Positions 1 through 64,000 of a DNA stretch of 64,000 nt are shown piece by piece. Position 1 is the stretch's first letter. Each line of letters opens with the position of its first letter. The notes beneath the pieces were generated by a model. The model was not told the origin of the DNA. It made no database searches and saw nothing but the letters and a program-made list of their open reading frames with translations. Both the position numbers and the translations under genes were made by a program. Source of the DNA: Rhodococcus sp. UNC23MFCrub1.1 (GTDB lineage: Bacteria; Actinomycetota; Actinomycetes; Mycobacteriales; Mycobacteriaceae); assembly GCF_000686025.1 (NCBI RefSeq), contig NZ_JMLQ01000004.1, positions 310,001-374,000 on the forward strand, written 5' to 3'.

Positions 1-316
1 CGAGTTGATCCGGGAGGCAGCGCTCGAGGGAGTGCACGACGAGCTCCCGCACTCCCTCGCCGTGGTCATCGAGGAGGTCGGGCCCCGCGAGGGGTCGGAC
101 ACGATGCTGGACGTGCACGCCATTCTCTACGTCGAACGTCAGTCGCAGAAGGCGATCGTCATCGGCAAGGGTGGGGCCCGACTGCGCGACGTGGGCACCG
201 CGGCTCGCGGTCAGATCGAGAAGCTGCTCGGCACCCGCATCTACCTCGACCTCCGCGTCAAGGTGGCCAAGGACTGGCAGCGCGATCCCAAGCAGATGGG
301 CAAGCTGGGCTTCTGA
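1..316 (+). CDS. era: GTPase Era, C-terminal part (partial)
   Basis: This is the 3' end of era, an essential GTPase that binds the 3' end of 16S rRNA during 30S subunit maturation. Only the C-terminal KH domain is in the window; the reading frame is open from base 2 and the GTPase domain lies upstream. The recognisable pieces are the DELPHS segment that opens the KH region, the KH GxxG loop in VIGKGGARLRDVG, and the family-typical ending with KDWQRDP. Era sits close to recO in mycobacteria, as here, although an oxidoreductase gene lies between them in this genome. Confidence 0.93.
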   Translation, partial: ELIREAALEGVHDELPHSLAVVIEEVGPREGSDTMLDVHAILYVERQSQKAIVIGKGGARLRDVGTAARGQIEKLLGTRIYLDLRVKVAKDWQRDPKQMGKLGF

Positions 317-322
317 CCCCGC

Positions 323-359
323 GCTACCGTGCCGCGATCGATCGTCGCGACACGGTAGC
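323..359. terminator. Bidirectional terminator-like hairpin between convergent genes
   Basis: A 15-bp inverted repeat with one mismatch and a 7-base loop lies between the stop codons of era (+) and the molybdopterin oxidoreductase gene (-). It can serve both convergent transcripts. There is no strong T-run, which is common in high-GC actinobacteria. Confidence 0.7.
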
Positions 360-370
360 CGGGTGCAGGT

Positions 371-2740
<2,370 letters not shown>

Positions 2741-2879
2741 CGATCCGTCACTCCTTCATGTCGCGCGTGCCCCTCTGGTCGAGGGTAGTGCGCGGCGCCG
2801 ACACGACCGGTCGGACGACGCGCTTCCACTCCTGTCTACCCGCGCCGACGATTCCGTACCCGTCGCCTAGCGTGAGGCC

Positions 2880-3380
2880 ATGACGAGAACTCGCACCGTG
2901 TCCGATCACGTCGACGTCGCGGCATCGCCCGACGAGGTCTACGCACTGGTCAGCGATCCGACGCAGACGCATCGGTGGAGCCCCGAGAACACGGGAGCGG
3001 TGGTGGACGAGCCGCGCCGTGGAGGTACCTACGAGGGCATGACGTTCGTCGGCCGCAACAAGCGCGGCCGGGCGACGTGGAGCACGCGGTGCGTGGTGAC
3101 AGCCGCCGAGCCCGCACGGCGATTCGCGTTCCGGGTGGAGGTCATCGGACCCGGCAAGCCGATCGTCCGCGCACGGAACGCGAGCTGGGAGTACACCTTC
3201 GCGCCAGTGGACGGCGGCACCCGCGTCACCGAGACGTGGACGGACGATCGGCCGTGGCTCGACGCGGTGGCCGCGCTGTTCGACAAGGTGGCCACCGGGG
3301 GCAGTTCCTTCGCGTCCTTCCAGCGCCGCAACATCGCGCGGACGCTGGCGAATCTGCAGGCCGAGCTCGGCGCTCCCTGA
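2880..3380 (+). CDS. SRPBCC (START-like) family protein
   Basis: A 166-residue protein with the START/polyketide-cyclase fold pattern: an N-terminal strand with VAASPDEVYALVSD, then the W-S-P helix region, several beta strands, a WEYTF strand and a long C-terminal amphipathic helix (residues about 125-163). Members bind small hydrophobic ligands or act as co-chaperones; the ligand cannot be read from sequence. It is divergent from the oxidoreductase gene with a 139-bp shared promoter region and runs toward recO in the same direction, 58 bp ahead of it. Confidence 0.8.
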   Translation: MTRTRTVSDHVDVAASPDEVYALVSDPTQTHRWSPENTGAVVDEPRRGGTYEGMTFVGRNKRGRATWSTRCVVTAAEPARRFAFRVEVIGPGKPIVRARNASWEYTFAPVDGGTRVTETWTDDRPWLDAVAALFDKVATGGSSFASFQRRNIARTLANLQAELGAP

Positions 3381-3438
3381 CCTCGCCCGGTCGTCCTGCG
3401 TGGGACAATGACACGGTGCCGGCGAGCAGAGGTGGAGT

Positions 3439-4272
3439 GTGAGGTCGTATCGCGATCATGCCGTCGTCCTGCGCCAGCACAAGCTCGGTGAGGCCGACCG
3501 CATCGTCACGCTCCTCACGCGCCGCCACGGACTGGTACGCGCAGTGGCGAAGGGCGTGCGCCGCACGACGTCGAAGTTCGGCGCCCGGCTCGAGCCGTTC
3601 GCCTACATCGACGTGCAGCTGTATCCCGGTCGCAACCTCGACATCGTGACCCAGGTGCAGACCGTCGAGTCGTTCGCGTCCGACATCGTCGCCGACTACG
3701 GCCGCTACACCACCGGGTGCGCCGTCCTCGAGACCTCCGAGCGACTGGCGGGTGAGGAGCATGCTCCGGCGCCTCGTCTGCATCACCTGACCGTCGGCGC
3801 GCTGCGCACCCTGGCCTCCGGGGCTCGCGACTCGGAACTGGTGCTGGACGCGTTCCTGCTGCGGGCGATGAACTTCGCCGGGTGGGCTCCGTCGCTGGAC
3901 GAGTGCGCGACGTGCGCTGCGCCCGGTCCGCATCGCGCGTTCCACGTCTCCGCCGGGGGAGCGGTGTGCACCCACTGTCGCCCCGCCGGGTCCAGCACAC
4001 CCTCGGTGGGTGTGCTCGACCTGATGTCGGCCCTGCAGAGCGGCGACTGGGCGGGTACCGAGGCGTCGACCGACTCGATGCGCGTGCAGGCGAGCGGTCT
4101 GGTGGCCGCGCACCTGCAGTGGCATCTCGAACGGCAACTGCGGACGCTCCCGTTCGTCGAACGCAGTGGCGGGTCCGGGACCGCCGGGTCCGCACCTGCC
4201 GGAGAAACTCCGGTCGGGCAGGATGAGACCCGTGATCCGTCGAAGTCCACGCGAGCAGCCCACCCGGCGTGA
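3439..4272 (+). CDS. recO: DNA repair protein RecO
   Basis: RecO (277 aa) works with RecR to load RecA onto SSB-covered single-stranded DNA in RecF-pathway recombinational repair. The N-terminal OB-fold starts with the family pattern [20 protein letters not shown] zinc-binding set is present at Cys156, Cys159, Cys177 and Cys180 (CATC ... CTHC). The GTG start at 3439 gives the family-typical N-terminus. The 3' end overlaps uppS by about 50 bp, so the two are translationally coupled, matching the recO-uppS order of mycobacteria. Confidence 0.95.
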
Positions 4273-5029
4273 GGTCCGCGCGCCCGATCCGCACCCGTCC
4301 GGTGCCCGCGCGCCGATCCTGCAGCCCGAGTTGATTCCCCGCCACGTGGCGCTCGTCATGGACGGCAACGGACGCTGGGCGCAGGATCGCGGACTGCCCC
4401 GCACCGCCGGTCACGAGCGCGGCGAGGCCGTCCTCATGGACACGGTCTGCGGATGCATCGACATCGGCGTGCGGTGGCTGTCCGCCTACGCGTTCTCGAC
4501 GGAGAACTGGCGTCGCAGCCCGGACGAGGTGAAGTTCCTCATGGGCTTCAACCGCGACGTCATCCGCCGCCGCCGCGACGAGATGCACGAGATGGGGGTG
4601 CGCGTCCGCTGGGCGGGGCGCCGACCTCGTCTGTGGCGCAGCGTCATCAACGAACTCGAGACGGCCGAGGAGCTCACGAAGGACAACACCGTCATGACGC
4701 TGACGATGTGCGTCAACTACGGCGGCCGCGCCGAGATCGTGGACGCAGCCCGCGAGATCGCCCGTCGCGCAGCAGCCGGACAGCTCGATCCCGACAAGAT
4801 CTCCGAGGCGTCCTTCGCGAAGTACCTCGACGAACCGGACATGCCCGACGTCGATCTCTTCCTGCGGCCGTCCGGCGAGCAGCGCACGTCCAATTTCCTG
4901 ATCTGGCAGTCCGCCTACGCGGAGATGGTGTTCCAGGAGAAGCTCTTTCCCGATTTCGATCGCCGCGACCTGTGGGCCGCGTGCGTCGAGTACGCCTCGC
5001 GTGACCGCAGATTCGGTGGTGTGAAATGA
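4223..5029 (+). CDS. uppS: Long-chain (decaprenyl) isoprenyl diphosphate synthase
   Basis: A cis-prenyltransferase that makes the polyprenyl (decaprenyl in mycolata) diphosphate carrier lipid for peptidoglycan and arabinogalactan synthesis, acting at the cytoplasmic membrane. Family motifs are intact: the [13 protein letters not shown] signature with catalytic Asp47, the YAFSTENW segment, the substrate-binding [11 protein letters not shown] region and the closing [17 protein letters not shown] place the start at ATG 4223 (268 aa), inside recO. An in-frame start at 4166 would add 19 residues that look like recO antisense composition, and GTG 4232 is also possible. The next gene begins at 5026 with a 4-bp overlap. 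Confidence 0.94.
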
Positions 5030-5430
5030 CGGAGCAGGACATCGTGGCGGCCCTGCAGGACCGTGCCCGGCTGGCACTCGGACAGTTCGCGGACGTGTCC
5101 GTGGGCGACGACGGATCGCTCGGGTTCAGCTACGCGGGCGCACTCTGCTCGCTGCGTGCGGTCGCTCTGAGTCCGGGACTCGAGGTGCTCGCTCTGACGG
5201 CCGTGCTGGCCTGGGACCGTCCGTCGTCGGGAACGCTGCGGGCGCGAGTGGCGGTGCGCAACAGCGAGTCCCAGTTCGGCTCGATCTCGCTCACGACGCA
5301 CGGGTCGCAGGCCGACGTCGTGATGCGCTACACGTTCCCGGCGTCGGGTCTCGACGACGAACCACTCATGACGATGCTCGTCCTGGTGCTCTCGGGTGTG
5401 GAGAAGGCGCGCGTCGGCCTGGTGCCGTGA
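5026..5430 (+). CDS. Conserved actinobacterial protein, Rv2360c-like
   Basis: A 134-residue protein with no recognised enzymatic motif. Its place between uppS and the convergent furB gene matches M. tuberculosis Rv2360c, a conserved hypothetical. Secondary-structure impression is an N-terminal helix followed by alternating strands and a C-terminal helix ([15 protein letters not shown]), resembling a YbjN/type III chaperone-like fold; that is an inference only. The start overlaps the uppS stop by 4 bp, so it is coexpressed with recO and uppS. The stop codon is one base from the furB stop codon. Confidence 0.75.
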
Positions 5431-5431
5431 C

Positions 5432-5836
5432 TCATCGCGCGGCGCACTCGCTGCAGGTGCCGAAGATCTCGGCCGTGTGGCTGACGTCGCTGAACCCGTG
5501 CTTCGAGGCCACCGACTTGGTCCAGCGCTCCACGGCGGCACCTTCCACCTCGACGGTGAAGCCGCAGTCGCGGCACACCAGATGGTGGTGGTGACCGTCG
5601 GAGCACCGGCGGTAGACGGACTCACCGGAATCGGTCCGTAGGACGTCGATGGTGCCGGCGTCCGCGAGGGCCTGCAGGGTGCGGTAGACGGTGGTGAGGC
5701 CGATACCGTCGCCACGCTTGCGCAGTTCGTCGTGCAGCTCCTGCGCCGACCGGAACTCGTCGACGGTCTCCAGCAGTTCGGAGATGGCGCTGCGCTGCTT
5801 GGTCGAGCGCACACCGATGGTGCGGGGAGCGGTCAC
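5432..5836 (-). CDS. furB: Zinc uptake regulator FurB/Zur
   Basis: Fur-family zinc-sensing repressor (134 aa) that shuts off zinc acquisition genes when zinc is sufficient. The N-terminal winged helix is residues 10-75, with GLTTVYRTLQALADAG as recognition helix. The metal sites follow: a His cluster at 82-85 and the structural zinc Cys pairs 88/91 and 128/131. It is the downstream gene of a smtB-furB operon with a 4-bp overlap. In M. tuberculosis this operon is controlled by SmtB, which releases DNA when zinc is bound. Confidence 0.93.
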   Translation of the reverse strand: MTAPRTIGVRSTKQRSAISELLETVDEFRSAQELHDELRKRGDGIGLTTVYRTLQALADAGTIDVLRTDSGESVYRRCSDGHHHHLVCRDCGFTVEVEGAAVERWTKSVASKHGFSDVSHTAEIFGTCSECAAR

Positions 5837-6180
5837 GAGTGGTTCTCCTCCTGAGCGTGGGCGACGGCGTCGACGACGATGTGGGCGAGGTGGTCGTCCA
5901 CCAGGCGGTACAGGACCTCGCGTCCGGCACGCTCACCGCGGACGACGCCCGCGGCCTTGAGGACACGCAGGTGCTGGCTGATGAGGGGCTGCGTGACGCC
6001 CAGCGCACCGACCAGCTCGTGCACGCACCGTTCCGACTCGCGCAGTTGCAGCACGATCGCGATGCGTACCGGAGCAGCGAGTGCACGCAGCAGGTCGCCC
6101 GCGCCGCCCAGCACGTCCTTGGACGGCAGCGGAACGGGGCTCGGAGCCGCGGGAGGGACCACCGTGTCGTCGATGCTCAT
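5833..6180 (-). CDS. smtB: ArsR/SmtB-family zinc-responsive repressor
   Basis: A 115-residue ArsR-family repressor. The winged helix-turn-helix is clear (CVHELVGALGVTQPLISQHL). The C-terminal alpha5 helix carries an Asp/His pattern (DDHLAHIVVDAVAH) like the zinc-sensing site of SmtB/CzrA. I use ATG 6180 because the region upstream to 6264 looks like promoter rather than protein. It heads a two-gene operon with furB, as in M. tuberculosis Rv2358-Rv2359, where it represses its own operon in low zinc. Confidence 0.92.
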   Translation of the reverse strand: MSIDDTVVPPAAPSPVPLPSKDVLGGAGDLLRALAAPVRIAIVLQLRESERCVHELVGALGVTQPLISQHLRVLKAAGVVRGERAGREVLYRLVDDHLAHIVVDAVAHAQEENHS

Positions 6181-6244
6181 GAAGGTCCTCCTGCACTGTC
6201 GGGTGGCGCTTAATGGAAACAGTAACCACTTTCGACATCTACTC

Positions 6245-6267
6245 TGATATGCGCGGACGTGCATGTC
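6245..6267. promoter_or_regulatory. Imperfect palindrome upstream of smtB, candidate SmtB operator
   Basis: A 23-bp imperfect palindrome (two TGA-ATGC-type half-sites facing each other around a short centre) lies 65 bp upstream of the chosen smtB start and about 116 bp upstream of glyS. ArsR/SmtB operators are imperfect inverted repeats of this kind, so autoregulation is a reasonable inference. It could also belong to the divergent glyS promoter. Confidence 0.4.
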
Positions 6268-6382
6268 AACTCACCGGTGCTCGAAGACCGGGACGTCGCC
6301 GGATAGTCTGATGTGTCGCGAGCAGAGGGACACCCCCTCGCTCGGCAGTACTACCGACCACCCGAGATGGAGAGCTGGCCCC

Positions 6383-7768
6383 GTGGCACCGAAGTCCAAG
6401 ATCGATACCGTCGCCAACCTGGCCAAACGCCGGGGACTCGTCTATCAGTGTGGCGAGATCTACGGCGGAACCAAGTCGGCCTGGGATTACGGCCCCCTCG
6501 GCGTGGAGCTGAAGGACAACATCAAGAAGCAGTGGTGGCGCAACATGATCACCAGCCGCGAGGACACGGTGGGTCTCGACTCGTCCGTGATCCTGCCGCG
6601 CGAGGTGTGGGAAGCGTCCGGCCACGTCGAGACGTTCTCCGATCCGCTGGTCGAGTCGCTCCACACCCACAAGCGCTACCGCGCCGATCACCTTCTCGAG
6701 GCGTACGAGGAGAAGCACGGCCACCCGCCGGAGAACGGACTCGCCGACATCCGTGATCCCGAGACCGGCGAGCCCGGTTCCTGGACGGAGCCGCGCGCGT
6801 TCTCCGGACTGCTCAAGACGTTCCTCGGACCTGTCGACGACGAGGCAGGCCTGCACTACCTCCGCCCCGAGACGGCGCAGGGCATCTTCGTCAACTTCGC
6901 CAACGTGCTCACCACGTCGCGCAAGAAGCCGCCGTTCGGCATCGGCCAGATCGGCAAGAGCTTCCGCAACGAGATCACGCCCGGCAACTTCATCTTCCGC
7001 ACCCGCGAGTTCGAGCAGATGGAGATGGAGTTCTTCGTCAAGCCCGGCGAGGACGAGCAGTGGCACCAGTACTGGATCGACTACCGCATGAAGTGGTACA
7101 CCGATCTGGGCATCGACCCGGAGAACCTGCGCCTGTACGAGCACGCGCAGGAGAAGCTGTCGCACTACTCCAAGCGCACCGTGGACATCGAGTACCGCTT
7201 CGAGTTCCAGGGCAGCGCGTGGGGCGAGCTCGAGGGCGTCGCCAACCGCACCGACTTCGATCTGTCGACGCACTCGAAGCACTCCGGCACCGACCTGAGC
7301 TTCTACGACCAGGCCAACGACGAGCGCTACACCCCGTACGTCATCGAACCTGCTGCGGGACTGACGCGTTCGCTCATGGCGTTCCTCGTCGACGCGTACC
7401 ACGAGGACGAGGCGCCCAATGCGAAGGGCGGCGTGGACAAGCGGACGGTGCTGCGACTCGATCGTCGTCTGGCGCCGGTCAAGGCCGCCGTGCTCCCGCT
7501 GAGCCGCAACGCCGACCTGACGCCCAAGGCCAAGGACCTCGCGGCGACTCTGCGACAGAACTGGAACGTCGAGTTCGACGACGCCGGCGCCATCGGTCGC
7601 CGCTACCGTCGCCAGGACGAGATCGGCACCCCGTTCTGCATCACGGTCGACTTCGACACGCTGGACGACCATGCGGTCACCATCCGCGAGCGCGACAGCA
7701 TGGCACAGGAACGGATCGCCCTCGATCAGGTCGAGGGCTACCTCGCCACCCGCCTGCTGGGCTGCTGA
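6383..7768 (+). CDS. glyS: Glycyl-tRNA synthetase (alpha2 type)
   Basis: Class II glycyl-tRNA synthetase (461 aa) that charges tRNA-Gly in the cytoplasm. Class II motifs are visible: [17 protein letters not shown] near the N-terminus, motif 2 in IGKSFRNEI followed by [14 protein letters not shown], motif 3 near [12 protein letters not shown], and an anticodon-binding domain at the C-terminus ([16 protein letters not shown] onward). The GTG at 6383 gives the family N-terminus ([18 protein letters not shown]). An upstream ATG at 6263 would add 40 unrelated residues and run through the palindrome. It is divergent from smtB, the same order as in M. tuberculosis. Confidence 0.96.
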
Positions 7769-7771
7769 CCG

Positions 7772-8203
7772 CTACTTCTGCAGAGCAGCGGTCATCTGCT
7801 CCTCGGTCTCTTTCCCGACCCGCTCGAAGGCGATGCCGGCGAGCGGGTCGGCCAGTTTCGCAAGGCCGTTGAACTCGATGTTCGCGTGATAGGTGATCTC
7901 GGTGGAGGTCGGGCCGGCCTCGTTCAGCGTGATGTCGTCGGTGCTCGTAGCCGTCTTGTTCGTGCCCTTCAGGACGATGTGGCCGGGCTCGTCGACCTCG
8001 AGACGGTAGGTCAGCTCGGTCGAGATGCCGTACAGCTTCGACGTGTTGTTCCATTCCGTGCCGACGGCGACCGGTCCGGGCGTGGACTGCGTGCACTCCA
8101 CGGTGCCCGGATCCCATTCGGTGGCGTTCGCGAAGTCGCGCAGGTACGCGGCCACGTCCGCCCGTGATCGGGTGACGGTGAAGGTGCGGGTGACATCGAC
8201 CAT
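7772..8203 (-). CDS. SRPBCC family protein
   Basis: A 143-residue START-like protein. The pattern is FTVTRSRADVAAYLRDFANATEWDPGTVEC, then successive beta strands and a C-terminal helix with AGIAFERVGKETEEQM. This subgroup is usually annotated as polyketide cyclase/dehydrase-like with unknown ligand. The start at ATG 8203 matches the fold; a longer frame to 8290 adds unlikely residues. Its stop lies three bases from the glyS stop, a convergent arrangement without an obvious terminator. Confidence 0.8.
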   Translation of the reverse strand: MVDVTRTFTVTRSRADVAAYLRDFANATEWDPGTVECTQSTPGPVAVGTEWNNTSKLYGISTELTYRLEVDEPGHIVLKGTNKTATSTDDITLNEAGPTSTEITYHANIEFNGLAKLADPLAGIAFERVGKETEEQMTAALQK

Positions 8204-8277
8204 GGCGTGTCGGACTCCTGAGCTCGAGGATGCGTACCGGGCAGGGATGCCCTCGTCGGACTCGGTCCAATCTGGAG

Positions 8278-8907
8278 CTACCTGGCGCATGCGCGCTGCT
8301 GGTACTCCACCAACTGGCGCTGCACCGACACGGGTACCGGGATGCGGGTGTGGACCGGCACACCGTCACCCACTGCGATCCACGCGGGGAACACGAAGGG
8401 CTTCGTGGCGTCCGCGATGACATGCGGTTCGCAGGACGCCGTCGACAGCGTGACCGCGACGATGTCGGCGAGTTCGGCGGCGCCACATTCTTCGGCGTGG
8501 ATTCGGTTCAGGGTGTCGTTCTGCGACGCGAGCGGCACCTCGACCGCGATGTCGTCACTCGTCTCGACGACCGCTGTCGCCGGTTCCGCTCCGACATCGC
8601 ACAGCGCTGTTCCGTACGGCACGGTGACGTCGATGCGGGAGCCGCGGTCGAGCGTGATCTCGCGAGGTGTCGCGTCGACCGTCTCGAAGCCAGGGGAACG
8701 CAGTGCGACCGACCGGACGGTGACCGGCTGCTCCGACGCGCCGGTGAGCGTCACCTGAAGCTGTCCGCCGACCGCGTCGTCGTCGCGGCTCCGGTAGGTG
8801 GATGCGCTCACGGGGGCGCGGACCTCCGGCGGCGACGGTGCGCAGCCGACGAGGAGAGTCAGGGCGAGAGTCAGGGCAAGGGCGCTCGCCGCGACCCGGG
8901 CGGTCAC
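8278..8907 (-). CDS. Putative secreted lipoprotein
   Basis: A 209-residue lipoprotein: a hydrophobic signal segment (VAASALALTLALTLLVGC) ends in a lipobox LVGC, so Cys about 20 should be lipidated and the mature protein anchored to the outer face of the membrane. The rest is beta-rich with several Cys residues and no family I recognise. The GTG start at 8907 lies 4 bp after the stop of the TPM-domain gene, so both are probably one transcript. Longer frames upstream only read through the neighbour. Confidence 0.72.
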   Translation of the reverse strand: MTARVAASALALTLALTLLVGCAPSPPEVRAPVSASTYRSRDDDAVGGQLQVTLTGASEQPVTVRSVALRSPGFETVDATPREITLDRGSRIDVTVPYGTALCDVGAEPATAVVETSDDIAVEVPLASQNDTLNRIHAEECGAAELADIVAVTLSTASCEPHVIADATKPFVFPAWIAVGDGVPVHTRIPVPVSVQRQLVEYQQRACAR

Positions 8908-8911
8908 CGGC

Positions 8912-10933
8912 TCAGAAACGTCCGCCGGACGAGCGTCCGATGCGTCCCGAGCTGCCGGAGCCGCCGAACGAGCGCGGGCCGCCGCCGAATCCGCCGTAGC
9001 CACCGCCGCGACGGTTGCCGTACGAGCGGCCCCCGGAGAAGCCGCCCCGCAGCACGCTGTCGATGAGCACGCCGGTGAGGACGCCGCCCGCCGAGGACGA
9101 GCCGCCGTACCCACCGCTGTGCCGAGGACGCTGTGTCGCCTCCCAGTCGGCGACGTCCGCCTGAGCGAGGTGCGACGCCTGCGCGGCGAGGGACAGGGCG
9201 GCCGCGGCGTGCTGCAGAGCGCGTGGCGCGTCCGTGGCACCCAGCTGCTGGGCGGCTTGGACGTGCCGTTCGGCCTCGGCGAGCCGCGTGCGTGCCTGGA
9301 CCTTCACCGCGCCGCTGCGGGCGCCGATGTACTCGCTCGCGGCACGCACCTGTGCCTGCGCCGACGCGAGGTCCCGGTCCAGTCGAGCGCGGGCATGGTC
9401 GTCCTGTTCCTTGCTCTGTGTGGCGACGGCGAGTGCGGAGTCGAGTTGCGCGTCGGCCGCGACGAGGGCGTTCATACTGCCCAGCGGATCCTGCGTGCCG
9501 CGGGTCCGTGCCCGACCCAACGCCTCGGCGACGGCGGCCCGTGCCGCGGCGAGTCGGTCTCCGCCGTGCGAGGCGAGGCGGTCCGCCGACGCGATGTCGG
9601 CTTCCGCGTCGGCCATCGCCGCGTCGAGCCCGGAGCGCGCGGCCTCGATGTCGGCGTCGGCGTGCTCGACGGCGTCGAGCAGCGATCGGGCGCGCGACAG
9701 CGCACTCTCCGCGGTGCGCACCGCGGCCACCACCGGTCCCTGGTGACCCACCGGTTGCGCGGCGGCATCACGCCCCTCGTCGATGCTCGCGTCGGCGAGC
9801 TCGAGCTGTTCCTTCGCCAGGTCGACGTTGTTCGCCACCGGCGCGAGGACGGAGCTGTCGTACCGCCCCGCGAGGCTCGTCAGGGTCGCCGCCGCCGCGT
9901 CCAGCCGCGCCGTCTGCTCCACCTGCCCGCGCGTGAGCGCGTCGAGACGGGAGTCCGCGTCGATCAACAGGTTCCGGATCTCGTCGAACTCGGCGACCTT
10001 CTCGTCGAGGTGCCGGTCCGCGTCACTGCACGAGGTGATGATCGACAGGAGCATCTGGCGCCGCTCGTCGGGCGACTCGGGGATCGCGTCGTCCAGACGC
10101 TGCCTCGTCTCGAACGCGGCCGCGAGCGCGCGGCGGGCGCCGTCGAGAGCCTCGACGAACGGGCGAGCCGCGGCCTGTCCCAGTTCGCCGACGGCAGTGG
10201 ACAACTCGTCGGCACTGGCCCGGATCGCCTCGTCGGTCTCCACCAGCAGAGCGCGGGAACGCTCGTCCAGGACGTCGAGCGGGAGAGCGGCGAAGGCCGC
10301 GGGGTCACTGCCGTCCAACTGCTCGGCGGCCTCCAGTGCATCGGCTCGCCGCCGCCGTGCGCGCAGCCGAGTGAAGGCGAAGGCGCCCAGTACGAGGACG
10401 AGGATCACGCCGACGGCGACCCAGAGACCTGCCGATCCCGAGCCGGTGGTCGACGCCGCCTTGCCCAGGCCGGTGGCTGCCGCCGTCGCCGCGCCCGCCC
10501 AGTTCTCCTCGCGCAGCGCCGGTTCGATCGAGGCCTGCTCGAGTTCGGAGATCTCCGAGTCCGAGATGCTCGACAGCGCCTGGGGAACGTTCAGGACGTA
10601 CGAGCGGGCCTGCGTCGCGACCGCCATGAGCACATCACGGTCCCCGAAGTCGCTGGTGGACGCCGTGCGCTCACCCCACGAGGTGGCAGCCTGGCCCGAG
10701 AAGTCGTCGACGAAGACCACCCAGAGCCGGAAGCCCTGCTCGTCGTAGAGGGTGTCGACGGCGGACTGCACCTCGGACACCTCACCGGCATCGAGTGCGC
10801 CGGCCTGATCGGTGACCTGCTCGGGCACTCGGAACGGTTCCTCGGCGGAGGCGGGCACGCCCACACCGACCACGGCGAGGACGAGCAGGATCGCGGTGGT
10901 GGCGGCACGCAGGAGCACTCGGACCCGGGTCAT
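8912..10933 (-). CDS. TPM-domain membrane protein, Rv2345-like
   Basis: A 673-residue protein with a signal peptide (residues 1-30, ending ASAEEP), a TPM (TLP18.3/Psb32/MOLO-1) domain at about 36-155, a transmembrane helix near 168-188 followed by Arg-rich cytosolic residues, long alpha-helical/coiled-coil stretches (about 200-590), and a Gly/Ser/Arg-rich low-complexity tail (about 600-673). M. tuberculosis Rv2345 near dgt and dnaG has this design. TPM domains are found in proteins linked to membrane-complex assembly or repair, but the role here is unknown. Confidence 0.85.
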   Translation of the reverse strand: MTRVRVLLRAATTAILLVLAVVGVGVPASAEEPFRVPEQVTDQAGALDAGEVSEVQSAVDTLYDEQGFRLWVVFVDDFSGQAATSWGERTASTSDFGDRDVLMAVATQARSYVLNVPQALSSISDSEISELEQASIEPALREENWAGAATAAATGLGKAASTTGSGSAGLWVAVGVILVLVLGAFAFTRLRARRRRADALEAAEQLDGSDPAAFAALPLDVLDERSRALLVETDEAIRASADELSTAVGELGQAAARPFVEALDGARRALAAAFETRQRLDDAIPESPDERRQMLLSIITSCSDADRHLDEKVAEFDEIRNLLIDADSRLDALTRGQVEQTARLDAAAATLTSLAGRYDSSVLAPVANNVDLAKEQLELADASIDEGRDAAAQPVGHQGPVVAAVRTAESALSRARSLLDAVEHADADIEAARSGLDAAMADAEADIASADRLASHGGDRLAAARAAVAEALGRARTRGTQDPLGSMNALVAADAQLDSALAVATQSKEQDDHARARLDRDLASAQAQVRAASEYIGARSGAVKVQARTRLAEAERHVQAAQQLGATDAPRALQHAAAALSLAAQASHLAQADVADWEATQRPRHSGGYGGSSSAGGVLTGVLIDSVLRGGFSGGRSYGNRRGGGYGGFGGGPRSFGGSGSSGRIGRSSGGRF

Positions 10934-11060
10934 GGTGGGAACCTACCGGGAGGGTGGCCGAACGGTGCGAACGAGGACGAGAGACCCGTGACAACTGTCA
11001 TGCCGCGGTCGTGACGCACGAACGAGGGTTCGTCCCTCGCATCGGAGCAGTGTTCTTCTC

Positions 11061-11975
11061 ATGACCACACCAGCGATTCACCTCGACCATCTGCGGAAGT
11101 CGTTCGCCGGGCCGGGCCACACCCGTGTCCAGGCCGTCGACGACCTGTCACTCGTCGTCCACCCGGGCGAGATCGTCGCGTTCCTCGGGCCCAACGGCGC
11201 CGGCAAGACCACCACGATCGACATGATGCTGGGCCTCGGTCGACCCGACGAGGGCTCCGTCGCCCTCTTCGGCGGATCGCCCGAGGACGCCGTCGCGACG
11301 GGCCGCGTGTCGGCGGTGATGCAGAGCGGGGGACTGCTCGAGGACATCACCGTCGAGGAGACCGTTCGCCTCATCGGCACCCTGTACTCGTCCACCCGGC
11401 CCGTCTCGGAAGTCCTGGCACGCGCAGGCATCGCGGACATCGGGGGCCGGATGGTGGGGAAGTGCTCCGGCGGTCAGCAGCAGCGGTTGCGGTTCGCGCT
11501 CGCCCTGCTCCCGGACCCCGACCTCATCGTGCTCGACGAGCCGACCACGGGCATGGACGTGGAGGGCCGACGTGAGTTCTGGGCCGCCATGCGCGAGGAC
11601 ACCTCGCACGGACGCACGGTCCTGTTCGCCACGCACTACCTCGACGAGGCGGACGCCTACGCCGACCGCATCGTGCTGCTGCGCGACGGGCGCATCGTGG
11701 CGGACGGCACCGCGGCCGAGATCAAGAACGTGGCGTCCGGCCGGCGGGTCTCGGCGATCCTGCCGGGCGCGCGGGCAGCCGATCTGCTGGCCGTTCCCGG
11801 CGTCGACGACGTCGAGATCCACGGTGACCGGCTCACCGTCCACGCGACGGACTCGGATGCAGTCGCTCGATACCTGTTCGCACACACCGCAGCTCGCGAG
11901 GTGGAGATCGTTCCCCACACTCTCGAGGACGCGTTCCTGACCCTCACCACCGACACCACCGGGAGCCTCGCATGA
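11061..11975 (+). CDS. ABC transporter ATP-binding protein
   Basis: Nucleotide-binding subunit (304 aa) of an ABC-2-type exporter. Walker A is GPNGAGKTT, the signature is CSGGQQQR, Walker B is LIVLDEPTTG and the switch His is in LFATHYLDEADAYADR. A C-terminal accessory region (about 215-304) resembles drug/antibiotic exporter ATPases. The stop overlaps the permease start by 4 bp and the two-component genes follow, a layout typical of DesK/NarL-regulated antibiotic or lipid-stress exporters. Substrate is unknown. Confidence 0.92.
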   Translation: MTTPAIHLDHLRKSFAGPGHTRVQAVDDLSLVVHPGEIVAFLGPNGAGKTTTIDMMLGLGRPDEGSVALFGGSPEDAVATGRVSAVMQSGGLLEDITVEETVRLIGTLYSSTRPVSEVLARAGIADIGGRMVGKCSGGQQQRLRFALALLPDPDLIVLDEPTTGMDVEGRREFWAAMREDTSHGRTVLFATHYLDEADAYADRIVLLRDGRIVADGTAAEIKNVASGRRVSAILPGARAADLLAVPGVDDVEIHGDRLTVHATDSDAVARYLFAHTAAREVEIVPHTLEDAFLTLTTDTTGSLA

Positions 11976-12763
11976 CCGCCACCGATTCGACCACCACCAC
12001 CACTGTCCGGACGCTGCCGGCTCGGGGCGGATTCGACGCCGGCTTCCTCGCACTCGAGATACGCCGGATGTTGCGGAACCGCCGCACCGTCGTCTTCGCA
12101 CTCGTCGTGCCGCCGATCTTCTTCCTCATCTTCGGGCTGCAGGGTGATCTGAAGATCGAGTCGGCAGGATCGGCGAACGTCACCGGCTACGTCATGGTGA
12201 GCATGGCCCTCTACGGCGCGATGCTGGCCACCACGAGTGGCGGCGCCATGGTCTCGATCGAACGCGGACTCGGATGGAGCCGTCAGCTGCGGCTCACCCC
12301 GCTGACCCCCACCGCGTACATCGCGGTGAAGGTCGTCGTCGCCATGGCGCTCGGGCTCGTGTCCGTGGCCGTCGTCTTCGCCGTCGGTGCGGCGACAGGC
12401 GCGACTCTTCCCGCCGCGGCATGGGTGGAGTGCTTCGTGCTCGCCTGGATCACCTCGATCGTGTTCGCGGCGTTCGGCCTCTTCATGGGGTACCTGCTGC
12501 CGTCGGAGAACGTGATGCAGATTCTCGGACCCGGTCTCGCTGTGCTCGCGTTCGCCGGTGGTCTCTTCGTCCCGGCGAGTGGATGGTTCGCGACCGTGGC
12601 GAAGTTCGTCCCCACCTACGGGGTGGCCACGTTGGCGCGGTCGCCGCTCGGGGACACCTCGTGGATGTCGCTGGTGGAGGCGCTCGTCAACGTCGCGGTG
12701 TGGACGACGATCTTCGTGATCGGCGCGATGACGATGTTCCGCAAGGACACCGCCCGCGTATGA
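11972..12763 (+). CDS. ABC-2 type transporter permease
   Basis: Membrane subunit (263 aa) with about six transmembrane segments, beginning after a short cytosolic N-terminus (VVFALVVPPIFFLIFGLQG) and ending with TIFVIGAMTMFRKDTARV. The central MVSIERGLGWSRQLRLTPL segment is the coupling-helix region characteristic of ABC-2 permeases. It overlaps the ATPase gene by 4 bp upstream and the histidine kinase gene by 4 bp downstream, so the four genes form a tight operon. Confidence 0.9.
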   Translation: MTATDSTTTTTVRTLPARGGFDAGFLALEIRRMLRNRRTVVFALVVPPIFFLIFGLQGDLKIESAGSANVTGYVMVSMALYGAMLATTSGGAMVSIERGLGWSRQLRLTPLTPTAYIAVKVVVAMALGLVSVAVVFAVGAATGATLPAAAWVECFVLAWITSIVFAAFGLFMGYLLPSENVMQILGPGLAVLAFAGGLFVPASGWFATVAKFVPTYGVATLARSPLGDTSWMSLVEALVNVAVWTTIFVIGAMTMFRKDTARV

Positions 12764-13998
12764 CACGTCCGGACACCAGGGGGTCTAGCGTGGCGGCGGT
12801 GAGCAGGACCACCGCCGCCGCGCTCGGCCGTCGTCAGGGCCTCGTGCAGTCACTTCGGTCGCATTTCGTCATCGAGCCGCGCGAGGTGAACGTCGACGAC
12901 AGCGAGGGGACGCGACTGCGCGCCGCCGTGCGCCGAGGCTGGGTCTTCAGTGCGGTGTGGCTGGCCTACCTGATCTATCCGGTACGGGCGGTGTGGAGTT
13001 ACGACGGGCCCGTCCACTGGCAGGTGGCCGCAGCGCTGTGTCTGCTCGCCTTCGCCGCGGTGTTCCTGGGTGGTTTCCGCGACTTCCGGGGACGGCTGCA
13101 TGCCGAGGCGCAGGTGCGGGTGCCCCGACAGTGGGCTGTGGTGGTGGCGCTGATGCTGCTGCTGGTTCCGGTCGCTCCCGCAGCCGGTGACTCCGTGTTG
13201 ACGGGATGCGTGTTCGTGGCGGTTCTCGCCGTCATGACCCTTCCTCGCCGGTCGGGTCTCCTCGTGCTAGCTGCGAACGTCGCTGCGGTCGAGGTGCTTC
13301 CCCGTGTCGTCCCGAGTTGGACCCCGGACGATTCCGCCGGGTTCACCGTGGCGGTGGCCGCGTTCGCCGCCTGGGGAATCAGCCAACTCGTCGCTCGCAA
13401 CATCCAGCTGACCGAGGCGCGCCGCCGCCTGTCCGACCTGGCCGTGGTCGAGGAGCGCGAGAGAGTCGCTCGCGACGTCCACGACATCCTCGGCCACTCG
13501 CTGACCGTCATCACCATGAAGGCCGAGCTGGCCGGGCGACTCGTCGAGGTGGATCCGGCGCGTGCCGCCGTCGAGATCGCCGACGTCGAGAGCCTCTCGC
13601 GCGCAGCGCTCGCCGACGTGCGATCGACGGTGGGCGGGCTGCGTCACCTGCGACTCGACACCGAGATACGGGGAGTGCGCAGCGCCGTCGAAGCGGCAGG
13701 GATGACACTGCACATCGAGGGGTCGGTGCGTGACGTGGCGGAGGAGTTCCGTGAGCTGTTCGCCTGGGCGCTCCGGGAAGCGGTGACGAACGTGGTGCGT
13801 CACAGCGGCGGAACCGAATGCCGGGTGCGACTCGATGCCCGCCGGATCACCGTCGCGGACAACGGCATCGGGCCGCAGGGCGAGTCCACGGGCACCGGCC
13901 TGCGGGGACTCACCGACCGCGCGGACGCCCTCGGCGCCGCCGTCCGGGTCGCACGGGGAAGTGACGGCGGGTTCACTCTCACGGTGACGGCGCCGTGA
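12760..13998 (+). CDS. DesK-type sensor histidine kinase
   Basis: A 412-residue membrane kinase. The N-terminal half has four to six hydrophobic segments (about 55-190). The HisKA_3 dimerisation box contains the phosphoacceptor His in RDVHDILGHSL. The HATPase domain follows with REAVTNVVRHS (N box) and ADNGIG / GTGLRGLTDR (G boxes). The start at ATG 12760 overlaps the permease stop; a GTG about 30 bp downstream is an alternative. It should phosphorylate the regulator encoded directly downstream, and probably senses the exporter or membrane state. Confidence 0.9.
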   Translation: MTRPDTRGSSVAAVSRTTAAALGRRQGLVQSLRSHFVIEPREVNVDDSEGTRLRAAVRRGWVFSAVWLAYLIYPVRAVWSYDGPVHWQVAAALCLLAFAAVFLGGFRDFRGRLHAEAQVRVPRQWAVVVALMLLLVPVAPAAGDSVLTGCVFVAVLAVMTLPRRSGLLVLAANVAAVEVLPRVVPSWTPDDSAGFTVAVAAFAAWGISQLVARNIQLTEARRRLSDLAVVEERERVARDVHDILGHSLTVITMKAELAGRLVEVDPARAAVEIADVESLSRAALADVRSTVGGLRHLRLDTEIRGVRSAVEAAGMTLHIEGSVRDVAEEFRELFAWALREAVTNVVRHSGGTECRVRLDARRITVADNGIGPQGESTGTGLRGLTDRADALGAAVRVARGSDGGFTLTVTAP

Positions 13999-14603
13999 CG
14001 ATCCGACTCCTGCTGGCCGACGACCAGGCCCTGGTCCGCGGCGCTCTGGCCGCCCTGTTGGGACTCGAGCACGATCTCGACGTCGTCGCGGAGGTGGGGC
14101 GCGGCGACGAGGTGGTGCCCGCAGCGCTCGAGCACCGTCCCGACGTGGCGCTTCTCGACGTCGAGATGCCCGGGGGAGACGGCATCGCCACCACCGCCCT
14201 GCTGAGGGCGGCAGTCCCCACGTGTCGCGTGCTCGTGGTCACCACCTTCGGACGGCCCGGGTACGTGCGGCGGGCCATCGACGCCGGTGCCGGCGGATTC
14301 GTGGTCAAGGACACGCCCGCTCGCCAGCTCGCCGAGGCGGTCCGGCGGGTCCACGCCGGGATGCGCGTCATCGACCCGGCACTGGCGACGGAGACACTGA
14401 CGGCCGGGAACTCGCCCCTGACACCGCGGGAGCGGGACGTCCTGTCCGCGGCGCGCTCCGGGACCACCGCCGGGTCCATCGCCGCCGCGCTGCACCTCTC
14501 CGAGGGCACGGTGCGGAACCATCTCTCCGCCGCCATCGGGAAGACCGGTGCCACCACGCGCGCCGAGGCCGTGCGCATCGCGGAGGACAACGGGTGGTTG
14601 TGA
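13995..14603 (+). CDS. NarL/FixJ-family response regulator
   Basis: A 202-residue regulator with an N-terminal receiver domain (acidic pair in LLADDQALVRGAL, phosphoacceptor Asp in VALLDVEMPGGDG, conserved Lys in VVKDTPARQL) and a C-terminal LuxR-type helix-turn-helix (LTPRERDVL ... SEGTVRNHLSAAIGKTGA). The GTG start overlaps the kinase stop by 4 bp. Likely target is its own exporter operon, as in similar ABC/two-component units; I see no defined operator. Confidence 0.92.
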   Translation: MTIRLLLADDQALVRGALAALLGLEHDLDVVAEVGRGDEVVPAALEHRPDVALLDVEMPGGDGIATTALLRAAVPTCRVLVVTTFGRPGYVRRAIDAGAGGFVVKDTPARQLAEAVRRVHAGMRVIDPALATETLTAGNSPLTPRERDVLSAARSGTTAGSIAAALHLSEGTVRNHLSAAIGKTGATTRAEAVRIAEDNGWL

Positions 14604-14649
14604 GGCGCGCCGGACCGATCTCCGCGGGTGCGGCTGGCAGAATCGACGT

Positions 14650-15339
14650 GTGAGTACCGACTACCGCTACGACGACCCGTACGTGCCGCAGCCCGATCGT
14701 CTCGGCTTCGGCGGCACCGTCGCGCGCTGGCTCCGTCGGCTCGTCGCGGGCGTGGTCCTCGTGGGAGTGCTCCTCGTCGGTGGGACCGCCGTGCGGGTCT
14801 GGCAGGTGGCTCGGATCGACGATCACACGCCGTCGGACGCCATCGTCGTGCTCGGCGCGGCCCAGTACGACGGCGTCCCGTCGTCGGTCTTCGAGGCGCG
14901 ACTCGAACAGGCGTCGGCGCTGTTCTCCAGCGGGGTCGCTCCGCTGATCGTGACGGTCGGTGGCAAGCAGGTGGGCGACAACTACACCGAGGCGGCGTCG
15001 GGTCGGAACTACCTGATGGATCAGGGTGTTCCGGGCGAGGACATCGTCGCCGTCGAGGAGGGGTCGGACACCCTGCTCAGCATCGAGGCCGTCGCGGCGG
15101 AGTTGCAGTCGCGAGGACTGACCGACATCACCCTGGTGAGCGATCCGTGGCACTCGCTGCGCACCCGCACCATGGCGCGCGACGCCGGTCTGGACGCGTG
15201 GACGTCGCCCACCCGCCAGGGCCCCGCCGTGTTCACCCGCGAGTCGCAGATCCACGGGATCGCCAGGGAGACAGCGGCTCTGCTGTGGTACCAGCTGACG
15301 CACTACTCCGCGGACTTCCAGTACACGGCCAGCCAGTGA
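14650..15339 (+). CDS. YdcF/SanA-like DUF218 membrane-anchored protein
   Basis: A 229-residue protein with one N-terminal transmembrane helix (about 31-53) and a DUF218 domain: [17 protein letters not shown], a central [12 protein letters not shown], and the [13 protein letters not shown] / [12 protein letters not shown] motifs. The family is linked to envelope integrity and vancomycin-barrier phenotypes in enterobacteria (SanA). I chose GTG 14650; a longer frame to 14548 reads through the regulator stop. The stop overlaps the dgt start by 4 bp. Confidence 0.85.
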
Positions 15340-16607
15340 CGCAGTACGACGCGGCGGACCTCGAACGACTGGTGGCGGAGGGGCCGAAGACGGCCGCGCT
15401 GGTGCTCACCGAGACACCCGGCGATTCGCGAGGACACTTCGCCCGTGATCGCGCCCGGGTGCTGCACTCGGCCGCGTTGCGACGCCTCGCCGACAAGACT
15501 CAGGTCACCGGTCCCCGTGAGGGCGACACGCCCCGCACCCGATTGACGCACTCTCTGGAGGTCGCCCAGATCGGGCGCAGCATCGCCGACGGCATCGGGT
15601 GCGACCCCGATCTGGTGGAACTGGCCGGGCTGGCCCACGACATCGGCCACCCGCCCTACGGCCACAACGGCGAGCGAGCTCTCGACGAGGTGGCCGAGTC
15701 CTGCGGCGGGTTCGAGGGCAACGCTCAGAACCTTCGGATCCTCACGGTGCTGGAACCGAAGGTCCTCACCGAGGACGGCGCCAGCGCCGGGCTGAACCTC
15801 ACTCGTGCCTCGCTCGATGCCGCGATCAAGTACCCGTGGCTGCGGCCGCGGCCGGGCGCGAAGTTCGGCGCCTACGACGACGACGCCGACACCCTCACCT
15901 GGATCCGCGAGGGCGCACCCGAGGGTCGTCAGAGCCTGGAGGCGCAGGCGATGGACTGGGCCGACGACGTCGCGTACTCGGTGCACGACGTGGAGGACGG
16001 CATCATCGCCGGGCGCATCGACCTCCGGTCGCTGGCCGACCCCAGCGAGCAGTCGGCCCTCGCCGAGATGTCGGTGAGCGAGTTCCGCGGCTTCGACCGT
16101 GACCACATGCGCGAGGCCGCTCAGCGGTTGTCGGAGATGCCGGTGGTCACCGATGCGTCAGGCTACGACGGCACTCTCGTCCGCTCGGTGGCGCTCAAGC
16201 GGATGACGAGCGAACTGGTGGGCCGATTCACCACCGCCGCGATCTCCAGCACCCGGGAGGCAGCCGACGGCAGGCCTGTGCGGCGCTACGAGGCCGATCT
16301 CTCCGTACCGTCGCTGGTCCGAGCGGAGGTGGCGCTGCTCAAGACGATGGCGCTGCGTTACGTGATGTCCGACGCCGGGCACCGGCTCCGGCAGGACCGT
16401 CAGCGCGATCGCATCCACCGCGTCGCGGCCTGGCTGCTGTACTCGGCACCGACCTCGCTCGATCCGATGTTCGTTCCCGTGTGGAACGCCGCCGCGGACG
16501 ACTCCCAGCGCATCCGCGTCGTGGTGGATCAGATCGCGTCCTACACGGAGTCGCGGCTCGAACGGGTGGACAAGAGCAGCCTCGGAGCGCAGGCGTCCTG
16601 GGGTTAG
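15336..16607 (+). CDS. dgt: Deoxyguanosinetriphosphate triphosphohydrolase-like protein
   Basis: An HD-domain dNTP triphosphohydrolase (423 aa) that cleaves dNTPs to deoxynucleoside and tripolyphosphate and so tunes dNTP pools. Metal ligands are visible as H in [14 protein letters not shown] in [15 protein letters not shown], and D in [16 protein letters not shown]. Start at GTG 15336 gives the family-like N-terminus. The gene is followed 57 bp later by dnaG, the conserved dgt-dnaG order of mycobacteria. Confidence 0.93.
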
Positions 16608-16664
16608 CGGGTCCGGGTCGGTACGGCGGGGGAGCCGTGTCGGACCCGGCACTAGACTGGGCTC

Positions 16665-18590
16665 GTGGCCGGCCGGATACCTGAACGCGATGTAGCCGCC
16701 ATTCGCGAACGCACTCGCATCGAGGACATCGTCGGCGAGTACGTCGCACTGAAGGCTCCGCGAGGCGACTCCATGAGCGGGCTCTGCCCGTTCCACGACG
16801 AGAAGAACCCGTCTTTCCACGTCCGGCCGAATCACGGCACCTTCCACTGCTTCGGCTGTGGTGAGGGCGGCGACGTGTACACGTTCCTGCAGAAGATCGA
16901 GCACATCACGTTCGTCGAGAGCGTCGAGCAACTCGCGGATCGGCTGAGCTACTCCATCTCGTACGAGGGTGGCGGCACCTCGGTCCAGCGTGATCGTGGG
17001 ACCCGGTCCCGCCTCGTCGCGGCCAATGCGGCAGCGCAGCAGTTCTACGCCGAGCAACTCGGATCACCCGAGGCGCAGGCGGCGCGGGACTACCTGACGC
17101 AGCGCAACTTCGATGCCGCTGCGGCACAGGAGTTCGGGTGCGGGTTCGCCCCGAGTGGGTGGGACACGCTCACCAAGCATCTGCTGAACAAGGGCTTCGA
17201 GTTCAAGGAACTCGAGGCGGCCGGGCTGTCCCGCGAGGGCAAGCGGGGTCCGATGGACCGGTTCCACCGTCGATTGCTGTGGCCCATCCGCAACCTGTCC
17301 GGTGACGTCATCGGCTTCGGCGCACGCAAGATCTTCGACGACGACACGATGCCGGGAAAGTATGTCAACACTCCGGAGACGTTGCTGTACAAGAAGTCTC
17401 AGGTGCTGTTCGGCCTCGACCTGGCGAAGAAGGACATCGCCAAGGGGCATCAGGCCGTCGTCGTCGAGGGCTACACCGACGTCATGGCCATGCATCTGGC
17501 CGGGGTCAAGACGGCGGTCGCCTCGTGCGGTACCGCCTTCGGTGACGAGCATCTCGCGCTCCTGCGTCGGCTGCTGATGGACGACAAGTTCTGGCGCGGC
17601 GAGATCATCTACACCTTCGACGGGGACTCCGCTGGCCAGGCTGCCGCGATGAAGGCCTTCTCGGGAGACCAGAAGCTCGCCGGCCAGACGTTCATCGCGG
17701 TGGCTCCGGACGGGATGGATCCGTGCGACCTGCGCCTCGAGAAGGGCGACGCGGCTGTACGTGATCTCGTCGCGCGTCGTACCCCACTCTTCGAGTTCGC
17801 CATCCGCGGCGCACTGTCCGAGTGCGATCTCGACACCGCCGAGGGGCAGGTCGAAGCCCTGCGCCGCACCGTGCCGATGGTCGCGCAGATGAAGGACCGT
17901 GCGCTGCGCGACAACTACGCGGCTCGGCTCAGCGGCTGGGTGGGTTGGATCGACGAGCGCATGGTGGTCAACCGGGTGCGCGAGGAAGCGGCGAAGATCG
18001 CGAAGGGTGGCGCGCCGGCGCCGCTCCGGCGGCCGGTCCGCAGTACCGAGACCGAGAAGGCCGCGCCGGTCGGTCCGGCGCATCCGGCGCGCAACGACCC
18101 CACCCTGTGGCCGCAGCGCGAAGCCCTCAAGGCCGTCATGCAGCACCCCGGTATCGCCGGGTCCGTGTTCGATTCGCTGCCGCCCGAGACGTTCGGGCAC
18201 CCGGCGTACGCCGCGGTGTCCGAGGCGGTCCGCGAGGCCGGTGGAACGGCCGCGGGGCTCGGGGGCGGGGAGTGGCTCGATGCCGTCGGCAAGAAGGCGG
18301 AGCCGAAGGGATTGCGCTCACTGGTCACGGAACTGGCCGTCGAGGCCATGCCCATCTCCGACGAGGCGACCCCGCGCTACATCTCGGGTGTGCTCGCGCG
18401 CCTGCAGGAAGTGTGGGTAGGCCGGCAGGTCGCGGAACTGAAATCGAAGCTGCAGCGCATGTCACCCATCGACAAGCCGGACGACTACAACGCGCTGTTC
18501 GGCGACCTCATCGCGCTCGAGCAGTACCGCCGCAGCCTGTTGGAGCAGGCAGTTGGCAGCACCACGGACGCGGAGTTCCCCGCTGTCTAG
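16665..18590 (+). CDS. dnaG: DNA primase
   Basis: DnaG (641 aa) makes RNA primers at the replication fork. The N-terminal CHC2 zinc finger is CPFHDEKNPSF ... FHCFGCGEGG. The TOPRIM core follows (VVVEGYTDVMAMH and the DGDSAGQAA metal-binding motif), and the C-terminal helicase-interacting domain covers about 470-641. The GTG start at 16665 gives VAGRIPERDV. The stop codon overlaps the stop of the convergent small gene by four bases. Confidence 0.97.
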   Translation: MAGRIPERDVAAIRERTRIEDIVGEYVALKAPRGDSMSGLCPFHDEKNPSFHVRPNHGTFHCFGCGEGGDVYTFLQKIEHITFVESVEQLADRLSYSISYEGGGTSVQRDRGTRSRLVAANAAAQQFYAEQLGSPEAQAARDYLTQRNFDAAAAQEFGCGFAPSGWDTLTKHLLNKGFEFKELEAAGLSREGKRGPMDRFHRRLLWPIRNLSGDVIGFGARKIFDDDTMPGKYVNTPETLLYKKSQVLFGLDLAKKDIAKGHQAVVVEGYTDVMAMHLAGVKTAVASCGTAFGDEHLALLRRLLMDDKFWRGEIIYTFDGDSAGQAAAMKAFSGDQKLAGQTFIAVAPDGMDPCDLRLEKGDAAVRDLVARRTPLFEFAIRGALSECDLDTAEGQVEALRRTVPMVAQMKDRALRDNYAARLSGWVGWIDERMVVNRVREEAAKIAKGGAPAPLRRPVRSTETEKAAPVGPAHPARNDPTLWPQREALKAVMQHPGIAGSVFDSLPPETFGHPAYAAVSEAVREAGGTAAGLGGGEWLDAVGKKAEPKGLRSLVTELAVEAMPISDEATPRYISGVLARLQEVWVGRQVAELKSKLQRMSPIDKPDDYNALFGDLIALEQYRRSLLEQAVGSTTDAEFPAV

Positions 18591-18823
18591 AGCTTGTCGT
18601 GCGGGATGTAGAGCTGAGTGTCGTCGACCTGCTTCATCGGCTCGAGCTTCGGCTGTGTACTGAGGGTGTCGGCCAACTTCTGGCGTCCGGCCGACACGAC
18701 CTTCTTCGTCGCGGGACTCGACGCCACCGCCTTCGTCGCGCGGCTGATCTGTTCGTAGCGCGCCCGCCCCGCCTTGGTGCCGAGCACGTATCCGGCAGCG
18801 ATGCCGGCCAACATTCCCATCAT
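18587..18823 (-). CDS. Small conserved protein, Rv2342-like
   Basis: A 78-residue protein starting MMGMLAGIAAGYVLGTKAG, a short glycine-rich hydrophobic segment followed by a basic, helical region (YEQISRATKAV) and a polar C-terminus ending IPHDKL. M. tuberculosis Rv2342, convergent to dnaG, occupies the same place. The N-terminus resembles the YtxH-like glycine zipper of small membrane-associated proteins; function unknown. The frame is open to 18961, but upstream codons cover the terminator, so ATG 18823 (or 18820) is chosen. Confidence 0.75.
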   Translation of the reverse strand: MMGMLAGIAAGYVLGTKAGRARYEQISRATKAVASSPATKKVVSAGRQKLADTLSTQPKLEPMKQVDDTQLYIPHDKL

Positions 18824-18915
18824 GTGAGCGTGAGTCCTTTCGAGACGTCTGAGACCATCCTGCCCGACGTGACCGGGCACGGCGAACTCCCCGGGGCGGG
18901 TGCGGCGAAACGAGA

Positions 18916-18947
18916 AGAGCCCGTGACCGACAACGGTCACGGGCTCT
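18916..18947. terminator. Strong hairpin terminator after tRNA-Asn
   Basis: A perfect 14-bp stem with a 4-base loop lies just downstream of the tRNA-Asn gene on the minus strand and is followed there by a T-rich run. It fits an intrinsic terminator for the tRNA and insulates the Rv2342-like gene. Confidence 0.85.
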
Positions 18948-18952
18948 GCGTG

Positions 18953-19025
18953 CTCCCCCATCTGGACTTGAACCAGAAACCCTTCGATTAACAGTCGAAT
19001 GCTCTGCCAATTGAGCTATGGGGGA
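18953..19025 (-). tRNA. tRNA-Asn (anticodon GTT)
   Basis: A full cloverleaf can be folded on the minus strand: acceptor TCCCCCA/TGGGGGA, D-arm AGCTCAATTGGCAGAGC, anticodon stem around CTGTTAA, T-arm with GGTTCAAGTCC, discriminator G. The CCA end is not fully encoded. The position beside dnaG matches asnT of mycobacteria. Confidence 0.95.
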
Positions 19026-19137
19026 ATGTTCGTGGCTCCGACAGCACCCTCTCGGATGCATCCTCGCCGAGAAGAGACTCTAACCCATGGCACCCGTCGA
19101 CCACCAAATCGCCTCGTCCTGGCACCACCACACCCGG

Positions 19138-19156
19138 CCTGGTCAGGGTAACCTAA
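19138..19156. promoter_or_regulatory. DtxR/IdeR-type iron box
   Basis: A 19-bp site matches 14 of 19 positions of the palindromic iron-box consensus TTAGGTTAGGCTAACCTAA; the right half (TAACCTAA) is exact. It ends 36 bp before the ATG of the siderophore-interacting protein gene, a normal repressor position. Confidence 0.7.
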
Positions 19157-19192
19157 CTCGGAACGACGACCTCGACTGCGGGAGCACCGACG

Positions 19193-20086
19193 ATGACCGA
19201 CGACACCGAGCCGACCTTCTACTGGGCCGAGGTGGTGGACCGGACGACACTGAGCCCCAACCTCGTTCGCCTCACCTTCGGCGGAGAGGACCTGCGCCGG
19301 TACCGCCCGGCCGGTGTGGCCGACGAGTGCGTCGCGCTCTACTTCCCGGCTCCCGGCGACGCTCGGCCGCCGGCCATGCAGTGTGTCGACGGGGTGTGGT
19401 GGTACCACGACGACGCCACCCGTCCCGAGGGACGCAACTACACGGTGCGACGGGTGACGGACGCCGGTGAGCTGGTGATCGACTTCGTCGCCCACGACGG
19501 CGGGGTGGCCGCCTCCTGGGCGCTGTCGGCGCGACCGGGCGACGTCGTGGTCGTCACTCCGCCGCGGCACTGGTTCGCGCCGCCGGCGGACACCGCGTGG
19601 TTCCTCCTCGCGGCGGATCTCGCCGGGCTTCCGGCGCTGGGCCGAGTGCTCGAGGAGTTGCCCGCGAACACTCGGGCCCACGCGATCGTCGAGGTTCTCG
19701 ACGAGGCCGACGTGCAGACGTTCGAGTCGGCGGCCGAGGTGACAGTGCAGTGGTGCGTCGGGTCCGGTAACGGGCACGGTCCCGGAGTGCTGCCGGACGC
19801 GGTGCAGGCGTGGGAGTTCCCGCCGGGCGAGGGTTACGTCTTCTTCGCGGGGGAGGCCGCGGACTCGCGTGCCGTCCGCAAGTACGTGCGCCGCGAGCAG
19901 GGTATGGGCGTCGACCGTTTCGACATCATCGGCTACTGGCGCGTGCGAGCCGAGCAGTGGCTCGCGAAGTACACGGCGGTGGAGAAAGAGGTGTCCGCCG
20001 TCTACGTGGGCGCGCTGCAGGAGGGCCGTTCGGAGTCCGAGGCGGCTCTGATCTACGACGAAGCGCTGGAGAAGGTGGGGCTCTGA
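19193..20086 (+). CDS. Siderophore-interacting FAD-binding reductase
   Basis: A 297-residue SIP/ViuB-type flavoprotein that reduces ferric siderophores in the cytoplasm to release iron. The FAD-binding RxYTxR-type motif is GRNYTVRRV, followed by the VDFVAHDGGVAASWA segment. The NAD(P)H-binding C-terminal lobe runs from about LLAADLAGLPALG and ends in the FFAGEAADSRAVRKYVR and YWRVRAEQW motifs typical of SIPs. An iron box lies directly upstream, so induction under iron limitation is expected. Confidence 0.9.
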   Translation: MTDDTEPTFYWAEVVDRTTLSPNLVRLTFGGEDLRRYRPAGVADECVALYFPAPGDARPPAMQCVDGVWWYHDDATRPEGRNYTVRRVTDAGELVIDFVAHDGGVAASWALSARPGDVVVVTPPRHWFAPPADTAWFLLAADLAGLPALGRVLEELPANTRAHAIVEVLDEADVQTFESAAEVTVQWCVGSGNGHGPGVLPDAVQAWEFPPGEGYVFFAGEAADSRAVRKYVRREQGMGVDRFDIIGYWRVRAEQWLAKYTAVEKEVSAVYVGALQEGRSESEAALIYDEALEKVGL

Positions 20087-20607
20087 CGCACTCCTCGGCG
20101 CGCGAACTCCAGGAGCACCGCACCCGAAGCAACCCCTGCCACGATGTCGATCCACATCCGGTCCGACCCGGCGACGGCCAGGACGAAGCCGAGCACCCCG
20201 AGAACGGTCAGCACCGCGCCCAGGACGTCGAACAGTCGCAGGTGCCACAGGCGCGCCAGGACGACGAAGTGCACGCCGACCACGACGGCCACCCAGGCGA
20301 CCCCGGCCTCGGGCAGTCCGAGAGGCCCCGCCACGACGCGGATGCCGACGAAGAGCAGCACCACCTCGGCGAGCACGATCATGGCGTAACCGCGTCCGAA
20401 CGGTGTGACACCCGCGGGCACCGTGGCCACGGGATTGCGCGCGATTCCCACGAGAACGGTGATCGCGGCCGCCGCAGCGGCCACACAGAACGCGAGACGC
20501 AGGAGTGTCGGCGACGACGCCGAGTTGACCACCACGAACACGAGTCCGAACACGGCGCCGATGAGGGATCCGAGCTTCTGTGGGGGCAACCGGCGTCGGG
20601 TGGTCAT
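20053..20607 (-). CDS. Multi-pass membrane protein, function unknown
   Basis: A 184-residue hydrophobic protein with five to six predicted membrane helices (for example LIGAVFGLVFVVVNSA, YAMIVLAEVVLLFVGI, VAWVAVVVGVHFVVLA). No signature I recognise. It begins 4 bp after the SDR gene stop and is surely cotranscribed with it. Its 3' end overlaps the convergent siderophore-interacting gene by 34 bp. Confidence 0.7.
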   Translation of the reverse strand: MTTRRRLPPQKLGSLIGAVFGLVFVVVNSASSPTLLRLAFCVAAAAAAITVLVGIARNPVATVPAGVTPFGRGYAMIVLAEVVLLFVGIRVVAGPLGLPEAGVAWVAVVVGVHFVVLARLWHLRLFDVLGAVLTVLGVLGFVLAVAGSDRMWIDIVAGVASGAVLLEFARRGVRQSPTFSSASS

Positions 20608-20611
20608 GGAC

Positions 20612-21544
20612 TCAGTGTGGACGGTCTCCGGTCCGCGCGGTCACTTTCCGCGGGGGAGGTGCGGTCCTGGAGTGGAATACATTGCCCTCCGAATCGTCTT
20701 TGGGCTCGCGTGCGATGCCGAAACGCCACATCAACGGCCCGACGAGTCGATCGAAGACCGCCGGCACCAGCGAGTAGCCCGCCGACGCGAACTTGTTGAC
20801 GAGGCCGAACACCGCATCGGCGTCCCGCTCACGCTGTGGGCGCCGGACGACCGCCGCGACGGCACGGGCGATGACCTCGGGCTCCGCGACGGGGGGAGGC
20901 GGCGATCCTGCTCTCCCGACGACGGTGGCGGCCTGCTCGTAGATCGGCGTGTTCACGGCACCGGGTGCGACGGCGCTGACGTGCACGCCGGGATACTGCC
21001 GAACCTCCTGCTGGAGAACACGGGTGAGGCCCCGCAGCCCCCACTTGGACGTGACGTAGGTGCCCATCCACGGCACCGCGATACGGCCCAGCAACGAGCC
21101 GATGACCACGAGGTGGCCGTGCTCCTGGTCGCGGAACACCGTCAGCGTCGACCGTGCGACGTTCGCGGACCCGAGCAGGTCGACCGACACGGCGTGATCG
21201 AACACCTCTGCCGGGGTGTCGAGGAACGTCCCGTAGGACATCACGGCGGCGGAGTGCACGCAGACGTCGAGGCGGCCGAACTGCTCGACGACCTCGGTGA
21301 CGACCTTGGTCACGTCGTCGCCGCGCACCACGTCGACCGGCTTGACGGCCACCGCGGCGGCGCCGCGTTGCAGGCATTCGTCGGCCACGGCGGCCAGACC
21401 GTCACGGCCACGGGCACACACGACGATGGACCAGCCGCGCTCGGCGTAGAGGTGGGCGGTGGCGCGGCCGATACCGCTGGACGCGCCGGTGATCAGGATC
21501 GTCCCGGCGGATCGACGATCGGTGGGAGAGATGGACTGGGTCAT
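20612..21544 (-). CDS. Short-chain dehydrogenase/reductase
   Basis: A 310-residue SDR with the Rossmann motif TGASSGIG (residues 19-26), the NNAG-equivalent VHSAA, the catalytic Ser in VIGSLLGR and the YVTSK active-site Tyr/Lys. The C-terminal extension (about 225-310) is longer than in classical SDRs and resembles actinobacterial members with a tail that includes YSLVPAVFDRLVGP. Substrate cannot be inferred. It is the first gene of a two-gene operon with the membrane protein. Confidence 0.88.
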   Translation of the reverse strand: MTQSISPTDRRSAGTILITGASSGIGRATAHLYAERGWSIVVCARGRDGLAAVADECLQRGAAAVAVKPVDVVRGDDVTKVVTEVVEQFGRLDVCVHSAAVMSYGTFLDTPAEVFDHAVSVDLLGSANVARSTLTVFRDQEHGHLVVIGSLLGRIAVPWMGTYVTSKWGLRGLTRVLQQEVRQYPGVHVSAVAPGAVNTPIYEQAATVVGRAGSPPPPVAEPEVIARAVAAVVRRPQRERDADAVFGLVNKFASAGYSLVPAVFDRLVGPLMWRFGIAREPKDDSEGNVFHSRTAPPPRKVTARTGDRPH

Positions 21545-21714
21545 GGATCACCTCGAGTATCGACGCGCTGCCGACGTCGGCGCGCGTCCGGAGAGTCGAC
21601 GGCCGAGACCGTCGATGGTGACGCCAGTTCTCGACGCCGTCGACGCCGCGGATGTGACCGGCGGCGTCCCAGAGCAGTACCCCGAATTCGGAGTCACGAG
21701 CAGGACGAGACCGA

Positions 21715-22821
21715 TCAACGCCGATATTTCTCGCGATACATCGCGTTGTCCGCCCGCCTCATCAGTTCGTCGAGGTCCGGGCCGACGCCGCCGGGGGCGG
21801 GGTTCCACACCGCGACCCCCGCACTGACGGAGAGTTGCGCGGCGCCGAGCCCGTCGAGGGCGGTCGCCCCGAGGTCGAGGACCTCCTGTTCGCCGGCCCC
21901 GGGGAGGACGACCACGAACTCGTCGCCGCCGACGCGGGCGATCAGATCGTCGGAGCGAAAACTTCTGTGGAGAATGCCGGACAGTCGTACCAGCGCCGTG
22001 TCGCCCGCGTCGTGGCCGGCTCGGTCGTTGATCTCCTTGAAACCGTCGAGATCGAGATAGAGGACACCGACGGGCACGGCATCACGTTCGCAGTCGGCGA
22101 GCGCGGGCGAGGCGCCCCGTGCGAGACCGCGCCGGTTCAGCAGCCCCGTCAGGTCGTCTCGGTGAGACAGCGAATCGGCTCGAGCGCGTGCTCGATCCAC
22201 CGACCTGTAGCGCTCCCACAGCAGACCGATGGTGCGGATCCGCACGTAGTGGATCAACCCCGCCACCAGAACGGTGCGCACGATCGCGGCCGCGAAGGTG
22301 CGCACCCCGACGTTTCCGATCCCGTTGACCGAGGCAAGGGCGATCCAGGCCAGTACGCCCCCGGTGACGACGACGACCACGTGCCATCGTCGTTGCAGCA
22401 GCGCGGCGGCGGCGACGATGGAGAGCGCGAGTCCGAAGGCGGGGAATCCGGAATCCGCATCGGCGTTGCCCAGAACGGGACTGGCGATGATCAGGGCTGC
22501 GGCGACGAACGTCACGACGTCCGTGTGACGGTAGAACCACATGGCCCGCGGCGTGTGCAGTGCCCAGAACGTCGTGGCCGCGAGCGCGGCGACCAGCAGG
22601 TTGTAGGACTGAACCCACCAGTGAACCACGTAGTCGGGGTCCGTCACCACCCACAGGAACACCGCTCCGTACAGAACGGTGCTCAGCACGCAGATCGCGG
22701 CGAGGCCCTGGACGACCACCACGTCCGATCGCACCGGATCGCCGTCGTGGGCGCTGTCGCGCCATTGCCGACGCGCTCGGCGTGCGGACGCCACCAGCGC
22801 GCCCGCCCCCGTGTCACTCAC
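21715..22821 (-). CDS. Membrane-bound GGDEF diguanylate cyclase
   Basis: A 368-residue protein with about six N-terminal membrane helices (about 35-195) and a C-terminal GGDEF domain (about 205-368). The active site is VGGDEFVVV, and an inhibitory-site RxxD motif (RSDD) sits at the correct spacing before it, so it should make cyclic-di-GMP from two GTP and be product-inhibited. The sensor is intramembrane, with no known domain. GTG start at 22821. It stands alone between the SDR operon and the YihY gene. Confidence 0.88.
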   Translation of the reverse strand: MSDTGAGALVASARRARRQWRDSAHDGDPVRSDVVVVQGLAAICVLSTVLYGAVFLWVVTDPDYVVHWWVQSYNLLVAALAATTFWALHTPRAMWFYRHTDVVTFVAAALIIASPVLGNADADSGFPAFGLALSIVAAAALLQRRWHVVVVVTGGVLAWIALASVNGIGNVGVRTFAAAIVRTVLVAGLIHYVRIRTIGLLWERYRSVDRARARADSLSHRDDLTGLLNRRGLARGASPALADCERDAVPVGVLYLDLDGFKEINDRAGHDAGDTALVRLSGILHRSFRSDDLIARVGGDEFVVVLPGAGEQEVLDLGATALDGLGAAQLSVSAGVAVWNPAPGGVGPDLDELMRRADNAMYREKYRR

Positions 22822-22872
22822 TCGCGCAGACCACCCTCGCTCCGGGCTCCCATGGCCCGTGTCACCACCACG

Positions 22873-23937
22873 CTACCGGGCGGACGAGTCCTCGCCACGT
22901 GAGAGGCGCAGGGCGCGACCACGTTCGACGTGTTCGCGATCGGTCTCCTCGTTCTTCTCCGAGACGCGCGTGTCGCGCGGTGGAAGCTGCAGATGGTCCT
23001 CGGCCTCGATGCCGGCCTGGAGTTGGCGGCCGCGTTCCAGCTCGGAATCGAGTTCCGCCCCGAACAGCAGAGCGAGGTTCGTGATCCAGAGCCACAGCAG
23101 GAAGATGATCACGCCGGCCAACGAGCCGTAGGTCTTGTTGTAGCTGCTGAAGTTCGCGACGTAGAAACCGAAGAGCACGGACGCGAGGATCCACACGACG
23201 ATGGCCATGCCGGCCCCTGTGCTGATCCATCGGAACTTCGGCTGCTGCACGTTGGGTGTGGCGTAGTAGAGGATCGCGACGGCCAGGACGATCAGCGCGA
23301 GGACGACGGGCCACCGCGCGATGTTCCACACCGTCAGTGCGGTGTCGCCGGCACCGATCGCGTCACCCACGGCCGTGGCGACGGGACCGCTGACGGCCAG
23401 CATGAGTCCCGCTGCGGCGATGCAGATCAGGCCGACCAGAGTGACGACCAGCATGACCGGTCGCAGCTTCCAGATCGGTCGGCCCTCGTCCACCTCGTAC
23501 ATCCGATTCATGGCGCGGCCGAACGCGCCCACGTAGCCGGACGCCGACCAGAGGGCGCCGGCCAGACCGATGATCAGGGCGAGTCCGGCGGTGGGCGCCT
23601 GCACGAGCTGCTCGACCGGTCCGCGCAGCGTGTCGACGGCGGACGAGGGCCCCAGGTCGGACACGATGTCGAGCACCGCGGTGACGGTGCGCTCGCCCTG
23701 CCCGAACACGCCGAGAAGGGACACGACGGCGAGAAGAGCCGGGAACAGCGACAGCACCGCGTAATACGTGAGAGCAGCGGCCAGATCGGTGCACTGGTCC
23801 TTGGAGAACTCGCGCGCGGTCTTGCGCAGGACGTAGAAGAACGACGGCTTGGTGAGATCGGTGGGTGAATCGGGCTTTCGAGGATCGTCCGGGTCCGCGT
23901 GGGCCGGGTCGTCACCCGTCGTCTGCTCTCGGGTCAT
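22873..23937 (-). CDS. YihY/UPF0761-family membrane protein
   Basis: A 354-residue inner-membrane protein of the YihY (formerly 'RNase BN') family with six transmembrane helices. Recognisable family segments are DLAAALTYYAVLSLFPALLA, LWSASGYVGAFGRAMNRMY and the last helices VIIFLLWLWITNLALLFGAELDS. The RNase label is historical and not supported; function is unknown. The tail after residue 290 is charged. ATG 23937 is chosen over an upstream TTG at 23970. Confidence 0.85.
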   Translation of the reverse strand: MTREQTTGDDPAHADPDDPRKPDSPTDLTKPSFFYVLRKTAREFSKDQCTDLAAALTYYAVLSLFPALLAVVSLLGVFGQGERTVTAVLDIVSDLGPSSAVDTLRGPVEQLVQAPTAGLALIIGLAGALWSASGYVGAFGRAMNRMYEVDEGRPIWKLRPVMLVVTLVGLICIAAAGLMLAVSGPVATAVGDAIGAGDTALTVWNIARWPVVLALIVLAVAILYYATPNVQQPKFRWISTGAGMAIVVWILASVLFGFYVANFSSYNKTYGSLAGVIIFLLWLWITNLALLFGAELDSELERGRQLQAGIEAEDHLQLPPRDTRVSEKNEETDREHVERGRALRLSRGEDSSAR

Positions 23938-23982
23938 GGACTGCGGACTACCCGCACTCACCCGACGCAAACCGCCGCCGGG

Positions 23983-25017
23983 TCACGCGGACAGCGGCGG
24001 GGTCGGGGCGTCCTCCACCTCGTGCACGCCGCGGACGAACTCGGCGAGAGCGTCCTGCGCGGTGTGTCGAGGCGCCCACTCCAGCAGGTCGCGGGCGCGA
24101 CCGGAGTCCATGATGGGAAGCCGCAGCACCGCGTCGAACAGGCCGGGGTCGGTGGGAACGAGGCGTGCGGTGAACAGAGCATCGAGGGCGAGTCGCACCG
24201 CGGACGCGGGCAGAGGGATCAACCGCGCGCGGAGAATTTCCGCGAAGGTGGCCGGGGTGATGACGGGGTCCGCCGCGAGGTTGAACGCGCCCGACACCTC
24301 GCGCACCGCCGCCGCGGCGAATGCTCGTCCGACATCGCGGGAGTGCACTCCCTGGAACACCAGATCCGCGATGTCAGGGAAGACCGGGACGAACGCGGGT
24401 CGAACCAGCCGGGCCGGGACGAAGGGTCCGCCGAACAGTCGACGCTGTTCCGTGGACGCCGACGCCTCGAAGACGAAGGCCGGGCGCATCCGGACGACCC
24501 GGAGGTCGGTATTCCGCGTCTCCACCCGGTCGAGCACACGCTCGAGATACGACTTCTCGCGCGTGTAGGCCGCGCCCTGCCAGCCGTGCGTCGGCCAGTC
24601 CTCGGTCACCCGAACGTCTTTCGATCCCGGGGAGTAGGCACCGACCGACGACGCGTGCACCAACGCGCTCACTCCGGCCGCCGCCGCGGCGTCGAAGACC
24701 CGCATCGCGCCGACGACGTTGACGTCCCAGGTCTGCACCGGATCGCGCGACGGCTGGAACTGCCACGCCAGGTGTACGACGACGTCGACTCCGTCGAACA
24801 GCGGACCCAGGTCGTCCCGTGCGATGTCCGCCTCGACGAACGTCGTCCGTGCGGGAGCCCACGCCGGACGACCGTCCGTCGGCACGGGCGAGCGCCGCGC
24901 GATCGCACGGACCGCGGAGACCGCCGGGTCGTCGACCAGCGCGTCGACGACCGAGGTCCCGAGGTTTCCCGTCGCTCCGGTCACGGCCACGACGAGCCCA
25001 CTGCGTTGTTCCGGCAT
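23983..25017 (-). CDS. NAD(P)-dependent epimerase/dehydratase-like protein
   Basis: A 344-residue extended SDR. The Rossmann motif is VTGATGNLGTSV (residues 13-24), with HASSVGAYSP carrying the Ser region and the YTREKSYLE segment providing the Tyr-x-x-x-Lys pair. Extended SDRs of this sort act on nucleotide sugars or other hydroxy/oxo substrates; this one has no closer assignment. It precedes the YihY gene in the same direction by 45 bp. Confidence 0.8.
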   Translation of the reverse strand: MPEQRSGLVVAVTGATGNLGTSVVDALVDDPAVSAVRAIARRSPVPTDGRPAWAPARTTFVEADIARDDLGPLFDGVDVVVHLAWQFQPSRDPVQTWDVNVVGAMRVFDAAAAAGVSALVHASSVGAYSPGSKDVRVTEDWPTHGWQGAAYTREKSYLERVLDRVETRNTDLRVVRMRPAFVFEASASTEQRRLFGGPFVPARLVRPAFVPVFPDIADLVFQGVHSRDVGRAFAAAAVREVSGAFNLAADPVITPATFAEILRARLIPLPASAVRLALDALFTARLVPTDPGLFDAVLRLPIMDSGRARDLLEWAPRHTAQDALAEFVRGVHEVEDAPTPPLSA

Positions 25018-25073
25018 GTCGTGGCGATACCCGTGCGTCGGGGAGCCAAACGGGGCGCCTCCGGAACCGAACG

Positions 25074-26021
25074 TCAGGGAGCGTCGGTGAGGTACCCGCC
25101 GCCGCGGGGGAAGTACTCCGCAGCAGGGATCGTGCGGTCGTCGTCCTCGGTGCGCACCGCGTCGATCACGAGCGCTCGGTTACGGCCGAGGTGGGCGTTC
25201 GGGCCGGAGACGATCGCCATGCCGTCACCCTCGTGGATGAAGACGCGACCGGGTGTACCGCCGTAGATGCCCTGCGACACATGCGCTTCGACGATACGGA
25301 TCCGACGGCCACGGTGATGGGTCCACGCGTTGGGGTAGGGATCGGACTGAGCGCGGACCAGACGGTCGATGTCCTCGGCCGGCCACGTCCAGTCGATACG
25401 GCTGTCGATGTCCGCACGCTTGTGGAAGAACGTCCGCTGCGAGAGGTCCTGCGGGGTCCACACCGCGGTACCGCTCTCGATCGCGCCGAGCGCCTCGAGC
25501 AGTACCTCGGGAATGAGGTCGATGGTCGCCTGCACCAACTGGGTCGCGGTGTCGCGCGGGCCGATCGGGACGGACCGCTGGATGACGACGTCGCCGGTGT
25601 CGAGCTCGTCGTCCATGCGGTGCGCGGTCAGGCCGGTCTCGGCCGCGCCACTGATCAGCGACCAGATCACGGGCGAGAATCCCGTGAACCGGGGCAGCAG
25701 CGAATCGTGCAGGTTGAGGGTGCCGTGCGGCGGCATGTCGTAGATGGACCGGGGCAGCTTGGTGCGCCAGTTGTTCGCGACGATGATGTCCGGCTTCGCC
25801 TCCTCCAACGCGACGCGCAGCGCATCGTCCGGAGTGAGGGCGAGGTGGACCGGCACGTCGTGGGCGCGTGCCAGATCTTCCACGGAATCCGACCAGATCG
25901 ACTCGTACGAGTGCTCACTGGGAGGATGGGTGACGGCCAGGACCACCTCGTGATAGGACTCGATGACCGTCCGAAGCGTCGTGTGTCCCCAGGTCTGATA
26001 GCCGAACATCGCCACTCGCAT
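25074..26021 (-). CDS. Formyltransferase, likely hydroxamate-siderophore tailoring type
   Basis: A 315-residue member of the methionyl-tRNA/formyl-tetrahydrofolate formyltransferase family. The core motif NLHDSLLPRFTGFSP holds the Asn-His pair, and DDELDTGDVV the second conserved Asp region; the C-terminal domain includes the family segment QSDPYPNAWTHHRG. It is too divergent from housekeeping Fmt, which normally neighbours def. Similar proteins formylate delta-N-hydroxyornithine in siderophores such as rhodochelin. An almost perfect iron box abuts the start codon, which strongly favours a siderophore role. No NRPS gene is in the window. Confidence 0.78.
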   Translation of the reverse strand: MRVAMFGYQTWGHTTLRTVIESYHEVVLAVTHPPSEHSYESIWSDSVEDLARAHDVPVHLALTPDDALRVALEEAKPDIIVANNWRTKLPRSIYDMPPHGTLNLHDSLLPRFTGFSPVIWSLISGAAETGLTAHRMDDELDTGDVVIQRSVPIGPRDTATQLVQATIDLIPEVLLEALGAIESGTAVWTPQDLSQRTFFHKRADIDSRIDWTWPAEDIDRLVRAQSDPYPNAWTHHRGRRIRIVEAHVSQGIYGGTPGRVFIHEGDGMAIVSGPNAHLGRNRALVIDAVRTEDDDRTIPAAEYFPRGGGYLTDAP

Positions 26022-26040
26022 GCTGGTTAGCCTAACCTTC
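26022..26040. promoter_or_regulatory. DtxR/IdeR-type iron box at the formyltransferase start
   Basis: The core GGTTAGGCTAACC on the minus strand matches the centre of the iron-box consensus without mismatch; only outer bases differ. It lies directly against the ATG at 26021, so a bound repressor would block transcription initiation or early elongation. Confidence 0.8.
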
Positions 26041-26058
26041 CCCGGCCACCTCTCGGCA

Positions 26059-28242
26059 TCAGCCCCTGAGCATCACCGGGACGCCCTGGTAGGGCTGCAG
26101 GGTCATCGGGAAACTGCCCAGCTCGTCGACGACGGCGATGTCCTGGTCGGTGAACAGGTCCACCACCGTGGCCCCGCCGGTGAGGTGCTTCGACTGCACC
26201 GTCGCGTGGATCTCGTCGCCCGTGAAGTTCAGCACCGTCGCCGAGATGGATCCGTTGCCCAGCTGGTGCACCAGGACGAGCAGCCCCTTGTGCGACACGG
26301 ACGGGACGTCGAGCTGGGTGGCCGTCGCGATGCCGTACCTCGTCCGCACATCGAGGATGCGGGACAGCTGACGCGCGAACGACGTCGAGTCCTTCATCTG
26401 CTCCGGCAACGAGCCGTAGAGACTGCGGCCACGGGGGATCCCGGACTCCGACCGGGTGGCGTCGGGCGAGGTGTTCATGAGGTCGTGCGCCCCACGGTTG
26501 ATCCAGCGGGTGTCGCCCTCACGGATGAGATCGGCGACCTCCTCCGCCGGCACCGGGAGGATGCCGGTGAGGTCCCAGCCGGACAGCGCGAACACGCCCG
26601 GTTGCAGCGCGTTGTACATGGCCAGCATGAGATGGGCGCGCTTGACCGTCTCGATGTCGGTGTCGTCCATCCGGTCGAGGTCGCGGATGCCCAACGACGC
26701 CGTGATGACCGACGCGGTGGTGCAGGCGATCCCGTTGTTGGTGAACGTGCGGTTGTACGGCGCCCACCGGCCGGTGAGTCGTTCGCACAGTTCGGCGCGG
26801 ATCTGGTCACCCAGATCGCCGCCCTTGATCACGTCGCCGCCGTACGAGAACTCGTCCTCACGGTGCAGGGTCGCGAAGTGCACCAGCTCGAAGGTCATCT
26901 CGTCGTGATTCTGCAGCGCGTGCACCAGCGAGGCGGTGTCCACACCGTGGTCCCGCGCCAGATTCATGGTGAGCCTGAGGAACTCGGTGTTCCCCATGAC
27001 GAGCGCGTGGTGATAGGCGGGGCGGTTGATGAAGTCGTAGGACAGATCGGCGCCGCTGCTTCCCATCGCCTTGATGTCGTCGATGGTGAGGTTAAGCTCC
27101 TGGAAGGTGAAGCCACCCATCTTGCGCACCACACTGGAGATGAGGTGATTGGCGGCCTCCGAGAGCGGGTGGCCCTCGGACCATCCCGGACCCTCGGTCC
27201 GGCGCTCGACTCCGAGGAACCCGTTGGCGTCGAGACGCAGTGCGCCGGCGCCGAGGTCCGCGATGGAGTGGCAGGCGTCGCCGATGACGAGGCGCATACC
27301 GGCGAACGAGGGATCGAGCCAGTTGATGGAGGGCTGACCCGCCTTGAAGTAGTGCAGGTACACCCAGCGGCGCTCGACCCCGTCGACTCCGCGGATGACC
27401 GGCGTGGCACTCCAGTTGGTCTCCTTGACGCCCATCTCGTAGAAGATGACGCGCTGGAGCTGGCCGACGATGTACCCGGCACGAGCGAGATTGGCCTCGG
27501 ACTCGGCATCGATGTTCACCGAGTCCTGGCCCGCCTTCACGCGGGGGAGCAGGTGCCAGTCCTGCGGCTCGATCTCCACCATGTGGTAGATGCCGGGGTA
27601 GTCGGAGACGTTCATCTCCGCCAATCGGAAATCGGCGCCCTTGCCGGTGTGTCCTGGGACGATGTCGTCGATGACGATGCCCTCGTAGGCGGACGCGACG
27701 ACGCACAGCCGCCGGAACTCCTCCTCGGAGCCGAACGCCGGGTCGATCTGCATGCTGACGCGGTCGAAGTGGCCGTCGACCGACGGTGTGGCATGCCACC
27801 CGTGCAGTCCGCCGGCCTCCTTGACGGGGCCGGTGTGCACGGCCGTGATGCCGATGTCCGAGAACACCTGCCACAGAGCCTCGTCGCCGAGCGTGCCAAG
27901 AAAGCTCTGTCCTGGAGCCGCGATGAGCGAGATGGGATACGCGGTGAACCACACGGGTGCGCGCTCGACGGCTCCGCGCGGATCCGGCGACGCGTAGGGG
28001 TTCTGCCACATGCTGCCCTTGCCGGACAACTGTTCCGCGATCAGCTTGGCATCGTGCAGCATCGACCGGTCGACGAGCCACGACACGTACTCGGGATTGG
28101 AGGCGTCGGCGTCACCCTGGGGCAGCGCGCCCGCAGTGCGGTACGCACGACGCACCGACGGCTTCAGTGGGCGAGGCCTGGCCGGGTAAAAACTCTCGTC
28201 GTACGTGATCTCGCTGGGTTCGTGCTGAACTTCCGGATCCAC
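26059..28242 (-). CDS. GH13 alpha-amylase-family enzyme, trehalose-synthase-like
   Basis: A 727-residue glycoside hydrolase family 13 protein. The catalytic set is visible: nucleophile Asp338 in [10 protein letters not shown], acid/base Glu382 in TFQELN, and the transition-state stabiliser HD at 446-447 in LQNHDE. A C-terminal beta domain follows (about 640-727). It resembles maltose alpha-glucosyltransferase/trehalose synthase but is longer and lacks the fused maltokinase, and its region II ([11 protein letters not shown]) is atypical, so the substrate is uncertain. GTG start at 28242 has a GGAGGA ribosome site. It lies next to the formyltransferase gene only by position. Confidence 0.75.
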
Positions 28243-28439
28243 TGTTCCTCCGATGTGACGGGACGCGCGGACATCTTCGATGGGAAGCTCCCACAGGCGT
28301 GCCTGGTCTGCATGCCGTCCGGGGAACTACCCGAGGGTCGACGAACCGAAACGCCGACCGCACCTCAGACTACGCACGGACCGACGGAGTGTGCCGAACA
28401 CGCCTCGGTGGATCGGCGGGCGTGTGATCGAATGGTGCA

Positions 28440-29180
28440 ATGGACACGGAAGGGCGGGCCGAAGGTGGCCTGACACCCGAACGACTCGGTGAGATCGTCG
28501 GCTCGCTGGGTCGACGCATCGAGGACACGGACGAGCTCGGTGAGTTGCTGCAGCGGTCGGTGGATCTCGCGCACGACGTCATCAGAGGCGCCGACAGTTG
28601 CGGCGTGACAATCGATTACGACGGCACCACGTACACGGCGGTCTACACCGACAGAACCACCCTCGCGGTGGACGAGATGCAGTACGAGACCGGCGAGGGT
28701 CCATGCCTCGAGGCGTCCCGTACCGACACCACGATCGTCGTCGACTGCGACAGCACCGAGCAGCGGTGGCCGGAGTTCGCGGCCGCGGCGCGCACCGAGG
28801 GTGTGCACTCGTTCCTCGCCTCGCCCATCAGGACTCTCGACGGCGTGATCGGCTCGTTCAACCTGTACGGCTCGTCCGCCGACGCCTTCGACGACATGGA
28901 CGCCGACATCCTGGACAGCCTCACCACCACGGTGGGACGGGCCATCGGGGAGCATGCTCGCTACACCGACGCCACCACCACGGTGAGCGGACTGCGCGAC
29001 GCCATGGCGCGACGCGCCCCCATCGAGCAGGCCAAGGGCATTCTGATGGCGATGCGCGGTCTCGACGCGGACGCCGCGTTCGACGTGCTCTCGCGTGAGG
29101 CGCAGCGCCGGAACGTGCGAGTTCGCGAGGTGGCCGCCGACTTCGTGCGCGACGCCACCAGGACCGATCCGGCCGGCTGA
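28440..29180 (+). CDS. GAF and ANTAR domain protein
   Basis: A 246-residue sensor with an N-terminal GAF domain (about 25-165; CGVTIDYDGTTYTAV, GEGPCLEA) and a C-terminal ANTAR domain (about 180-235; APIEQAKGILMAMRGLDADAAFDVLSR is split across the first helices). ANTAR domains bind paired RNA hairpins and prevent transcription termination. GAF-ANTAR proteins are common in Rhodococcus and mycobacteria. It is convergent with the GGDEF-EAL gene, with three bases between stop codons. Confidence 0.88.
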   Translation: MDTEGRAEGGLTPERLGEIVGSLGRRIEDTDELGELLQRSVDLAHDVIRGADSCGVTIDYDGTTYTAVYTDRTTLAVDEMQYETGEGPCLEASRTDTTIVVDCDSTEQRWPEFAAAARTEGVHSFLASPIRTLDGVIGSFNLYGSSADAFDDMDADILDSLTTTVGRAIGEHARYTDATTTVSGLRDAMARRAPIEQAKGILMAMRGLDADAAFDVLSREAQRRNVRVREVAADFVRDATRTDPAG

Positions 29181-29183
29181 CGG

Positions 29184-31502
29184 TCAGCCGGCGCGTCGCT
29201 CCAGCAGCATCGAGGTGACCTCGTTCGCGCTGGCCGGGTGGGCGAGCCAGAAGCCCTGGGCCAGATCGCAACCACTGTCCCGCAGACGGTCGAACTGGGC
29301 CTGTGACTCGACACCCTCGCCGACGACGGCGACGTCGAACGCGTGTGCCAGGGACACGATGGCGGACACGATGGCCTCGGGCTGCTTGCCCGGCATGGCC
29401 TGGATGTACGTCTGATCGATCTTGAACGCCTCGATGACGGGATACCGGCTGAGGTAGGTGACGGAGCTGTGGCCGCTGCCCAGATCGTCCAGGAGGATGG
29501 ACACGCCCATCTCGTGCAGTTCGGTGAGGGCGTCCCGCACCTGCGCCGTGTCCGCGAGCCACACCGTCTCGGTGATCTCCAGGCCGAGTCGGCCCACCGG
29601 CAGACCGGAACTGGCGAGGATGCGGGCGACGCTGGCCACGAACTCGGGCTGGCGAAGCTGCAGGGCACTGACGTTGACCCGCACGCCGACGTCAGAGATG
29701 GCCTGCCACTCCGCCGCCTGCACGCACGCGGTGTGCAGAGCCCACAGGCCGAGGGTGTTGATCTGGCCCGTGCGCTCGGCGATCCGGACGAAGGTCTCCG
29801 GGCTCACCGAGCCGAGGGTGGGGTGCTGCCACCGCGCGAGTGCCTCCACGGCGGTGATGCGGCCGGTCGCGATGTCGAAGATGGGCTGGTACGCGAGCGT
29901 CAGGATCTGGCTGTCGAGAGCCGACCGGAGATCGGCCGACAGAGCCAACTGGTTGCGGCGGTGCTCTCGATCGTCGGTGTCGAACACCGCGACGTTCCCG
30001 CGACCGGTGTCCTTCGCGCGATACATCGCCACGTCGGCGCGGCGGATGAGCTCGTTGCCGGGCACGGTGTCGTCCGCCAACGCGACGCCGATGCTCGCGG
30101 TGATGCGCAGTTCGTTGCCGTCGACGACGATGGCCGCCCGCACGGCGTCCGCGTAGGCCTGCGCCACGGCGATCGACTCCTCCGGACCGGAGAGGTTCTC
30201 GCAGACCGCCACGAACTCGTCGCCGCCCAGGCGGGCCACGGTGTCGCCGGGGCGCGATGCCCGGGTGAGGCGGTTGCCGATGGACACCAGAGCCGAGTCG
30301 CCCGCCTCGTGCCCCAGCCCGTCGTTGATGGACTTGAAGTCGTCGAGGTCGATGAGCATGACGGCCGTCGTGGTGGCCTTCGCGACGCCCCGCTCGACGG
30401 CGGACTCGATGCGGTCGTACGCCAGTGCGCGATTGGGGAGCCCCGTCAGCGGGTCCCGGAGGCTGCGGTAGCGCAGTTCGCTCTCGACGCCGACACGATG
30501 CACGGCTGCGGACACGACGTCGGACACCGTGTCGAGGGCGCCGGTGTCGAGCATCGGATTGTCCGAGACCAGAATCGGCGGCCCCGCCGTCGTGATGTCG
30601 ATGATCGGCACGGACGACCCGGTGGCGGACGAGAGATAGCGCGAGTCGACCCCGAGGACGGTCAACACACCCCACGGCTGGCCGGTGCCGTCGATCGGCA
30701 CGGCGACCGCGTTGTCGACACCACCCGCGACGAGGGCGGCGACGTCGAACCTGGACTCGTGCGCGTCCCCGGACCACACGATCCGGGTGGCCGATCGGCT
30801 GGCGAACGCGGTGATCGAGGAGGGCCCGGTGGCGCACACATCGTGCGGTGCGTCGTCCCCCGTGGCGGCGACGATCTCGAGAGTGGCAGGCAGGTCGTGC
30901 GCGCGGGTGATGACGGCGCACCGCGCCCCGTACAGCGTCACGACGGCGTCGGTGGCCGCCGACAGAAGGTCGTCGAGCCGGCCGCGCAGAGCGAGCCTGC
31001 TCAGCTCGGCGACGACCCGCTGCTCGGACGCCCGGAAGGTCGACGCGTCCAGAGCCTTCTGCAGGAGATGGTCGTCGGCATTCTGTGCAGAGGCGTCGCG
31101 ATGGATCGAGACGACCAGGGACGAGTCGTCGTCGTGGCCGCGTACGGCGAATGCTGAGGTGGACACCGCGAGCCTTTCTCCTGTGAGGTGATGCACCAGT
31201 TCTGTTCGGCCGAGCCAAGTTCCGTGGAGCTGGACAGCCGAGAGGATGTCCGTGAGCGTCGTGGGGGGAGTGGGGACGACGACGGCGTCCACGGTCGGTT
31301 CGTCCGGCGGCCCGTGCTCACCGCCGTCGAGTCCGAGAGTCCTCGACGCCTCGGGATTCGCGTGGACGATCCGGCCGTCGGACGTGGACACGAGCACCAC
31401 GTCGGGGGAATGGTCGAACACCGTCGCGAGACCGAGTCGCGAGGACATGAAGGCCTCCGACAGCGTCGGGCGCGGGTCTGATCCATCCTCGTCGGGCATC
31501 AT
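29184..31502 (-). CDS. PAS-GAF-GGDEF-EAL protein
   Basis: A 772-residue cyclic-di-GMP signalling protein. Order: PAS-like region (about 20-130), GAF (about 160-310), GGDEF (about 345-505) and EAL (about 515-765). The cyclase site is RLGGDEFVAV with an RPGD inhibitory site at the right spacing. The EAL domain keeps EAL in TAVEALARWQHP, DD in LLDDLGSGHSS, KID, and EGVE, so both activities look intact. ATG 31502 or 31499 is the start, after a GAGGA site. Confidence 0.9.
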   Translation of the reverse strand: MMPDEDGSDPRPTLSEAFMSSRLGLATVFDHSPDVVLVSTSDGRIVHANPEASRTLGLDGGEHGPPDEPTVDAVVVPTPPTTLTDILSAVQLHGTWLGRTELVHHLTGERLAVSTSAFAVRGHDDDSSLVVSIHRDASAQNADDHLLQKALDASTFRASEQRVVAELSRLALRGRLDDLLSAATDAVVTLYGARCAVITRAHDLPATLEIVAATGDDAPHDVCATGPSSITAFASRSATRIVWSGDAHESRFDVAALVAGGVDNAVAVPIDGTGQPWGVLTVLGVDSRYLSSATGSSVPIIDITTAGPPILVSDNPMLDTGALDTVSDVVSAAVHRVGVESELRYRSLRDPLTGLPNRALAYDRIESAVERGVAKATTTAVMLIDLDDFKSINDGLGHEAGDSALVSIGNRLTRASRPGDTVARLGGDEFVAVCENLSGPEESIAVAQAYADAVRAAIVVDGNELRITASIGVALADDTVPGNELIRRADVAMYRAKDTGRGNVAVFDTDDREHRRNQLALSADLRSALDSQILTLAYQPIFDIATGRITAVEALARWQHPTLGSVSPETFVRIAERTGQINTLGLWALHTACVQAAEWQAISDVGVRVNVSALQLRQPEFVASVARILASSGLPVGRLGLEITETVWLADTAQVRDALTELHEMGVSILLDDLGSGHSSVTYLSRYPVIEAFKIDQTYIQAMPGKQPEAIVSAIVSLAHAFDVAVVGEGVESQAQFDRLRDSGCDLAQGFWLAHPASANEVTSMLLERRAG

Positions 31503-31725
31503 CGTCGTTCCTCACGGCTCTGCCGTCGGTCCTGCCTCTCTCGTCACCGTTCGGAGTCGACGAACAGACGGGTAGCCGGGTCGATCGCTTCGAAACAAAC
31601 CTAGAGTTCAAAATATAGCAGACGAACAGCCGAAACGACGGTGTGTGCGTGTCGGGACAACGGTGTCCCGGCGAGGGGGACGTCCTGGCCTGACGACCGA
31701 GGTGCGGGAAGGCGAAGGGTCCGAG

Positions 31726-31799
31726 TGGGGCGGGCGGGGCTCGAACCCGCGACCAATGGATTATGAGTCCACGGCTCTAACCGACTGAGCTACCGCCCC
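31726..31799 (-). tRNA. tRNA with CAT anticodon (probably tRNA-Met, elongator)
   Basis: A 74-nt cloverleaf on the minus strand: acceptor GGGGCGG/CCGCCCC, anticodon loop CTCATAA, T-loop TTCGAGC, discriminator A. The A-U/G-C pattern excludes the initiator, which would have three G-C pairs below the anticodon loop. A lysidine-modified tRNA-Ile2 with the same anticodon cannot be excluded by eye. Confidence 0.85.
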
Positions 31800-31866
31800 C
31801 GGCGCTGACGCGCGCTCACGATACCTGGGCAGGATTAGCGACGGCGGCCGCGGGTACGCGTGCCGC

Positions 31867-32013
31867 ATGACCGAACCGAACGGCGACTCGCCCGTGTCCG
31901 ACGAACCCTCGACCTCCTCGGAGAGGCCCTACGACTCCTCGCGCGACCCCGACGCGGACCCTTCGGAACTGGACGACGCGGCCGGAACGCAGCCCGACCA
32001 GGCGGAGGGCTGA
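31867..32013 (+). CDS. Small acidic disordered protein (48 aa)
   Basis: A 48-codon frame with almost only G/C in third positions, which in this genome argues for real coding. The peptide is acidic and rich in Asp, Glu, Ser and Pro (MTEPNGDSPVSDEPSTSSER at the N-terminus), and probably unstructured. No strong ribosome-binding site is seen. It sits between the tRNA gene and the stop of the convergent GGDEF-EAL gene, three bases away. Similar tiny acidic proteins are frequent in actinobacteria, without known function. Confidence 0.42.
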   Translation: MTEPNGDSPVSDEPSTSSERPYDSSRDPDADPSELDDAAGTQPDQAEG

Positions 32014-32016
32014 CGT

Positions 32017-33846
32017 TCAGCTCGGTGTGAGCGTTCCGACTCGCAGCATCTCGAGGACGACGTCGGCGGGCTGGGGGCGGGCGTAGAGGTACCCCTGCGC
32101 GCGCGAGCACCCCAGTTCCAGCAACACGGCACGGGCGTCGACGTCCTCGAGCCCCTCCGCGATGAGGTCGAGGTCGTAGGCCCGAGCGAGGGCGGTGACG
32201 GCCTCGACGATCGCGCGGTCGTCCCTACTGGTCGCGAGGTGGGTGACGAACTCGCGATCGATCTTGACGGCGTCGACCGGCAGCGTCTTGAGATGCGAGA
32301 GCGAGCTGTACCCGGTGCCGAAGTCGTCGATGGCCACGCGTACCCCGAGTGCACGGATGTCGCGCAGAGCCCGTGCGGCCAGGACGATGTCGTGGACCAC
32401 CGCCACCTCGGTGATCTCGATGCACAGGTACTGCGGCTCGAGGGAGTACCGGGACAACGCCTCTCGTACGGTGTGCACGAAGTCGAGCGAGACCAACTGT
32501 GCGGGTGACACATTGACCCGCAGTGCGATGTCCAGTGTTCCCAACGTCGAGCGCCACGACGCGTACGTTCTGCACGCGGTGTGGAGCACCCACCGTCCGA
32601 GGTCGGTGGCCAGGTTGACGGCCTCGGCGATGGCAATGAACTCGACGGGCGGCAGCATGCCCCGGGTGGGATGCTGCCACCGCACCAGGGCCTCGACCGC
32701 GGTGATGCGGTCGGTCGTGAGGTCGATCTCGGGTTGGAAGTACAGGAGCAGTGACTCGCCCTCGATCGCTGCGCGCAGATGCAGCTCGATGTCGTTCTGC
32801 AACTCGTTGCGTTCGCGGATCTCGGAACTGAACAGCGAGACCTGATTGCCCCCGGCCGTTTTGGCGGCCAGCGCAGCCTGGTCGGCGTCCGCGATCACCG
32901 AATCGACCGTACCGCTGCCGGGGATGCCCAGTGCGACACCGATACTGGCGGTACGTGAGACGTACTCGCCCGCCATGTCGACCCGTGCGGTCACCACGGT
33001 GAGAATGCGGCAGGCCTCGGCGTACGCGTCGTCCTCCGTCATCGGACCGGGAAGAACGACCACGAACTCGTCGCCGCCCCACCGTGCGAGAAGAGTGTCC
33101 GCGTCCGAATGCCGCTGCAGCCGTGCACCGACCGTGCGGAGGAACGTGTCACCGGCCGAGTGCCCCAGGAAATCGTTCAGGGCCTTGAGGCGATCGAGGT
33201 CGAAGTAGAGCACCGCGAATGCGTCACCGCCCCCGGCGAGTCGAGCGGACAGCAGCTCCGAGACACCCCGCCGGTTGAGCAACCCCGTCAACGCGTCGTG
33301 CGTGGCGGCCCACCGCAGGTGCTCCTCGGCGTCGATCCGAGCCTGCAGTTGGGAGAAGAGGGTGGCGATCGCTTTCAGCGCCTCGACCTCCTCGTCGGAC
33401 CACTCGCGGTCGCCCGACGCGACCAACCCCAGGGTTCCGGTCGTCGTGTCGCGGGTGACGAGCGGGACCGATGCCATCGAGATGCTCTGGTAACCGGAGG
33501 CGCTCTCGACGCGTCGGCGGTAGTCCTCCATGGCGGGATCGGGGCGGAAGAGCAGCGGCTCCTTGAGGTGCTCCGTCGCGGCGAACACGGGGTCGGCGTC
33601 ACGGAAGGTGACGGTCCCCAGTGGGTCGGGATCAGGGACGTCGGTACGAGCGGGCCACTCCGCCACCATCACGGTGGCACGGCGTTGCGCGTCGTGATGC
33701 CGGAGATAGGCGGCGTCCACGTCGAAGTAGTCGACGAGATTCGAGAGGACCTTCTCGTAGCCCGCACCGACCGTGGCGGCGTTGACGCCGATCAGATGGG
33801 TCGCCACCCGGGTCACCAGCACGTCGAAGCTCGGACGGCGCTCCAA
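32017..33846 (-). CDS. GAF-GGDEF-EAL protein, Rv1354c-like
   Basis: A 609-residue protein: GAF (about 25-185), GGDEF (about 190-345; RWGGDEFVVVLPGP), EAL (about 355-600). The EAL catalytic set is intact (VEALVRWQHP, CIEITE, DDFGTGYSS, KIDREF, EGLE). The residue that would be Arg of the I-site is not in register, so product inhibition may be absent. The TTG start at 33846 follows a GAGGAGA site. It lies beside the Rv1355c-like gene, as Rv1354c does in M. tuberculosis. It is a close paralogue of the protein at 37488. Confidence 0.9.
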   Translation of the reverse strand: MERRPSFDVLVTRVATHLIGVNAATVGAGYEKVLSNLVDYFDVDAAYLRHHDAQRRATVMVAEWPARTDVPDPDPLGTVTFRDADPVFAATEHLKEPLLFRPDPAMEDYRRRVESASGYQSISMASVPLVTRDTTTGTLGLVASGDREWSDEEVEALKAIATLFSQLQARIDAEEHLRWAATHDALTGLLNRRGVSELLSARLAGGGDAFAVLYFDLDRLKALNDFLGHSAGDTFLRTVGARLQRHSDADTLLARWGGDEFVVVLPGPMTEDDAYAEACRILTVVTARVDMAGEYVSRTASIGVALGIPGSGTVDSVIADADQAALAAKTAGGNQVSLFSSEIRERNELQNDIELHLRAAIEGESLLLYFQPEIDLTTDRITAVEALVRWQHPTRGMLPPVEFIAIAEAVNLATDLGRWVLHTACRTYASWRSTLGTLDIALRVNVSPAQLVSLDFVHTVREALSRYSLEPQYLCIEITEVAVVHDIVLAARALRDIRALGVRVAIDDFGTGYSSLSHLKTLPVDAVKIDREFVTHLATSRDDRAIVEAVTALARAYDLDLIAEGLEDVDARAVLLELGCSRAQGYLYARPQPADVVLEMLRVGTLTPS

Positions 33847-33919
33847 CGTCGGGTCTCCTCGCGTGGCTGCGGAGCGCTGGACTGCACTCGTTCAGCCGAC
33901 TGTACCGCGAAGAGTGCCG

Positions 33920-36025
33920 TCAGCGAGGTCGACGCCGACTTCGAACGGCGGGAATTGCGCAGTGAGACAGTCGCAATACGAGGCCGACCGGTTTGTCTCG
34001 CGGCTGACCAGCGGTATCGAGGAAGCGGTGACGCAGTGCGCGTAGTCGCTCGGCGTAACGCGGGGACAGAGCGTCGAATTCGTACTCCTCCGAGGCGTAG
34101 AGGAACACGGGAGACACGGGATGGACTGCCAGACCGTGCAACTCGGCCGTGATCCACGCACGCTCCACTGCACCGCCGGCGACGACGTGATCGCGGCCGG
34201 TGGTTCCCGGCGCGAACACGACGAGTACCGCGGACGTGGTCGCCATCCGATCGCGCGTGTCGTCGCCCAACGCCGTGCCGGCGTCCCAGTCCGCGAGAAG
34301 ACGCATCACGTCGGGTCGTCGGGCGACGTCGAGCTTGACCAGGTCGGTGGCGTCGAGGGCCAGAGTGGCGACATCGATACCGGTGTCCGGGTCGTCGTCT
34401 CCGGGCCACCGCAGTTCGGACATCATCTCGGCGTGCAGCGTGGTGGTGAGGTAGCGGAGTCGGTCCGATTCCGCCAGGATCTCGCCGATCTCGGACAGCG
34501 CCGCCCGATCCGTGATCACGACCGCTGAGCCGTCCTCCGCTGCAGCCGCCGCGCACAGGTCGCGCACGACCTCGTCGGCCAGTGCGGTCGGTGTGCCCGG
34601 GTGACGGTTCGTCGAACGCCGCATCATGGCGTCGTGGAGGGGAGCGAGGGCAGTGTCCGGCCTTCGCGCCAGTCTCAGTTCGACGCGTACGCGACCGTCC
34701 CCCTCGTCGACGACGGTCGGCACCGCCGTGAGTCCGGCTCGGGCCGCGGCGACCCGAGCGTTGAACACCGCGGCGCCCAGGGCGATTCGGCTCCCGCGGT
34801 GCGCGACATCGAGACCGGTGGTGCGCAGAGGATCGAGCGTGATCGTGACGACGTCGTCGGACGTGGTCACGATCCACGGCTGAACGTTGCCGCCGGACGG
34901 TGCGCGCCGAGCGGCCTCCACCATCGAGTCCACGACCGAGGTCGGTGTCGTGGGCGCCGTCGTCGGTGCCGGCTCGTCGATGGGGTCCCGGGCGCTCTCG
35001 GTCGTTCCGAGGGTGTCGAGAGCGCCGTCGACGTCGACACGGGTGCGACCGGACGGCATGGAAAGGCCCAACACGATGCGCCGCACCACCGCTGCGACCG
35101 TCGCCCCTCCCAGAGCGACGTCGCTCCCTAGCTGCGGCCACGTCGAGATCGTGCGGTCGACTTCGACCATGGACGCGGCGAACCGCGCGGACACGTCGGA
35201 TGCACCGAGGATCGACATGACGTGGGGTGCCTTGTCGCGCGTGCTGAGACCGCTGAGGGCGCCCGACGAGAGAGTGCCGACGGCGCCGTGGAAGATCGGA
35301 CGATCGGGCTCGAGATCGAACCGTTCCACGTCGAGAAGTCCGCGGTCGCTGGTCTCCATGATCACCGGGATGCGATGCCGCTTGGCGGCTTCACGCAGCA
35401 GGACCTTCACGTCGAGGGAATCGCATTCCTCGACGACGATGTCGAGGCCGTCCAGGAAGTCGTCGACCGTGTCGGCGGTGATGCCGCGTGCTTCGACGCG
35501 CACGGACAGGTAAGGGTCCAGCTCGGCGATGCGCCGGGAGACGATGTCGGTCTTGCTCTCGCCCAGGTCGAGAACGGTCGACGGGATCCGGTTGAGGTTG
35601 GAGAGCTCCAACTCGTCGAAGTCGGCGACCCGCAATTCCCCGCACAGTCCCTCGAGGGCCAGGGTGTGCGCGACCGCGTGCCCCACGCTCAGACCCACGA
35701 CGCCGATCTTCGCCGCGCCGAACCGGTCCTGCTCCTCGGCGGTGATCTTGTTGCGGTTGCGGTCGAGCCGGAGCCGACGGAACCCGCGAGGCCCGAGAAC
35801 GCGGACGAGCGTGCGGCGCCACGGATAGTGCACCCAGCGAGGGGATTCGTCCAGAACGTCGTCATCGGGCCGGGGGACCAGCGCGGACAGTCCCCGTGCC
35901 TGGGCGTCGAGTGTGTCGAGAACGACGGTCACACCGTCGCCGAGCAGAGACTCGACGACCGCTCGATCGTTCTCCGAGTGTGGATCGAGAACGAGTGCAG
36001 CAGAGCCTGTCAGCGCATCGGTCAC
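33920..36025 (-). CDS. E1-like (ThiF/MoeB) and nitroreductase fusion, Rv1355c family
   Basis: A 701-residue two-domain protein. The N-terminal half (about 100-330) is an E1-like adenylating fold: a glycine-rich nucleotide loop (VVGLSVGHAVAHTL), then Asp and Arg of ADFDELELSNLNR. The typical ThiF/MoeB zinc Cys pairs are not evident. The C-terminal part (about 370-690) is a nitroreductase-like FMN domain beginning AARRAPSGGNVQPW. M. tuberculosis Rv1355c (moeY) has this design, but a role in molybdopterin synthesis is unproven. GTG start at 36025 has an AAGGAG site. It is the second gene of an operon with the GNAT-like gene, 22 bp apart. Confidence 0.82.
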   Translation of the reverse strand: MTDALTGSAALVLDPHSENDRAVVESLLGDGVTVVLDTLDAQARGLSALVPRPDDDVLDESPRWVHYPWRRTLVRVLGPRGFRRLRLDRNRNKITAEEQDRFGAAKIGVVGLSVGHAVAHTLALEGLCGELRVADFDELELSNLNRIPSTVLDLGESKTDIVSRRIAELDPYLSVRVEARGITADTVDDFLDGLDIVVEECDSLDVKVLLREAAKRHRIPVIMETSDRGLLDVERFDLEPDRPIFHGAVGTLSSGALSGLSTRDKAPHVMSILGASDVSARFAASMVEVDRTISTWPQLGSDVALGGATVAAVVRRIVLGLSMPSGRTRVDVDGALDTLGTTESARDPIDEPAPTTAPTTPTSVVDSMVEAARRAPSGGNVQPWIVTTSDDVVTITLDPLRTTGLDVAHRGSRIALGAAVFNARVAAARAGLTAVPTVVDEGDGRVRVELRLARRPDTALAPLHDAMMRRSTNRHPGTPTALADEVVRDLCAAAAAEDGSAVVITDRAALSEIGEILAESDRLRYLTTTLHAEMMSELRWPGDDDPDTGIDVATLALDATDLVKLDVARRPDVMRLLADWDAGTALGDDTRDRMATTSAVLVVFAPGTTGRDHVVAGGAVERAWITAELHGLAVHPVSPVFLYASEEYEFDALSPRYAERLRALRHRFLDTAGQPRDKPVGLVLRLSHCAIPAVRSRRRPR

Positions 36026-36047
36026 GAGTCGCTCCTTCGTGTCGGGC

Positions 36048-36770
36048 CTATGTCGTTCCCGTGGACCAGGTGTGGACCAGTTGCGCTGCCGCGTCGTCGA
36101 TCCGTCGAGCGTGATGCGCGTGAGCGGTCTCTCGGAACGTGTTCAGATCCCACCAGAGGGCCCTCGTGCTGTAGCGGTCGTCCGGATACGGCGTGGGGTC
36201 GATCGTATCGGCCACCACGGCCCCCGACTTCTGCCACATGGACACGGCATGGTCCGCAGCGGTGGAGAGTGCGAAACGCACCCCGAGCAACGAGCACGCC
36301 AGCGGTCCTGCGTGCGCGATCATGTCGACGAGACGTTTGTCGCGTGGAGCTGCACGATCCACCCAGCCCGATTTGAGCTCGATGACTCCCTCGCGGAGAC
36401 GGTCGTTAACAGCGTCTCGCAAGACGTTCCGCGCCAACGGGTTCCGTTGCCACTCCAGGTCGGCGTGCGTCTGACGGGCGTGCTCGTACGGACCCTGGAC
36501 GCGGATGCCGGCGAGCATGCGCCCGGACGCATCCAGGGCGCACAGAAAGATGGTCGTGTTCCGCCCGTCGCGGATGGTGTCGTACTCGAGGGCGACGGAC
36601 ACGTCGTGCCGCTCGTAACTGATGCGTGCACCTTCGAGGTAGCGACGCCACAGATCCGGGCGGGAGGTGGGGGAGGTGGCGACCACGGTGCACTCGAACA
36701 CCGGATCGTCGTAGTACCCGAAGGCGTGTGTGGGGCGTGTGTGCGTGGTCGAGAGTGGCGGGGCCGTCAT
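36048..36770 (-). CDS. Putative GNAT-like acyltransferase
   Basis: A 240-residue protein without a firm family call. The C-terminal stretch (ALSTAADHAVSMWQKSGAVV followed by PTPYPDDRYSTRALWWDL) is laid out like the acetyl-CoA/acyl-ACP N-acyltransferases of the GNAT/FeeM/LuxI-like group, and the centre reads as an alternating alpha/beta core. The ATG at 36770 follows an AGGAG site. It starts the operon with the E1-nitroreductase fusion, so the two products probably act on one substrate. Confidence in the gene is high, in the fold moderate. Confidence 0.6.
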   Translation of the reverse strand: MTAPPLSTTHTRPTHAFGYYDDPVFECTVVATSPTSRPDLWRRYLEGARISYERHDVSVALEYDTIRDGRNTTIFLCALDASGRMLAGIRVQGPYEHARQTHADLEWQRNPLARNVLRDAVNDRLREGVIELKSGWVDRAAPRDKRLVDMIAHAGPLACSLLGVRFALSTAADHAVSMWQKSGAVVADTIDPTPYPDDRYSTRALWWDLNTFRETAHAHHARRIDDAAAQLVHTWSTGTT

Positions 36771-36838
36771 GGTCTGGCGCTCCTGTACTCGGGATGGTGT
36801 CCACCGGGGTTCAGCGGTCGTGCCTCCGGCCCGGCGAG

Positions 36839-37246
36839 TCAGGCCGCGGGGGCGACCGGCGTCGACTCGACGAGCAGGTATCGACGGTCCCCGACCTGTA
36901 CCCGGGAGAGTTCGAGATCCACCTCGACGGCCCCACCGTCCTTGCGGACCAGCCGGAGCCGAGCGTCGGCCGAGCCGTCGAGGGCGGCAAACGCCCGCGC
37001 GGTCGCATCGGCGAGGGCCTCGGTGTCGGCAGGATGGAGCACTGCGGACGATCCGAGCAGCGCGAGCTCACCCGAGTCGTAGCCGAGCAGGTTGCTGCAC
37101 GCGGAGTTGTAGAACGCGAGAGCGCCGGAGCCGTCGTGCACCGTCGTCGCCCGGTCGGACCGCACGACTCGGTAGTACAGGGACGAGAGGTCAGGGGCAG
37201 CCGTGACCGAGCTCGCTGACGTATTCATCGATACCAGGTCCGACAT
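36839..37246 (-). CDS. Single PAS-domain protein
   Basis: About 135 residues that are essentially one PAS domain (FYNSACSNLLGYDSGELALL, then HPADTEAL and LRLVRKDGGAVEVDLELSRV). No output domain is attached, so it may modulate a partner, perhaps one of the flanking GGDEF-EAL proteins. I choose ATG 37246; ATG 37228 is also possible, and the frame is open further upstream through promoter-like sequence. It precedes the GNAT-like gene in the same direction by 68 bp. Confidence 0.72.
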   Translation of the reverse strand: MSDLVSMNTSASSVTAAPDLSSLYYRVVRSDRATTVHDGSGALAFYNSACSNLLGYDSGELALLGSSAVLHPADTEALADATARAFAALDGSADARLRLVRKDGGAVEVDLELSRVQVGDRRYLLVESTPVAPAA

Positions 37247-37487
37247 GGGACCGATAGTGGCACAGTGACTTACGGTTCTGCCACGGTGCAACTGAGGCAA
37301 AACCGGTAAAGAGTCGGTTTTTATGTGTGATGTCATGAGTTGCAGGTCACTGCATTTTCGGATCAGATGTTGATCAGAATGCGCGGAAGATGCCTCGAGC
37401 TGCGAGTACGACACGCTGCATCGACCGGGTGGGGTGGTGACGGCCGTGCGGGGGCATCGGGCCGATCAGGGGATTTCAGGAGAAGTC

Positions 37488-39332
37488 ATGGATCGGATGG
37501 AAGGTCGGACGAGTGTCCGGCGGCCCCTCAACACGCTCGTGTCCGAGTTGGCGACGCGGTTGCTCGGTGCCGACTCCGCGAACGTCGTCGAGGCGTACCG
37601 GGCGCTGCTCCGAGACCTGTCCACCGATTTCGGGATGGACACGTGCTTTCTCCGGCACAACGACGAGCGCATCGACGCGTCGATTCTCGCCGCGGAGTGG
37701 CCCCCGCGGCCCGTCGTTCCCGACCCGGATCCGTTGGGCGTCGTGTACTTCGACAGAGCGGATCCCGTGTTCGCCCGGTCGCGCAGCCAGACCGAGGTCG
37801 AGATCTACAGGCCGAGCGATCAGCCCGAGAACTACCGCGACCGGGTGAAGGACGCATCAGGGGTTCCGGCGACCACGATGGTCGCGGTACCCCTGGTCGG
37901 CGACGGCCGCACCCTGGGCGTCCTGGGTTTCGTTCGATTCGCCGACCGCGAGTGGACCGCGGAGGAGCTCGAGGCCGTCACTGCGGTCGGAGCGATGCTC
38001 GCCCAGGTGCAGAGGCGCGTGGCCGCGGAGAACGAACTGCGCCACACCGCGATGATCGACGAACTGACCGGGCTGATGAACCGTCACGGGCTGACCGAGC
38101 TGCTCGACGGGCGCGCCGGCGACGGCACCGCGGTGGGCGTGCTGTTCGTGGACATCGACCGGCTGGCCGCTCTCAACGACTTCCTCGGCCATCGCATGGG
38201 TGACGAGTTCCTGCGCACCGTCGCGGACCGCATCCGCCGCCGACTGCCGGACGGGGACGTGGTGGCGAGGCTCGGCGGGGACGAGTTCGTCGTCGTCCTC
38301 GGTGGTGCGCCCACGGCCGAGGACGGTGCGGAGCGTGCGGAGATGGTCCGGTCGGTGGTCGCCGAGCCGATGGTGGTGGGGGACGACAGGGTGACCCGCA
38401 CCGCGAGTATCGGCGTGGCCGTGGGAACCGCGGATCCGTCGGAGATGCTGCGCCGGGCGGATCAGGCGGCGCTGCACGTGAAGTCGTCGGGTGGCAACGG
38501 CGTCGTCCTCTACTCGGACGAGATCGCGGCGACCAACGACCTGCGGACCGACGTCGAGCTGACGCTGGGCCATGCCATCTCCCACGACCGGTTGGTGCTG
38601 CACTTCCAACCCGAGGTGGACCTGCGTTCCGGTGAGATCACCGCAGTGGAAGCTCTCGTCCGCTGGCCGCATCCGACCCGCGGCATGCTCGGGCCCGACG
38701 TCTTCGTGCCCATCGCCGACGCGGCGAACCTCGCCCCGGAACTCGGGCGCTGGGTCATCGATGCGGCGTGCCGGGCGTATGTGAGCTGGCGGGACGCCAC
38801 GGGTCGCACCGACCTGGTTCTGCGCGTGAACATCTCACCGGTCCACCTCGCCGTGCGCGACTTCGCGCAGGAGGTGGCGGACGTCCTGCGGACCCACGGG
38901 ATCGACCCGGCCTGCTTCTGCCTGGAGCTGTCCGAGGTCGCGGTGGTGGATTCGGTGGCGCGATCGGGCGCAGCCCTCACCTCCCTGCGCGACAGGGGAA
39001 TCAGGACGGCCATCGACCACTTCGGTGTCGGCTACTCGTCACTGCTGCATCTCAAGAGGTTGCCGCTCGACGTGCTCAAGATCGACAGGCACTTCACCGA
39101 CGGGCTCGGCGTGGACGGCGACGATCGTGCGCTCGTCTCGGTCATGATCGGACTTGCTCGGTCACTCCGGCTCGACGTCGTCGCCAACGGAGTCGAGACG
39201 TCCGCGGCGGCGCGCACTCTGGTCGAGCTGGGCTGCCACCGCGCGCAGGGTCACGCCATCTGTCCGCCCGTCGACGAACCCACCCTCCGCTCGCTGCTCG
39301 TCGACGGGACCCGGCTGCTCGACGTGTCCTGA
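37488..39332 (+). CDS. GAF-GGDEF-EAL protein with degenerate EAL site
   Basis: A 614-residue paralogue of the protein at 32017-33846 with the same GAF, GGDEF (RLGGDEFVVVLGG) and EAL order. EAL itself (VEALVRWPHP), SEVAVV and KIDRHF are present. However the metal-binding DDFG motif reads DHFG (His511) and the catalytic EGVE motif reads NGVE (Asn567). Phosphodiesterase activity is therefore probably lost. The GGDEF I-site Arg is also absent (PDGD). The ATG at 37488 has an AGGAGA site 8 bp upstream. The 3' end overlaps the convergent oxidoreductase gene by 82 bp. Confidence 0.9.
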   Translation: MDRMEGRTSVRRPLNTLVSELATRLLGADSANVVEAYRALLRDLSTDFGMDTCFLRHNDERIDASILAAEWPPRPVVPDPDPLGVVYFDRADPVFARSRSQTEVEIYRPSDQPENYRDRVKDASGVPATTMVAVPLVGDGRTLGVLGFVRFADREWTAEELEAVTAVGAMLAQVQRRVAAENELRHTAMIDELTGLMNRHGLTELLDGRAGDGTAVGVLFVDIDRLAALNDFLGHRMGDEFLRTVADRIRRRLPDGDVVARLGGDEFVVVLGGAPTAEDGAERAEMVRSVVAEPMVVGDDRVTRTASIGVAVGTADPSEMLRRADQAALHVKSSGGNGVVLYSDEIAATNDLRTDVELTLGHAISHDRLVLHFQPEVDLRSGEITAVEALVRWPHPTRGMLGPDVFVPIADAANLAPELGRWVIDAACRAYVSWRDATGRTDLVLRVNISPVHLAVRDFAQEVADVLRTHGIDPACFCLELSEVAVVDSVARSGAALTSLRDRGIRTAIDHFGVGYSSLLHLKRLPLDVLKIDRHFTDGLGVDGDDRALVSVMIGLARSLRLDVVANGVETSAAARTLVELGCHRAQGHAICPPVDEPTLRSLLVDGTRLLDVS

Positions 39333-41500
39333 TCGTCGGTCCCGACGAGCCGGAGCGTCACCGGGACACCGTTGAGGACGGCATTTCCCGCGACGCCCTC
39401 GACGCGGTCCGGATCGGTGAGGTCGTTGACGCTCGGTCCGCGGACGTCGCGGGCCACCGTCAGTCGCACACCGTCGCGGTCATGCCCGAAACCGTGCGGG
39501 ATGCTCACGACGCCGGGCATCACCGAGTCGCTCGCCGTCACCTCGATGCGCACGGAGCCGGCGGCGGACACGACCTCGACGGTGTCCCCGTCGGCGATGC
39601 CGAGACGGTCGAGATCGGCGGGATGTGCCAGCAGACCGTGGCGCGGCTTGCCCTTCACGAGACGCGGCGCGTTGTGCATCCACGAGTTGTTGCTGCGAAC
39701 GTGGCGGCGCCCGATCAGGAGCAGTTCGCCGTCCGCGGACGGCGTCGCGGCGAGTAGAGCGCTCCGCAGTCTGTCGATGTCCGGGGTGATCACGTCGTGC
39801 ATCAGACCGATACGCCGATCGCGGGTGAGCAGCTTGCCCGGCAGACCGGGACGCAGCGGACCGAGGTCGGTGCCGTGCGGGTTCTTGCGAAGTGTCCGCA
39901 GAGTGACCCCGCGAGCGCGCAGCAGCAGGAGTTCGACCGTTCGGGCGGGGGACAGCCGAGTGCGCACCTCACGGACCACGGCCGCGGCGTTCACCCGACC
40001 CAGGGTCCGCGCACGCGTTCCGCGGCGGCGGACGGCGGCGTAGCGCAGACTCAGATCGCGGAAGATCTCCCAGTCGTGGCGCGCGTCGGCTTCTTTCGGC
40101 AGGACGGCCGGATTGAACTTGGCGGTGTTCCGCACCGCGAACGTCGAGAAGATCAGGTCGTAGTGGTCCCGCTCGAGGGCCACCGTGGACGGCAGGATGA
40201 TGTCGGCGTGGCGTGAGGTCTCGTTGACGTAGATGTCGAAGGACACCATGAAATCGAGCCCGGCGAACGCGTCGTCGAGCCGGGGGCCGCCCGGCATCGA
40301 CAGCACCGGGTTGCCCGACGCCACCACCATGGCGCGGACGCGCCCGGGCCCGTCGGTGGTCATCTCGTCCACGAGGGTCGACGCCGGGAGCTCGCCACTG
40401 AACTCGGGCAGATCCCGCACCCGGCTGCGCCACTTGTCGAAATGACCGCGGCCGGTGATCTTGTTCGCGATCAGGTCGACGGCCGGATCGGTGAACAGCA
40501 CGCCGCCGACCCGGTCGAGATTGCCGGTCAGGATGTTCAGGACGTGCACTGCCCACTGGCACACGGTGCCGAACTCCTGGGTGGAGACACCCATCCGGCC
40601 ATAGACCGCGGCCGATCCGGCGCTCGCGAGATCGCGTGCCAGCGTGCGGATCACGTCGGCGTCGATACCGGTGAGAGGTGCCACGGCCTCGGGCGTGAAC
40701 GCCGCCACCGCCTCGGTCACACCCTCGACGCCGTCGACGTACGGGGCGGGGGTAGCGGCGCCGTCGGCCAGGACGACGTGAACGAGCGCCAGCAGCAGAT
40801 GAGCATCCGTGCCGGGACGGATGAAGTGGTGGGTGTCGGCGACGTCCGCCGTCTCGGTGCGCCTCGGGTCGATCACCACCATGCGCCCGCCACGTGCGTG
40901 CAGTTCCTTCACCCGCTTCCCGAAATCGGGCACCGTCATCATGGATCCGTTCGACGCCATCGGGTTGGCGCCCAGGACGAGGAAGAAGTCGGTGTTGTCG
41001 ATGTCGGCGATCGGCTGACGGAGCTGATGCCCGTAGAACAACATGTTGGTCAGCTGGTGCGGCAACTGGTCCAGCGACGTGGCGGAGTACCGGTTGCGGG
41101 TGCGCAGCATCGACAGGAACGGGATGCCGTGGGTCATGGCGCCGAGACTGTGCACGTTGGGGTTGCCCGCGTAGACACCCACGGCGTCGGCGCCGTGCTC
41201 GTCACGGATGGCGGACAGGCGTCGGGCCACGAGGTCCACCGCCTCGTCCCACCCGATCTCGCGCCACCCCGACTCGGTGCGCTGCAGCGGTCGGCGGACA
41301 CGGTCGGGGTCGTTCAGGATGTCGACGAGCGCGGTCGCCTTGGGGCAGATGTGTCCGCGGGACAACGGATCCTTCTTGTCCCCGCGGACGGACTGCACAC
41401 CCTCGTCGGTCACCGTGTACTCGAGTCCGCACATGGCCTCGCAGAGGGTGCAGGTGCCGTGGGCGGTGCGGGTGGTTCCAGCCGAGGTCATTCCACGCAC
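39251..41500 (-). CDS. Molybdopterin-dependent oxidoreductase (BisC/FdhG type)
   Basis: A 749-residue protein with an N-terminal [4Fe-4S] motif (CTLCEAMCGL ... GHICPK), then the molybdopterin domains (GRMGVSTQEFG, VLGANPMASNGSM, ASGNPVLSMPGG) and a C-terminal dinucleotide-binding domain (NNSWMHNAPRLVKG, GDTVEVVSAAGSVRIE). No twin-arginine signal is present, so it is cytoplasmic. No partner subunits are adjacent. ATG 41500 or 41491 may be the start. The C-terminal 27 codons overlap the GGDEF-EAL gene on the other strand. Confidence 0.87.
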   Translation of the reverse strand: MRGMTSAGTTRTAHGTCTLCEAMCGLEYTVTDEGVQSVRGDKKDPLSRGHICPKATALVDILNDPDRVRRPLQRTESGWREIGWDEAVDLVARRLSAIRDEHGADAVGVYAGNPNVHSLGAMTHGIPFLSMLRTRNRYSATSLDQLPHQLTNMLFYGHQLRQPIADIDNTDFFLVLGANPMASNGSMMTVPDFGKRVKELHARGGRMVVIDPRRTETADVADTHHFIRPGTDAHLLLALVHVVLADGAATPAPYVDGVEGVTEAVAAFTPEAVAPLTGIDADVIRTLARDLASAGSAAVYGRMGVSTQEFGTVCQWAVHVLNILTGNLDRVGGVLFTDPAVDLIANKITGRGHFDKWRSRVRDLPEFSGELPASTLVDEMTTDGPGRVRAMVVASGNPVLSMPGGPRLDDAFAGLDFMVSFDIYVNETSRHADIILPSTVALERDHYDLIFSTFAVRNTAKFNPAVLPKEADARHDWEIFRDLSLRYAAVRRRGTRARTLGRVNAAAVVREVRTRLSPARTVELLLLRARGVTLRTLRKNPHGTDLGPLRPGLPGKLLTRDRRIGLMHDVITPDIDRLRSALLAATPSADGELLLIGRRHVRSNNSWMHNAPRLVKGKPRHGLLAHPADLDRLGIADGDTVEVVSAAGSVRIEVTASDSVMPGVVSIPHGFGHDRDGVRLTVARDVRGPSVNDLTDPDRVEGVAGNAVLNGVPVTLRLVGTDDQDTSSSRVPSTSSERRVGSSTGGQMA

Positions 41501-41562
41501 GCTAGTCGCGTGTACCCGGACGCATCGAGATTCTGTGACGAGTGTGAATTACAGTCGGGCTC

Positions 41563-42390
41563 GTGGTCACCGGCAACGCATCCGAGATTCTGTCCTCACT
41601 CACCGACTGGCCGGTCCCGGCGGTGTCGGCCGCGGTGATCACCGACGGTCCCGACGTGGCCGCGCGGCACGGTGATCGGGACCGCGTGCAGGAACTGGCC
41701 TCGGTCACCAAGCTCCTCGTCGCCTACGCGGCGCTCGTCGCGGTGGAGGAGGGAGCCGTCGAGCTCGACGAGGCGGCGGGACCCGAAGGATCCACCGTCC
41801 GACACCTTCTCGCCCACACCTCGGGAGTCGCGTTCGACGACCGACGGCCCACCACGGCGCCGGGGACGAAACGCATCTACTCGAGCGCCGGCTTCGAGAT
41901 CCTGGCGGAGCACGTGACCGAGCGTTCCGGCATCGAGTTCGGGGAGTACCTGTCCGCCGCCGTGCTCGAACCGTTGGGTATGACCTCGACCGAGCTGCAC
42001 GGGTCGGCCGGCCACGGAGCCCGGTCCAATCTTCGCGACATGGAGGCGTTCGCGGCGGAACTGCTCGCACCGACGCTCGTCTCCGGCCAGACCGTCGACG
42101 AGGCGACGAGCGTGCAGTTCGAGGGACTCGGAGGCATCCTCCCCGGGTACGGGTCGCAGCGACCCAACGACTGGGGTCTGGGCTTCGAACTCCGTGATCA
42201 CAAGTCGCCGCACTGGACGGGGGAGACGAACTCGGCGCGCACGTTCGGGCACTTCGGGCAGTCGGGAACGTTCCTCTGGGTGGACCCCGAAGCCCGCGTC
42301 TCGTGCGTCGTGCTCGCCGACCGCGCCTTCGGGGACTGGGCCAAGCCGCTGTGGACCGCGTTGGGTGACACGGTGCTCGCGGGCGTGTGA
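41563..42390 (+). CDS. Serine beta-lactamase-like hydrolase
   Basis: A 275-residue penicillin-binding/class C beta-lactamase-fold protein. The catalytic S-x-x-K is SVTK in QELASVTKLLVAYAA, the second-motif Tyr is in RIYSSAGFEIL, and the third motif area is HFGQSGTFLWVD. There is no signal peptide, which favours an intracellular esterase or peptidase over antibiotic resistance. GTG start. It is divergent from the oxidoreductase gene. Confidence 0.85.
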   Translation: MVTGNASEILSSLTDWPVPAVSAAVITDGPDVAARHGDRDRVQELASVTKLLVAYAALVAVEEGAVELDEAAGPEGSTVRHLLAHTSGVAFDDRRPTTAPGTKRIYSSAGFEILAEHVTERSGIEFGEYLSAAVLEPLGMTSTELHGSAGHGARSNLRDMEAFAAELLAPTLVSGQTVDEATSVQFEGLGGILPGYGSQRPNDWGLGFELRDHKSPHWTGETNSARTFGHFGQSGTFLWVDPEARVSCVVLADRAFGDWAKPLWTALGDTVLAGV

Positions 42391-42537
42391 CCCGCCGCGA
42401 CACGCCGCCGGAACCCACCCGACACACCGAACGACTGGTGTAACAGGGGTAACTCGAGGCACACTGGTAGAAGCCGTACATCAGCAGACGCGTCAGGCCG
42501 TTGGGGAAGACGTCCCTCGTCGAAGCTGGAGGCAACG

Positions 42538-43041
42538 GTGAACGCACTGAACCAATTCGCGGACTCGACCACGGGTGTCGTCTACATTCACTCGTCGCCG
42601 GCCGCGCTGTGCCCGCATGTCGAATGGGCGCTGTCCGATGCGCTCGACTGCCGAGCAAATCTCAAGTGGACCGCGCAGCCCGCGTTCGACGGTCAACTGC
42701 GGGCCACCACCAACTGGACCGGCCCCGTGGGCACCGGCGCCCGGTTGGCCAGCGTGCTGCGCTCATGGCAGATGCTGCGTTTCGAGGTCACCGAGGACCC
42801 CAGTGAGGGTGTCGACGGTGAACGTTTCGCGCACGTGCCCGGCCTCGGCCTGTGGCACGGCGCCACCAGTGCCAACGGCGACGTCATGGTGGGCGAGCAG
42901 CGACTGCGGTCGATCCTGGAACAGGGCCGCGGCGACGTGTACGCGCAGCTGGATCACGTTCTCGGTACCGCCTGGGACGCGGAGCTCGAACAGTTCCGTC
43001 TCGGTGGAGTCGGCGGCGAGGTCACCTGGCTCGCGAGTTAG
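42538..43041 (+). CDS. DUF3145 family protein
   Basis: A 167-residue conserved actinobacterial protein with the pattern GVVYIHSSPAALCPHVEWAL at the N-terminus, WTAQPAFDGQLRA and a C-terminal helix rich in Glu (DAELEQFRLGG). Members of this family are regularly found beside accD6/FAS-II genes, as here, but their role is unknown. GTG start at 42538 with GGAGGCAAC just upstream. Confidence 0.85.
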   Translation: MNALNQFADSTTGVVYIHSSPAALCPHVEWALSDALDCRANLKWTAQPAFDGQLRATTNWTGPVGTGARLASVLRSWQMLRFEVTEDPSEGVDGERFAHVPGLGLWHGATSANGDVMVGEQRLRSILEQGRGDVYAQLDHVLGTAWDAELEQFRLGGVGGEVTWLAS

Positions 43042-43054
43042 TGGGCCTCCGGCC

Positions 43055-43100
43055 CCCGTGAGCCTTTTGCGCATCCCTGGATGCGCAAAAGGCTCACGGG
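43055..43100. terminator. Perfect 22-bp inverted repeat between convergent genes
   Basis: Two exact 22-base arms separated by two bases lie between the stops of the DUF3145 gene (+) and accD6 (-). The arms contain an A/T run at their middle and are GC-rich at the base, as in a bidirectional terminator. The length and perfection are unusual. Confidence 0.8.
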
Positions 43101-43110
43101 GCGACGCCAC

Positions 43111-44544
43111 TCAGAGCGGGATGTTCTTGTGGCGACCACGGCGCGCCGGGGCGTCCGCCAGCGCGCGGGTGAGAGTGCTGCGGGTGGCGGCCGGATCGAT
43201 GATCGCGTCCACGACGCCGATGCCCACGGCCCGCTCGACACCACCGGCGATGGCCTCGTGCTCGGCCGTCAGACGGTCGTGCAGCGCCTCGCGCTCGTGA
43301 TCGGGCGCCGCTGCCAGTGCCTTCTTGTGCAGGATGCCCACGGCCGCCTTGGCGCCCATGACCGCGACCTCGGACTCCGGCCAGGCGTAGACGGCCGTTG
43401 CTCCGAGAGCCCGTGAGTTCATCGCGATGTATGCGCCGCCGTAGATCTTGCGGGTCACCAGTGTCACGCGGGGCACGGTGGCCTCCGCAAACGCGTGCAG
43501 CAGTTTGGCGCCGCGGCGGACCACGCCCTCCCACTCCATGCTGACGCCCGGGAGGTATCCCGGGACGTCCACGACGACGACGAGCGGTATGCCGAAGGCA
43601 TCGCACAGGCGGACGAAGCGGGCGGCCTTCTCGGCGGACTCGGAGTTGAGGCACCCACCGAGGCGGATCGGGTTGTTGGCGATGACACCGACCGAGCGAC
43701 CACCGAGGCGGCCGAGCCCGGTGACGATGCTGCGCGCCCAACCACCCTGGAACTCCTCGAAGGACGACTCGCCCTCGACGTTGTCGAGCAGCTCGTTGAT
43801 GACCGGGTGCACGTCGTACGCGCGGCGGTTCGACGCGGGCAGGAGTGCCTTGAGATCGGTGTCGCCGTGCTGGGCGGCGGCCAGGTCGAACTCGCCCTGC
43901 TCACTGAACATCGACACGAGCCGACGTCCCCGTGCGAGGGCGTCGAGTTCGTCGTCGGCGACGATGTGGCAGACGCCGGACTTGCGGAAGTGGGTGTCGG
44001 GCCCACCGAGCGAGGCCATGTCGACCTGCTCGCCGGTGACGCTGCGCACCACGTCGGGACCGGTCACGAAGACCCGGCCCTCGGGGGCCATGATCACGAC
44101 GTCGGTGAGCGCGGGGCCGTACGCGGCGCCGCCGGCGGCGAATCCGAGCACGACCGAGATCTGCGGAACGGTGCCCGACGCACGCACCATGGCCTCGAAG
44201 ACCAGCCCGACGGCGTGCAGAGCCTCGACGCCCTCGGCGAGACGGGCCCCACCGGAGTGCCAGATGCCGACGATGGGCGCTCCGGAGTCCAGGGCCTCGT
44301 CGATGGCGGAGACGATGTGCTTGCAGCCGTCGACTCCCATGGCGCCGCCCATGACGGTGGCGTCGGAGCAGTAGGCGATGGTGTGGACTCCGTCGATCTC
44401 ACCCGAGGCGGCCAGCACACCGGACTTGTCACGGTCGTGCAGCGGGGTGGTCGTACCGGAGTCGAAGAGCTTCTCGAGACGAGCGAGGGGGTCGCGCGGG
44501 TCACGCGACGAGGAGTGGCGGGTGTGCGGAGCGAGGACGGTCAT
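43111..44544 (-). CDS. accD6: Acetyl/propionyl-CoA carboxylase beta subunit AccD6
   Basis: Carboxyltransferase subunit (477 aa) that moves CO2 from biotin to acetyl-CoA, giving malonyl-CoA for FAS-I/FAS-II. Both carboxyltransferase halves are present: VMGGAMGVDGCKHIVSAID with the oxyanion SGGARLAEG, and DVPGYLPGVSMEWEGVVRRG with GGAYIAMNSRALGA. It needs a biotinylated AccA3-type partner encoded elsewhere. It is the last gene of the fabD-acpM-kas-accD6 run, 130 bp after kas. Confidence 0.95.
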   Translation of the reverse strand: MTVLAPHTRHSSSRDPRDPLARLEKLFDSGTTTPLHDRDKSGVLAASGEIDGVHTIAYCSDATVMGGAMGVDGCKHIVSAIDEALDSGAPIVGIWHSGGARLAEGVEALHAVGLVFEAMVRASGTVPQISVVLGFAAGGAAYGPALTDVVIMAPEGRVFVTGPDVVRSVTGEQVDMASLGGPDTHFRKSGVCHIVADDELDALARGRRLVSMFSEQGEFDLAAAQHGDTDLKALLPASNRRAYDVHPVINELLDNVEGESSFEEFQGGWARSIVTGLGRLGGRSVGVIANNPIRLGGCLNSESAEKAARFVRLCDAFGIPLVVVVDVPGYLPGVSMEWEGVVRRGAKLLHAFAEATVPRVTLVTRKIYGGAYIAMNSRALGATAVYAWPESEVAVMGAKAAVGILHKKALAAAPDHEREALHDRLTAEHEAIAGGVERAVGIGVVDAIIDPAATRSTLTRALADAPARRGRHKNIPL

Positions 44545-44657
44545 CGTGTTCTCCCCTTCATACTGCCGCTCCCGGCAGGGGAGTGGTGGTGAGGGCGAAG
44601 ATCCGGCGACCGCGGTCGCCGGACCTCCGCCCTCGTGCGCGTACGACTGTCACGCCG

Positions 44658-44677
44658 TGACGGCTGCGGAGCCGTCA
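44658..44677. terminator. Hairpin at the kas stop codon
   Basis: A perfect 8-bp stem with a 4-base loop overlaps the kas stop codon on the minus strand and lies in the 130-bp gap before accD6. It may attenuate read-through or stabilise the upstream mRNA; there is no T-run. Confidence 0.45.
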
Positions 44678-45937
44678 GTGGCGTCCGAAGGCGAGCGCAA
44701 CATTGTGCCCACCGAATCCGAACGAGTTGTTCAGTGCGTACTCGATCTCGCCGCGACGGGCCTCGCCCGACACGACGTCGAGGTCGATCTCCGGATCCTG
44801 GTTGTCCAGGTTCAGCGTGGGCGGAACGATCCCGTCCCGGATGCTGAGCACTGTCAGGATCGACTCCAGGGCGCCGACAGCGCCGATGGAGTGCCCGAGG
44901 GCCGACTTCGGTGCGTACACCGATGCGTGGTTGCCCACCGCAGCGTTGATCGCGGTGGCCTCGGCCGTGTCCCCGATGGGAGTGGCCGTGGCGTGGGCGT
45001 TGACGTGCGAGATGTCCTGCGCCGTCAGTCCCGCCGTCTCGATGGCCCGGCGCATCGCACGCGCCGCACCGGTTCCGGCCGGATCGGGAGCCACCAGGTG
45101 GTACCCGTCCGAGGTGATGCCGGCGCCGAGAAGGCGAGCATGGATCGTCGCGCCGCGAGCCTTGGCGTGCTCCTCGCTCTCGATCACCATGAGCGCACCG
45201 GACTCGCCGAAGACGAAGCCGTCACGATCCTTGTCGAACGGCCGCGAGGCCGCCTGCGGATCGTCGTTGCGTGTGCTCATGGCACGCATCATCGAGAAGG
45301 CCGCGATCGGCACCGCGTCGATGTGTCCCTCGACCCCACCCGTGACCATGATGTCCGCGTCGCCCATGACGATCATCCGCCATGCGTGAGCGATCGCTTC
45401 CGATCCCGACGAGCATGCCGACACCGGTGTGATGACACCGGCGCGTGCACCCAGGTCGAGCCCCACGACAGCCGACGGTCCATTCGGCATGATCATCTGC
45501 ACGGCGAGCGGGGACACCTTGCGGTACCCGCCCTCGCGCATCTTCTTGTCGGCGTCGAGCAGTGCGTCTCCGCCGCCCAGGCCGGTGCCGATCGAGACGC
45601 CGAACCGCTCCGAGTCGACCTCGGGGCTGCCGGCGTTCTTCCACACCTCCTTGCCCAGGACGTATGCCATCTGCTCGACGTAGCTCATGCGTCGTTGCTC
45701 GACGCGAGAGAGAAGAGTCGATGGATTGACGGCCAGATGGCCGCCGATGCGAACCGGAAGATCGAACTCGGTGACGAAATCGTCCTCGAGCACGTCGATG
45801 CCGCTCTCCCCGTTCAGCAGTCCCTTCCACGTCGCGTCGACGTCACCGGCGATGGAGGTGGTCACCGCCAGGCTGGTCACGACGACGTTGCGGAAGCCCC
45901 CGTTGGCTGTGCTGGGCGTGGTCACGGTCGTGCTCAC
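44675..45937 (-). CDS. kasA: Beta-ketoacyl-ACP synthase (KasA/KasB type)
   Basis: Condensing enzyme (420 aa) of FAS-II that extends meromycolate chains on AcpM. The active-site Cys is in [15 protein letters not shown]; the His residues are in [11 protein letters not shown] and [10 protein letters not shown]; a C-terminal FGFGGHN loop is intact. GTG start overlaps the acpM stop by 4 bp. Mycobacteria carry kasA and kasB in tandem here; only one copy exists in this window, so the kasA/kasB choice is by position only. Confidence 0.93.
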
Positions 45938-46245
45938 TCGCCTGCGGAGTCGCTCTGGTTGTCGAGCTTCGCCTTGATGGCCTCGGCGGCCTCGGGGTTC
46001 TCGGCTTCGAGCTTCTGGATGTAGTTCACGGCGTCGCCGACGGTGCGGAGGCTGGCGAGATCCTCGTCGGGGATCTTGACGCCGTACTTGTCCTCGGTCT
46101 GCACTGCGATCTCGACCATGGAGAGGGAGTCGATGTCCAGGTCGTCGACGAACGACTTCTCGACGGTCACCTCGGACGGCTCGATGCCGGTGACCTCTTC
46201 GATGATCTCGGCGAGTCCGGCGATGAGTTCTTCCTGCGTGGCCAC
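45934..46245 (-). CDS. acpM: Meromycolate-extension acyl carrier protein
   Basis: Acyl carrier protein (103 aa), longer than the roughly 80 residues of generic ACPs because of the charged C-terminal tail typical of AcpM. The 4'-phosphopantetheine site is Ser40 in [15 protein letters not shown] 46245 gives [14 protein letters not shown], like mycobacterial AcpM; a frame to 46278 adds unlikely residues. It hands acyl chains between FabD, Kas and the other FAS-II enzymes. Start codon of kas overlaps its stop. Confidence 0.95.
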
Positions 46246-46385
46246 GGAGTGGCTCCCTTCGTGTAAGGAACTGTGCACACGGCGCGACTGTGCGCCGGTG
46301 CGGATGCTGTCTCGACGAACGCTCGTTCTCGAGTCGGGCCGGCTACGTACCGGCCCCGCTCACCTCACGACGTGCGGTGAGCGAT

Positions 46386-46428
46386 GCGCATCCCCGGCCC
46401 GGTCCGTGACGGACCGGCGGGGTTGCGC
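46386..46428. other. Long intercistronic hairpin between fabD and acpM
   Basis: A nested inverted repeat (5-, 4- and 7-bp stems, 5-base loop, small bulges) sits 8 bp downstream of the fabD stop codon and about 140 bp before acpM on the minus strand. No T-run follows. It could be an attenuator, an mRNA-processing or stability element, or a terminator with a separate acpM promoter in the remaining 140 bp. Confidence 0.5.
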
Positions 46429-46436
46429 GCAGTAAC

Positions 46437-47354
46437 CTAACCGACCGATACCGGGGCGGTGAGGCCGGAGACGTCCTCCGGAGTCTTGAGGGCGACCGTC
46501 GGGGTGCCGCGCATCTCGCGCTTGGCGATCCCGACGAGGGTACCGGCCGGCGGGAGCTCGACGATCGAGGCGACCTCGGCCGCGCGCAGCGTCGCTGTGC
46601 ACAGATCCCACCGGACGGGCCGGGTGACCTGGCCGGCGAGCTTGGCCAGTGCGTCCGCGCCGGAGGTGACCTCGCGGCCGTCGAGGTTGGAGAGCAGGCG
46701 ACGCGTCGGATCGGACGGCGTGATGGAGGCAGCTGCGGCGACCACGGCGTCCTGCGCGGGTGCCATGAAGCGCGTGTGGAACGCGCCGGCGACGGGCAGC
46801 GGGCGAATGCGTGCCTTCTCGGGCGGGTTCGCGGCGAGCTCGGCGAGGTCGGTGAGGAGACCGGCGGCCACGATCTGGCCGGCGGCGTTCCGGTTGGCGG
46901 CCTCGAGGCCGAGCTCGGTCAGACGCTCGAGCACCGCGTCCTCGTCGCCACCGAGCACGGCGGACATGCCGGTCGGAGCCAGTGCGCAGGCCTTGGCCAT
47001 CTCGGCGCCGCGGATCGCGGCGAGAGCGACCGCGTCGTCGGCGGAGATGACGCCCGCGACGGCGGCTGCGGCGAGTTCACCGACGGAGTGGCCGGCGACG
47101 ACCATGTTCTCCGGCAGTCCGTGCGTGCGCTCGATCTCCTCGAAGGCGAGGAGCGCAGCGGCCACGACGAGCGGCTGGGTCACGGCGGTGTCGGTGATCT
47201 CCTCCGCCGTGGCGGTGGTTCCGAGCCGCGTCAGGTCGAGGCCCGACGCCTGCGACCAGAGGGCGAGACGATCCGCGGCCCCGGGGAGTCCGAGCCACGG
47301 CACGAGCATGCCGGGTGTCTGAGAGCCCTGTCCGGGCGAAAGCACTGCAATCAC
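46437..47354 (-). CDS. fabD: Malonyl-CoA:ACP transacylase
   Basis: Transfers malonyl from CoA to AcpM, the first committed step of FAS-II elongation. 305 residues from GTG 47354, which gives the family start VIAVLSPGQGSQTPGM. The nucleophile is Ser90 in VAGHSVGELAAA, the conserved Arg is in AAIRGAEM, and the catalytic His is in AGAFHTRFMAPA. The longer frame to 47462 reads through the promoter region. It heads the FAS-II gene run. Confidence 0.95.
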   Translation of the reverse strand: MIAVLSPGQGSQTPGMLVPWLGLPGAADRLALWSQASGLDLTRLGTTATAEEITDTAVTQPLVVAAALLAFEEIERTHGLPENMVVAGHSVGELAAAAVAGVISADDAVALAAIRGAEMAKACALAPTGMSAVLGGDEDAVLERLTELGLEAANRNAAGQIVAAGLLTDLAELAANPPEKARIRPLPVAGAFHTRFMAPAQDAVVAAAASITPSDPTRRLLSNLDGREVTSGADALAKLAGQVTRPVRWDLCTATLRAAEVASIVELPPAGTLVGIAKREMRGTPTVALKTPEDVSGLTAPVSVG

Positions 47355-47482
47355 GGAACTAAGAAAACACTGTGAAGGCCGTTTCAGGAGATGTTCTACG
47401 CGATGAACCTTGTCGGTCGTATTTGTCAGAACCCTACAAACGCCCTGCAGGATGGGTCGCATCGTTCCTGGCGCAAGATCCG

Positions 47483-48853
47483 TTACTGTATGAGATTCCC
47501 AAATGTTCCGGCTGTGACTGTTGTTATCGGTGATGGGCTTTCGTTATGGGATTGCGACAGGCGACCCACTGTTGCCGCGATTCTCAGGACGTACGCATCA
47601 CGGGCATTGGTCGGATCCCGACCAGTCACCTCCGCGATTCGCTTGAGCCGATATCGCACAGTATTTGGATGAACAAACAGTGACCTGGCACACGTCTCGA
47701 CCGCTCCGCCGCAATCGAGATACGCATCGAGCGTGTCCGAGAGTGCCGATCCGGCAGCCTGGAGCGGCTGGACGATGAGCTCGTTGAGCGACGTGACCGC
47801 CGCCTGATCGCCCAGCAACGCTCGTTCCGGCAGTAGTTCACCCGCGTGCACCGGCCGCGGTGCTCCCCGCCATCCGACCACCGCCTGCATCCCCGCGAAC
47901 GCCTCCACGGCACTCGAGTGCGCGGCGCCGAGGGTGCGGGTCGTCGGGCCGATGACCACCGGGGTGTCGGAGAAGTTGCGCATGAGGTCGTCGAGGAAGG
48001 CGGCACTGGTCGGGTCGCCGGAAAGATGACCGGAGACCACCATGACCAGACGCGTGCCCTGCACGACGGCGAGCGCGGCGCGATGGTGGCGCTGCGCCAC
48101 CGTGTGCACGGTCCCGACGACGGAGACGCCCTGATCCGGTGGAGGCGATCCGACGAGCACGGTGGCCGGCGCCGTCGCGTCCCAGTTGAGGGTCGCGGCA
48201 CGCGAGAGCATGTCCGAGCCGGTGTCGCCGCGGACGACGGCGTCCACCACGAGGGCCTCGAGCCGGGTGTCCCACGCGCCACGCGACTCGGCCGCGCTCG
48301 CGTACACCGACGCGGCGGCGAATCCGAGCTCGCGCCCGTAGCGCAGCACTGCTTCCGTGAGCGCGACGAGTTGCTGATCGTTGCGCGCCAGGGCCGGGAG
48401 CCACTGCTCGAAGAACTCCATGGCGACCCGCACCATGTCGACGGTCTGCCGCAGAGTCAGGCGCCGCGCCAGATCCTGCGGGATGACCTGGAACGCGTCG
48501 AGGCTGAAGCGGATGTCGCTGTCGGGGTTCTGCAACCACTCGAGGAAGTTGACGACGGCCGTCTGCACGAGCATCTGCACACTCGCGCGCTGCGACGCAT
48601 CGAGGTCGCTCACGAACGGCAGCTGATCCTGCATCTGGGTCAGCGCCTCGGTGGAGAGCCTGCTGGAGAACTGTTTCACCCGTCGCAGCAGTGCATCGGG
48701 AAGCGGGACTCGTTGTTGTCTCGCGCGGATCGCGCCACCGGGTCGGTGGGCCTCCGCGGCGGCGCGGCGGAGCTCGCGGCGTTCCCGGACACGCTCCGAT
48801 TCCCCCTCCGGCGAACCGTCGGGGGAATCGGGAGCGATGTCGGCCATGGCCAC
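47483..48853 (-). CDS. PucR-family transcriptional regulator, Rv2242-like
   Basis: A 456-residue regulator with an acidic N-terminal tail, a helical central region (about 50-200), a GGDEF-like degenerate middle domain of the CdaR/PucR type (about 230-370) and a C-terminal PucR helix-turn-helix (FVHPNTVRYRLKRIAEVTG). M. tuberculosis Rv2242 occupies the same place between aceE and fabD. Control of fatty-acid or pyruvate dehydrogenase genes is suggested by context only. It starts 29 bp after the aceE stop, so read-through from aceE is likely. Confidence 0.88.
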   Translation of the reverse strand: MAMADIAPDSPDGSPEGESERVRERRELRRAAAEAHRPGGAIRARQQRVPLPDALLRRVKQFSSRLSTEALTQMQDQLPFVSDLDASQRASVQMLVQTAVVNFLEWLQNPDSDIRFSLDAFQVIPQDLARRLTLRQTVDMVRVAMEFFEQWLPALARNDQQLVALTEAVLRYGRELGFAAASVYASAAESRGAWDTRLEALVVDAVVRGDTGSDMLSRAATLNWDATAPATVLVGSPPPDQGVSVVGTVHTVAQRHHRAALAVVQGTRLVMVVSGHLSGDPTSAAFLDDLMRNFSDTPVVIGPTTRTLGAAHSSAVEAFAGMQAVVGWRGAPRPVHAGELLPERALLGDQAAVTSLNELIVQPLQAAGSALSDTLDAYLDCGGAVETCARSLFVHPNTVRYRLKRIAEVTGRDPTNARDAYVLRIAATVGRLSQSHNESPSPITTVTAGTFGNLIQ

Positions 48854-48882
48854 GAACTTACGCGGCGTGCCTGGTGCAACTG

Positions 48883-51717
<2,835 letters not shown>

Positions 51718-52039
51718 CGTGTGTTCTCCTCGATGTGGCGGGAGCATGGTGTGCTCCCGGTCCAGTGCGAGCCGGTCCTGTGACGCCGGCCCGCTGTGCA
51801 GCTTCACGGTGATCTGGGTCAATCTCGGGTGATCGAGGTCAATCCTGCCCCATCGGACCCCGCTTGGTGCAGGTGGTTCCCGATTGGGTAAGCGTGAAAT
51901 CAATGCAACGGAAAAACGCGCAGATCGCCGCGTCGGCTTGCGCCGGGGCGCCCGACCCTGTTCGCTTTGACTACTGCACACTTTGCTGTATCGCCCGGTC
52001 GGTCTCGATCGGGTTCACGACTCGAAGGAGGACACGACC
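51718..52039. promoter_or_regulatory. Divergent promoter region of aceE with direct repeats
   Basis: About 320 bp between aceE (-) and the DUF3052 gene (+). It contains two identical GGTCAATC octamers at 51817-51824 and 51837-51844, exactly 20 bp apart, so on the same DNA face. That spacing fits binding of a dimeric regulator. The reverse complement GATTGACC also contains a TTGAC -35-like core. No gene is seen in this stretch. Confidence 0.45.
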
Positions 52040-52462
52040 GTGGTCGCCGCGGCGGACGCCCAGAACTATGCCCAGAAGCTCGGAGTCACCCGCGACATGG
52101 TCGTGCAAGAGTTGGGTTGGGACGAGGACACCGACGACGACTTGCGGGCCGACGTCGAGGAGATGATCGGCGGCGAGACCGTCGACGAGGATTCCGACGA
52201 GGTGGTCGACGTCGTGCTGCTGTGGTGGCGCGACGGGGACGGAGACCTGGTCGACGCCCTCATGGACGCCATCACCCCCCTCTCCGACGACGGTTTCGTG
52301 TGGGTCCTCACTCCCAAGACAGGCCAGTCCGGCCATGTCGAGCCCAGCGAGATCGCCGAGTCCGCACCCACCGCGGGCCTCACCCAGACCTCCACCACGA
52401 ACCTCGGTGCGTGGATCGGCAGTCGGCTGGTGCAGCCCAAGGCTCAGCCCACGAAGCGCTGA
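52040..52462 (+). CDS. DUF3052 family protein, Rv2239c-like
   Basis: A 140-residue acidic conserved actinobacterial protein (VVQELGWDEDTDDDLRADVE, then VVDVVLLWWRDGDGDL and ITPLSDDGFVWVLTPKTG). Role unknown; M. tuberculosis Rv2239c between aceE and ahpE is the counterpart. GTG start at 52040 follows GAAGGAGGA. The stop overlaps the ahpE ATG by one base (TGATG), so the two are coupled. Confidence 0.88.
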   Translation: MVAAADAQNYAQKLGVTRDMVVQELGWDEDTDDDLRADVEEMIGGETVDEDSDEVVDVVLLWWRDGDGDLVDALMDAITPLSDDGFVWVLTPKTGQSGHVEPSEIAESAPTAGLTQTSTTNLGAWIGSRLVQPKAQPTKR

Positions 52463-52926
52463 TGACGCTCGAGGTGGGAGTCGAGGCTCCCGACTTCACG
52501 TTGAAGGACCAGAACAACCAGCCCGTCACGCTGTCGGACTATCGCGGCACCAAGAACGTGCTGCTGATCTTCTTCCCGCTCGCGTTCACCGGCACGTGCC
52601 AGGGTGAACTCTGCCGGGTGCGCGACGAGCTGCCGAAGTTCGAGAACGACGACACCGCGGTGCTCGCCGTCTCGGTCGGTCCGCCTCCCACGCACAAGAT
52701 CTGGTCCGCCGAGCAGGGATACACGTTCCCGCTCCTGTCGGACTTCTGGCCGCACGGCGCCGTGGCGCAGCAGTACGGCGTGTTCAACGAGGACCTCGGG
52801 TTCGCCAACCGCGGCACCTTCCTCATCGACACGTCCGGAGTGGTGCGGTTCGCCGAGATGATGGGTCCGGGCGAGGCCCGTGACCAGGGGGCTTGGGAGA
52901 ACGCTCTCGCCACGCTAGATTCTTGA
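52462..52926 (+). CDS. ahpE: AhpE-like peroxiredoxin
   Basis: A 154-residue peroxiredoxin that reduces H2O2, peroxynitrite or fatty-acid hydroperoxides. The peroxidatic Cys46 is in PLAFTGTCQGEL, followed by SVGPPPTHKIW, FPLLSDFWPHGAVAQ and the closing MMGPGEARDQ. Overall sequence matches M. tuberculosis AhpE, a 1-Cys enzyme. Here a second Cys (Cys51) occurs five residues later, the spacing used by the resolving Cys of PrxQ/BCP enzymes. Confidence 0.93.
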   Translation: MTLEVGVEAPDFTLKDQNNQPVTLSDYRGTKNVLLIFFPLAFTGTCQGELCRVRDELPKFENDDTAVLAVSVGPPPTHKIWSAEQGYTFPLLSDFWPHGAVAQQYGVFNEDLGFANRGTFLIDTSGVVRFAEMMGPGEARDQGAWENALATLDS

Positions 52927-52930
52927 GCGC

Positions 52931-52953
52931 GTTCCCCGGCTCGGTCGGGGAAC
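52931..52953. terminator. Terminator-like hairpin after ahpE
   Basis: An 8-bp perfect stem with a 7-base loop lies 4 bp past the ahpE stop and 4 bp before the tRNA-Val gene. It separates ahpE transcription from the tRNA. Confidence 0.65.
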
Positions 52954-52957
52954 GACG

Positions 52958-53029
52958 GGGCGTATAGCTCAGCGGTAGAGCTCTGGTTTTACACACCAGC
53001 GGTCGGGGGTTCGAACCCCTCTGCGCCCA
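52958..53029 (+). tRNA. tRNA-Val (anticodon TAC)
   Basis: A 72-nt cloverleaf: acceptor GGGCGTA/TGCGCCC, D-arm AGCTCAGCGGTAGAGCT, anticodon loop TTTACAC, T-arm GGGGGTTCGAACCCC, discriminator A. CCA is not encoded. The tRNA 3' end faces the remains of a tyrosine integrase, so it marks the left edge of the island and is the likely attachment site. Confidence 0.95.
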
Positions 53030-53039
53030 CGCTGGTCAA

Positions 53040-53591
53040 AGGGGTTATGGCCCCGATCTGGCCTCACAGACACCGGATTCTCATCACGTTTTGTCACAAG
53101 CGCTCCGTAACTCGCCGCCGCCACCACCAATGCGTACGGCTGGTTGTGCCAGTACCGAGCCATCGTGAATGCTGCCGTCGCGTGTCATTACCAGGTAGAA
53201 ACCGTCGGAATGGATACGCCATCGAGGATCATCAGCGTGGCGCACGTATGCCGTTCGTCGAGCAGGTTGATGACTGGCACGCCAGCTCGTCCGCACGCGG
53301 CCTTCCATCGATCCCTCAGTTAGTCGGGTTACACAGGCACTCCCAGCTCGTTAACGAACAAGTATCCGCTGTCATGGAATTTGTCACCGGCCCGTGACAT
53401 CTTCTGGCGCTGCACAGCACGAGCGTGAATGAGCGACGTGTATACCGGGTCGGGGATCGGGAGATCTTGCTTCGATCGATCCGTCTTCGGCTCACCCGTT
53501 TCGACCTCGCCGTCGACGATGGTGCGCGCGTCCGAACGATGCGGATGGTGTGAGCTTCCATGTCGATGTGCTCCCATCCGAGGCCGGAGGT
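53040..53591 (-). pseudogene. Decayed tyrosine-type integrase
   Basis: The catalytic half of a phage-type tyrosine recombinase can be pieced together on the minus strand. GLGWEHIDMEAHTIRIVRT is followed by an extra CG dinucleotide near 53525 that shifts the frame, then VDGEVETGEPKTDRSKQDLP to NELGVPV, an in-frame stop at 53329-53331, then DERHTCATLMILDGVSIP, two stops in place of the LG of the LGH motif (53185-53190), and finally AFTMARYWHNQ with the active-site Tyr. The His before RHT is Leu. The N-terminal half is missing. Its C-terminus faces tRNA-Val, as in integrated elements. Confidence 0.85.
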
Positions 53592-53890
53592 TCAGCATTC
53601 CACTCAAGCGGTCCCTCGAGCGTCTCGACCCAGATACTCGCCCAACCCTCAACTGGTCCGGAGTCTTCTGTAGTACTCGCAAACAAGGCGACTGCCTCGA
53701 TGAGCGAACGTGCTCTGTCATCTGGTGCCTGGTTCATCGCCACGCCCAGGTCATCGAACAGCTCCGCGATAACAGCGCCGGTCGTGACGAAGGAGTGCAG
53801 TGCTCGTGCGGCTGGGGAGTCCCACTGTGCTGCGATCGCTCGTGCAGTCCCTGCGTCAACCGTCGTCTCATTGTAGTTGGCTCGCTCCAC
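53492..53890 (-). CDS. Hypothetical protein (possible)
   Basis: A 132-codon frame starting GTG (MERANYNETTVDAGTARAIA). The first 105 residues look like a normal globular helical protein (AIAELFDDLGVAMNQAPDDRA, LIEAVALFASTTEDSG); the last 27 run out of frame through the integrase remnant and become Arg-rich, so the original 3' end is probably lost. No ribosome-binding site is clear. It may be a truncated gene fused by deletion to the integrase remains. Confidence 0.35.
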   Translation of the reverse strand: MERANYNETTVDAGTARAIAAQWDSPAARALHSFVTTGAVIAELFDDLGVAMNQAPDDRARSLIEAVALFASTTEDSGPVEGWASIWVETLEGPLEWNAEPPASDGSTSTWKLTPSASFGRAHHRRRRGRNG

Positions 53891-53913
53891 CTGGAAGGAG
53901 ATGCTGTCGTTGT

Positions 53914-53928
53914 CTGACCAGCGGTCAG
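53914..53928. promoter_or_regulatory. Short palindrome, candidate operator
   Basis: A perfect 6-3-6 inverted repeat (CTGACC...GGTCAG) sits in the space between the minus-strand hypothetical gene and the plus-strand gene at 54026. Its size suits a dimeric repressor such as TetR or GntR types. No regulator for it is identified. Confidence 0.35.
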
Positions 53929-54025
53929 GTGGTTATGTTGTCATTCACTCATATCACTTCATTTCATTAGCTTTGCGCACTGCCAGAGAAACCTACGATG
54001 GTCAAAACGAGAACGGGAGGTTTTG

Positions 54026-54985
54026 TTGTTTCACAGTCACACTCAGCCGTGGGGGACAGGCAACGCACAAGCCTGGATCGACGAAAAGTACGGACCGGGC
54101 TATGAACCGGTGCCTTACGGGACCACTTTCGCGAGCTTTGACTACGGCGAGTTCGCGATCATGCACCGAATAGTTGCGCGTCGGCTCGACCCGTATACGG
54201 GGAAGTACACGTTGAAGTCCCTGCCGCTGCATGATGCTGTGCTGCCGGAAGACCTCCTCTTCCCAATCCCCCTGCGGGAAGAAGCAAGTAACCTTGACGC
54301 CTTCAGCTATCACTGGCAGCAGTTGACTTACGCGTTCAAGCTCCCAAGCCCCGCAGGCTTCCCGAAGCTGGCGTTGTCTGATGAAGAGCGTGAACTCTTA
54401 GAGCAGTACGTCACTTACTGCCGTCGTCTCGCAAAGTACTCTGTTTTCAATGACAAGCTGGGCTCACTTTCCATGACAACCCAAAACGAAGAGACGTCTG
54501 TATCCGCCGTCTTGCCTAGTGAAGAAGCGTTCACGGCAGCCTCTGCGACTTTCAGGCTGATCAACAACGAAAGTGACGAGGCTTCGTTTGACAAAGCGTT
54601 CAAGATCCTGAACAAAAAACTGCAGAATGAGACCAGCTCACGTGCGAAGCGGGGTCAGGTTGTACTTGACGGTTGGAAAATAGCCCGTAAAGAGATAAGC
54701 AAGCAGATGTTGGAAACTTATATATCTAGGAAGTTGGTGGCTCACAAAGAAGTCGACGAACGTCGACCCTTAACGTTCGCGAACGTAAACCCGAGCAATC
54801 TGATCCTGGATTTCAACTACGGGGACACACTTCACTGGGGCAAGAGAAGAGATGCGCTTGCCGAGCTGACGGCGGACGGTCAGATGGAACAGTTCTACAA
54901 GCACTGTGTCCTCAGCTCGATGCTGAGTCTGGGTCACTTGTACTTCGGTTTCACGGTTGCGGTGGAGTCCGCTCTAGGCGTCTAA
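54026..54985 (+). CDS. Island protein of unknown function
   Basis: A 319-residue protein without a family I recognise. The N-terminal part is rich in aromatic residues (GPGYEPVPYGTTFASFDYGEF), the middle is helical and charged, and the C-terminus ends in a hydrophobic run (LSLGHLYFGFTVAVESALGV). Third positions are mixed and GC is well below the core genes, consistent with transfer. A GGGAGG site precedes a pair of TTG codons at 54023 and 54026; I use 54026 for spacing. It is cargo of the island and could be a defence or toxin component, but nothing proves this. Confidence 0.6.
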   Translation: MFHSHTQPWGTGNAQAWIDEKYGPGYEPVPYGTTFASFDYGEFAIMHRIVARRLDPYTGKYTLKSLPLHDAVLPEDLLFPIPLREEASNLDAFSYHWQQLTYAFKLPSPAGFPKLALSDEERELLEQYVTYCRRLAKYSVFNDKLGSLSMTTQNEETSVSAVLPSEEAFTAASATFRLINNESDEASFDKAFKILNKKLQNETSSRAKRGQVVLDGWKIARKEISKQMLETYISRKLVAHKEVDERRPLTFANVNPSNLILDFNYGDTLHWGKRRDALAELTADGQMEQFYKHCVLSSMLSLGHLYFGFTVAVESALGV

Positions 54986-55193
54986 AGGTAACCAGCGGAT
55001 TCACCCCGGCACGACGGGAGGTCGGATGCCGGGGTGGACACGCTGAACTAGTACCAGCGCACGTGTGTATGAACCAGAACGCGCCGGCCGCAGCGAGGGC
55101 GATGGTCACGCCACAGATGAAGAGGTAGAACATCATGTCAGCGAGGAAGTCGACGATGATCAGTCGCTTCTTTCGCCGGGGTACGGACATCAT
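54951..55193 (-). CDS. Small membrane protein (80 aa)
   Basis: Basic N-terminus (MMSVPRRKKRLIIVDF) then one strong hydrophobic helix (about 20-42, FYLFICGVTIALAAAGAFWF) and a polar, Pro/Arg-rich tail. Topology would be N-in. It overlaps the end of the plus-strand gene by 35 bp. Function unknown; small membrane proteins are common island cargo. Confidence 0.5.
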   Translation of the reverse strand: MMSVPRRKKRLIIVDFLADMMFYLFICGVTIALAAAGAFWFIHTCAGTSSACPPRHPTSRRAGVNPLVTFRRLERTPPQP

Positions 55194-55343
55194 GATTCGA
55201 CCTCGAATGTCTCAATAAGCTCGACGTCGTAACCAGCGGGCTTGCAGCGCTAAATTGGCTACTCGGGTGACCACCATTCCTAGTGCTGCTAGACGAGCCT
55301 AATTCGTGTGAACCATCTTTCCTATGCCAGGTGCAGTCGTTTT

Positions 55344-55360
55344 CTCGGTACCATACCGAG
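55344..55360. promoter_or_regulatory. Short palindrome, candidate operator
   Basis: A perfect 7-3-7 inverted repeat (CTCGGTA...TACCGAG) lies in the roughly 250-bp space between the divergent small genes at 55193 (-) and 55446 (+). It may bind the product of the HTH-like gene at 55446. Confidence 0.35.
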
Positions 55361-55445
55361 TCTTTGACAGCCACGGACTGATTTCATAGTTCAAACGCCA
55401 ATACTTTTGATCTTCCATAATTTCTCCTTTATAGTGTTACTAACT

Positions 55446-55718
55446 ATGCCACGTCGTCACTATCACCTTGATGAAGTCCTGGCCTACGCTGAGGCCGGCA
55501 AGACTGCGTGTGAGATCGTGGAGTTTCTCGGGTTGCCTGTGGGGAGCGAGCGCCGCAGAAGGCGATCAACAGATCTCGGCCCTCTGCCTAAACGCCCACC
55601 GGCCCGTGCAGACAAGATCCGTGGCCGCGTCATTGCGTGGATGGTCGCCAACGGGCTAAACGACAAGGTCTGCAGTGTGTTGCCTGAAGATGTCGCTCTT
55701 CCCGATGCACATCCGTGA
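55446..55718 (+). CDS. Small HTH-like protein
   Basis: A 90-residue basic protein: MPRRHYHLDEVLAYAEAGKT then ACEIVEFLGLPVGSERRRRR, which reads as a helix-turn-helix (AYAEAGKTACEIVEFLGLP) followed by a basic stretch. The ATG at 55446 is preferred over upstream codons that cover the promoter. It might bind the palindrome about 90 bp upstream. Low-GC composition fits the island. Confidence 0.5.
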   Translation: MPRRHYHLDEVLAYAEAGKTACEIVEFLGLPVGSERRRRRSTDLGPLPKRPPARADKIRGRVIAWMVANGLNDKVCSVLPEDVALPDAHP

Positions 55719-55804
55719 ACTGAAGCAGGACGACGACTTAGGATCGTTGATCTTCGTCTGTCGCTCTTGCAAGCGGCCTGGTGATGTCTAGGTACGATGC
55801 CCGC

Positions 55805-56026
55805 ATGCTAGGTCAAGCGATCATGTGGTTCGTGGCTCCGATTCTGGGGTTCCTCTACATCTGGAACGTCGTCGGACTCGTGATCATGCGTAGGGATCGC
55901 TCGTGGCCGGTCAAGCTTGCGAAGCGCAACTGGCGTGGTCCGCTGATCCTGGTTGTGACACTAGGGGTCGCCGCGGCATCAGTCTCACGAGGCATCCAGC
56001 TTTTCATCGCATTCTCATCCAGCTGA
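55805..56026 (+). CDS. Small two-helix membrane protein
   Basis: A 73-residue protein with two hydrophobic helices (MWFVAPILGFLYIWNVVGLVI and GPLILVVTLGVAAASV) separated by a basic loop. An in-frame ATG at 55781 adds 8 residues. No family recognised. Confidence 0.45.
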   Translation: MLGQAIMWFVAPILGFLYIWNVVGLVIMRRDRSWPVKLAKRNWRGPLILVVTLGVAAASVSRGIQLFIAFSSS

Positions 56027-56067
56027 TTCCGTCTCAGGACTCGATTGCGCCCTTCTTCGATGGTCGT

Positions 56068-56271
56068 TTATTTAACCGGCCACCGACCGCTCCTGCGACA
56101 AGCGCTCGCTGTCGTTCCAGTCATACCGTCCGGCCCTACCTTCGTAAATGCGAACTTGCCTGTCTTCCCAGCTCGACCTCCAAGAGCGCCGATGCGTTTA
56201 TAGAAGTCTGGGCCGTGCTTGGCTTTGTTTTTCTCAGCGGCCTTAGCTCCGCCGGCGGCAGTGCCGCTCAC
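56068..56271 (-). CDS. KGG-repeat-like small phage/plasmid protein
   Basis: A 67-residue basic protein whose first 45 residues (AAEKNKAKHGPDFYKRIGAL then GGRAGKTGKFAF) match the general stress protein/con-10-like KGG motif found in many phages and integrative elements. The last 20 residues look unlike the family and a frameshift near the end is possible. The start overlaps the stop of the upstream gene by 4 bp (56268-56271). Confidence 0.55.
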   Translation of the reverse strand: MSGTAAGGAKAAEKNKAKHGPDFYKRIGALGGRAGKTGKFAFTKVGPDGMTGTTASACRRSGRWPVK

Positions 56272-56489
56272 GACTTGAACCTCCGAGTTACACGGTCAAC
56301 AAACGTTGGGTTGTCCGTGCGCTGGCGAGCCTTAGCTGCTGCGCGTTCCTCAGCCTTCTGTTGCTCCGACACGCACTCCTTAAGCTCGGCGTTCTCCCGT
56401 CGCACGTCAGCGGTCTCGCGGTGCAGGAACTCAAGTGCTTCGTTGTACCTCGCGATGTACTTGTCGAACCTCTGCTTCTGCCCGGCCAC
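56268..56489 (-). CDS. Small coiled-coil protein
   Basis: A 73-residue protein that is almost entirely alpha-helical coiled coil (FLHRETADVRRENAELKECV with heptad spacing) with a basic C-terminus. Middle gene of a three-gene minus-strand unit with the HTH gene upstream (17 bp gap) and the KGG gene downstream (4 bp overlap). Confidence 0.55.
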   Translation of the reverse strand: MAGQKQRFDKYIARYNEALEFLHRETADVRRENAELKECVSEQQKAEERAAAKARQRTDNPTFVDRVTRRFKS

Positions 56490-56506
56490 GATACTAATGA
56501 CGCCAT

Positions 56507-56806
56507 CTAGCGGGTTGGGCGTTTGGTCTGTCCTACGCCCTGCTGCTTCCGTACATCCTTCGTCACAGTGACGTTGTGACTCGTAGGTCGCTGCGCTGGG
56601 TGCATTGCTCGTTCTGCCGACTCCTGCCGCTTCTGATACAGCCGTCTGCTCTCAAACCTGTCCCAGCTACCGGCCCGTCGGATGTTGCCGACAGTTGATA
56701 CAGACACGCCCACGCGCTCTGCAATTGACTCGACGCTTCCGTTCCGCTTTTCGAGGTGTCTCTGCACCTCGTCGAACCGCTGTCTAATTATTGGTCTCCT
56801 CGCCAT
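56507..56806 (-). CDS. HTH DNA-binding protein
   Basis: A 99-residue basic protein starting MARRPIIRQRFDEVQRHLEK. The segment SVESIAERVGVSVSTVGNIR is a clear helix-turn-helix of the Sigma70-region-4/resolvase-like kind. The C-terminal half is polar and basic. It heads a three-gene unit and is a plausible regulator of the island. ATG 56806 is used; the frame is open to 56854. Confidence 0.6.
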   Translation of the reverse strand: MARRPIIRQRFDEVQRHLEKRNGSVESIAERVGVSVSTVGNIRRAGSWDRFESRRLYQKRQESAERAMHPAQRPTSHNVTVTKDVRKQQGVGQTKRPTR

Positions 56807-56967
56807 AAGTCTTTCTGGTGCTGAGCACCGCTTTTGTTTACTACCCGCACGCATCTTCTTCTTCCATGACGATGAGCGTTTCTGCCCCCATCTTCTGATC
56901 CTTCACCTCGGATGAGTCACTGGGAACGAACATCAGGCTGTCTCCACTGGGGGAGCGATACCTTCGT

Positions 56968-57195
56968 CTACCCACTCAGGGGGAGGTTGTAGGTCCGGAC
57001 TTTGATGTCCTCGACCGCCTCTACGACTGCGGTGGTCTCTTCGTCCGTGCAGTTCTTGAGGAGCGGCTTAGCTGTTGCAAAATTCAACCCCGTGACGTGA
57101 GCGACCAGGCCGCGGCGACCCTGATCAGTGATCGGTAGGGGGTATGGGGGAATTTGAATCAGCCGCTTCAGATGCGACTGCTGTGTTTGTGTTAG
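56968..57195 (-). pseudogene. Open reading frame without start codon, gene remnant
   Basis: A 75-codon frame on the minus strand (QSHLKRLIQIPPYPLPITDQ early, then GLNFATAKPLLKNC and VEAVEDIKVRTYNLPLSG before a TAG) has protein-like composition but no ATG, GTG or well-placed TTG at its 5' end, where a TAA closes it. It is either a remnant whose 5' end was lost or a gene with a non-standard start. No family recognised. Confidence 0.35.
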
Positions 57196-57529
57196 TTAAT
57201 AGCTAACCTAGACACCCTTAGTTTAACAAATTTGATAACTTATGCAAACACCCTGCAAAGAATCAATAGGTGGTTTGATCAAAACCGCACCGCGCACTAC
57301 TAGCCCCTCCCCATTGTGGACGCAAAATGAAGTGAACATGCGCAAGAGTACATGTATGTGACGTTGCGTCCAGGCGCTGATACATCGCCCCCTGTTACGT
57401 CAACCTGGCTAATGCGACGCATATACAGATCGGGAGACTTTCACCTAGTACTCGGAGATGGAACGGTCATAGAAAGTGTTTGTATTGGATTCGTATTCAC
57501 GTGTTCCGTATAGCTGCGGAAGGGGGGCG
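57196..57529. other. AT-rich non-coding region with inverted repeats
   Basis: No gene is visible in these 330 bp. The stretch is the most AT-rich of the window. It includes a short palindrome at 57191-57207 (GTTAG...CTAAC) and a pair of inverted 9-mers (TGGACGCAA at 57317-57325 and TTGCGTCCA at 57364-57372). Such AT-rich segments with paired repeats often act as promoters, replication or transfer origins of elements; nothing specific can be assigned. Confidence 0.4.
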
Positions 57530-58477
57530 CTATGTCTCGCTACCACCTTCTCTCGTTGCTATACCTTCGTCCTTCTTCTCATCGGTTCCTTGGTTTCTGA
57601 TTGTTGGGTAAATCTTCTGGGCTGTATCTAGAGCTTCTTGCACGGACTGAGTCATTATCCCGGCAGCGCGCAAGAACGATATGCCTGCAACTGTGAATAG
57701 GATGGAGAGTACAGGTGCAGCGACACCGAGATTCGATGCAAAAACGATGACCGTCACAAGTCCCCCGAAGAAGAGAACTGATAGCGTGGCGTAAAAGATG
57801 CGCCTTAGTAGGGTAACCTTCGCTTCTACTGAAATATATTCGGCCTCCGGGAGGGTCACCCAAGCTCCTGCGTTGAATTTAACAACTGCGATAGCGATTT
57901 GATTGTGAAGCTCCCGTTTTTCTGCCGGCGTGTGCATTGACATGATCTCGACTTGCAGATTGAGCAAACCTTGCACACGTGTTGCGATCGCGCTGTTGAG
58001 TGCGGGATGCTCAACATCAGCCATGTTGGGTATTGATTCAACAGCCTTAGCAACTCTACGAATTTCGCGGTTTATGTCTCTTCGAAGCTTGACGTTTTCA
58101 GCTGAGAAGTCGGTAGCATCAAGTTTATTGAACATTGCGTGAACGGCTCTGCTACTCAAATGGCCGTTATCTTCGTCTTGACGTCGTCGAACTTTGGTCT
58201 GAACGCCGGTGGCGACGCCAGCGATAGTTCCGATAACGACGCTCACGCTTAGTGCTACTAACGGGGGACCGAACGCATCTGCTTCTATCAGGCTCAGCAC
58301 TAGAAGGGACGAAACTAGCACGACTACTAAGCCTGTCAGCATGCCTGCGATCCGCAGGATCAGCTCGAAGCGTTCCCTCTGCCGTCTTCCCTGTAGTACC
58401 TGTTCGATCACCGCACGCATTTGCGGGTCAGCGTCTTGGTACGACTCAAGCGGTTCTTCACTCACCCGAGCATTCAA
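57530..58477 (-). CDS. Membrane protein of unknown function
   Basis: A 315-residue protein with two pairs of transmembrane helices: LTGLVVVLVSSLLVLSLI and LVALSVSVVIGTIAGVATG at about 46-95, then FYATLSVLFFGGLVTVIVFA and a last hydrophobic segment at about 228-275. The 120-residue cytosolic loop between the pairs is helical and charged. Start is TTG 58477 or GTG 58465. It follows the coiled-coil membrane gene by 44 bp and is probably cotranscribed with it. No family recognised. Confidence 0.6.
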   Translation of the reverse strand: MNARVSEEPLESYQDADPQMRAVIEQVLQGRRQRERFELILRIAGMLTGLVVVLVSSLLVLSLIEADAFGPPLVALSVSVVIGTIAGVATGVQTKVRRRQDEDNGHLSSRAVHAMFNKLDATDFSAENVKLRRDINREIRRVAKAVESIPNMADVEHPALNSAIATRVQGLLNLQVEIMSMHTPAEKRELHNQIAIAVVKFNAGAWVTLPEAEYISVEAKVTLLRRIFYATLSVLFFGGLVTVIVFASNLGVAAPVLSILFTVAGISFLRAAGIMTQSVQEALDTAQKIYPTIRNQGTDEKKDEGIATREGGSET

Positions 58478-58521
58478 CCAGGTGTTCGATCCTCAGAGGC
58501 CGCCTGCACTAGTCCAATCAT

Positions 58522-59256
58522 TCAAACGGATGACTCAAAGTTGTCCTCGTCCAACTGCTTGCGAATGTATCGCAGGTAGACAGGGTTGAGCGCTGCGTTC
58601 AAGTAGGTGGTGATGATCCTGACCGACTCGCCAACCTCCTCGTAGCTGTTGTCATAGGAATCCCAGTTCACTAGCTGAGCGAGCCCCACACCAACTATCT
58701 CACCGCGCAGTTTGCGCGCCCGCTTCAGTCCAGTCTCGACATTTCCCAGGAGGGTCTCGTCGAAGATGCCCAAGCGTGCGAGTTCGATCGAGTGCTCCGT
58801 GGATGAGAAGACGTCCGAGTAGTCCGTAACACCATCGAGGTAGGTGTCGTTGGCTATGTCGCTCTCTGACTCTAGTCTGAACGACCAGGTGAAGTTGTCA
58901 GTGAGTCGCCATATCTGGCGCAGTGACGCGGCGATCTCTTTGCCAGCCTCGATCTGCTCGCGTCTCATGACTGCCACACGTTGGGCTTGCAACTGCTCCT
59001 TGTGTCGCTTGCGCTCTTCATCCAAGCGCTCCTCCGCCTTGCGTGCATCCTCGACCGCACGTTGGTTGGTCCTCTGAGCCTGCCACAACGCGATAGTCAC
59101 AGCGGCTAACGTTCCTGCACCTGACACCCAGGCCGCTAGTGGACCGAATTGACCCGAGCCCCAGTGATGAATGAGACCTAGCACGCCGAACACAACGACA
59201 CCGGTTGCGCTTGCGGTACCGATCGTCCAAGCGATCGTCTTCTTCCACATGGGCAT
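58522..59256 (-). CDS. Two-TM coiled-coil membrane protein
   Basis: A 244-residue protein: two N-terminal membrane helices (AWTIGTASATGVVVFGVLGL and WVSGAGTLAAVTIALWQA), then a long charged coiled coil (about 65-105, with RKAEERLDEERKRHKEQLQA) and a globular C-terminal domain. This layout is common in hypothetical proteins of mycobacterial and rhodococcal islands. ATG 59256 is chosen; ATG 59250 and 59280 are alternatives. First gene of a two-gene unit with the gene at 57530. Confidence 0.6.
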   Translation of the reverse strand: MPMWKKTIAWTIGTASATGVVVFGVLGLIHHWGSGQFGPLAAWVSGAGTLAAVTIALWQAQRTNQRAVEDARKAEERLDEERKRHKEQLQAQRVAVMRREQIEAGKEIAASLRQIWRLTDNFTWSFRLESESDIANDTYLDGVTDYSDVFSSTEHSIELARLGIFDETLLGNVETGLKRARKLRGEIVGVGLAQLVNWDSYDNSYEEVGESVRIITTYLNAALNPVYLRYIRKQLDEDNFESSV

Positions 59257-59352
59257 GAGCTTAGTGGACCCCACCGACATCGATTGAAGAACTGTGAATA
59301 ACCAGTGTCGTCAACAAAAAATAGTATTGACTTTCTAACCCAAATGGCTCAT

Positions 59353-59669
59353 TGAACCGTCCTGGGTCTGGTGGAGACTTTGATCTCACCAGGAGAATGC
59401 CGGTATGGCTGCACCGAAGAAGTTCGACGAGGAGACCCGCCACCGCGCGGTGAGGATGTATCAGGAGCGGATTGCCGAGCGCGGTGACACGAAGCTCGCC
59501 GCCCGGAAGCATGTGGGTGGATTGTTGGATGTGAATCCGGCGACGCTGCGGAACTGGGTCGAGAAAACCGGCGCCGCTGACGAATCCGACGGAGGATCAG
59601 GGGGCGCCGATCGTGATGCGGAGTTTAGAGCTCTCCGTCGCGAGAATGCCGAATTACGCAGAGCCACTT
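59353..59669 (+). mobile_element. IS3-family insertion sequence remnant (left end and truncated orfA)
   Basis: The left end TGAACCGTCCTGGGTCTGG resembles IS3-family termini of actinobacteria. It is followed by the orfA start at 59405 (MAAPKKFDEETRHRAVRMYQ, with the VNPATLRNWVEK helix-turn-helix). Similarity stops after RRENAELRRA at about 59667, before the NEILKTASAFF end of OrfA, and there is no orfB or right end. Inactive remnant. Confidence 0.8.
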
Positions 59670-59793
59670 ACTACGGACTAGATATTGCTCTTCAACTGGA
59701 AGCCGTAGCAGCACCCCAGTGTCACTCAATACGCCGCAACAAGAGTGCAGTTTCGGTAGGCTTTGGCAAAACTCGGACGGAGGTACTGCAAAC

Positions 59794-60331
59794 GTGGGTG
59801 ACATGCAGGGTGACTACAATGCGATGGCAAAGGCTGATCAGATAATCAGATCGCGTCATGAGAGGCCCAGCGTAAGTCCAGGACTGTACTAGACGACTTT
59901 GTTCAGTTTCTATCCTCAAACGGTGTTCCGGGTCGCCCTTCTGCAGCGAGACATCGGAATTATTCCCTGAGAAGACGTTCGCTGGTTTCACTACTAGAAA
60001 ACGCGAGCGTATTGGCACGCTCACCTTCGTTGGATACGGGTATGTAGTCGACGAGAGCGACATGACTACAAGTAATTATTTCTATGTCCAAGGGTCGGGG
60101 ATTATCAACGGATTTATTTCGGATCTAGCTCGGTTGAAAACGAGTACTAGTAGTAGTTCCGTAGTCACCGTGGGTGGCTCGAGTCCCATTTCAAGGGACG
60201 ACACTTTCGCTTACGTCTCTCGGTGGAGAGGTCCATCAGACACCAGCCTTTTTGGCTGGGACTCCGAACCAAGAAGACGCTCGCTTCTGATCCGAGCTCG
60301 TCAATACATTGAATTGAAGCGCGCTTACTGA
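59794..60331 (+). pseudogene. Frameshifted unknown gene
   Basis: A GTG at 59794 with a GGAGG site 10 bp upstream opens a frame (VGDMQGDYNAMAKADQIIRS) that stops at a TAG near 59891. Protein-like sequence continues in a second frame (VLDDFVQFLSSNGV) and then a third (GSPFCSETSELFPEKTFAGF through TFVGYGYVVDES, YVSRWRGPSD and RARQYIELKRAY) to a TGA at 60331. Net length needs a frame change, so the gene is probably broken. No family recognised. Confidence 0.45.
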
Positions 60332-60450
60332 ACACCGGTTGGCTGACCAAAACAGTGTAGAAGACAGAGCTTCTCTTGAGTTCTGAAGTTGGCACCTCAC
60401 GGGAAAACGCCGACCATGGTCGTGTCGGTGCGGGGTGAGAAGATCGCCCC

Positions 60451-61638
60451 ATGATCAAGCAGACGCGAGCGTCCCGGTGGTTGCAGGTTCTTGAAACTGG
60501 CCGGGTGCTGATAAGTCAGTCGGCGAACTCTGCTGAGATGTACCGCGCCAACGGTAGGCCGCTGCCGTTGCAAGCGCAGAACATGATGATCGGCGTGAGT
60601 ACCGACCCCATCAAGATGATGATCGAGTCCAACCCTCCGATAGAGGGAACAGCCTTGGCTGGGCAGCTGAACGGAGTGATCCAGCAGGCGAAGTCACTCA
60701 CAGCTGGAGCCGGGTTCCACACTGGCTTGACGAGGTTGGTCGAAGCCGTTGACGAAGTGCTGCCGGTTCTACGCTCGACCACAGACGACGAGATTGACTC
60801 AGCTACAACCCTGGTGGGGGAGCTCGAACGTGGCTTCATGTTGTCCCTCATTCTTTCCATGTCCGCGCACAACGCGATACTGCAACGTGTCTCGGACTGG
60901 GAAGAGGAACACACCAGGTTCGTCCAGGGTCGGTCTCGTAAGGACGTCGGGCACTACTTCTCGATGCACGCGACCAACGCCGAGGAGATCCGGAACCAGT
61001 CTGAGCACGCGTTCCCTGTAGAAAGCTCGTTCTACTCTGACACCCCCGGACCCGGGAAGATCCACATGCAGCACATGGTCCATGCGATCAACTCGGGCGC
61101 TAACGTCATGGTCTTCGGCGGCGGTGGCATGGGAAGCACTGAGTACTACCCCGAAGCTATGGGCATCGAGTACGCCCAGTGGTTCACCTACATACACGCT
61201 CTCTGGGACGAGCAGTTCAGGCCGCGCTTCGCGGCTTTGTACAACCGTGGCAAGGACCCCGAGGACAAGCTGCAGAAGAACGACATCAAGTCAGAGTTCT
61301 TCAACGACATACGCAAGATCCGAACGGACTTCGTTCATCATCAGGGGATCGTCGAGGATGCGGCCAACCTGGAGTTCTTCGATTGGAATTTCGAGGCCGG
61401 CTCTCGTCTAGAGGTCAGCATGGAACAGATGATCGAGGTCATGGACAAGTTCCCACGTGATCAGCTCCTAGAGGAGCCGAAGCCGCACAAGCAGAAGCGC
61501 CGGTCGTTGCGTGGCTCCTTCGACGTCAACCTGCTCGACAAGTACTTGGAGCACATCGAGGGGTCACCGACGCTAGGGATCAACCAGGCGAACGATGAGA
61601 TGATGCGAGACTGGCTGGTCAAGAAGGGTCTGCTGTAG
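60451..61638 (+). CDS. HEPN-like protein, candidate defence component
   Basis: A 395-residue, mostly alpha-helical cytosolic protein. Near the C-terminus the segment FFNDIRKIRTDFVHHQGIV (Arg291-x4-His296) has the R-x4-6-H layout of the HEPN superfamily, whose members cut RNA as toxins or defence effectors; a second R-x4-H is at Arg181-His186 (IRNQSEH). Gly-rich VFGGGGMGS lies between. ATG start at 60451. The Mrr-like gene follows 39 bp later in the same direction, which suggests a two-gene unit. HEPN assignment is by motif and helical context only. Confidence 0.6.
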   Translation: MIKQTRASRWLQVLETGRVLISQSANSAEMYRANGRPLPLQAQNMMIGVSTDPIKMMIESNPPIEGTALAGQLNGVIQQAKSLTAGAGFHTGLTRLVEAVDEVLPVLRSTTDDEIDSATTLVGELERGFMLSLILSMSAHNAILQRVSDWEEEHTRFVQGRSRKDVGHYFSMHATNAEEIRNQSEHAFPVESSFYSDTPGPGKIHMQHMVHAINSGANVMVFGGGGMGSTEYYPEAMGIEYAQWFTYIHALWDEQFRPRFAALYNRGKDPEDKLQKNDIKSEFFNDIRKIRTDFVHHQGIVEDAANLEFFDWNFEAGSRLEVSMEQMIEVMDKFPRDQLLEEPKPHKQKRRSLRGSFDVNLLDKYLEHIEGSPTLGINQANDEMMRDWLVKKGLL

Positions 61639-61677
61639 ATGACGACGTGCGCCTCTTAGTGCAGTTGGGAGCAACCA

Positions 61678-62193
61678 GTGGGAGCTAAGCCGAAGACAAT
61701 CCAGTCCTACCGCGAGGCTGAGTTGAACGCGGTACGTCAGCTTGTCGAGCTAGGTCGAGCTGATGTCAAAGCGACTCCGATCGGCGCTGACTACGGGATC
61801 GATTTCGTCGGCGACAACCTGATCGGTCAGGTGAAGTGGCATGTTGCGAAGATCAGCCGACCAGCTCTACAGCGGCTGTTCGGTTCGCGAGGCGCGCACA
61901 CACACCTCATGTTGTTCTTCAGCAAGTCGGAGTACACGCTTCAGGCCGTGGCCTATGCGGACAGCGTTGGCATGTGCCTATTCCTGTACGACAAGGTCGG
62001 GACGCTCAGGCCAGCAAATCCACTCGCTGCAGAGTTCTTCACCGGACTGAAGAAAGCTAAGAGGGATGAGCGCCGTGCAGCCGACGAACGCAGGGCGGCA
62101 AAGCTGGAGAAGCACCGGCAGAAAATGTTAGCGCAGCATCGTGCGGAGGATGAGCATCAGTTGAAGAGTCAGTCAGGTGAGCTTGACACCTAG
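61678..62193 (+). CDS. Mrr-type restriction endonuclease-like protein
   Basis: A 171-residue protein with the PD-(D/E)xK nuclease core of the Mrr/type IV restriction group: an N-terminal helix with Glu (YREAELNAVRQL), the Asp42 motif GADYGIDFV, and QVKW (Gln51, Lys53) followed by the ISRPALQRLFGS helix that Mrr proteins use after the catalytic strand. The C-terminal 50 residues form a charged helix. No separate DNA-recognition domain is present, so specificity may come from the upstream protein. GTG start. Confidence 0.72.
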   Translation: MGAKPKTIQSYREAELNAVRQLVELGRADVKATPIGADYGIDFVGDNLIGQVKWHVAKISRPALQRLFGSRGAHTHLMLFFSKSEYTLQAVAYADSVGMCLFLYDKVGTLRPANPLAAEFFTGLKKAKRDERRAADERRAAKLEKHRQKMLAQHRAEDEHQLKSQSGELDT

Positions 62194-62219
62194 TCGGCTA
62201 TTGATTAAATGAAGGCATT

Positions 62220-62244
62220 AGTTGTGTCTAGATTAGAGACAACT
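62220..62244. terminator. Hairpin downstream of the Mrr-like gene
   Basis: A 10-bp stem with one mismatch and a 5-base loop lies 26 bp past the stop codon and at the right edge of the AT-rich island. It may terminate the two-gene unit. Confidence 0.5.
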
Positions 62245-62439
62245 ATGACAACGATTTAAGAATAGACTTTCAATGTGCCGCAGGCTGAGCGGTGAGCGGG
62301 GGGTTCATGGTCGCCGCGGGGCGCTGCGGTCGGGTCGCAGCGCGATGACGTAGTGCGAACGACCGATAGGCGGCACAGGTCATCGCTGCCACGATGGGCT
62401 TCAGGCGGAGGTACCGCTCCATCGCGTGGAGGAAATATA

Positions 62440-62984
62440 TTGAGCAGCAGAAACTTTCGACGTCGACAGGTAGCCACTGTTGCGGTGGTCGCGGCCGGGT
62501 TGGCCTTCGTCGCACCGGCAGTCGCCAGTGCGCAACCGTCCACATTCCGTAGCAGCACGGGCAGCAGCCTGATCGACGATCCGATCGGAACCTCGAGCGA
62601 GGGGCACGCATCCTCGGCGAGGCCATCGGCGGATTCGGTGGAAGAGACCTCGGTAGTAGCGGCCCCGGCACACCGACGCAGAACTGCAACGAGCAGACAG
62701 TGTCGGGCGGCGAGGGCGTGACCGATACCAATCACCAGCTCGGCCGAACGGGTCCGACGTCCTTCGTGCTCGACTACGAGACGGAGAACGTACCGGACAA
62801 CATCGAGGTGTTCTACCAGGGCGGCAAGGTGTACGAATCCGGGTACATCGGCGACGACCTGAACGAGGGAACCGGGTCCGCAGTCGTCTCGCCTCCGCCG
62901 GGTGCCGCCACGACGGTGCTGGTGCGGGTCACCGGGCCGAGCGGTACCTCCTGGGCGTACACCGTCCGCCGCCCGGCGCAACAA
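62440..62984 (+). pseudogene. Secreted protein gene with a frameshift
   Basis: A TTG at 62440 with a GGAGGA site starts a typical export signal (RRRQVATVAVVAAGLAFVAP ending AVASAQ). After LIDDPI (about 62584) the native sequence continues in another frame (NLERGARILGEAIGGFGG, then CNEQTVSGGEGVTDTNHQLG, FVLDYETENVPDNIEVFYQG and a beta-rich end, GTSWAYTVRRPAQ). Loss of one C in a CCGG-like context would explain the shift. The usual stop after PAQ is also absent, so the second frame runs on to 63203 over the neighbouring gene. Confidence 0.65.
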
Positions 62985-62995
62985 ACAACCGGGCG
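62970..62995. terminator. Terminator-like hairpin after the alcohol dehydrogenase gene
   Basis: A 7-bp GC stem with a 12-base A-rich loop lies 18 bp beyond the dehydrogenase stop on the minus strand, in the tail of the secreted protein gene. Confidence 0.5.
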
Positions 62996-63012
62996 CAGCG
63001 CCGCGGGCTGCG

Positions 63013-64000
63013 TCAGAACACCTGCCGGTACAGCTCCTCGATCTGCTGGGCGGTGGGGACGACCGGGTTGTTGTTCGGCGAACCCGAGGCCAACGCCTGC
63101 TCGGCCATCAGCGGTACCAGCGATTCCCACTTCTCGGCGTCGATGCCGTGCGAGCTGGGGGACGGTACTTCGACCGTCGCGCAGAGCTTCTCGATGTAGC
63201 TGACCAGTGCTGCCGAGGCCACGTCGTCGCTGTCGCCTTCATGCGCGGCACCGAGTTGACGCCCGCACTCGGCGTACCGCTCGGGGGCGCCGGGGATGGA
63301 GAAGGCGGTGATTGCGGGGAGCAGCATCGCATTCGACAAGCCGTGTGCGACATGGAAATGCCCGCCGATGGGCCGGCTCATGCCGTGCACCAGGCACACA
63401 CTGGCGTTGGAGAACGCCATGCCGGCCTGGGTGGATGCGGCCATCATTGCGGCGCGGGCCTCCGCGTCGTTCCCGTCGGTGTACGCGCGAACGAGGAACT
63501 TCCCGATGGTGCGCATCGCGTTCAGGGCCAGGGCGTCGGAAATCGGGTTGGCCTTCTTGCTGACGTACGCCTCGATCGCGTGGGTCAACGCGTCGACACC
63601 GGTGTCCGCGGTGAGGCGAGGGGGCATCGACATCGTCAATTCGGGGTCGACGACGGAGGCGATGGGAAGGAACGACAGGCCGGGACACAGCATCTTCTCG
63701 TCCGACTCGCTGTCGGTGATGACCGTGAATTGCGTTGCCTCGGAGCCACTTCCGGCGGTGGTCGGGATGGCAATGATGGGCAGCGCAGGTCCGGTGTACG
63801 GGCCGGGCGCCTTGTAGTCGCGCATGATGCCGCCACCCTTGCTGAGCACCGACAGTGCCTTCGCGGTGTCCATGGGGCTGCCGCCGCCGAAGCCGATGAC
63901 GGCGTCCGCGTCGTGCGCTGCGACCGCGGCGACGCCGGCGGTGAGGGAGTCGGTGGTGGGGTCGGGAACCGTCTCGGCGAACAGCGCACCGGTCTTGCCG
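63013..64000 (-). CDS. Iron-containing alcohol dehydrogenase (partial, N-terminus outside window)
   Basis: The C-terminal 328 residues of a group III alcohol dehydrogenase; the frame is open to the window end. The nucleotide-binding GGGSPMDTAK motif is followed by PTTAGSGSEATQFTVI, and the metal-ligand region reads DALTHAIEAYVS and HGMSRPIGGHFHVAHGLSNA, with the expected Asp/His set. Such enzymes interconvert alcohols and aldehydes with NAD(H). Internal ATG codons such as 63873 are not the start. High GC shows it belongs to the chromosome, not to the island. Confidence 0.9.
   Translation of the reverse strand, partial: GKTGALFAETVPDPTTDSLTAGVAAVAAHDADAVIGFGGGSPMDTAKALSVLSKGGGIMRDYKAPGPYTGPALPIIAIPTTAGSGSEATQFTVITDSESDEKMLCPGLSFLPIASVVDPELTMSMPPRLTADTGVDALTHAIEAYVSKKANPISDALALNAMRTIGKFLVRAYTDGNDAEARAAMMAASTQAGMAFSNASVCLVHGMSRPIGGHFHVAHGLSNAMLLPAITAFSIPGAPERYAECGRQLGAAHEGDSDDVASAALVSYIEKLCATVEVPSPSSHGIDAEKWESLVPLMAEQALASGSPNNNPVVPTAQQIEELYRQVF

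Follow-up and report, generated by a model that had tools for sequence, protein, structure and literature searches.

Adjacent HEPN-like and Mrr-type genes behind a tRNA-Val gene of Rhodococcus: a probable case of independent passengers at a variable site

The analysis was performed on a stretch of 64,000 nucleotides (the window) from Rhodococcus sp. UNC23MFCrub1.1, located at positions 310,001 to 374,000 of contig NZ_JMLQ01000004.1. Near its right end lie two neighbouring genes, here termed A and B, for which an original prediction, made from the letters alone, had suggested a role as a two-gene defence system, with either the large protein sensing and the small one cutting or the two proteins cutting RNA and DNA, respectively. 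This raises the question of whether the two genes belong together or merely share a site. The comparisons described below moderately favour a reading that makes A and B unlinked passengers of a variable insertion site at tRNA-Val and A itself a stand-alone protein, probably a HEPN-type ribonuclease. The tempting but unsupported two-gene system is thereby struck from the list, and attention shifts to A. This protein is blank in the annotation libraries used (Pfam, NCBIfam and PADLOC), yet it combines an invariant RNase-like motif with a DNA-binding-type tail and a mobile distribution. The features of the locus are listed in Table 1.

Table 1. Features of the locus and of protein A (positions refer to the window)
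Feature	Position	Strand	Description
tRNA-Val (TAC)	52958..53030	+	ARAGORN, Rfam; left edge of island
Inserted island with A and B	53031..62272		Comparison with same-species genome and G002
Integrase relic	53200..53526	-	Homology extends beyond end of the relic's open frame
Gene A	60451..61638	+	ORF, 395 aa; helical N-domain, HEPN-like domain and RHH-like tail
A residues 1-111	60451..60783	+	Predicted four-helix bundle, poorly conserved; model helices 6-33, 40-60, 68-82, 89-109
A residues 253-257	61207..61221	+	[DE]x3R motif, within long helix 234-264; 23/23 rows
A residues 291-296	61321..61338	+	R-T-D-F-V-H, Rx4H motif; end of helix 282-296
A residues ~345-391	61483..61623	+	Ribbon-helix-helix-like tail; profile match to RHH_1 tails (hhalign)
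Gene B	61678..62193	+	ORF, 171 aa; Mrr-type PD-(D/E)xK; without recognised recognition domain or membrane helix

The insertion behind tRNA-Val

A and B are separated by a gap of 39 bp and are both encoded on the + strand of an island, in agreement with the original prediction. The GC content is 0.50-0.59 across 53-62 kb, versus ~0.68 outside; the low-GC stretch is opened by the tRNA-Val gene and closed by A and B. In a genome of the same species (G484), the flanks that match the window at 53030 and 62970 are only ~330 bp apart, compared with 9.9 kb in the window. In G002, the match to the left flank stops at 53030 and the match to the right flank restarts at 62273. The low-GC stretch with A and B is an insertion behind tRNA-Val. 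Next to the tRNA gene lies an integrase relic with 48.6% identity over 109 aa to an integrase fragment (a PHROG integrase) at the same position in Rhodococcoides fascians (L020); the window ORF at 53329-53721 alone had no PHROG match at E 0.01. No att repeat was found: apart from short matches attributable to chance, the 3' end of the tRNA gene does not recur in the window. In 22 genomes of the genus (own genome included), a single contig spans both flanks; the length of the slot in these varies from 0.12 to 48 kb, with part of the larger distances representing ordinary chromosome because other species hold further genes there.

Several other features of the site were recorded. Two adjoining island proteins (57530-58477 and 58522-59280, - strand) appear by eye to consist of membrane and coil segments and have SLATT-like matches below cut-off, and the second of them (58522-59280) matches LeoBC of PADLOC at E 1.8e-4. 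Small membrane proteins (by eye) are also encoded near A in L020 and L085, and blastp revealed no convincing similarity between these and the two proteins of the window. A 320-aa island protein (54023-54985, + strand) had no convincing match in NCBIfam or PHROGs. The start of a gene for a secreted protein (62440-62721, + strand) seems to end early; in G002, the corresponding ORF (L048 1212-1835) is longer, at 207 aa. The right-flank region that codes for an alcohol-dehydrogenase-like protein (named by eye) recurs with 91% identity at G000:C10:1388-2375. Behind the tRNA-Val gene of an empty-site genome, an ORF for a small Cys-rich protein of 100 aa was noted (L094 860-1162), and blastn gave no match to this stretch in the window.

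Protein A: motifs, fold and tail

The motif on which the HEPN assignment of A had been based is present as predicted (R291-TDFV-H296). Its conservation was determined in an alignment of 23 proteins (A of the window and 22 homologues, some of them partial and two rows 99% identical), from which L028 (split frame) as well as L071, L078/L084, L079 and L080 (fragments or distant sequences) were left out. Eight columns are invariant (Q243, W252, R257, A261, R291, D293, H296 and W312), with R291, D293 and H296 retained in 23/23 rows at identities to A of the window down to 17%. The residue after R291 is polar (N in 13, H in 4, Q in 4 and T in 2 rows, the window having T), and position 253 is E in 16 and D in 7 of the 23 rows, followed in all of them by R257. 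In five relatives or fragments outside the alignment (L028, L071, L078, L079 and L080), R and H are kept in 5/5 cases; L071 reads RNLVVH, with L at the place of D293, and D293 is therefore not universal. A contains three R-x4-H strings, and composition shuffles contain 0.85 on average. An R-x4-H string alone is thus within chance, and it is the conservation that makes the R291/H296 motif meaningful.

HEPN RNases are metal-independent and act as dimers. In HEPN domains, the Rx4-6H motif has a polar residue, usually N, D or H, in the position following R, and many HEPN families have a second acidic block of the form Ex3[KR] (PMC3710099). Both are found in the 23-row alignment, namely the Rx4-6H motif with its polar next residue and an acidic block of the Ex3[KR] type. 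In the AlphaFold model of A (mean pLDDT 78.9), which is mostly helical, the [DE]x3R block and the Rx4H block follow one another, as expected, on consecutive long helices; a model of residues 112-346 reached a pLDDT of 78.4. The mean majority fraction is 0.31 for residues 1-111 versus 0.59 and 0.65 at the two motif blocks.

Searches with profiles and structures gave little in addition. A itself had no matches in Pfam and NCBIfam at E 1 and one match in PADLOC at E 0.036. No HEPN Pfam profile scored above cut-off in any of 13 members of the family, the sole HEPN-type Pfam match being RiboL-PSP-HEPN in L025 (E 0.12, below cut-off). PADLOC models matched single members only, at E 0.027 or worse, with the E 0.027 match belonging to a CARF-HEPN model. 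Comparison of the A family by hhalign with an alignment of seven RiboL-PSP-HEPN sequences (nine loci from a PF18735 search were examined for ORFs and seven used) yielded a probability of at most 0.45%, and a PF18737 profile search for HEPN sequences found these in 1/246 genomes. No solved HEPN structure was among the Foldseek or VIA-align results for the whole-A model or for the model of residues 112-346, an outcome still compatible with such a fold. Because membership was unconfirmed in the profile and fold searches, A is called HEPN-like, and its membership of the HEPN superfamily is considered probable. Of the predicted HEPN type, the two conserved motif blocks stand, while confirmation by profile or fold search was not obtained. 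This outcome would fit a different reading, in which A lies outside the HEPN superfamily and its conserved R, D and H belong to some other helical enzyme or to a regulator that binds RNA or DNA and has an RHH domain. It appears unlikely, given two separate HEPN motif blocks in proper sequence on consecutive long helices and the weak Pfam HEPN alignment in L025, which covers residues 234-268 and spans RNDVVH at 258.

The C-terminal tail of A is newly recognised here as ribbon-helix-helix-like, that is, of a DNA-binding type. In three genomes, the profile of A additionally matches proteins of the cyclic-nucleotide-binding type at their C-termini. Comparison of 22 A-family tails with these three tails by hhalign gave 97.3%, whereas 100 column shuffles never exceeded 8.9%. 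In the model of A, the tail forms two helices (359-371 and 377-391); its strand-helix-helix match was reached by profile-profile comparison only, and 0/5 A-family tails matched RHH when searched directly in Pfam. The three proteins concerned (L081, L082 and L083, from genomes G614, G778 and G210) each join a cyclic-nucleotide-binding-type domain to a C-terminal RHH tail that is a relative of the A tail, and Pfam confirmed both domains in L081 and L083, the two of the three that were tested, with RHH_1 above cut-off.

Distribution, neighbours and possible role of A

Homologues of A were detected in 3/60 other related genomes, in 5 plasmid records (two from one strain) and on 13 genome contigs (12 of Mycobacteriales genera and one of an acidimicrobial MAG), the contigs overlapping in part with the preceding counts; Rhodococcus, Williamsia, Nocardia and mycobacteria are represented. 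In a profile search, the HEPN-like part of A was found in 5/37 genomes of the genus and 8/397 genomes of the order, own genome included, after tail-only matches had been removed (G014 and G029 in the genus; G210, G614 and G778 in the order) from raw tallies of 7/37 and 11/397. The carriers counted include G809, whose copy contains stops, and G735, whose copy is in two pieces. A search of the phylum with the single protein detected A in its own genome only, among 396. A had no match in the phage collection or in viral contigs. A PHROG of unknown function (phrog_14548) matches 2/13 members of the family (best E 4e-4), with A of the window reaching only 0.29.

The surroundings of A vary. In 20 loci, the window included, the immediate neighbours, called with a crude custom script, differ by locus and none is recurrent. 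In Williamsia deligens (L022), A stands alone between genes that were read by eye as metabolic. In L020, the integrase fragment and a gene weakly matching phage families both lie on the 5' side of A, and in L021 A lies 5' of a head-tail adaptor-like gene. Defence-like surroundings comprise a DUF499/HEPN_Swt1 protein in L087, a Schlafen AlbA_2 protein in L019, CHAT and DUF3644 in L017 and NACHT in L018.

As to the role of A, the preferred reading takes it for a one-gene, Abi-like RNase, carried on plasmids and islands. The RHH tail would hold an A dimer together and may also bind the promoter of A itself, resulting in autoregulation. The fast-evolving N-domain would sense an infection cue, upon which the HEPN-like part would cut cellular RNA and stop the growth of the infected cell. 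The mode of action could be abortive infection or element addiction. If active, A would amount to a compact module for defence or addiction, one gene that brings its own regulator. A narrower alternative, in which A is an addiction toxin of plasmids or islands, with the RHH tail as its own repressor or antitoxin-like part and no anti-phage role, is unlikely. The plasmid carriage of A and its RHH-like tail agree with it, RHH being a common DNA-binding domain of antitoxins (PMC2701414); the lack of a recurrent neighbour in the 20 loci and the defence-like surroundings of some copies argue against it.

Among described systems, the nearest analogue of A is Tha, a prophage-borne HEPN RNase of Staphylococcus aureus with 301 aa, with which A shares a plan, without an established sequence relation. 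Tha-1 contains R265NSIMH270, and the H270A exchange abolishes protection; Tha is triggered by minor tail proteins and inhibited by Ith, the product of the overlapping ith gene (PMC11087260). Like A, Tha-1 and Tha-2 are single effectors with an N-terminal part devoid of a recognisable domain and a C-terminal R-x4-H HEPN domain (HEPN-like in A), and they are carried on mobile elements (PMC11087260). The HEPN domain of Tha (184-296) ends the 301-residue protein, whereas A runs on into its RHH-like tail. The HEPN effectors of abortive infection surveyed in PMC3710099 (AbiJ, ApeA, Abi2 and RiboL-PSP-HEPN) share with A an Rx4H motif with a polar next residue, an acidic-x3-basic block and a helical domain behind a variable N-domain; A differs from them in that no HEPN Pfam model matched it above cut-off. 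A layout with HEPN and RHH in one protein, as proposed for A, is also known from the PaREP1 HEPN-RHH fusions of Pyrobaculum (PMC2701414). PaREP1 is, however, archaeal, and the Parep1/8 family lacks the R of Rx4H (PMC3710099), whereas A keeps both R and H in every aligned row.

Full-text searches on HEPN in mostly open-access literature brought up no paper recognised as a description of the actinobacterial A family. A more ambitious proposal, which is put forward tentatively, is that A founds an undescribed, Mycobacteriales-centred family of one-gene immune RNases with a sensor bundle, a HEPN domain and an RHH dimerisation and autorepressor domain in one chain. If this were true, a single gene would unite parts that are usually split between a toxin and a DNA-binding antitoxin and would move freely between plasmids and islands.

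Gene B and its association with A

B matches the Mrr_cat profile (PF04471) at residues 18-97 with an E-value of 7.7e-6 (26.5 bits versus a cut-off of 21), and this is its only Pfam match. Across an alignment of 13 sequences, one of them B itself, D42 and K53 never vary and Q51 hardly does. Its predicted affiliation with the PD-(D/E)xK nucleases of the Mrr group (Asp42, Gln51 and Lys53) is therefore upheld, as is the claim that it has no recognition domain of its own. Mrr proteins have a two-domain layout, and the separate DNA-recognition domain that characterises type IV Mrr enzymes, which cleave modified DNA, is missing from B (171 aa, Mrr_cat only). The same D/Q/K motif and profile match are found in small Mrr_cat restriction endonucleases from plasmids of Rhodococcus and other actinobacteria. 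In 9/13 of the aligned sequences, a hydrophobic stretch typical of a membrane helix follows the nuclease domain, whereas B is devoid of it (hydropathy). Homologues of B occur in 36 plasmid records, 29 of the 30 listed carrying the label restriction endonuclease, and in 14/61 related genomes, own genome included; no match was obtained in the phage collection or in viral contigs. By its sequence, B is an ordinary Mrr_cat-type nuclease of a common restriction type, and it would act as a separate endonuclease that cuts DNA on its own.

A neighbourhood conserved between A and B, on which the original prediction had staked its refutation, was not recovered in the loci sampled. Beside A, a B-like ORF was found in 0/26 other loci by means of a B-family HMM, which matched B of the window only; this count enters L014 and L018 separately despite 99% identity between their A proteins, considers closed ORFs of at least 50 aa only and includes five loci cut near A by contig ends (L021, L023, L031, L032 and L088). 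Conversely, A was found beside B homologues in 0/15 loci (tblastn at E 0.1 or A-family HMM), with flanks of 1.5 kb in seven and 4 kb in eight of them and with L007, L008 and L036 being near copies. The closest relative of A (68% identity) occupies the same tRNA-Val slot, and no B lies beside it. G003, G012 and G017 have B-like sequence in the slot, interrupted by stops in G012 and G017, and their genomes contain no match to A. Among the 22 genus genomes with both flanks, 2 have A in the slot and 4 have B-like sequence there, the two occurring together only in the genome of the window, an occupancy that needs no linkage.

The two-gene system is therefore not supported, and the division of labour originally envisaged, with the large protein sensing and the small one cutting, fails on the 0/26 and 0/15 loci sampled. 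That A and B nevertheless form a new or recently assembled defence operon at this site, in which A senses or cuts RNA and B cuts DNA, is highly improbable in view of these counts, of a slot co-occurrence confined to one genome and of a ribosome-binding-like GGGAG (by eye) that B has of its own, even though the genes share a strand with a 39 bp gap, no terminator-like site was found on the + strand between 59800 and 62600, proteins of both kinds are found repeatedly in defence modules, and the same N-terminal domains are fused to some HEPN and to some Mrr domains (PMC3710099). The best explanation for their being neighbours in the window is that one hotspot received two passengers. The other version of the original proposal, with A cutting RNA and B cutting DNA, is plausible if each acts independently.

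As to another PD-(D/E)xK partner of A, no recurrent one was seen among the loci looked at: a NERD gene lies ~1.5 kb from A in L029, a TnsA-like gene is present in L028, and a 308-aa gene 148 bp 3' of A in L023 resembles by eye a D..ECR nuclease, with no Pfam match at E 0.1. Three further observations were made at related loci. Near A in R. fascians (L020 4661-5341), a 226-aa gene without a Pfam match at E 0.1 has an R-N-x3-H string of its own. The surroundings of L086 include an hsdM-like gene (by eye). The 48-kb tRNA-Val slot of G003 contains three B-like stretches (G003:C33:45372-50079), one of them with a stop, and also encodes a phage portal protein.
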